A stretch of 64,000 nucleotides of DNA from Ridgeia piscesae (Eukaryota; Annelida; Polychaeta; Sabellida; Siboglinidae): the NCBI GenBank assembly GCA_025642075.2, contig JAODUO010000960.1:62001-126000 (forward strand), given 5' to 3'. Shown piece by piece: positions 1 through 64,000 of the stretch. The notes under the pieces are model-generated. The model was not told where the DNA came from. It saw only the letters and a list, made by a program, of their open reading frames with translations, and searched no databases. The position numbers and the translations under genes are program-made. Numbering within the stretch: the first letter of the stretch is position 1; every line of letters begins with the position of its first letter.

Positions 1-265
1 TTTCTGTTAAGTTGAAAAGCTATATACGATGTTCCATACGCCGCAAGCAAGTAGCCTCTTGGTTAATGAACGAAATAATGAAGGGGGATAGACAGACGGA
101 GCGAGCACCTGCCGTGGACGGAAGTGAACCAAAGTCACATGGTTCCAGGGCACGCTTCGAGTGGACGGCCATTTGTTTGTGCAACGGTTTTGCCGGTAAG
201 TCAACGTCCTCCGAGTGAGGAATACATGCAAGTATCTACTGCCAGTCGACCAAACCACTGCTAAA
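1..265 (+). other. 5' leader / upstream region of the lamin gene
   Basis: Sequence before the lamin start codon. In the lamin frame a TAA at 197-199 closes translation, so the protein cannot begin further upstream in this exon. A donor-like GGTAAGT lies at 195-201, but nothing shows it is used. I see no TATA box or other promoter element I would defend, so the transcription start may lie outside the window. Confidence 0.4.
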
Positions 266-28010
<27,745 letters not shown>

Positions 28011-28760
28011 ATCACGTCAGATCATCGCCTGGCAACTGATGGTGTTGCTAACAAACGAGACACTTTGCCAGGCAACCGGTTCACATGGACGGTAGCATTT
28101 CTTGTAGCACGGCCATAATGTTAGTGTAACAAAATTCAGAACGAGAGCGTATGAAGCGAGTTTTAGTCGGCTTTACCTGTGTGCGGTGACCGGTGTCCAA
28201 GCGTACTTTGTGTCGGTGTTTACGTAGACGGCCTAGATTGTATACACTGCTTGTTAAGCTGCACGACAGGGATGGGTTGAGAATATAAGCAGCCAGTGCC
28301 ATGGGTAGACTTGTTATTCACGTAACTAACATGTTTAATTGAGAATGTACCACGGCAGTCTGGGATATAGCTGCCGAAATGCTTAGTGTGTTGTGTGGTC
28401 AAAGCGATGTAGTTAAGTTTAAGTAAGGTGTTTTGTGCGACTGTCTTTTGCGCGACGGGCTTTTAGGATCGGTGTGACTGAAAAGCATAGGGCTTTATAT
28501 GATGGTGGGTTTGTTAATCGTACAGAGTATCAGGTTCATGTCAGATTGTTCGCTGAAGTCACTAACATAAATGTGTCCATAACGGTAAATGTAACGCCTG
28601 TTGTATTAGCGTAGGAAGCTTTGATTTGTTTTTACTGACAGCATAATGCTGCATTTGCGTATATTGTTTTTTGTAGCTTGAAGTCTCTTCTGGAAACTTG
28701 AGTTTGCATGTCCGATGCTACTGTTTTGGTTGCAAATAAAGAGGTTAAAACTTGATGGCC
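28011..28760 (+). other. lamin 3' untranslated region
   Basis: Non-coding sequence after the lamin stop. An AATAAA at 28735-28740 is the first good polyadenylation signal on the plus strand; the cleavage site is inferred to be 10-30 bases further on. Confidence 0.6.
28735..28740 (+). terminator. AATAAA polyadenylation signal of the lamin gene
   Basis: The canonical hexamer in TTGCAAATAAAGAGG, 725 bases after the stop codon. Use is inferred from position only. Confidence 0.55.
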
Positions 28761-29564
28761 CAGTGGGCAACTTGCGTAGATGTGTTAGATGAAACATTTC
28801 CACTAATTCCACATGTTGATTCTTGTAAGAAATGGCCTTGGTCTTCCAGTAGGAACATGTTCCAAACCTGGCTTCATTGTTGTGTGTTAATTGCATGGAT
28901 GGCCATCTTGCAAATTATTATATTGACAACTGTTACGTTGACAAATATCCATGTCATTAATATTTCTGTTATTCGACAAACATGCAAGTTGCTTATGGTT
29001 GACGAATGCAGGTGTATCATTTATTAAAGTGATTCAGCACTAACTGAATTGCGACTTGATTTGAAATTGGAAACAGCTTGCTGGCCATGCAGCTATTATC
29101 ATTCTATGATGTATCAAACTTTAGCTGTACTTTAAAACTATTTAGACCAACAGTTCAGTCAGCATTATCACAGATGAGGCAGCTATTACTGCTACAGAAT
29201 AGTCAACTTTAAAATTATAAAAACTGCATTAATTGCAACAAGACTTCAGCTGTTTTTGTAGTATGTTCGTTCGACTGCATCACAGTTCCGGTGTAATTTT
29301 TCCGCTGTTTTTGTAGCGTGTGCATCACAGTTCCGGTGTAATTGTTGGCATTTAAAAATATATTGGCTTGTTGAAATGCAGATTCAGTTATGTGCAAATA
29401 CTTTGGAGTGGTATATTTTTTTACATAACTATTTGCTAGCTTCAATGAGTACACTTGATGTTATGATATAGATCTGTATTTTCTACTGGAAATAAAGAGC
29501 GTCCATCAAAGCTGTTGTTGTCAATACAATGAATCTTTGCTGAGAACTTTGGTTTTGGCATATA
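28761..29564. other. intergenic sequence between lamin and a dispersed repeat
   Basis: AT-rich, no supported gene. A short tandem duplication of GCATCACAGTTCCGGTGTAA lies at 29277-29340. Confidence 0.6.
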
Positions 29565-30010
29565 GATGTAAGACCTCAAAAAGGTGCTCATCTGCCATTC
29601 CCCGACCAGAGTACCATTTAAAAGCAGCATTATGCAGGTTGTCTGAATTTCTGTGAGCACATGTAGTGTGGAGTGATTAGAAATGATGTTTTCGTGCAGC
29701 GTGGCATCAGAGCTGTCAAATGACGACAGCTGTCAGTTGGTGCACCTGTGCATATTAATACAGTTGTCATTTTGCTTGGTGATGTAATCGGGGGCAATCC
29801 GTGGGTGGTTCAAGCAGAAATGGAGGGTTGTAAAGTTTGTGGGAGCCTGAGGTATTCAAAGTTCACACATTTTTCACAGAACTTCTGTATATGGAGGGTA
29901 AATATGCTGTGAAATTGTCAATAACAGAGCTGATCAAGATTAGTAGGAAATGAAGGAAACGTTATAATGGTCGGCTACAGAAAATGCAAATGTGATCCGA
30001 CTCCTATAGC
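29565..30010 (+). repeat. 440-bp dispersed repeat, inverted partner of 10172-10610
   Basis: From GATGTAAGACC to GTGATCCGACTCCTATAG it matches the reverse complement of the intron 1 copy, with scattered substitutions and small gaps. The open frame seen in the other copy is broken here. Confidence 0.7.
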
Positions 30011-30529
30011 AGTATTTTTTAGTTGGGCTTCCACACAGACCATTTTTAATATTCAGTCAACAGATATTTCTGTCTGTGCTGTCTTTCCCTTCCCGTAGGA
30101 GGATCTGTGTGTGTTGTGAGGATGTCACAATTAACTTCCCAATAGGGGGCCATTGTAATTTCTACTACAATTTTCTAGGAAGTTTTACAGCTTATAAGTG
30201 TAGCCTCCATTCACACTTGGTATATACAATTCATGAAACTGCCACGCCTAATTCCCCCATAGGTCAATCTAATCTGACTGCTTCATTTCTGCAAGAATTA
30301 GCAGTTTATTTGACATAGTGTAGCTAAAGCACACCTGTATCTATACACCCTGTCATTGGATGACAACTGTTATTTCACATAGTGACGGTTGTGATGTCAC
30401 ACTGCATTTCTACTAGCTCAGTGCTAACAGCAGACACATAATGTGGTCACACCCCAGTAGTAATTGTTGATCACTAGTCACTCATACACGGGAACCTCAC
30501 TGATATGACTAGCAGTTAATATACATTGG

Positions 30530-30995
30530 AACCTTGTTAACATGATCACTGTTCATGTTAATCCAGGCACTGGTCCAAGTATATAGTGTATCCTTGTTAA
30601 TCTGACAACTTCACGTTAATCCAGGCACTGGTCCTAAGTATATAGTGTATCCTTGTTAATCTGATAACTTCACGTTAATCCACGCACTGGTCCTAAGTAT
30701 CCAGTGCAGCCTTGTTAATCTGACCACTGTTTACGTTAATCCAGGCACTGGTCCTAAGTATACAGTAGAACCTTGTTAATCTGACCACTTCACATTAATC
30801 CAGGCACTTGTCCTAAGTATTCAGTGCAGCCTTGTTAATCTGACCACTCTTCACGTTAATCCAGGCACTGGTCCCAAGTATACAGTGGAACCTTGTTAAT
30901 CTGACCACTCTTCACTCATAGTGTGGAACCTCACTGATATGACTAGCAATTAATGTTCAGTGGAACCTTGTTAATAATTAGTATATAGTGGATCC
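30530..30995 (+). repeat. tandem repeat, about 59-bp unit, about 8 copies
   Basis: The unit is CCTTGTTAATCTGACCACTT, CACGTTAATCCAGGCACTGG, TCCTAAGTATACAGTGGAA with substitutions between copies. It is intergenic, between lamin and KNOP1. The stretch 30011-30529 holds no recognisable feature. Confidence 0.9.
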
Positions 30996-31189
30996 TCATT
31001 AATCTGTACTCAGTAAACAGCAGGCCTCATTTCGAGATACTCCACTGACCACAAGGTCAGGTGATTGTAACTGGTCAAATCCTAGAACAGGCGAAAAAAT
31101 CACAGCCGCAGCAGGTGTTGTCAGGTGACACACCTTTCTGTACAGGTGTGTCTGGGGGTTGTCAATCACTCATGACGTCATAGCTTTAT

Positions 31190-31425
31190 GATAACGGTCC
31201 ATCTGTCACTTGAATGGGTAGAAATATCACTGGATGAGCGGCGGACAAGTAAAAAGGAAGGATGAAGTCTTCAAAAAGCATAGATATTGTCAATTATGGT
31301 TTGAAAATGGTTGTTTGGCGTGTATGTATGTGCGTTAACACTTAACATGGCACGTGTATGTATGTGTGTTACCACTTAACATGGCACGTGTCTACCAATA
31401 ACTGGCAAAACTATCATCCTGTATG
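31190..31425 (-). mobile_element. GCTTTATGC MITE family, copy H
   Basis: GAATGGGTAGAAATATCACT, CATAGATATTGTCAATTATG and AACTGGCAAAACTATCATCC match the family in reverse orientation. An internal 40-base stretch around GTGTATGTATGTGYGTTA is tandemly duplicated. Confidence 0.6.
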
Positions 31426-31868
31426 ATGTCAGTCATTATGAAGCAAATTACACAACTTTTGCCTACAGACCTCAAGTGCCTCAACTATTGTACACTGTTA
31501 CAAGAAATCAAAACATAGTATCAAGTGTACTTAAACTCTAGGAATTCATGACAGAAAAGCAAAAATATGTGATATATTGGTGAACTTATATAAAGTTTAT
31601 GAATATGTTCTTGTACTAAAATTTCCTATACAAACATGACATAATTCACATGATCAATGTCCACAGTTTTAGTCAGAATGGGTATATACATACTATATTT
31701 TAACTGGACCAAATGCTCCTAACATTTCACCTGCAACATGCATTCATATTATATCATATCTAAATGCAATGTCACAAATATTCCATGTGCAGAATTCATG
31801 ATAGATCACTTATAGCAGTAAATGCAGACAGAAGTTCGGTTTACCCGACCTTCAAACATACACCACAA

Positions 31869-33176
31869 CTAGTCATCGAATTTGATTGATTTTGAAGACG
31901 CTGTATCAATGTGAAACTTTTTGTTCTCCCCAGGTGGCGCTGCATAACCTAGACCTCCACCGCGCTGCTTGTTTATGGTATAACTCAACGCAGTGTCAAA
32001 TTGAGTTTCTAGTGTTTTGTTTAAGAGAGTCTCTTTATCGGCCGTCAGAGCACTGTTAAAACATGCTCCAGTAGCCGCCTTCTGGCCAGAGCCAGCCTTG
32101 AAGCCGCCCAGGAGACGGAAGAACTTACTCTGTCGATCATCAGTTGCAAGTTCCGCAGTTCCCCATTGGCCGAGGAAGCGACGATTACCACCACCTGGTG
32201 TTGTGTCATTGATTTGTTTTGTGGCGTGTGACCTGCTAACCTCTTGTACGACAGTGTCATCTCTGTCAGGTGACGCGACGACACTCTGGTCATTTCCTCC
32301 TTCGTGTTTCCTCTTCTTTTTGGCTTCACATTCTTTATGTTTCTTTTCTTTCTTTGACCTCTTAACATCCGATTGCGCTGGACTTGTGTCCAACTGGACA
32401 CTCACTGGACTACGCTCTCTCTTTCTCTTCTTTTTCATTTCCCCTTCATTTATGGTAATTTCTACAGAACCGAGGTCAATGCTTTCATTGCTGCGTTTGT
32501 GTTTCTTGATGTGTTCAGCTTCATTTGCGGATTCGTCTGCCAACTCGTCTTTCACTCTCTTCTTGTGTTTCTTCTTCTTGTGCGTGCTGTTAAGTTTCTC
32601 GCCTTCTCCATTGCGTTCACTTCCAGCACTCAGCCGGTGGGTCTTTACAACTGCCTCTGTCTCTTCAACCACGCATTTCTTGTGCTTTTTCTTTTTGTGA
32701 GTGCGTTCTTCTGTCAACTCCATGTCACAAGAGCCACCCTCTGTGTCATGAAGCGCATGTTTCCTATGTTTCTTCTTATTGTTCTTGGCGTCAGTTAGTT
32801 GTACATCCAGTCCACTGTCAGGCCCACACTCTCGGCCTTCCCCGTTCTCCTCAATTTCAGTAAGGTTTCTTTGCTCTTTATTCTTTTTATGTTTCTTTGT
32901 CTTCTTTATAAAATGACTTTCTTCCACTAGGCCAACACCAGCTGATGTGGCAATGTGTGCATGTTTATTTTTGTGTTTCTTCTTTGTACCCACTGTCACA
33001 GTAAATTCGATCTCTTGGTCTTGCTGGGTAATTTTCACATCATCCTTTTTCTTCTTCTGTTTGTGTTTGCCTGCTATGACATCTTCACCAAAACCCAATT
33101 CCTCTTCCATCTCAGAAGCTTTACGTTTACTTTTACATTTCTTCATCTTCTTGCTTTCTGCCATCTTCATGTTCAA
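31869..33176 (-). CDS. KNOP1: lysine-rich nucleolar protein 1 (KNOP1)
   Basis: A 435-residue protein in one coding exon. The first ATG (33176) follows an in-frame TAA, so the start is bounded. Residues 1-320 are highly charged, with repeated basic blocks such as KKKHKN, KTKKHKKNK, HKKKKHKKC, MKKKRKRERSP and AKKKRKHEG between acidic stretches, as expected of a nucleolar, RNA-rich-compartment protein. Residues 331-435 form the conserved domain: FLGQWGTAE, SKFFRLLGGFKAG, then GGGLGY and the terminal NKKFHIDTASSKSIKFDD. Human KNOP1 has the equivalent GQWDTA, KFLRLMGGFK, GAGLGF and a matching end. The molecular role of the family is poorly known. Open frames on the opposite strand here are shadows of the Lys/Glu codon bias. 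Confidence 0.93.
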   Translation of the reverse strand: MNMKMAESKKMKKCKSKRKASEMEEELGFGEDVIAGKHKQKKKKDDVKITQQDQEIEFTVTVGTKKKHKNKHAHIATSAGVGLVEESHFIKKTKKHKKNKEQRNLTEIEENGEGRECGPDSGLDVQLTDAKNNKKKHRKHALHDTEGGSCDMELTEERTHKKKKHKKCVVEETEAVVKTHRLSAGSERNGEGEKLNSTHKKKKHKKRVKDELADESANEAEHIKKHKRSNESIDLGSVEITINEGEMKKKRKRERSPVSVQLDTSPAQSDVKRSKKEKKHKECEAKKKRKHEGGNDQSVVASPDRDDTVVQEVSRSHATKQINDTTPGGGNRRFLGQWGTAELATDDRQSKFFRLLGGFKAGSGQKAATGACFNSALTADKETLLNKTLETQFDTALSYTINKQRGGGLGYAAPPGENKKFHIDTASSKSIKFDD

Positions 33177-33204
33177 TACCGTGGATGTCTGTCGTTCTTA
33201 ATAT
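33177..33204 (-). other. KNOP1: KNOP1 5' untranslated part of the coding exon
   Basis: A good acceptor, TTTCTATCCTAG|ATATTAAG on the minus strand, lies 28 bases upstream of the ATG, suggesting a spliced leader exon further right. Confidence 0.45.
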
Positions 33205-33369
33205 CTAGGATAGAAACAAAATGTGATATAACTCGTACAAACATTTCAAACCACAATGATGGATAAATCTTTCTAGACTAAATCTGTTCTGTTATTGTAA
33301 TGTTATTTAAACTAGTGAACGTGCACTTTCTAAACAGACTTTTAATTGAAGTTTAATTAAAGATTTATA

Positions 33370-33371
<2 letters not shown>

Positions 33372-33405
<34 letters not shown>

Positions 33406-33424
33406 TGTGTGTGAGTGTGTGTGT
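33372..33424. repeat. (TG)n microsatellite
   Basis: A TG tract with two GAG interruptions, in the probable KNOP1 5' intron. Confidence 0.95.
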
Positions 33425-33693
33425 CGCCAACCCTAGAATAGATACAGTGGGTCAGTGCCAGTGGCAGGTGCTTAGACACCAGTCTTCTGTAGACTATACA
33501 GACAGTCTGGCCAGGAGATTTAATTACAACTGATCAGACTGAGGGTATGCATAATGTTGAGGGAATGGCCTGCGACAAGATAACCAATTCATTCTTTAAA
33601 TTCTTTAGTCGGTTCTACCTGCCTTACTAATTATCGCCCACCAGAACTCATTTAATTTTAATAGTGAACTGAATACTCAACGTGACGTCTTAC

Positions 33694-33860
33694 CAAGACG
33701 TTGCCAATATCTTTGTAAACGCCGCTACGAAGAATCAGATCGATCGGTCCCCACAATACGTTACGTCATACGTCAAACACAGCTCAACCTGAGCTCTGAG
33801 TGAACACATGGCATCTACGCCATTAGTGCGTGGTGTGTTTGAAGACCGCCATGTGGCGGC
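33694..33860 (-). promoter_or_regulatory. KNOP1: probable KNOP1 first (non-coding) exon and promoter
   Basis: On the minus strand a strong donor GTCTTG|GTAAGACG lies at 33693/33694, phased to nothing because it is upstream of the ATG. Just upstream the sequence becomes CpG-containing. It carries a CRE-like CGTTACGTCATACGTCA at about 33760 and ACCGCCATGTGGCGG, which resembles a YY1-type initiator site. No TATA box is seen. The transcription start is not fixed. Confidence 0.4.
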
Positions 33861-34099
33861 ACGTTAGCATAGATTAAAAAATACTTGATAGGTGGTTCTC
33901 TATTTTCAGACATTGCCATAATTTGTATGTGACAAGTAGGATCCGTCTGATGTCAGCCAAGATAGAAAATGTCTGGAATTTGTTTGAGAAAGTCAGTCTG
34001 TGGGATGACTGTAAAAGAGTCAGAATTGTGATTTTGCAGAAAAACTGACTGGTTTAATAAATTACCAAAATCACTATGACAATTAATTGATCATGAATT

Positions 34100-34680
34100 G
34101 AATTTTGAATTGAACTTTATTACAAGCATACATATCAGTATAAAATGTAACCGTGGAGTTCCTCTAGAAACCCCTGAGGGCTTATGGCGCCGAGGGTCGA
34201 CCACCAGAACAATACTTTATGGACATATTCGTTATTATAAAAGTAAACTAAATATAAAAAAAATATAAATATCATCATCAGTATCACGAATGATGCTAAA
34301 TACTTAAATAAGTCTAAAAAATAAAAAGACTAATAAATAATAATAGAATACTATAACTACCTGGTAGTACCTGCACACATATACACATACATACAATATC
34401 AAGGTAATTTTCAGTAAATTTAAACAGTACCTGTAATAGATCTGTTTCAGAGTTAAAATGTACACCTACTGTTTTATAGAATTAATGGCCTAAATTCACA
34501 TATTCTAATCAGCAGAATCATATGTGAAGTTTGTGAACCAAAAAAGTATTCCTAATAAAATATTATTAGGAGTAAATACAATAACAATGAAAATATTATA
34601 ATATTACCTACCACTAGAACACTACTACTACTAATATTACTACTATCACATCAGTATCATGAATGATGCTAAATACTTAA
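34100..34680. repeat. retroposon-like tail plus imperfect tandem duplication
   Basis: GAACTTTATTACAAGCATAC at about 34115 and the nearby GGTTTCTAGAGGAACTCC complement resemble the 3' end of a retroposon on the minus strand. CAGTATCACGAATGATGCTA, AATACTTAAATAAGTC (34280-34315) recurs at 34655-34680 and continues after the 6.2-kb insertion at 40890, so the insertion split the second copy of a roughly 370-bp duplication. Confidence 0.55.
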
Positions 34681-34910
34681 AGGGACACAAAAGGGAAAAG
34701 TTACATGCTATGCACGTGAAAGAGTTAATAAAAACAGACTATTTTGAACGGTAATCACATTTTTAACGTCAGTGGTTTATTAGTAAAATTATTCCAAAGT
34801 GGATAATTTTACTGAAATCGTCGGCTTCATAGAGGCGTCCATGATGCGCCTCTTCCTGTTGTCTGACCGTGGTCTGACCACTCAGCAGGGAGAACCGGCC
34901 TTAAAGTCAC

Positions 34911-35193
34911 GTGTCCGATTGCGTGCGTCAATGCTATCGCCGTTGTAAACACAATGTTGTAAGATACGCGAACTTCGAAGAAGGACATCCGTTCGAAGAA
35001 CTTTTTAATGGATGTTTCTCACCGTATATACTGGGTCAAGATCCCAGAAACGTCGGCGACGTCGAGTTTTCAAGAAATGGAGCTGTGCAAACGATATTAG
35101 CGCGATATTTAATCACCAACGATAGTCGTCGAAACGGGTTCCCGGGGAAAATCCTTCCGTCCCGTAGCCAAGTCATCAAAGCGCGCAAGAAGG
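34911..35193 (+). CDS. candidate exon of unknown function inside the 6.2-kb transposon
   Basis: A 94-codon open frame with balanced, non-repetitive composition (RYANFEEGHPFEELFNGCFS, YILGQDPRNVGDVEF, FPGKILPSRSQVIKARKK). It ends in a good donor CGCAAGAAG|GTTAGT, and an in-frame TAA closes it upstream. There is no ATG near its start, so it would need an upstream exon or a later start. I do not recognise the family. Its position just inside the left inverted repeat suggests part of the element's own gene. Confidence 0.35.
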
Positions 35194-36254
35194 TTAGTAA
35201 ATATTATTAAGTCTTCTGTATCTAAATTATTTGAATCTTGTCCATTAGACACATTGCGATGTCTGTCGAGATGACTTATGTACATACTGATATTGTTCGT
35301 AAACGCCCACCACAGTTAACGTTCTAGAAGGTATGTACACGGGATCATGGAGCCCAAACTAGGCCAACGGGGTTAGGCCGTCCGATATTGTTATTCATGA
35401 TTATTTGTTTTTTTTTTATCCTATTTTTTAATTTTATATCACGTTTGCATGAACAGAGGCAAAAAAAATAAGGTTAAGCTACATGTCAATAACACAAAAA
35501 ACAGCTGAATGCAACCAGATCATAAACGTCATAGTCAATCCGCATAACGATAATATAGGCACTTTGATATCACTCGTTAAATAACTTCAAAAGTACTGTT
35601 TCGAGTTTCGTAGCTACGCTGCAGTTCCTATTTTAAAGGTTGACCGCTCTGAAATGCCAACATGACTGCTATATTTTTCGGTAAACATATTATTCAAACA
35701 TTAAAAAATAGCATTGCGAATGTTGTTTTCAAGCATTCATGTTATTTGTTCAGTGAGAGAACAAATTACAAATTCTGTGTGCTGTATCAGTTCAGATACT
35801 CATACAACATTGATACTAGCACATGTTACAGGCTTACAGTAAAGGATGAATAATTAGCTATGATGAGACATAACTTATGTACAGTAAAAAAATCACTTTG
35901 CAAATTTGCAATATTATTGCCTTTATTGGTAGTTTCTTGAAATATTGGGGACACACTGAGCAAACAAGAAGAAATATTAACAGACTAGCATAATATAATA
36001 GATGGAACTTGTAGATATCCCACAAGATCACTCTATCCAACACAACATTAGATCTTCGGGTAAACACTCGGTAAACATTTGGAACTAGTTTCTTCTCCAC
36101 CACAATGAGTGGAATTCTCTACCCTCAACCATTGTGTCGTGCAAATCACTAATGTAATTAAAAAAAAAATTAATCCAATGGTTTAGCAAGTAAGTCAGAT
36201 GATCCACCATGCACATTAGCGTGATGTCTCAATGTGACATTTTCCCAAAGTTAA
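35194..36254. other. transposon interior, no recognised feature
   Basis: AT-rich sequence between the candidate exon and the nested hAT-like element. Short open frames only. Confidence 0.5.
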
Positions 36255-36705
36255 CAATATACCAGAGATGGAGTGAGTACAATACAAATGTACTCGATAC
36301 GAGTACAATTACTTTGAACATGCATGAGTACGATTTCAGAAAACAAATGTACTCCAGTACGATTACTTTACAATATACTGATCAGAGATTATTTTACAAT
36401 TAATATGATTACCAAATGAATACCCTGTTTCTAACATAAAACTTTCATGGAATCCCTAGGTGTCATTCTTGTTCTGTTGTTGTGTACTAATGTTCTAACT
36501 GATTACTGCTATCCACTATCCAGGTGTTTTTTTTTAAATTAAAAATTGGATTTCTCAAAATTGGGATGGAAAATTTAAGCTGGATTAATAACTTAATTTA
36601 TGGTTTCTGAATCAAATACAAATATGAGGCATTTACAAATTTCAAATACACATGAAAAAATCATTACAATAACAACACTTCAAAACCAAAAAAAAATTCC
36701 CAAAA

Positions 36706-37544
36706 GGTATCCAAATTTCGGTAAAGGACACTTTGGTAATGGACGTTTTGGTAACTGACTTTTTGGTAACAGGAAAATTTTGGTAACAGACATTTTGGTA
36801 ATAGGACATCTTGGTAACCTACATTTTGGTAGCATGGCATTTTGGTAAAACCAATAAATATTCTATAAAGGCATATTTCTTTAAAAAAAATTACCTCTAG
36901 CTTCATAGGTTCAGGACAGTGGTTGTGGTCAATTTTTAACACTGGATATGCTGGTAGCAAGTCTGTGTATGCACTAGCAGGGCAGAGCTTGCTTGCATGA
37001 CATGTACAATGCCACCTTATCATGTAATTTTTCTCTGTATGCTTGGTATAGCCATTCCACAATGGGTTTGCTTTTCCCCTGGTTGTTGTTGATAGCTCCA
37101 TGTTCACATGTATAGCTTCACCTTATGTGTGTCTGGATTTAAATGTGTCCTGCTAACAAATGATTTGCTGTAGTGGGTTTAACACTTTAGCCACCACTAC
37201 TGCTATTTGGAAGCCATGTTCCCTTAAGGCAAGCACTACTTTACACCTTGCCTGACTACTGGGAGAAAGCTAAGTTCCATGTCTGGACCATCCTAATTTT
37301 CAAATGGTTTAACTAAATGACATCTCAACAGGTTACCTCCTAATATGGCAGACTGGACTCTGATTATTTTCAGTAGTTTTACCCAAAAAGTCTTTTTTAC
37401 CGAAATGTCTAATTACCGAATTGTCTAGTTACCGAAATGTCTAGTTTCCCAAATTTTCTAGTTACCGAATTGTCTAGTTACCGAAATGTCCCTTTTCCAA
37501 AAAGTCCATTACCAAAGTATCCTTTACCAAAATGTCATGGATCC
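36706..37544 (-). mobile_element. Mutator-like DNA element with FLYWCH reading frame, copy 2
   Basis: An 839-bp relative of the intron 1 element. The ends GGTATCC and GGATCC lead into inverted arrays of about eight TTTGGTAAYNGACATT-like units (36715-36850, and reversed at 37380-37540). The two ends align base for base over GGTAAAGGAYACTTTGGTAA. The interior matches copy 1 along its whole length. No clear target duplication could be seen. Confidence 0.65.
36894..37107 (-). pseudogene. FLYWCH-type zinc-finger fragment, second copy
   Basis: From the ATG at 37107: MNMELSTTTRGKANPLWNGY, IRWHCTCHASKLCPASAY, KIDHNHCPEPMKLEV. The metal-binding Cys, Cys, His, His and the tryptophans are kept. Two residues are missing before TKH relative to copy 1. 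After EV the frame runs into unrelated sequence and then the terminal array. Confidence 0.45.
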
Positions 37545-37576
37545 CCACTTCAAATATGTAGTATATCAGGTGGGTC

Positions 37577-38386
37577 CAGACATGGGGTCAAATACATTTA
37601 TATTTGAAAGTATTTAAATACTGTTTTAAATATTTGTGTTTAGGAATTAAAAAATATTTGATTTAAATACTTTCCTAAAGTATTTGACTTTTTCAAATAT
37701 TTTTTTTAAAAACATTGTCAGTATCAACATTTCTTTTTCCCGTCCCTGTAATGCTTGCCAAACTGATTATTTAATGCAAATTCAACCCCCAAAAATTCAA
37801 TTTCTGATGAAGACACTTAACAGATTTCCCCATGGCCCTGCAGTGACCACAACTTTTGTTTTCTTCCCGAGGATGGGTTAATACCTAACAGTGACCATAG
37901 GTCAATATCCCCTTTTGTTCTTTAGTCAGGCTTCAATTTGGCACCAGTTTATTCTGGTTTCCTTTCTGACTTTGAAGTTGAGCCTTCCTCCAAAAACAAA
38001 ATTTGCAGTGTCTCTTCTGAGGGCAACATAGGCATTATATTATTTGGAACCCCCTGGCTTAACATACAAACAATATATTTTGGCCTTTACGTCTTTTAGT
38101 CAGTTTTCACTGTGATGCAGTTAGCAATAACAATACTCCCCAGCACTGGTCTGCCTGTCATCAAAAATGAGCAAAACACTAATTATGCCTAAAACTAGAT
38201 GTCTCAATATATGTGTTGCTTTTCTTATATTTACATATAATACAAAATGAAAAGTATTTGAAAAATATATGAAGAAGTATTTGAGATACTTTTCAATGTA
38301 TTTTAAATTTTAAAAATAAAGTATTTGTAATCCCTCAAGAATATTTGTATTTAAATATAAATTTCAATGTATTTGACCCATGTCTG
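37577..38386. mobile_element. second hAT-like element nested inside the first
   Basis: The inverted ends CAGACATGGGGTCAAATACA and TGTATTTGACCCATGTCTG enclose 810 bp of sequence with recurring TATTTGAAATATTT motifs. The flanking octamers GGTGGGTC and GATGGGAC agree at six of eight positions, compatible with an aged 8-bp duplication. Confidence 0.7.
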
Positions 38387-39294
38387 GATGGGACAAACAC
38401 AGAATAGTTGTGGTTTTTGACAGGGTTTTCAGTTTGCACTTCTAATATTGCCATTTTATCTGTCTAATATATTTGCTTTCCTTTCATATGAAAAATATGT
38501 AATCATGAGAAGTAAAAAATTAAAAAAGTTACTTTGTTTTCGATACGATTTCTTTCCTTTTTACTCAAATACAGTATAAAAAGTACTCGTACTCAAACGA
38601 AGTAATTTCACAGTCGATTACTCCATTTTGCAATATACATTGTCATAATTTTATTTTTAAAAAATTTTGGGGTAACTTTGTGTTTATTGGATAATATAAA
38701 TTAAAACATTATAAGATCAACATGACACAAACAATGTAAACGATAAATGCTATTGTCATTTTGTGAGAGGAATGTCATAGTGGAGTAAAATTTTTCCCGT
38801 ATTATTTTTCCAATTATGTATTCAATACCCACTTACCAACATTAGGAAATTGTACTGGACTGTCAACTCTAGTGCATAAACACTAAATGATCATGTAATA
38901 GTTATAAAAACCCTTTGTTTATGTAATATGTATCACCACAAAACATCACACATCTCTATTCCCAAAGAAGACAGCAGCTGGAGCAGCCTACCATCTATCT
39001 ATCTGGGCAATAATATGGGCAATAATAAAGGGGAACCCGAAACTGTCACTCCTGTCAGCTGTCAAATTAAGATCTTAGTGAGTGTATGTCTCTGCCAGAA
39101 AACTTCTGTACTTTATCCATTACCCGTTCCATTTCCCTCCCTTTCCCTTTTTTGATAAATGTATCTAGCCTTTAAATTTTCCTGGTTGTTGATATTTCCA
39201 TTTCCAACACACTGCACCAAAAAAGGAAAACTTTCATATTTCACTGTAACATATATGCCTTATTTGGCGCAGATTGAATGATCTTTTTTCATAA

Positions 39295-39564
39295 AAAAAA
39301 GTAAATTCAAACAGTCAATATTTAGCACTACAGCATGCCCCGTTTATTTATAGGGATAAAAACCATGGCTCTAGCAAGAATGTCCGGCCAAAGTTCCCGG
39401 GGAACCCTGACAACATGGCTGTTTTCTGTTCAGGACCAAAACAATTTGGGGCTGCAGAAGACACTACAGCTGTATGTTTTAACCACCAGCCCATGGGAGA
39501 CAGAAAAAAGAAAATGGTGAATTACATCTTTGTCAGAACCTGGCCTGGCCGCTGCCCCCAATGA
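39295..39564 (+). CDS. unidentified 89-codon open frame in the 6.2-kb transposon
   Basis: It has no early ATG. From about 39331 the frame reads LQHAPFIYRDKNHGSSKNVR, then PGNPDNMAVFCSGPKQFGAA, then FNHQPMGDRKKKMVNYIF before a TGA. Composition looks protein-like, and an acceptor-like TTTATTTATAG lies at 39343-39353, so it may be an internal or last exon of the element's gene, or a captured host fragment. I cannot name it. Confidence 0.3.
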   Translation, partial: KKVNSNSQYLALQHAPFIYRDKNHGSSKNVRPKFPGNPDNMAVFCSGPKQFGAAEDTTAVCFNHQPMGDRKKKMVNYIFVRTWPGRCPQ

Positions 39565-40787
39565 CTGTCCATGTCAAATTGCAGTCCTTGGGACAGATAT
39601 CCCAAGCTAATGAAACAAGATCTGCTTTTTCAAGAGTCAGTTAAATTTTTTTCCCCTAAAAATACATAAAATACCCCAAAATGTTATAGTTTAGAATATT
39701 TTTTCTGCTAGTTGTGTTACTTTTACCCAGTTCAAATTGTTATATTTAATAGAGACATTCCACTGTACATATATTTTAGCTAAAAAACAACTATTATTCA
39801 GCATAAGTCGATTTCATAAAGAACAAAAGGGGGGTGATTTTCTTTTTTTATTTAGCCCTCCAGAATTATGCTCCAAACTTTCCCTTTAAATATACCACGC
39901 CTATTAAAAGAACAATCAATATTGACACCACATAGTTAGATAATTAATCTTTCCCCTATATGGCTATAGTTCGATCTACTGGTGTGTTCTATTTATATCT
40001 ATGATTGACACACATCTGTTTCATAGCCGCACAGGTCATGCTATATCAATAATACAAAAGCATGCCACAGTCGCTACTGTTAATATAATAATGTCCAGTA
40101 TTTGAAAAACAACAATTAATCTGCATTTTTGTCACAGTTGTGGACAATTTGGAAATTGATTCCTGAAAACAGTTTTAAGCTAGGGCGAAGGACCGAGCCT
40201 GTCACTCTGTGTGGGTGTCAGGCTGACATAAATCGCAGAGCCTTGGCCATGACCCCATATGATATTTGTTTCAAATTGGGAAACCTCACGTTGTGTATAA
40301 CATATCCGACACTACACCACTGATTTGGAGAATAATACACGGCATGGCTGTGACTAAGAAGAAACTCGCCGAATCCCGGGATCGAATGCGAGGCCATCAA
40401 AATACCTGTCAGTGTTTCGAAGTTTCAGCGAGTTTCGACCACTTGTCAATGTCGCCTCGGCTTGTTACTCGGCTCTGCATTTCGGCTTCCGGCGGGTCTT
40501 CTTTACCAGGTTTACCAGCGCGTTCAGTTCTATCTTGAAAATGTTGGCCCTTATCGTTGCAACCGAAATTCAGCTATTTCTGAACGAAAATCATGTTCGC
40601 TTCCCACGCCGGGTACACGAAGCGGATGTAAACATCGCGACGCGCCACCTGGCGATTATTTTAACGGAATTTTAAATACAGAGTTGCCCGCTCTGAGCTC
40701 AATGAGCCAAGCATTTGCCGACGTCACACATCAGTCAAAATGGCGCGACTTACGAACTTTGATGGAAAAGGTGTTCAATTTTTTTAT
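39565..40787. other. right part of the 6.2-kb transposon, no supported gene
   Basis: AT-rich to about 40120, then a CpG-richer stretch (40360-40780) with overlapping short open frames in several frames and none convincing. It could hold the element's promoter. Confidence 0.45.
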
Positions 40788-41349
40788 TAATAAACCACTG
40801 ACGTTAAAAATGTGATTACCGTTCAAAATAGTTTGTTTTTATTAACTCTTTCACGTGCATAGCATGTAACTTTTCCCTTTTGGGTCCCTTTAAATAAGTC
40901 TAAACAATAAAAATACTGATACATAATAAAAGAATAATATAACTACGGTACATAATCCTTATATATAATGCCTAAATTAACTACGGTACAAACTCCTTAT
41001 AAATGCCTAAATTAACTACGTACGGTACAAAATCCTTATAAATGCCTAAGTTAATTATGGTACAATCATTCTTATAAATGCCTAAGTTACATATCCCATC
41101 AGTAATAAATCCTTTAATTAGCTTACTTTTAAATTGTTTTGTTGTTCTAAGCTTTCTAGCTTAGCTGTTGAGGTAGTGTATTTCAGAAGACTGGACCAGA
41201 ATAATTTATTGTAAACTTTCTGTTGTTAGTTCTTATGTTTTGAATGTAATACCCATTGCAATTTCTAAGATTGTGGTTAGGAACGTTTTCTGTTCGCTTA
41301 AGCATAGAAGTCAAGTTATCTGGGAGTTCCCAGCAAACAAGGAACCATT

Positions 41350-41840
41350 TCTGAACCAGTTCGCACGTGTTATACTGGTTCATAATTGGTACCACTCCAC
41401 CAGTACGTGTTTTCATATGTATTAAAGAATTCACGAGAATACACGTGTTCTGCCTGTTGTCACGAGTTTTGAACGAGTGTGACACGTGTCGTACTGGGTC
41501 AGAACTGGCACGATTTCACTGGTACGTGTCTTCACGTGAATTCACGTGTTCATTCACGTGTGTGACTGGGGAAACTGGTACGGTTCTAGCGGTACGTGTC
41601 TTCACGTGAATTCACGTGTTCATTCACGTGTGTGACTGGGGAAATTGGTACGGTTCTAGCGGTACGAGTATTCACGCGAATTCACGTGTTCATTCACGTG
41701 TGTGACTAGGGAAACTGGTACGGTTCCCGGGGAACGAGTATTCACGTGAATTCACGTATTCATTCACGTGTGTCACTGGGGAAACTTGTACGGTTCTAGG
41801 GGAACGAGTAGTCACGTGAATTCACGTGTTTGCCGCGAGA
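41350..41840. repeat. CACGTG-rich tandem array, about 70-bp unit, about 5 full copies
   Basis: The unit is GGTACGTGTCTTCACGTGAA, TTCACGTGTTCATTCACGTG, TGTGACTGGGGAAACTGGTA, CGGTTCTAGC. Five clear units lie between about 41515 and 41840, with degenerate ones before. About 15 CACGTG palindromes occur in 490 bases. Confidence 0.9.
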
Positions 41841-42009
41841 GCAGAGGTAGAAGTCTACAATGTCAATATGAAACGACAGCTAGTATGACTCGAAACATAA
41901 GAACCATTTTGACATTAAATTGCTTATCCTGATAAACGTGAGCGACTATAGGAAGTAAAAAAACGTTTTTGATGTATGTAGTATACGTGGGTGAGGTGAA
42001 GAGAGCGTC

Positions 42010-42213
42010 ATGTTTTGCAAAAAGTTGTCGCAGATGTTTGGTGCCGGTGAAGCGGCGTTGTTGGAAGATATAATCGATTTCAAGGTTGTGCCGGGCGTGA
42101 AACAAGAGTTTGTCAATGAAAAGAACGACCTGTATGTTGCTGTTCTGGGCGACAAGAGTACCGGTTCGGCAGCACCACCTGTAACGGCGAGGCAGCGCAA
42201 AACTGTCCGGTAG
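42010..42213 (+). CDS. possible small protein or first exon, 67 codons, unknown
   Basis: ATG to TAG frame with mixed composition (MFCKKLSQMFGAGEAALLED, VVPGVKQEFVNEKNDLYVAV), unlike the low-complexity frames around it. It ends in CCG|GTAGTA, a weak donor. No family recognised and no ATG context argument. It may be coincidence. Confidence 0.25.
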   Translation: MFCKKLSQMFGAGEAALLEDIIDFKVVPGVKQEFVNEKNDLYVAVLGDKSTGSAAPPVTARQRKTVR

Positions 42214-42582
42214 TACGTGGTCATGCGAATCTGGATTTTCGGTTATGAATCACGTAAAGAACGCACTCTAGGGTCAGTTGACGAACAAACGGTCGGGTGG
42301 GCTTCTGCTCAAAAAGTTTGCGGAACGCTGTCGGAGAAAGAAGGATCCTTTTTGTTATAACCGGCATCGGTTAGTGATGGTCCGCTTTTGTGTTAACAAT
42401 TGCAATGAAAAAATATGTAGCATGAACAATATCTTACACATGCCACAAGACTAAAGTTTTGCTTAAATGTTTGTTCTAGGACATGCTATGTAGCTATAGT
42501 AATGTAAATTTTTCATATTATCTTTAACTGTTATCAACGTCTCTAGCAAAAAGCTTGATGTAGGTCTCGCGTATAATTTTGA

Positions 42583-42651
42583 TGTTTGGTGTGTGCGTGT
42601 GCGCGCGTGTGGGTGTTGGTGTGTGTGCGTGCGCGTACGTGTGCATGGGTG

Positions 42652-42687
<36 letters not shown>

Positions 42688-42699
42688 TGTGTGTGTGTG
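42583..42699. repeat. TG/CG alternating microsatellite
   Basis: GTGTGCGTGTGCGCGCGTG, then (GTGC)n. A purine-pyrimidine alternating tract with Z-DNA potential. Confidence 0.9.
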
Positions 42700-43075
42700 A
42701 TACGGCCGTACTCCATTTTGATACGGATTTTTTTTAAACATTATTTGTTACCACATTATGTATGCGTCACAAAACTACAGCACAGTGGAATAATCTTTTT
42801 CCGTTAGTGACTAAGTAAATCGATTCGAAACGAACGAACTAAGTCATCGATTAGTTTATTGTAGCGCGCTGGTAAATTTGTAGTTCTGAAAACTGCGGCT
42901 CAATGGAGCTCGACGCCGCGAAATCAACGGTATTTCTGATTTCAAGTTGTTGACGCTTGCCAGTGAAACTTCGATATATGCGCGAACTGCTGAGATAAAT
43001 TGTTGTTATTTGATGACACTGTCTGTTTTACGGCACTTTAAACGTGCTGAAGTGAACTAAAACGTCGGTAATTTT
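42700..43075. other. no feature recognised
   Basis: Intergenic sequence without open frames or repeats that I could support. Confidence 0.5.
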
Positions 43076-43689
43076 CCAGTTAACTGGCCTAAATTATTTA
43101 CGGCTTTTTCAAAACAGTTTTTTCGATGTGTATGTGTTTGTAATATCATTCTGCATCACACCCGCTAAAACGAAGTCGGATATATATATATTTTAATTGT
43201 GTTTTATATCAAATTAATGTCGTCGAGTCGACATAAATAAGCCGATGTAACTAGGCGTGAGCAATACACAGCAATCCCCATGCGTATCACGACCGCAAAG
43301 GCGATGTCTTGCGATTTGCGAATATGTCCCAAAAACTAAAGCTACATCATTAACTTTTTATTCTATATAATGCAGATATATTTGTTTTAAGCATACATTT
43401 ATAAAAAAATAAGGACAATGGTTGTTTTTTAGACTTCGTAATGCACACGCTAGACATCGCCTTTAACAAAGCCGGGATTTGGGGGCCCGATGTGTCTGTG
43501 CTACGCTAACTGCTCGCGCCTTGTGACATCGGCCTATTTACGTCGACTTGACGGCATTAAATTGATCTAAAGCACAATTTCAAAAAAAAAAAATCTGACT
43601 TCTTTTTAGCGGGAGTGGTGCAGAATGACATCCCTAACACATACACATACATCTTGAAAAGGCCTTAATAACTTAGTCCAGTTAACTGG
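43076..43689. mobile_element. large fold-back (hairpin) element
   Basis: Both ends carry CCAGTTAACTGG, itself palindromic. From there the arms run inward as imperfect inverted repeats of about 250 bases: CATTCTGCATCACACCCGCT on the left pairs with AGCGGGAGTGGTGCAGAATG on the right, GTCGAGTCGACATAAATAAG with CTATTTACGTCGACTTGACG, and AAAGGCGATGTCT with AGACATCGCCTTT. The loop is about 100 bases. No open frame. Confidence 0.8.
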
Positions 43690-43837
43690 CAGATCAGATT
43701 AGTGATACGGATTGGTACGGATTCTTACAGAATTTTAGGTCAAATTTTAGGTCAAAAGCCTTAGAGACGGTGACATTATTCATAATATCGTATGTGCATT
43801 TTAAGAGTTAACATGGGCAGATCGTCGTAATTTATTT

Positions 43838-43950
43838 TAGGTAACCATGGTCGGGAGGAGAGTAAACTCCTTTCGCTGTTGGAGCTCTGTGAAATCACAC
43901 CGCTTCCTCCCCGACAGGGGTTGGAGGTTGGCTGGCCGGCTTGCATATTC
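43838..43950 (+). repeat. dispersed repeat, copy 1 of a pair
   Basis: ATGGTCGGGAGGAGAGTAAA, CTCCTTTCGCTGTTGGAGC and the following 60 bases recur at 45269-45370 with about 80% identity. Family not recognised. The sequence between the copies (43951-45268) shows no supported gene. Confidence 0.6.
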
Positions 43951-45268
43951 CTTCAGCTGCAAGTATTTTAACATTATGTAATTTTTATCTAACCTAAATG
44001 ATAGGTTGATTGCTGGCGGTGTTTTTACATCATTCGAAGTAATATTTCGTAAAAAAAAACTCAAACTGAATAACAAAGAAGTCGTGTACGGTTTGTTTCT
44101 AACTGTCGTGCAAACAATGTAGGGGTAGGAAGATTATAACTTAATAGACACGAACGAATGTATTGACGGCTCATAAAGCGCACCGCACCACACTTGGTAC
44201 AATTTTTCACTTCCATAATATAGCATATCATGAGTTGTGCTAACATACACGCCATTGAGATGTTTAAGTTCGGCGCAGTTTGATAGTCATCGTGAATCCC
44301 CCTCCATTCATTATTTTCAACATAACGATGTCCGAGAAAGGATGAAATCGGGTTTTTATACAATATTCCCGGGTCGGTTGAGAGAAGTGTCTTAAACGTG
44401 TTTAATATACAAGTACTGCATTCGTTTGTGAATGTTAAACAATAGTATACGCTGAACACAATTATGGGCATGGTGGTCAATTACTATGGGCAGAAACATG
44501 CGGAGTGTTCGTATGGGTAGGTATATACTTCACAAGCGGGTCTCTAATCCTTTGAAATTCAGGCGTACCATGTCTGGTTTAGAAAACCGCGCCCTCGCGC
44601 GTTTTGAATCTGAAGTGACACCCCCTCCGCATATATATTAATAATACTGACTTTTTGGCGCCAATATGCTCGAAGATCAAGCTAATTGGCGCGACAAAAC
44701 CAAGGGATTAAGCAAACTCGTAATCGTAAAACAATGCGTGAGTCTTCAATGGATGGATTGATGAAGAAGCTAGGAGGTTAAGGAGGATAGGCACCATTAA
44801 AGAGATAGGTTTTTAGACGACGGCAGAATAAAACTATTATTACCTTCTGATTTAACACAGGCAGGAAGCGAATTCTACACCGTTGATGCCACAACCGAGA
44901 AAGCTCAACCTACAAGTCTTGAAGTTGTGAACGTCGTCGTGATCATATTTCAATAGCAATTCCCAATACCCGTCTTGTCTTCCGATATGAGTAAGGGCCG
45001 ACAGCGAAAATGTAAACATCGCCGCAATTTTCTTTAACAATACCCCGCAATTGTTAACCTCCGTCGACATTCCGATTTCGCGTCGTGAAGACGTTCCGGC
45101 TGAGTGCACACAATTTCAAGTGAATGTCTCCTCCATATAGAATACAGTGTCTTGTGTATTCATGAAGATGGTCGACCCTCCATACAACTTCTCAAGACCC
45201 ACCCCTGTAACCTGTGTATATAACATATATTAAGTATTCTGGCCCCATCTATAAAGTATTCTGGCTCC

Positions 45269-45370
45269 TATGGTCGGGAGGAGAGTAAACTCCTTTCACT
45301 GTTGAAGCACTGGGAAATCATCTCCTTCTTCCCGAAATGGGTTGGAAGTTCGGTGGCCACCCCTTACCAT
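45269..45370 (+). repeat. dispersed repeat, copy 2 of a pair
   Basis: ATGGTCGGGAGGAGAGTAAA, CTCCTTTCACTGTTGAAGC, then AAATCATCTCCTTCTTCCCG, the same order as the copy at 43838. Confidence 0.6.
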
Positions 45371-45403
45371 CCCTTACTATATCTTCCCACCCCTTACCAT
45401 CAA

Positions 45404-45452
45404 TACGTGTGTGTGCGTGCGTGCGCGTGTGCGTGCGCGTGTGTATGTATAG

Positions 45453-45519
<67 letters not shown>

Positions 45520-45548
45520 GTGTGTGTTTTTGTGTGTTTGTGTGTTTA
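45404..45548. repeat. (TG)n microsatellite
   Basis: GTGTGCGTGCGTGCGCGTG, then about 40 TG units with a few T insertions. Confidence 0.95.
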
Positions 45549-46155
45549 TATGATTTTGAGTTGTTTGCAATACATTTCTGACCGTTGCTCCTAATCCCCA
45601 TACCAGTGGAGTGGCAGAAATTGTACTTTGTAAATGGTATGCATGTAGTCCACTTCCTATATGGCCAACCCTTCAGCAAACCCAAAGTAATTTGATCAGG
45701 CAGATGGCCTCTGGTGAGAGGACCATCGATAAATGCCCCTGTTTGAAGACAAACTGGCTGCTCCTTTTTAAGCATACACATACGTTGTGAACATCCGAGA
45801 CATCTAACATAGCAACAGTATCGTCTATGTGATATTTTGCCAAGAACGACGACTGTGTATGGTAGGCTTTCTTAATTAGTTTTTGACTTGTAATTAAAGA
45901 TTGCATTTGTTGACTTCCGACTGGCTGAAAAGGGGAAGATTCTTCATCCAACCTGACCATTGCCCACGTTAGCCGGGTGGCCGCTGGTGACACGTAGTTT
46001 GTATTACAAAATGCTATTGCAATGAAAATGTGGCCGTATAATCCCGGTGGCCGACGGCGAGGGGGCCGTATAAGAAGGCGACTACTGTATATGCGTCAAG
46101 TTGCAGAGTGTATAAAGTATCTGCAAAGTTCAATATGAACACATCGCGCTGTGTA

Positions 46156-46157
<2 letters not shown>
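45549..46157. other. no gene recognised
   Basis: Intergenic sequence. Minus-strand open frames of about 100 codons partly run into the CA complement and show no domain. Confidence 0.45.

Positions 46158-46223
<66 letters not shown>
46158..46223. repeat. (AT)n microsatellite
   Basis: About 32 AT units. The GC-richer stretch that follows (46230-46510) has several overlapping short frames and no recognisable product. Confidence 0.97.
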
Positions 46224-46228
<5 letters not shown>

Positions 46229-46669
46229 CACATGGTTATATCAGCGTGCGGCGTGTTTGTAAACACGATCCTGTTGCCCGATGAAATTCCCTGGGTCAGC
46301 ACTTCGAGGTGTGGATAGATGCGGCCGGCCGAAACAAGCGACAAGTTGCTGCGGTGATCGAAGCGACATCGGTTGCCGGCGCTCCCGTTCCTGTTGCGTA
46401 ACTATGTACCGGGCGACGTTCGTGGGGCGTGGCACAGACTGGGATGTAACGAATATGCTGCCCCGACAAGTCAAACTCCAAAGAAGCGCATTGAACATGT
46501 TCTAAGCTCATAGAGTTCTAAGTAATGGTTTAATTTGAAAACATTATCTTATTTATAACATTGAAAGTTGTCAAAATGGCATCGATTGATGGGTTGTCTC
46601 TGCCACTAGATTACCCGGACGTGAACCAGCACCATGATATTTAAGGTGGGTAAAGGCGGAACAGAACTA

Positions 46670-47360
46670 GATGCTCTTTGACGTGTATACCCAGCCAATA
46701 CATTGCTAAGAAGGACCACCTGGCGTTATGTTCTTTAATTAATTGCAGAACTTTTTTGACAAATAGAGATTCTATTTTAGTTGTAATATCTACAATATTA
46801 AAATCTCCATCCGCAAATGTGTTTAATAGTGATTTCTTTTCAAAGCTTCGGGTTTACCCAGATAGCATGGAAACGTTAATCTAACGTTCATTTAACGTTT
46901 GCAGAAACGTTGGTTTAACGTTTACATGTGAACGTGTTTTTTTTGCGTTATTTTGCTCGTTTATTTAACGTAGATCTACGTTTACTTTCTAACCAAACAA
47001 AAACAACCGAAAACTAACGTTTCGGGAACGTTAGAAATTTAACGGTAACCAAAATCAAACGGTTCTAACCAAATGCAAACGTTAATGTAACGTTTGCATG
47101 CTATCTGGGTACTGTTCCAAAGAAATGGAAATGCCAATTTCCCCCCATCTTGTTTGGTACTGAGTTAAGACTCCCTAGGTGCCAACTGGAACTGCACAGC
47201 ACAGATTGCATGGTGATACTTTCCCCCTAAGTGATAATTCCATCCTGCTATATAAGTTCACCAATTTTTCGAAATTAGAAATAACTTTCCCCAAAGTCTT
47301 ATTATCGGCTTCTTTTGTACCTGCATATACACCGTATTTTATGGAGGAAATCACTGGTCC
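46670..47360 (-). mobile_element. decayed L1/Tx1-like non-LTR retrotransposon fragment
   Basis: On the minus strand the piece at 47340-47190 reads KYGVYAGTKEADNKTLGK, FEKLVNLYSRMELSLRGK, the stretch after the reverse transcriptase active site in L1-type elements (usual form LGxYxG...LEKLL..W..R.LTLFGK). After FLWNSKPEALK the frame shifts and reads SLLNTFADGDFNIVDITTK, IESLFVKKVLQLIKEHNARW, matching the L1-type DGGxxxxDI...SLFIKKL block. It has stops and frameshifts and is split by a MITE. Confidence 0.7.
46855..47111. mobile_element. 257-bp MITE inserted in the L1-like fragment
   Basis: TACCCAGATAGCATGGAAAC and GTTTGCATGCTATCTGGGTA form a 24-bp terminal inverted repeat with one mismatch. The interior is full of AACGTT motifs. 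Removing it with one TA restores the reading frame of the flanking retrotransposon fragment, so the target is TA, as for Tc1/mariner-type elements. Confidence 0.85.
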
Positions 47361-47384
47361 GTTTTAGACTATCAGGTTCAACTA

Positions 47385-47662
47385 AGAGGACCCGAGTTCG
47401 AATCCTCTGCTGCGGTTTTAAAACCTTGGGCAAGTTTTATAATTCGTTCACTCAGTTGCATAAATGAATACCTGGCAATAGACAAGTGATTGATATGTGT
47501 GCGAGTAGCCTTCGCGCATTAATTGCAGCATATAGCTGCATGCTTCCCAGAGATGGTGTCTGATTGAATAGGACTGCCAGGGAACTAAAGTGTAAAGCGC
47601 TTTGAGCAGTCCTGAGGATTGGATACTGCGCTATATAAGAACTTACATTTTATTTACCTCTT
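47385..47662 (+). mobile_element. tRNA-derived SINE, copy 1
   Basis: GAGTTCGAATCC near 47393 is a Pol III B box. A central block follows with TTCACTCAGTTGCATAAATG, ACCTGGCAATAGACAAG and AATTGCAGCATATAGCTGCA, then the tail TAAAGCGCTTTGAGCAGTCC, GCGCTATATAAGAAC. The conserved GCGC...TATATAA end resembles widely shared invertebrate SINE domains. Confidence 0.75.
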
Positions 47663-47689
47663 TTAACTGAACACTCACGCCAACGCACA

Positions 47690-48560
47690 AGCCACACCCC
47701 AAAGGTTTTTCCTTTTTGAAATTGGCGAACTGCCAACTCCACATATCGCTCCACCCAAGGTAGACAAAACTGTCTCTTTCCATAGGCTTCTTCCATCCTG
47801 GTGTATTTAGAGCTCTTTCCTCCTATGTGCCACCCACATTACCTCCGTCTTCTCCAAACATACTCTAAGTCCAAGTCTGCTGAACATATCTTTCCACTCT
47901 ATCAGCTGTTCTTGGAGATTTGCTTCCCCGGTCGCTACTACTGCCAGGCCATACATCTGAGTACAATAGTTTCCGGAGTATGTCTTTTGTACACATCTTT
48001 CTGCTTATCAGTTTCACCACAGCTATAAACAACAATGGGATCAAGGCGCTCCCCTGTGTCAAGCCAACATTCACTTTGGATTCTCCTGACACCCCCGGTT
48101 CACACAGCACCCTGCTCTTCGTGTCCTCATACGTCCCCTCCACCAACCTGACCTCCCTCTCTGGGACCCCCACCCACCTCAGTGTTCCCATTGTTATTTC
48201 AACTACCTCTGGGCAAACATGCCTTGCGTCGTTCTTCTTCATTGTCTACACTCCAGCTGTTCTTCACCGATTTCCCCTCACACTATTGCTCTTATTCTGT
48301 CATCCAGCTTCTTTCCAGCAACTTCAACATATGGCTTAGCAACGTAATGCTTCAATGTTTTCCCGGATCATGCATTTCTCCCTTTTTTTTCTATATTCGG
48401 ACACTTAGCCCCGTTCTATGTTCCTCTGTGAACTTCCCGTCTCTCTTGCATGTGTTCAGCAATTTTGTTGTCGATCATCTTCCAACTCGCTCAGCCACCG
48501 CCACCGCCAGCATCTCTACTAGCACTTCACCAATGCCTGTTTATCTTTCTAAGTAGGCTT
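47690..48560 (-). mobile_element. decayed RTE-like non-LTR retrotransposon reverse transcriptase
   Basis: Minus strand, in order: fragments resembling NYR(S)ITLLSHMLKLLERS, then WVGVPEREVRLVEGTYEDTK, VNVGLTQGSALIPLLFIAVV, LRKLLYSDV, then EANLQEQLIEWKDMF in another frame and a YLGGAICG-like end. The order is that of the palm and thumb of RTE/L2-type reverse transcriptases. The catalytic YADD is changed to YSDV and there are several frameshifts. Confidence 0.75.
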
Positions 48561-48631
48561 ACACGATAAACCGTAAAAAAGAATGGCCCAGGCTGTGACA
48601 AGTTTCACAAAGCTTGCATTACCTCCCACCA

Positions 48632-48634
<3 letters not shown>

Positions 48635-48676
<42 letters not shown>

Positions 48677-48699
48677 TGTGTGTGTGTGTGTGTGTGTGG
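48635..48699. repeat. TG/CG microsatellite
   Basis: GTGTGTGTGTGCGTGCGTGC, then (TG)n. Downstream sequence to 49390 has no supported feature. Confidence 0.93.
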
Positions 48700-49384
48700 T
48701 GTATTTACACTAATTGCTTACTCCTACTAGAAAACCTACCTAGCTTCGATAATCTGTTTCTGTTTTACATTTTACCCCAATAGTAAATACAAATATTGGG
48801 AGTAGGTGTTTTTTCTGTGGCTGTATTACTCTTTGGAATAGAGGTTTATGCTTCCTTCGATCTAGTGTTACATCAGACGCAAGCTGAACCATAATGCGAT
48901 TCTTAAATATTTTACATATCTTGCTTTTATGTTTTTGAATTAGAAATGGATTATTAAAATAGATATAAAACAAATTAATTTACTAAACCGTTACGTTGCG
49001 GTTTGTGTACGTGACAATCAATTGCTGCACGTGACCTTCGTCAAACATAATCTTTGCCAACGGTATTTATAATGGTAACGTATGGGCGGCATCATATCTC
49101 ATCCCATCTTTTATGGACACACCGGTGACAGACAAGAGGTTACGTGACGTGATAATGTTAGAGTACGCTGAGCACGCGTTTGATGATTGTTCGAAGTTAT
49201 CTTTAAATATATTATATTTTTGCTCTAAAAGCAGTAAGAAACTTTATTTTATCGGTAGTGTCTACGATAATATAAAGTCTTCATCGGAAGGAGGTTGCAG
49301 ATTAATACAAACAGAAATGTGACGATGACAACATATATCCACACAACACAATCTCTTACATATAAAAGCACGCTCTTTTTTGTC

Positions 49385-49475
49385 CCGTTAATCTCTCCCA
49401 TCAGTTTCCCCTATCTCCCTCTCCCTCTCCTTCCTTCATCCCTCCTTCTCTCCCTCCACCCCCTCACTGCATCAT
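49385..49475. repeat. pyrimidine-rich tract
   Basis: CTCCCATCAGTTTCCCC, then CTCCCTCTCCCTCTCC and related runs. It has no coding meaning. Confidence 0.8.
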
Positions 49476-49752
49476 CAGAATAATATTTGTTAGTGCTAAA
49501 ATTACCAATCTATCTAATCCCGTATATAGAATACCATTATAAAGAAGTGTAGTGGTGATTTGGCGCAGCAGAACCTCGACTGGGGAATGAATTACCTGTG
49601 AACATTCATGCATCCGGGACATTACGTATGTTTAGAAAGTATTTAAAAACATGTCTTATTATTAGCCATTTCAATTAATTCAAATATTGTTTTGAAATGA
49701 CGGACATTGCTTTATAATTTCTTTTTAGTGTCATACACGTTTTATTCAGTGT

Positions 49753-50812
49753 TTATGGAGAGTAGTAGTTGATGGCGAGGTTTCAAACTGGAAATCGGTT
49801 TTGAGTGGAGTACCGCAGGGATCAGTACTGGGACCTATTTTATTCTTAATATATATCAATGATTTGGATGATGACATAACAAGCAATGTGTTGAAGTTTG
49901 CGGACGACACAAAAGTGTTTACGAAAATTAAAAGTGATGCAGATAGACAGCATTTACAAGATGATCTTAATAAGTTGATAGAATGGTCTGAGAAATGGCA
50001 AATGCTGTTTAATTTTGGAAAGTGTAATTGCCTTCACACAGGACATGGGAATGAAGATGCACAATATACAATGGGTGGTACTGTACTAAATACTACCTTA
50101 AAGGAAAAGGACTTAGGGTTAACTATTAGTGCTGACATGAAGGTATCAGAGCAGTGTGGAATTGCATCAGCGAAGGGAAACCAAATTCTTGGATTAATTA
50201 GGCGAAATATAGTGTACAAAGAAAAAGAACCAATAATACCGCTGTGTAAAACAATAGTTAGGCCTCACTTAGAATATTGTATACAAGCATGGAGGCCATA
50301 TCGCAAGAAGGATATTGATATGCTAGAAAGAGTACAAAGGAGAGCAACCAAAATGATACAAAAACTCAGGAATATTAGTTATGAAATGCGTCTAAAAGAA
50401 TGTGGTTTAACAACACTAGAAAGCAGAAGATTGAGAGGAGATCAGATTGAGGGGTTTAAAATATTGAATGGATACGAAAATATTGACAGAAATAGTTTTT
50501 TCACAGTCAAGGAAGAGAGAAGGACTAGAGGACATGGAGTTACATTTAGCAAAGAAGCAGTGTAGACTAGATATTAGAAAAGTTTCATTTTCACAAAGAA
50601 CAGTAAACGAATGGAATAGATTATCAGCTGATTGTGTAGGTGCTAGTAGTGTTAATATATTTAAAAATAAAATCGACATATACCTAAGACGGGCGGGGTA
50701 TACTTAGATAGATAGGTTGGACTCTCGATAAGCCAAATGGCTTCCTAGTCCACCTGCCATCTAGAGTTGAATCTCTAGGTGGCAATCTTGTTAAATCTTG
50801 TTAAATGTTTTA
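49753..50812 (+). mobile_element. 5'-truncated CR1-like non-LTR retrotransposon
   Basis: The reverse transcriptase region begins in mid-domain (WRVVVDGEVSNWKSVLSG). It carries SGVPQGSVLGPILFLIYIND, the active-site FADDT (49897-49911), KEKDLGLTISADM, HLEYCIQAWRPYRKKDIDML and ERVQRRATKMI, the usual order in CR1/jockey-group elements. A 1-base insertion in the T run near 50549 ends the first frame at 50565. The remaining C-terminus (VNEWNRLSADCVGASSVNIF) continues in another frame to 50707. A short 3' region with AATGGCTTCCTAGTCCACCT precedes an AT microsatellite. Confidence 0.88.
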
Positions 50813-50823
50813 ATTAATTTATA

Positions 50824-50828
<5 letters not shown>

Positions 50829-50885
<57 letters not shown>
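50829..50885. repeat. (AT)n microsatellite
   Basis: About 28 AT units directly after the retrotransposon 3' end, possibly grown from its tail. Confidence 0.96.
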
Positions 50886-50886
<1 letters not shown>

Positions 50887-51099
50887 GTACACAGTTTTAG
50901 TAAAGGTTTTAATTTTATATAAATTTATATAATTTACATACCAAGGTTTAGTACTATACATCTTAAAAGCAGTGCTTAATTTATGTTAAATTAATTTATA
51001 TAATCTACATAGTAAGGTTTACTAGTGCATCTTAAAACCAAAAAAATTATATGATTTATATTAATTTATATAATTTACATTTCTATTGATTAATATACA

Positions 51100-51182
51100 T
51101 TGAGTATATTCCTTGTGCAGCGCATCGATCCGCCATGCGGGAATTAGCGCTATATAAAACCTTTATTGTTATTATTAATATT
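51100..51182 (+). mobile_element. SINE 3' tail fragment
   Basis: TTGTGCAGCGCATCGATC, GGGAATTAGCGCTATATAAA and an ATTATT tail match the 3' end type of the SINE at 47385. No 5' part is seen. Confidence 0.5.
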
Positions 51183-54100
51183 TAAACCGTCCAGTGTCCA
51201 TTTTTAGCAAATAGATGAATGAAATGCACAAATGAGTAGCGCTGCAATCCTTTTTTGTTCTGATGCACAATGTGTCAGAGTGAACAAGTTTGTGAGGTTG
51301 TCTCACTTTGTCAGTCTCCCACTGATTTACCTCTCCCCATCGCTTCCTTTAAAATGCTCAACATTTTCTCCCTTCCTCCCTGCTTGGCGGCCCCTCGCCC
51401 TCCCCTCTCCCACTCCATCAATTTCTTTATCCTCTACTATTTCTCTTCTCACTGTCCCTCTACACCCCTCTTCCTCCATACTTTCATACACCAATCCTTT
51501 TCACCCCTCCCGTCATTCTAATTAAGCCGCAATTCGGTACGGTCATGGGTATTTGCACATTCGACAAGACGAGCGAAGCTACTTGTGCTATTCAAGGCAA
51601 ACTTGTTTTGTCCGTGTGTAATACCTGTCATGTTTCATTGTCAGTTTAACACAGACAATGCAATGCTTCACTGCCATGGACATTCTTTGACTGACAATGG
51701 CATGTTCTTGGTCCCGCGCAAGAAACACTGATTGACAACGTATAATTAGCAACCTCTGTCGCGTTGAACATGACAGTACAAACAAATGACTTAAGCGTTC
51801 GATCGAAAGGATGGCTTTGTCGAAATGCAGTTGTAGTCGAAATGCAGTTCTCCCGATTTTCAACACAAGACCAACTTCACGTGTTTATGGATGGTTCTTG
51901 TGCGGTCGGGTGCAGCATATCGTATGATATTCGGCAAACAATACACATTTGACGCTCTACGTGGTTTGACAGTTGGTCTCGAATGAGCTGCACATGTTGC
52001 AGTTTGGCAGTCATCAGATAATTGGGATATACAATTAGACGCCAAAAAAGAGAGCGACGATTGCTACAGACAATTGCTTTAAGGTAGGCTATGTGTGTAA
52101 TGTTGTTGTGTTATTTAGAACGGCAACTGTTGGTAGTACATTACATATATTGCCATGTGGTACAGTCTCGGCATTCTGTATTGCTAACTTGCATAGTCAA
52201 ACCAGCAAGGCATTACGGAAGACAAACATTATTATCATTATACATAGCTGTTAGCGTCGTTCTACTGTGAATATAATTACACAGATAATCCATTTGTCAT
52301 TAATCAAAACATTATTTGGCAACATATTTGATATGTAATGAATGGATCGACTTGCTGATTTGCGTCGATATAAATCGTAGGTAAGCATTGTATTTATTTA
52401 TTAAATAAAATAACAAATAGGTTTTAATCCACCTCTGTTTATTATCTTAAATTATGAATTATCGTATATCAATGCGAGTTAATATTATTCACTGTAGGAT
52501 GTACTGTATTATGTATCTGCGTTTAAAAATAATGCCTTGTTTAATTTTATGAAGGAGAAAATGTCGGCGATGTGTGCGCAATATTGTTGCCCAAGTTCCG
52601 CTATAGAACCATGAAATATAAGTCAACATTAATAATTAGTTATGCTTGTTAACATGTTTGATGTATCATATGATATAGCATAACTTTTTAGGCAAACTTT
52701 TAATGTAATGCTACAACATAAATCACGTCAGATATATCAGCTTACGTGTCTTACAAGTTGACACCACAATTTCACCAGCTAAGGCTGGACATTGGTTTAT
52801 AAGCAAATAAAATGGCTACGTTCATTGACTGAGTGTTTCAACCGCACGTGGCGGAAGGGGATACCAGTGACCTTCGCACTATGGAGGGTCACAACCGGTC
52901 TGGCGCACCGGGGTTTGGGCCAGGTATTTCCCTCCCATAGGAACACTTCCGGCGGAAGTCGGTCAGTTGTGAGGGAGTTTGGATTGTGACTAACCTTGCC
53001 ACAGTGAACGTTGTGAGGAGCAACCAATGAGGTATCTCTGGCCCCAGTAGTGCATTAGATTGTACTATAGGCTATGTACCCAGTGTCTCCCACTTCCTCA
53101 TTCCCTCTCATTTTTTTCAAAGTTTTTCTTTCAAACAGTTAATGTGTGACATTAACATTGACTGTTATTTTTAAGGTATTAAGACAAATATTAATTTAAC
53201 TAAATTCAAGGCTTTTAATGTTTAACTTTAAAACACATTTTGTTTTAATCGTACACAACATCTCACCTTCACGATAAGCTTTAGTTAATTTTTGGCACGT
53301 ACGGAAAATAGCATGCATTAAATCATAACTAGTTTACTCATAGTAAATAGCTAAGATACAATCATTTTTACGATTTAAATATACGGCTATGTCTTTCATC
53401 GTCAATAACTCAATAAATGCAACTATGATATATTAACAATAATACGTTCAATGTATGAATAAATAACTGCGATCATTCAGTGTTAAGATACTTGTTAAAA
53501 TTTGTTTGCGTTTATTTATACATGTGTTATCTAGTATAACCTTGGTTGTAATCTTTTCAATGAGATATTCATTAATGTAAAATTAATATTTTTCTTAATA
53601 CTTAAGAAACACAGTAAATACAAATACTGCTACCCAATCAGTACAATCGCGTACATCACCACACTTTCATAGTGTGCACACAAAAAATACGTGACAAAGT
53701 ACCTGCATCAAGAAAACAACTATTAAAACACTACGACTAATAACGACAACATCGAACATATCTTGAACTTACATATTTTCCTTTTTATTATATAAAACAT
53801 AGGATTGTGCATACATTTATCATTACTAGAAACACATAGACAAATAGACTGCACGTACACACGCTGGCACAGCTAACGAAAATGTATTGAAGATAACGAA
53901 CTTGAGAAAATTTTGGATATTGTTAGACGAGGCAACATATTCTGGTTTAATAACAGTCACTAAAAACTAATGCTTGTAGGAAACATTTATACTTGTTTTG
54001 TAATTTTTCTGGCTAAAACAGTCTTTGATATTGGCTGTTGGGCAGCCTCAGTGACGCGATATGAAGAGTTATAAACCACAATTACCAGGGGTAGCAATAT

Positions 54101-54427
54101 TGTCCTGTAAAACGAATTTGTGCATGCTTTTACAGATAGTGTACTATTAATTATGTATTCCTGTCAGATCATGTATATTCATTTTTGTAAAAAATACAGT
54201 TGTGACTGATTGCAGTTAGAATACTGTTTTAAAGCAAAAGCACTATCAAATGTTTCTCTAAACCACTTGCACAGTTTTTGGTAATATCGGTTCAGTGGTG
54301 TGTGTGTGGCAGGTTCATACCCTGCTGGTGTTACTTATGCAAACACTACATGTTGTGTGCACACACATTGATTATATTTAATAAATTCTGGTTTTGTGAT
54401 ATTTTATAAATGCATTGCACTATTATA

Positions 54428-54429
<2 letters not shown>
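51183..54429. other. long AT-rich intergenic stretch, no gene recognised
   Basis: A pyrimidine-rich tract lies at 51340-51510. A moderately GC-rich piece at 52840-53080 contains TTCCGGCGGAAGTCGG but no open frame of note. From 53080 to 54420 the sequence is plain AT-rich. Confidence 0.5.

Positions 54430-54499
<70 letters not shown>
54430..54499. repeat. (AT)n microsatellite
   Basis: About 34 AT units. Confidence 0.96.
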
Positions 54500-54500
<1 letters not shown>

Positions 54501-54539
54501 TGTTCTGGCAGCATCATACTGGCCAGTTCTACCAGGTCA

Positions 54540-55064
54540 TCAAGTGTGAAGAGTGACGGTTAACGTGGCTGAAGATAGACACAGAGCAGCTGTATCCGCA
54601 ACAGAAGAGAGTAAAATGGGTGAGTATGGCTGAAGAGAGAAAGCAAGAGTGAGAGAGAAAGGAAGGGAGGTGGCGTCCACAACAGGAGATAGTAAAATGG
54701 GTGAGTGTGGTTGGAGAGAGAAGATAGAAGGAGAGAGAGATATATAGAGAAAGAGAGCGAGAGAGGTGGGGTCCACAACAGAAAAGAATAAAGGACGTGA
54801 GCATGGCTGCATGGAGAGAAAAGCGAGAACATGAGAAAGAGAGAGCGATAGTGTACATGTTTGAAAAGTGACGGTTAATGTGGCTGAAGAAAGAGAGGGA
54901 GGGAGAGAGAAAGACAGAGAGTTTGCGTCCAAAACAGAAGAGAGTAAAGTGGTTGAGGGTGGCTGGTGAGAGCGAGAGAGTGAGCGAAAGAAAGAGACAG
55001 GGATGGTTTACATGTCTGAAGAGTGACAGTGAACATGGCTGAAGAGAGAGAGGGAGAGAGATAA

Positions 55065-55141
<77 letters not shown>
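54540..55141. repeat. purine-rich degenerate repeats ending in a (GA)n microsatellite
   Basis: Irregular repeats of GAAGAGTGACGGTTAACGTG, GGCTGAAGA and GTCCACAACAGAAGAGAGTAAA, with GAGAGA runs between. A pure GA tract occupies about 55065-55140. Long complementary-strand frames here are low complexity. The sequence after it (55142-55740) shows nothing further. Confidence 0.85.
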
Positions 55142-55142
<1 letters not shown>

Positions 55143-55741
55143 AGAGAATGAGGTAGACAGATAGATAGATTATGAGTGTTGGTGAAGAGAAAGATACGAA
55201 GAATGTACCTGAAAAGAAAGAGATGGTGAACACATCTAAAGTAAATGACGTTGTGAATGCGACAGTGATGGCACAAATTATGAATATGGATTTTATTAAC
55301 TTGGCTTAAACCATCTGCTGACAACTTTTGAAACCGTCCATAAGCACGAACCTGTAAGTATGCATTGTTTTTTTTTAGTGCATATGTATGTTGCTTCGTG
55401 CTACTAAGGTTTTATCACACAGCAATGTGGCACTATGGTATGCGTTTAATAATCTTTTTTGTATCTACAAGGTAATGTTTTGCCATTTATGAAATGTTTT
55501 GACAATTATGTTTCAGTCAATTTGAATCTTTCTTCCAAGGGAGTGGAACTATTTGTGTAAATAGCCCGTGAACATTCACAGCAGAGAGATTAGAGAATAA
55601 ATATAAAACGAATAGTAACATGTTACGCTTGATCTTATTTCTTAGTTACTCTATGCTACATAATATGCCTGCCACAATTGTACTATTTCACTGCATTTCA
55701 TTAACGTAGAATTTCCACACGAATGGTAACACTACTTTAAA

Positions 55742-56530
55742 TTATGCATTGTTTATCCTTTTGACCATAAATGTATTTATATCCCTAATTGATGTTTATA
55801 TAGATCAGTTAACTTTAACAGTTTTAATTTTGAAAATAAAGGGTCTGTATGTGATGTATAATAATTATTGTGATTTCGTAATTATCCTTATTGCTCTTTT
55901 CTGTAGTATCTTTATTTTTTTGGATGAATTGTGTATGTATTTGACCACAACAGGACACAATATTGCAGATGAGATAATATTAATGAATGGTATAAAGTCT
56001 TCATGGTGTACAATGTGAGAACATATTTTAATTTATTAAGCATTCCTACATTTCGTACAATTTTTGGGGATAAATTATTAATATGGATTGTCCAGCTCAA
56101 ATGTTCATCTATGTGTATTCCTAGAATGTTTTTAAACTTGACTTGTTTTATTTTGTTACCATTCATTATTATTTCAGCATTGTCTGTATTAAGAAATTTC
56201 CCTTTTGGTGTGAATATTATGAAATTAGATTTTTTTACATTTAATGTTAGTTTGTTAGTATTAAACCATATTGCAATTTTTTTGTAGTTCAATATTAACT
56301 TCTATGAGTGTGGAAATGTGTATGTGCATGGAACAAACTAGTATCATCTGCAAACAGTATTGGCTTAAGAATGCTTGACACATTTACAATATCATTTATA
56401 TATTATATGATAAAAAGTAATGGGCCTATTATGCATCCCTGGGGAATGCCATATGTTATCTTCATATAGTCCGATATGTTAATTATTCTGCGGCATGTGA
56501 AGTTTTAGAGAATGATATTTCAGGTCAGTT
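55742..56530 (-). mobile_element. decayed non-LTR retrotransposon reverse transcriptase fragment
   Basis: Minus strand: GIPQGCIIGPLLF (about 56445), then an in-frame stop, then ILKPILFADDTSLF with the active-site ADD, then after a frame break KIAIWFNTNKLTLNVKKSNF, LGIHIDEHLSW and SHLQYCVLLWSNTY, and finally LQKRAIRIIT and KVN...YKHQLGI-like remains down to 55742. The order is that of jockey/CR1-group reverse transcriptases. Confidence 0.82.
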
Positions 56531-57241
56531 AGTCCACAATAGGCTGTTTCAATATCCTTGCAAAGGATTCCCCCACACAGACACCAGACAGAATATAAGC
56601 GACATAATATGGCTAGTAGTTTCGTCAGAGAAGCACTGTACGACCACCTGGCAACATCTTAGCCCAGTTCGAGATGTTGAACAGCAAAATGGTCTCAGTG
56701 ATTCCTAGGGCTATGTATCATTCTAAAAGTGGATATACATAGGCATCTACCTTCATGCTAATTAACTTTTAATGTACTGACTATCTGTAAACATAGAGTT
56801 TAAGAACAGGCAATATGGTGTGGATAATCAACTGGTTTGGAATTGAATAGAAGATGCCTGGCTTAAACCGACTCCAAAAGATCCTAACAAACTAAATGTT
56901 GCATATCCTTTTGGTCGGATACCTCTGTACATTCGATAATATAACCTACCCTATTTTTTCTCAGTTTCTCTTCAGCAGATCCTGAGGAGAAAGTGAGATT
57001 GGATTGGACACATTAAGAATGCCAGCAACAAATATCACAAGACAATTGCTGACTTGGAACCCTCAAGGAAAAACCAAACCAAACACACCTGCCGAACGGT
57101 TATAGCTGCAGGTGTAGAAGAGTGGGTACACTTGAAATAAGATAGAGATGACTGCTCAAAGTAGGTGTAGGTGGCTTATACTCCTCATGGATGGGCATAA
57201 GTAACCCTATTTTGTGTCTCAATATCCGTATGGAATGAATG
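56531..57241. other. no feature recognised
   Basis: AT-rich intergenic sequence between the retrotransposon fragment and a SINE. Confidence 0.45.
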
Positions 57242-57500
57242 TATTTTCATGGGGCGCTGTGGCATAGAGAGCGGCAGACACTGAATCTAGAGTCCATGTT
57301 TGAATTTTTGTATGGAACTTTGGGAAAGTATGTTCACGCGTGTTCCTCCAATTCACTCAGCTTTGTGAACGAGTACCTGGCTATAGACAGTGGTGCCTTC
57401 GTGTTGTGTATTTGTGTATTAGTATGAATAGTCTTAAAAATGGTGTTCCATTGAACAAGTCTGCCAGGGTAAGACAAGTAGAGTGGTGTAAGCAGTTCAA
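57242..57500 (+). mobile_element. SINE, copy 2 (diverged)
   Basis: GGGGCGCTGTGGCATAGAGA at the start, AATTCACTCAGCTTTGTGAA, GAGTACCTGGCTATAGACAG in the middle and CATTGAACAAGTCTGCCAGG near the end match the SINEs at 47385 and 63412. Confidence 0.6.
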
Positions 57501-57599
57501 ATGACCGGAAAACAGTCTACATAAAATAAATTGTTGCTGTTTTTTTAATATTACCAGGTAGAAAGTTGCAAGAACCAAAGTTGAATGACAGTTTACTAT

Positions 57600-57605
57600 T
57601 TTATT
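57600..57605 (-). terminator. DDX49: polyadenylation signal of DDX49
   Basis: AATAAA on the minus strand, 60 bases after the stop codon. Confidence 0.6.
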
Positions 57606-57664
57606 CATTCACATTAGCCACATTTTCGCATACACACACAGTCTCTGTAATTCCAACTGAAACA

Positions 57665-57766
57665 TCATTTCTTCTTTGCCTTGTTTCCTGAATGTTTTCT
57701 CGCTGTCAAATGCTTGTGTTTTGTCTTGTCTTTCCGTGACCTTTTTCTTTCTTCTTCATCCGGATC
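57665..57766 (-). CDS. DDX49: DDX49 last exon: basic tail
   Basis: Acceptor CATGTTTCAG|GATCCG. Thirty-three codons, [19 protein letters not shown] then a Lys-rich end and TGA. Begins in phase 0 after LILEGK. Confidence 0.92.
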   Translation of the reverse strand, partial: DPDEEERKRSRKDKTKHKHLTARKHSGNKAKKK

Positions 57767-60700
57767 CTGAAACATGATACATTTGTACTGAATACATTCT
57801 AGAATTATTCACATTAGTAAAGAGTCCACCAGTAACCTGACTAAAATGGCACATGTTACACGTAAGTCAATATGCTCACTTGAAACTAACCATGTTGTAA
57901 TGTATGGGTTCTCGATATTTTCCTTGTAGCTTTAAAGGAACATGCAACCATAGTGTTGAAAATGCGTTAAAATCCCTCAAATTCCCACATGCCATTCAAG
58001 ATAGAATGTTGTAACATGTTTATTTTTTTTATTTTACAAGAATGTTATACATCATAAAATTAATCTTGAAATGTATATTTTCACTGACCATGGGTGCTGC
58101 CATTGTTGCCCATTTCACGAAGAACTCACGAAGAGTAACGCGAGAGAATGCGTGAGTGTGACGTAGACTGTCCACAACTCTCAGCGATATAGGTAGTGCG
58201 CAACATGTAAACACTAGCACAGCGACATGATTTGAGTTGTTTTTATGAGTCTTGTGATAATGAAATGCATGGATGTCAAGCATACGAATGCCAAAACAAA
58301 GCAAGAGAAGGATGAGTGAAAGGAAAGAGGGTTTTCCAAATGCCAATAAATTTTCTGCGAAGCGCTAGTTGGCGATGAAATGGCTCCACAATATTGGTAC
58401 GGGTCATACTGTGGAAAAATTCAATTTCAACTGGAAAATGGTTTCCCAGGACTATGTCACCATTGATCTATTAACACATATTTAATGCTCTGTAAGTGTA
58501 ATTAAATGGATGGCTAGATCTCAGACTCAGTGGGTGAAGAGTTCGTTTTTGTTTTGCCCACCCGAGGCGCTAGCGGTTGTGGAAGTGTGACGTCACAGGC
58601 GAAATGTCCAAAATGTCAGCCTCCAGGGAGGTTCACTAATTATCCTTAAAACTGCATAAATCATTTCAGAAAAAATAACAAAATATGGGATATGATTCAA
58701 TGAACATTGTTTAATTGTTTGAGCAATTTTTACTTTTTGGGTTGCATGTTCCTTTTAGTAAATTCCACCAACCACAGAAATTCAAAAACAATGTTGCCAT
58801 GACAATACAACCCGTGATGGGAAAAAAGACAATTTCATAAATCTGGGGAGGGGACGCCTATTACATGGGAACAAATTCCCCGTGATGATGGGATGATTGT
58901 CAATGTTACTTTTTTGCAGTTCTAATTGTGTCCAGAATTCTGCATGTATTCAAACAAATTATGTTATCAGAAGTAAACTTTGCCACACCAGTCTCATTTA
59001 AGAACAGGAAAACAGCAACAAAAGGTCATTAACTGGCCCTTGTTTACTCGCATAAGACATGAGGCAGGGTTGGGTTCAAATACATCATTTTGTATTTGAA
59101 TTAAAAATCAAAAAAGGGCATGTATTTGTATTTGATATTTGGTCTGTATTTGCAAATACAATCAAATACATATAAAATTACCAACAAAAGGTAAAGCATT
59201 GCCTGACATAAACTGGCTCAAGAGTTAAGACAGAATGTTTGTTCACATCGGTGATATGGTCAACAGGAACATATTTGAATCACATTTAAATCAACTTTCA
59301 AAAATGGCAATGTACTTGAATCATATTTGAATAAAACATGGCAGTGTATTTGTATTTGAAATGAAAATTTGTAGTTGTATTTCAATTGAAATCTGGAAAA
59401 GCAATGTATTTGATTTGGCCAGGTTTTATTTGTATTTGATTCCAACCGTGACATGAGGATATAGCAGCCTCACTTACCTTGCCCTCGAGGATGAGCTTCT
59501 TGCGTTTGTTGATTTCCTTCTTCTCTCCAAAGTCCTGCTCATCCAGACTCTGCCGGAACCAAGCAGCAGTGTAGTGACACAGGATTGTGAACTCACCTTG
59601 TCTGGTGGTCACCTGGGACTATACATTGATTAATACTTTAATGGGTTTGGGGCTGGAACTCCACTGGCTGGTATACAGTCTCCAAATTGGTTGCTTTTTA
59701 ATATAATTTTGATATTTCACTAGTCTTAAAACTGATTTATGTTACCACAATAACCGCATTAGACATTATTAGAATTTTATCTCTCTGGGTTATATATTCC
59801 ATTTATGTTTTATAATCTAGGGGTGCTAAATGTTTAAATAAAATATCTGACATGCCCTAATTTTATATATTCAGATCATAGTCTAATTACAGTTTTATTA
59901 TCCTACTTTATTTTTAAGATTGTTAAAGACATTCCAATTAGTTATATTTCATATATAGTTACATATAGTTATAATTTCATATATAATTTCACTAATATAT
60001 TTAAAAGAAATTGTTTTGTTAGTTGTAATGGTCTTATTGTACTTTTCTGCCACTAAAGCTGCCACAGAGAAGTAAACTTTATTATTATTTGACACATTCG
60101 CTTGGTAGTGCGTTCCATGGTGTGACTATTCGCTGAATAAACAACTTATGTATCACTGATATTACAAGAGCTAGAGACTCACTATCTCAGCTTCCCTCTT
60201 GGCCACAGCCACCTCAGTGAGGATCTTCGTCACCTCATCCTCCTTCACCTCATACTCCACTAGCTTCATGTCTGCAACAAACACAGTCACATTTTGTTTA
60301 CTTCTTCCCACTCAGCTTTGTCTGTGCAGAGTAACACGACGTTTAGTGTCCGTGGATATGACACTCAGATGTCTTCACCCCAGGGCGATTCTCTGGGTAT
60401 AACGCATGTCTTGTGAAAAAAGGTCAGTTAGTAAACAGTTCACTGTCGTTGTATGTTGTTTACGTAACTGTGCTGGCGCGAAGAATGAAATCAACCTGTA
60501 TTATCACCCGATCAAAAATACAATTTAAAAAGCATGTGGTGGCAATTTATCAAATTTCGGCATGTCCAAATAAAGTTGTTTTTTTTTTAAATTTTTAATT
60601 TGCATTAGTGTCCTGGGGAAAATGCTTATTTTTAGATTACAAAATGTACCATCTTACATAAACATAATTTATTAGTTATTATTGTCGAATGATACTTATT

Positions 60701-63700
60701 TGGGTGAAATTATATAGCATTTACTACATTCTGCTTTGATACTCTTCAAATATTCTATCCTTAGTTTAACCTCATTTAGAAAAAATTATGACTGTTGTTT
60801 TGGCACAAAAATGTGAATGCATTTACCACATTTTGGCATTTAAAGGGATATTTCCCAGTTCAACATATTGTCAAACAAACATACCATCTATGATTGGGTT
60901 ATCATTCCGCTCAAAACCCGTACAATATTCTGATTTCATTTTGTTTAGACAATTTGGTGAACCGTCTCATACCCCATTAAAAATATTCCCGAGCACATGG
61001 CTGGATGTACAGAACATGTCAGCACTTACTTATTCTTTCTTTGATTTCATGGACCAACTTGACATGACTGGATGTACAGAACGTGTCAGCACTTACTTAT
61101 TCTTTCTTCCACCGCATGGACCAACTTGACATGACTGGATGTACAGAACATGTCAGCACTTACTTATTCTTTCTTTGATTGCATGGACCAACTTGACACG
61201 ACTGGATGTACAGAACGTGTCAGCACTTACTTATTCTTTCTTTGATTGCATGGACCAACTTGACATGACTGGATGTACAGAACATGTCAGCACTTACTTA
61301 TTCTTTCTTTGATTGCATGGACCAACTTGACACGACTGGATGTACAGAACGTGTCAGCACTTACTTATTCTTTCTTCCACGCATGGACCAACTTGACATG
61401 ACTGGATGTACAGAACGTGTCAGCACTTACTTATTCTTTCTTTGATTGCATGGACCAACTTGACATGACTGGATGTACAGAACTGTCAGCACTTACTTAT
61501 TCTTTCTTTGATTGCATGGACCAACTTGACATGACTGGATGTACAGAACGTGTCAGCACTTACTTATTCTTTCTTCCACCGCATGGACCAACTTGACATG
61601 ACTGGATGTACAGAACTGTCAGCACTTACTTATTCTTTCTTTGATTGCATGGACCAACTTGACATGACTGGATGTACAGAACGTGTCAGCACTTACTTAT
61701 TCTTTCTTTGATTGCATGGACCAACTTGACATGACTGGATGTACAGAACGTGTCAGCACTTACTTATTCTTTCTTCCACGCATGGACCAACTTGACATGA
61801 CTGGATGTACAGAACGTGTCAGCACTTACTTATTCTTTCTTCCACCGCATGGACCAACTTGATATGACTGGATGTACAGAACGTGTCAGCACTTACTTAT
61901 TCTTTCTTTGATTGCATGGACCAACTTGACATGACTGGATATACAGAACGTGTCAGCACTTACTTATTCTTTCTTCCACCGCATGGACCAACTTGACATC
62001 AAATTGAGTGACAAGGGTTATGGCAAGTCCCCCACGACCTGAAAGGTACATAAATTTTTTGGGTTTTATTGATTACAAAATGATCAAACATCCAGAATTT
62101 CATTGTATTTATGTTGACATGTTATTTATTTCTAAAATGTCATGAAATGCAGCAACAAATCTAACACATAAAAAGATTTCAAGTTTTAAGGGTGGACACC
62201 CTAGATGAAATTGCCCCAGTTGTTTCATGCGAGATTATAATAGCTTAAAAAAGTTAACTTTTATAACAATTACATACCTGTATCATCTGTATATTTCTCA
62301 TAAACAATATCTTTACAATTTCTGCATTTGGAAAAAGGGTAATTAGGGTATCTCTAGGAGTAAGTAAGCTACTGAAATAAAGTTTTGAATGTTGCTTTTA
62401 ATATTTTCTACTCTGTCTAATGACCATATAAAAGTTTTTTAATACCCTTTATCAATAAATGAGTAAAATGCGTCATTATGATTACCACTCTGGTCAGGTA
62501 TGAAATGTTTACTAAACATGGATTTTCAAGAATTATAACTACTGTTCAACATAATATATTTGCTCAAGATAATGGTCATTTTGTTTGTTACCACAGAAAT
62601 ATCTGACTGAAAAAATATCAATTTATTTTTACCTAGTAAGATCCATTCTATACTACACAACAAAAATAGAATGTTTGCATCAATCAATGTTCGCACATTT
62701 TTCAAGATTTGAAATTCAAGTATATTCAAGACTTTTCAAGGCTTTTTAAACCAAACAAATTTTAATGATAGATGTAATTTTAACCACAATAATTCACATA
62801 TGTTTGACATAATTTCAGTCATTTCACATTGCTTCACATCATTACTGTGACCTAATTTACAGTTACAGACCAATGTCACACAAGTTGTTTGGCTGTCCTG
62901 ACGCTGATGATGAGATAACTTTGAGACTAAGACTTGTCACCCACTGGCTGTTCAACTACGGCTATTATTCATCATGATACTTGTGCCAAAAATAATTTTC
63001 ACTGACCAAATAATATTCAAGACTACTTTGCAAGATTCAAGAATGTCAAGGTTTTTAGTTAAGTCCACTACAATTCAAGGCTTTTCAAGACTTTCAAGGT
63101 TCAGTATGGACGTAGATAACTAGAACAGACCAGCCCTTGCAGTGCGTCCGACCCTGTGAATGTAGTCCTTGGGTCTGTGCGGTACATTATGGTTGATGAC
63201 CAGGTCAACTGTGGGGATGTCCAAACCTCTGAAAACACACAGGTCTAGTTGTGATGTAATGCAGTACCTCAATCTTAGTTGTTCACCGGCTGAGACAGAA
63301 CAGGCATATACAGTTTTCCTACTAAAAAAACTTGTTGTTAGATAGTAAATAACCAATCTTTCCAGCTATCAAATTTTAAATAAAAAGGTAAGTTTTTATA
63401 CAGCATTTTTAAGTAGTCCTCACGACTGATCAAGGCGCTTTACTGAGATGGTTTTGATTGAACAGGTCAGCCAGGGGACTGACCTGTTCAATCACAACCA
63501 TCTCAACTTCTCTGGGAAGCATCCTGCTATGCCGCAATTAATCCGCGAAGGTTGTTTGTTCAAATAGCCACCACTGTCTATAGCCAGGTACTAATTCATA
63601 CAACTGGGTAAACTGGAGCAGCGTAGAGTGAATAAACTTGCTCAAGGTTTGGCATGGAATTTGAACCCAGGTTCTATCAGTCGAGAGTTCAAACTTCTAG

Positions 63701-63979
63701 CTACTGAGTCGATGAGCTACCAAACATTTACCAAACAAACACTGGCCTTAAATAACTGGTGCTGAACTGGCAGACAAAATCAGACGACCTTTGAGAGGTG
63801 ATAAACATTTTATGTGACCCACTGACCTGCTGGCAACGTCTGTAGCGATGAGGATCTTCACTTGATTCGACTTGAATTTGGCGAGTGATGCAAGTCGTTG
63901 GCGCTGGGGGATCATTGAATGGAGGGCCACACACTTGATGCCAATGTCACGACACACTATAGCAAGGATCTGACAGTAC
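57665..63979 (-). CDS. DDX49: ATP-dependent RNA helicase DDX49, C-terminal half (gene runs off the right edge)
   Basis: DEAD-box RNA helicase of the nucleolus, an orthologue of yeast Dbp8, which acts in small-subunit rRNA processing. Six exons are inside the window: 63979-63827, 63228-63131, 62038-61964, 60271-60183, 59549-59478 and 57766-57665, with phases consistent throughout (195 codons plus stop after a split first codon). The order of motifs is [20 protein letters not shown], motif V ([15 protein letters not shown]), [12 protein letters not shown] (motif VI), [20 protein letters not shown], then [15 protein letters not shown] and [18 protein letters not shown], which are DDX49-specific, and a basic tail. 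Motifs Q to IV lie beyond 64000. The product shares the nucleolus with the KNOP1 product next door; that is proximity, not proof of linkage. Confidence 0.95.
57935..58754. mobile_element. DNA transposon derivative in the last DDX49 intron
   Basis: The inverted ends AAGGAACATGCAACC and GGTTGCATGTTCCTT are flanked by TTA on each side. About 820 bp, with no transposase seen. The minus-strand open frame of 105 codons inside it (58029-58346) shows no domain. The start resembles the AAGGGAC end of the 6.2-kb element. Confidence 0.65.
59065..59450. mobile_element. hAT-type MITE in a DDX49 intron
   Basis: The ends CAGGGTTGGGTTCAAATACA and TTTGATTCCAACCGTG are inverted repeats. A perfect 8-bp duplication ACATGAGG flanks the element (59057-59064 and 59451-59458). 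The 386-bp interior repeats TGTATTTGTATTTGA motifs, like the nested element at 37577-38386. Confidence 0.85.
59478..59549 (-). CDS. DDX49: DDX49 exon: KKEINKRKK segment
   Basis: Acceptor TTCCGGCAG|AGTCTG, donor GGCAAG|GTAAGT. Twenty-four codons, [18 protein letters not shown] then LILEGK, closely matching the human protein. Confidence 0.94.
60183..60271 (-). CDS. DDX49: DDX49 exon: post-helicase segment
   Basis: Acceptor TTTGTTGCAG|ACATGAAG, donor GAGATA|GTGAGT. Supplies two bases of a split Asn codon, then [29 protein letters not shown]. Confidence 0.93.
60999..61999 (-). repeat. minisatellite built from the 3' end of a DDX49 exon plus its splice donor, 15 copies
   Basis: On the minus strand the 66-67-bp unit reads AGTCATGTCAAGTTGGTCCA, TGCNNTNNAAGAAAGAATAA, GTAAGTGCTGACACGTTCTG, TACATCC. 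The first half repeats the last roughly 35 bases of the exon at 61964-62038, and the second half repeats its intron start, so every copy carries AATAA|GTAAGT. Two variants alternate irregularly: TTCTTTGATTGCATGG and the exon-identical TTCTTCCACCGCATGG (plus-strand reading). The unit closest to the exon contains the real donor. The stretch 60272-60998 holds nothing recognised. Confidence 0.95.
61964..62038 (-). CDS. DDX49: DDX49 exon: end of helicase C domain
   Basis: Acceptor TACCTTTCAG|GTCGTG, donor GAATAA|GTAAGT. Joined to the previous exon it reads [27 protein letters not shown]. The human protein has GQAITLVTQYDIHLVHAIEEQI here. The donor is the first of 15 tandem copies, and splicing at this one keeps the frame into the exon at 60271. 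Confidence 0.93.
62042..63130 (-). other. DDX49 intron, no element recognised
   Basis: AT-rich intron with several CAAGGCTTTTCAAGACTT-like short repeats at about 62700-62750 and 63000-63100. Related sequence (TTTAAGACTTCGAAGGTCC, GACTACTTTGTTAAATTCAA) lies in lamin intron 3 near 14430-14520, so a dispersed repeat family is likely. Confidence 0.5.
63131..63228 (-). CDS. DDX49: DDX49 exon with helicase motif VI
   Basis: Acceptor TGTTTTCAG|AGGTTT. Encodes [15 protein letters not shown], then [19 protein letters not shown] is motif VI (ATP-sensing arginine finger). The donor GGCTG|GTCTGT is weak but is the only one giving the frame into RGGLAITLV. Confidence 0.94.
63405..63725 (-). mobile_element. 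SINE, copy 3, with an internal hairpin
   Basis: On the minus strand: a tRNA-like head with GGTTCAAATTCC (B box), then TTCACTCTACGCTG, GTACCTGGCTATAGACAGTG, AATTGCGGCATAGCAGGATG, a 26-bp inverted repeat, and a tail with TAAAGCGCCTTGATCAGTCG. It lies in a DDX49 intron. Confidence 0.75.
63827..63979 (-). CDS. DDX49: DDX49 exon with helicase motif V
   Basis: Acceptor GATGTCTTTCAG|GTACTG, donor AGCAG|GTCAGT. Encodes [38 protein letters not shown], then ILIATDVAS with the Arg codon split. It is the most 5' exon inside the window; the 21 bases to the right edge are intron. Confidence 0.95.
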
Positions 63980-64000
63980 CTGAAAGACATCACAAGTTGA

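What the first reader, a model, noticed from the sequence alone, without database searches (positions are those of the whole stretch)
60999..62038. A minisatellite made of an exon end plus its splice donor: 15 tandem 5' splice sites in DDX49
The 66-67-bp unit contains the last roughly 35 coding bases of the exon at 61964-62038 fused to the start of its intron, each with an intact AATAA|GTAAGT. The spliceosome is offered 15 near-identical donors. Use of a distal one would add 66-67 bases per unit to the mRNA, usually breaking the frame. Units of exon-identical type (CCACCGCATGG) are interspersed with a drifted type (TTGATTGCATGG), which suggests gene conversion or repeated re-seeding from the live exon. 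Array length could therefore tune helicase output.
Basis: partly seen in the sequence, partly recalled or inferred. Interest (0 to 1): 0.75.

Follow-up and report, generated by a model that had tools for sequence, protein, structure and literature searches.

The report
Tandem decoy splice donors in tubeworm
In a gene of what is very probably the vent tubeworm Ridgeia piscesae, the end of one exon and its splice signal have been copied head to tail fourteen times into the next intron, a kind of repeat known from lancelets as a "mirage", most likely an unstable duplication that the splicing machinery has to ignore rather than a regulator.

Summary
On the minus strand 15 units of 66-67 bp (60995-61999), each with an identical TAA|GTAAGTGC donor, start with the last 36 coding bases of the DDX49 exon 62038-61964. 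The array looks like a tandem duplication between ATGT tetranucleotides in exon and intron. The window is very probably Ridgeia piscesae, a vestimentiferan annelid: the peptides of lamin exons 2-9 (416 residues) occur unchanged in a Ridgeia protein, whose gene model also holds peptides of a second exon-edge array in this window (lamin exon 6). The class is known: "mirages" of amphioxus, reported there not to disturb splicing. Here it is in an annelid; in a census of 30 boundaries of two genes one is decisive and three are weak; 5 of 5 arrays over 1 kb lie in the donor-side 22% of their intron. The tuning claim has no support: each of the 14 distal donors gives the same stop (EERISKC*), and decoy donors of the older lamin array show no clear constraint. 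Re-seeding is not needed: 0 of 14 copies carry the exon unit's private base. No RNA evidence was available.

The parts
61964..62038 (-). DDX49 exon (GRGGLAITLVTQFDVKLVHAVEERI + A); its last 36 bases start the array
60995..61999 (-). 15-unit exon-edge minisatellite, 66-67 bp units, unit 1 = live exon end plus live donor
61958..61968 (-). live donor AATAA|GTAAGT (unit 1)
61024..61901 (-). stretch holding the 14 decoy donors, all identical to the live one over -3..+8 (TAA|GTAAGTGC)
61996..61999 (-). ATGT at the exon-side breakpoint
60995..60998 (-). ATGT at the intron-side breakpoint (array exit)
60183..60271 (-). next DDX49 exon (NMKLVEYEVKEDEVTKILTEVAVAKREAEI)
59478..59549 (-). DDX49 exon SLDEQDFGEKKEINKRKKLILEGK
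57665..57766 (-). likely last DDX49 exon DPDEEERKRSRK...KKK stop (by reading frame, acceptor and similarity of its start only)
17136..17356 (+). lamin exon 6, ends GAGAGTCG|GTGAGT
17351..19726 (+). second exon-edge array: lamin exon 6 donor, 46-bp units, 51 GAGTYR anchors of which 38 (live one included) are followed by GTRAGT; at least one further unit lacks the anchor
22843..23072 (+). acceptor-side array of about 23 bp with 8 TAG|GTG, the last being the acceptor of lamin exon 9 (23068); weaker case
14017..14091 (+). possible nascent donor repeat at lamin exon 3: CAGGTAC at 14017, 14034, 14075; marginal

Best explanation
The feature is a mirage-type minisatellite. A segment covering the last 36 bases of a DDX49 exon and the first 31 or so bases of its intron was duplicated head to tail between two ATGT tetranucleotides (inferred from the breakpoints), then expanded to 15 units by unequal exchange or slippage of one- to several-unit blocks (inferred). 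The copies lie inside the intron and are removed with it. Splicing most likely uses the first donor, the only one of the 15 that keeps the protein open (the reading is shown; the use is inferred, no RNA seen). Leaky use of a decoy would end the protein at EERISKC* and, with exon junctions still downstream, would probably mark the mRNA for decay (general knowledge); the array is then at most a mild, length-dependent cost. Similar arrays at other boundaries of the same window hint at a recurrent duplication process at exon edges in this genome.
For: 15 identical donors, 0.06 expected. The boundary matches its neighbourhood at score 64, reached by 0 of 2000 array-free segments; exon part alone 0 of 1500. 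Entry TTTGATGTCAAG, junction AGTCATGTCAAG, exit AGCCATGTGCTC. All 14 distal donors give a stop after 28 residues of this exon. In the lamin array the decoy hexamer shows no clear constraint. Amphioxus globin and Adh3 mirages are said not to interfere with regular splicing, and Adh and TnC ones not to give aberrant mRNAs.
Against: No RNA data. All 15 donors are still perfect in DDX49; with so few variable columns that is expected without selection (my estimate about 0.4), but selection is not excluded. The lamin constraint test depends on scoring: raw, the donor hexamer varies more than the other columns (0.074 against 0.051); with A and G at +3 counted as equal, a little less (0.039). The live donor's U1 pairing is ninth of the 15 real donors listed, so it does not outrank its copies by strength. 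Two genes of one window only. The assembly may have sized the array wrongly.
Confidence: 0.8

Rival explanations
1. The array is a splicing rheostat: copy number sets how often a decoy donor is used, and decoy use sends DDX49 mRNA to decay, so array length sets helicase output.
For: Decoys are identical to the live donor over -3..+8 and a doubled unit carries stops in all three frames, which would make decoy use an efficient off-switch.
Against: The sister array in lamin has lost GTRAGT in 13 of 50 decoys with no clear sign of constraint, though the test depends on scoring; amphioxus mirages are reported to be spliced normally; no transcript evidence.
Confidence: 0.07
2. An intron-gain or exon-gain intermediate: unit parts TGCTGAC (branch-like) and TACATCCAG (acceptor-like) plus the donor let a unit act as a new small exon or a new intron end.
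For: Each unit has a branch-like motif that starts 24 bases before the end of an AG whose pyrimidine content, 0.59, is within the range 0.41-0.82 of 15 real acceptors in the window (one unit was scored). The Ridgeia lamin gene model did absorb units of the sister array, but that is a prediction, not RNA. Intron gain from mirages was proposed for amphioxus globins and from a boundary-crossing duplication in potato.
Against: The doubled unit has stops in all three frames; the donor-to-AG distance in one unit is 29 bases by the sequence, below usual metazoan introns (recalled).
Confidence: 0.06
3. An assembly artefact: a true short repeat inflated, or haplotypes strung together.
For: Genome heterozygosity of R. 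piscesae is reported as 1.2%; no reads could be inspected.
Against: Units differ by shared point variants and indels in repeated combinations, entry and exit breakpoints are clean, and the window holds five arrays over 1 kb with different units. The Ridgeia lamin model may come from the same assembly, so it is not independent.
Confidence: 0.07

Closest known systems
Mirages of amphioxus (Adh3 in B. floridae and B. lanceolatum; globins BflGb6 and BflGb9; PMC3087553, passages read; the Adh3 paper itself was not held)
   Same: Minisatellite-like tandem copies spanning an exon-intron boundary, donor or acceptor side, many units keeping AG/GT signals; exonic plus intronic part; reported there: length instability and no interference with regular splicing.
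   Different: Here an annelid, not a cephalochordate; 15 units and 51 anchors against 6 and 3 units in the BflGb6 haplotypes; unit 66-67 and 46 bp against 150-160 bp (globins) and 10-72 bp (Adh3). Splicing and polymorphism could not be tested here.
PGBD5 tandem repeats of lancelet (PMC3902484, one passage read)
   Different: Imperfect; a 3 x 108 bp triplication rather than a long array.
Intron gain by tandem duplication across an intron-exon boundary, potato RdRp (PMC4974935, passages read)
   Same: Duplication of a boundary-crossing segment carrying splice signals.
   Different: A duplication that became a new intron; here many copies lie inside an existing intron.
Earthworm metallothionein intron-1 minisatellites and exon-4 duplications (PMC12783039, passages read)
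   Same: Annelid genes with a long intronic minisatellite; extra exon copies absent from the final transcript.
   Different: The passages read do not say that the repeat unit spans a splice site.

Membership tests
Mirage (exon-intron-boundary minisatellite) | Tandem units contain exon and intron sequence across one boundary | tested here: met
   36 exonic + about 31 intronic bases per unit; exon part alone 0 of 1500 null
Mirage (exon-intron-boundary minisatellite) | Splice signals kept in many units | tested here: met
   15 of 15 in DDX49; 38 of 51 anchors in lamin
Mirage (exon-intron-boundary minisatellite) | Length instability between haplotypes | not testable with these tools
   one haplotype only
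Mirage (exon-intron-boundary minisatellite) | Normal splicing despite decoys | not testable with these tools
   no RNA data
Mirage (exon-intron-boundary minisatellite) | Found in cephalochordates (taxon of the mirage cases in the passages read; a matter of where it was found, not a structural criterion) | tested here: not met
   very probably Ridgeia piscesae, Annelida
Intron gain by tandem duplication | Duplicated splice signals used to remove a new intron | not testable with these tools
   no RNA; unit inclusion would stop translation

The most novel reading that the evidence does not exclude
Exon edges are preferred birthplaces of minisatellites in vestimentiferan tubeworms: a process tied to transcription or splicing (for example processing of stalled forks or R-loops at donors) repeatedly duplicates boundary segments, so that many genes carry donor-side arrays that lengthen introns, mislead gene models and now and then leak into mRNA.
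Probability: 0.15. Interest if true: 0.7.

Novelty: new member of a known kind. Interest (0 to 1): 0.42.

Why it matters
Mirages were met here only in lancelet papers. A strong example in an annelid, with a second one in the other multi-exon gene recognised in the window, suggests that exon-edge minisatellites are a wider animal phenomenon. They offer a natural test of how the spliceosome picks one of 15 identical donors, and they corrupt annotation: the public Ridgeia lamin model contains array-derived residues.

Tried and rejected
Amphioxus as source: my first guess because of the mirage literature; rejected by the lamin match. Three of the five long arrays (A48 11231-13677, A34 23322-25434, A52 26358-27550) as mirages: their exon parts alone do not stand out (1292, 703 and 1205 of 1500); with 30 intronic bases added A48 gives 23 and A52 82 of 1500, from intronic matches. 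Exon-only test for the lamin exon 6 array is not significant (354 of 1500), because only about 8 exonic bases are shared; both boundary-spanning tests are (0 of 1500). Exon-only test for the exon 9 acceptor array: 280 of 2000, not significant; boundary test 7 of 2000 (this null was not cleared of arrays). The first census used a null that fell partly inside arrays, and even the DDX49 donor reached only 0.131 there; redone with arrays masked. Constraint on lamin decoys: one search compared the raw hexamer with 34 columns; redid it three ways with mixed but never clear results. Rfam at gathering scores: nothing. Viral and genome contigs: no match for a 26-base unit core. The own-genome search did not complete.

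Full report
What was claimed.

AATAAGTAAGT is found 15 times in 64 kb, all on the minus strand inside this array, against 0.06 expected. TRF gives 60995-61999, period 67, 15.1 copies, with a three-unit period of 200 scoring best. I cut the array into units: lengths 66 or 67; units 2-15 are 87-98.5% identical to unit 1, the live exon end. Ten of 67 columns vary. Over positions -3 to +8 all 15 donors are identical, TAA|GTAAGTGC. If the variation counts as about six independent spots, the chance that all miss a 9-base donor is roughly 0.4 (my estimate, no call), so this identity is not evidence of selection.

How it arose. The exon entry reads TTTGATGTCAAG, the unit junction AGTCATGTCAAG, and the array exit AGCCATGTGCTC; the two ATGT lie at 61999-61996 and 60998-60995. 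The junction equals the exit side up to ATGT (but for one base) and the exon after it, as a tandem duplication between two ATGT tetranucleotides would leave. The unit thus holds 36 exonic and about 31 intronic bases. Expansion by block duplication is inferred from shared variants: a G at column 65 followed by a unit with T at column 47 occurs twice in a row (units 10-11 and 12-13).

Re-seeding from the live exon. The exon unit alone has T at column 56; 0 of 14 other units have it. Three of these 14 equal the exon over its coding part, two more but for a deletion, nine are of the drifted type. The drifted type would encode HAIKE (HEIKE in unit 15). Of the 120 DDX49 relatives listed, 81 fitted the pattern that I used to read this position (39 did not and were not counted), and 81 of 81 have Glu where the drifted type has Lys. 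So the drifted type was probably born in the array.

Gene context. The exon reads GRGGLAITLVTQFDVKLVHAVEERI; following exons are at 60271-60183, 59549-59478 and, by reading frame and acceptor only, 57766-57665. Helicase_C is found at E 4.5e-25.

Consequences of a wrong donor. I spliced each of donors 1-15 to the next two exons. Donor 1 stays open. All 14 others stop after 28 residues of this exon, at EERISKC*, because ATA AGT AAG TGC TGA follows the live donor. In a doubled unit all three frames carry stops. With exons still downstream, decay of such mRNA is the likely fate (general knowledge). Use of a decoy would therefore not make a longer helicase. By pairing with the U1 tail the live donor (-6.7) is ninth of 15 real donors, and 4.9% of 3000 sampled GT sites of the window are at least as strong.

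Whose genome. An 11-exon lamin gene, 607 codons with a CTLM end, can be read at 266-28010. Its best-scoring relative is Ridgeia piscesae NP493_960g01001 (7986 candidates scored of 5.8 billion proteins), a vestimentiferan annelid. The peptides of exons 2 to 9, 416 residues, are all found unchanged in it; the model lacks exons 1, 10 and 11 and has a few other residues in their place. It also holds 89 residues between exons 6 and 7, of which 85 match, in pieces of 16-32 residues, translations of a lamin intron array in this window and of the stretch at 19741. So the window is very probably Ridgeia piscesae, and its gene model took array units for exons. The model may come from the same assembly.

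The array is not alone. The lamin exon 6 donor, GAGAGTCG|GTGAGT, opens a 46-bp array up to 19726; two boundary-spanning segments match the first 1500 bases of the array better than 1500 of 1500 random segments, though the exon part alone does not stand out (354 of 1500) since only some eight exonic bases are shared. Of 51 GAGTYR anchors 38 are followed by GTRAGT, the live one included; 13 of 50 decoys have lost it; at least one unit without the anchor (17493, itself with GTGAGT) was not counted. Are the decoys conserved? In the 47 of 50 units that are 46 bp long, the donor hexamer has mean minor-base frequency 0.074 against 0.058 for 34 other columns or 0.051 for all 40 others; 32 of 41 six-column windows, its own included, are at least as conserved. 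Most of that is the +3 base, where A and G both make good donors: counted as equal, the hexamer comes to 0.039, and 16 of 40 other windows are still at least as conserved. With purines and pyrimidines pooled everywhere it is 0.028 against 0.021. There is no clear constraint on the decoys, and no strong proof of its absence.

Further boundaries. Exon 9's acceptor is the last of eight TAG|GTG in a 23-bp array; boundary match 7 of 2000, exon part alone 280 of 2000. Exon 3's donor is followed by two further CAGGTAC. In a census of 30 boundaries of the two genes with a null outside arrays (the acceptor of the likely last DDX49 exon was not included), DDX49 exon 61964-62038 donor scored 0 of 2000, lamin exon 9 acceptor 28, lamin exon 3 donor 72, lamin exon 6 donor 83; the other 26 had 297 or more. 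About 1.5 of 30 are expected below 5% by chance, so only the DDX49 case is decisive in that test.

Donor side. All five arrays over 1 kb listed by TRF lie in introns of the two genes, at relative positions 0.14, 0.22, 0.15, 0.10 and 0 from the donor when the array is left out. Under uniform placement five of five within 0.22 has probability 0.0005; this is post hoc and from one window. Three of the five show no exon homology.

What is known. Papers of the held library describe the class in amphioxus. [quoted passage not shown] PMC3902484 (passage read) adds PGBD5 and cites Adh and TnC. For annelids, the search annelid/minisatellite/intron/splice (15 of 545 papers listed) showed an earthworm metallothionein paper with intronic minisatellites and extra exon copies absent from the final transcript (PMC12783039, passages read), not shown there to span a splice site. 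A C. elegans paper links a minisatellite to multiple alternative splicing, with no occurrence of the word donor (PMC4039745, passages read). The Ridgeia genome paper (PMC9921365, passages read) has tandem repeats in its methods and reference list in the places shown; it reports that introns are on average longer than in three other tubeworms, which intronic arrays could help explain (inference). I found no report of a mirage in an annelid in the searches and 41 of this open-licence library, of which several listings were capped and only the papers named here were opened.

Verdict. A real and clean exon-edge minisatellite, a new member of a known kind in what seems a new phylum for it, with silent decoys as the best reading.

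Noticed in passing
17351-19726: Lamin exon 6 donor array: 51 anchors, 38 followed by GTRAGT; units were absorbed as coding sequence into the public Ridgeia lamin gene model.
   Followed up: yes
22843-23072: 23-bp array whose last unit holds the acceptor of lamin exon 9; eight TAG|GTG in a row.
   Followed up: partly
14017-14091: Three CAGGTAC at and just after the lamin exon 3 donor, perhaps a nascent donor repeat.
   Followed up: partly
11231-13677, 23322-25434, 26358-27550: Three further minisatellites (48, 34 and 52 bp; 51, 62 and 23 copies) in lamin introns 2, 9 and 10, all close behind the donor but without exon homology.
   Followed up: partly
266-28010: Complete 11-exon lamin gene ending in a CTLM CaaX box; without their arrays introns 6 and 2 would be only 90 and 223 bases.
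   Followed up: partly
31869-33197: Lysine-rich 442-residue ORF on the minus strand with a C-terminal SMAP domain (Pfam PF15477).
   Followed up: no
49729-50565: Reverse transcriptase ORF (RVT_1, E 5.6e-14), probably a retroelement remnant.
   Followed up: no
5355-5614: Perfect (CA)130 in lamin intron 1.
   Followed up: no
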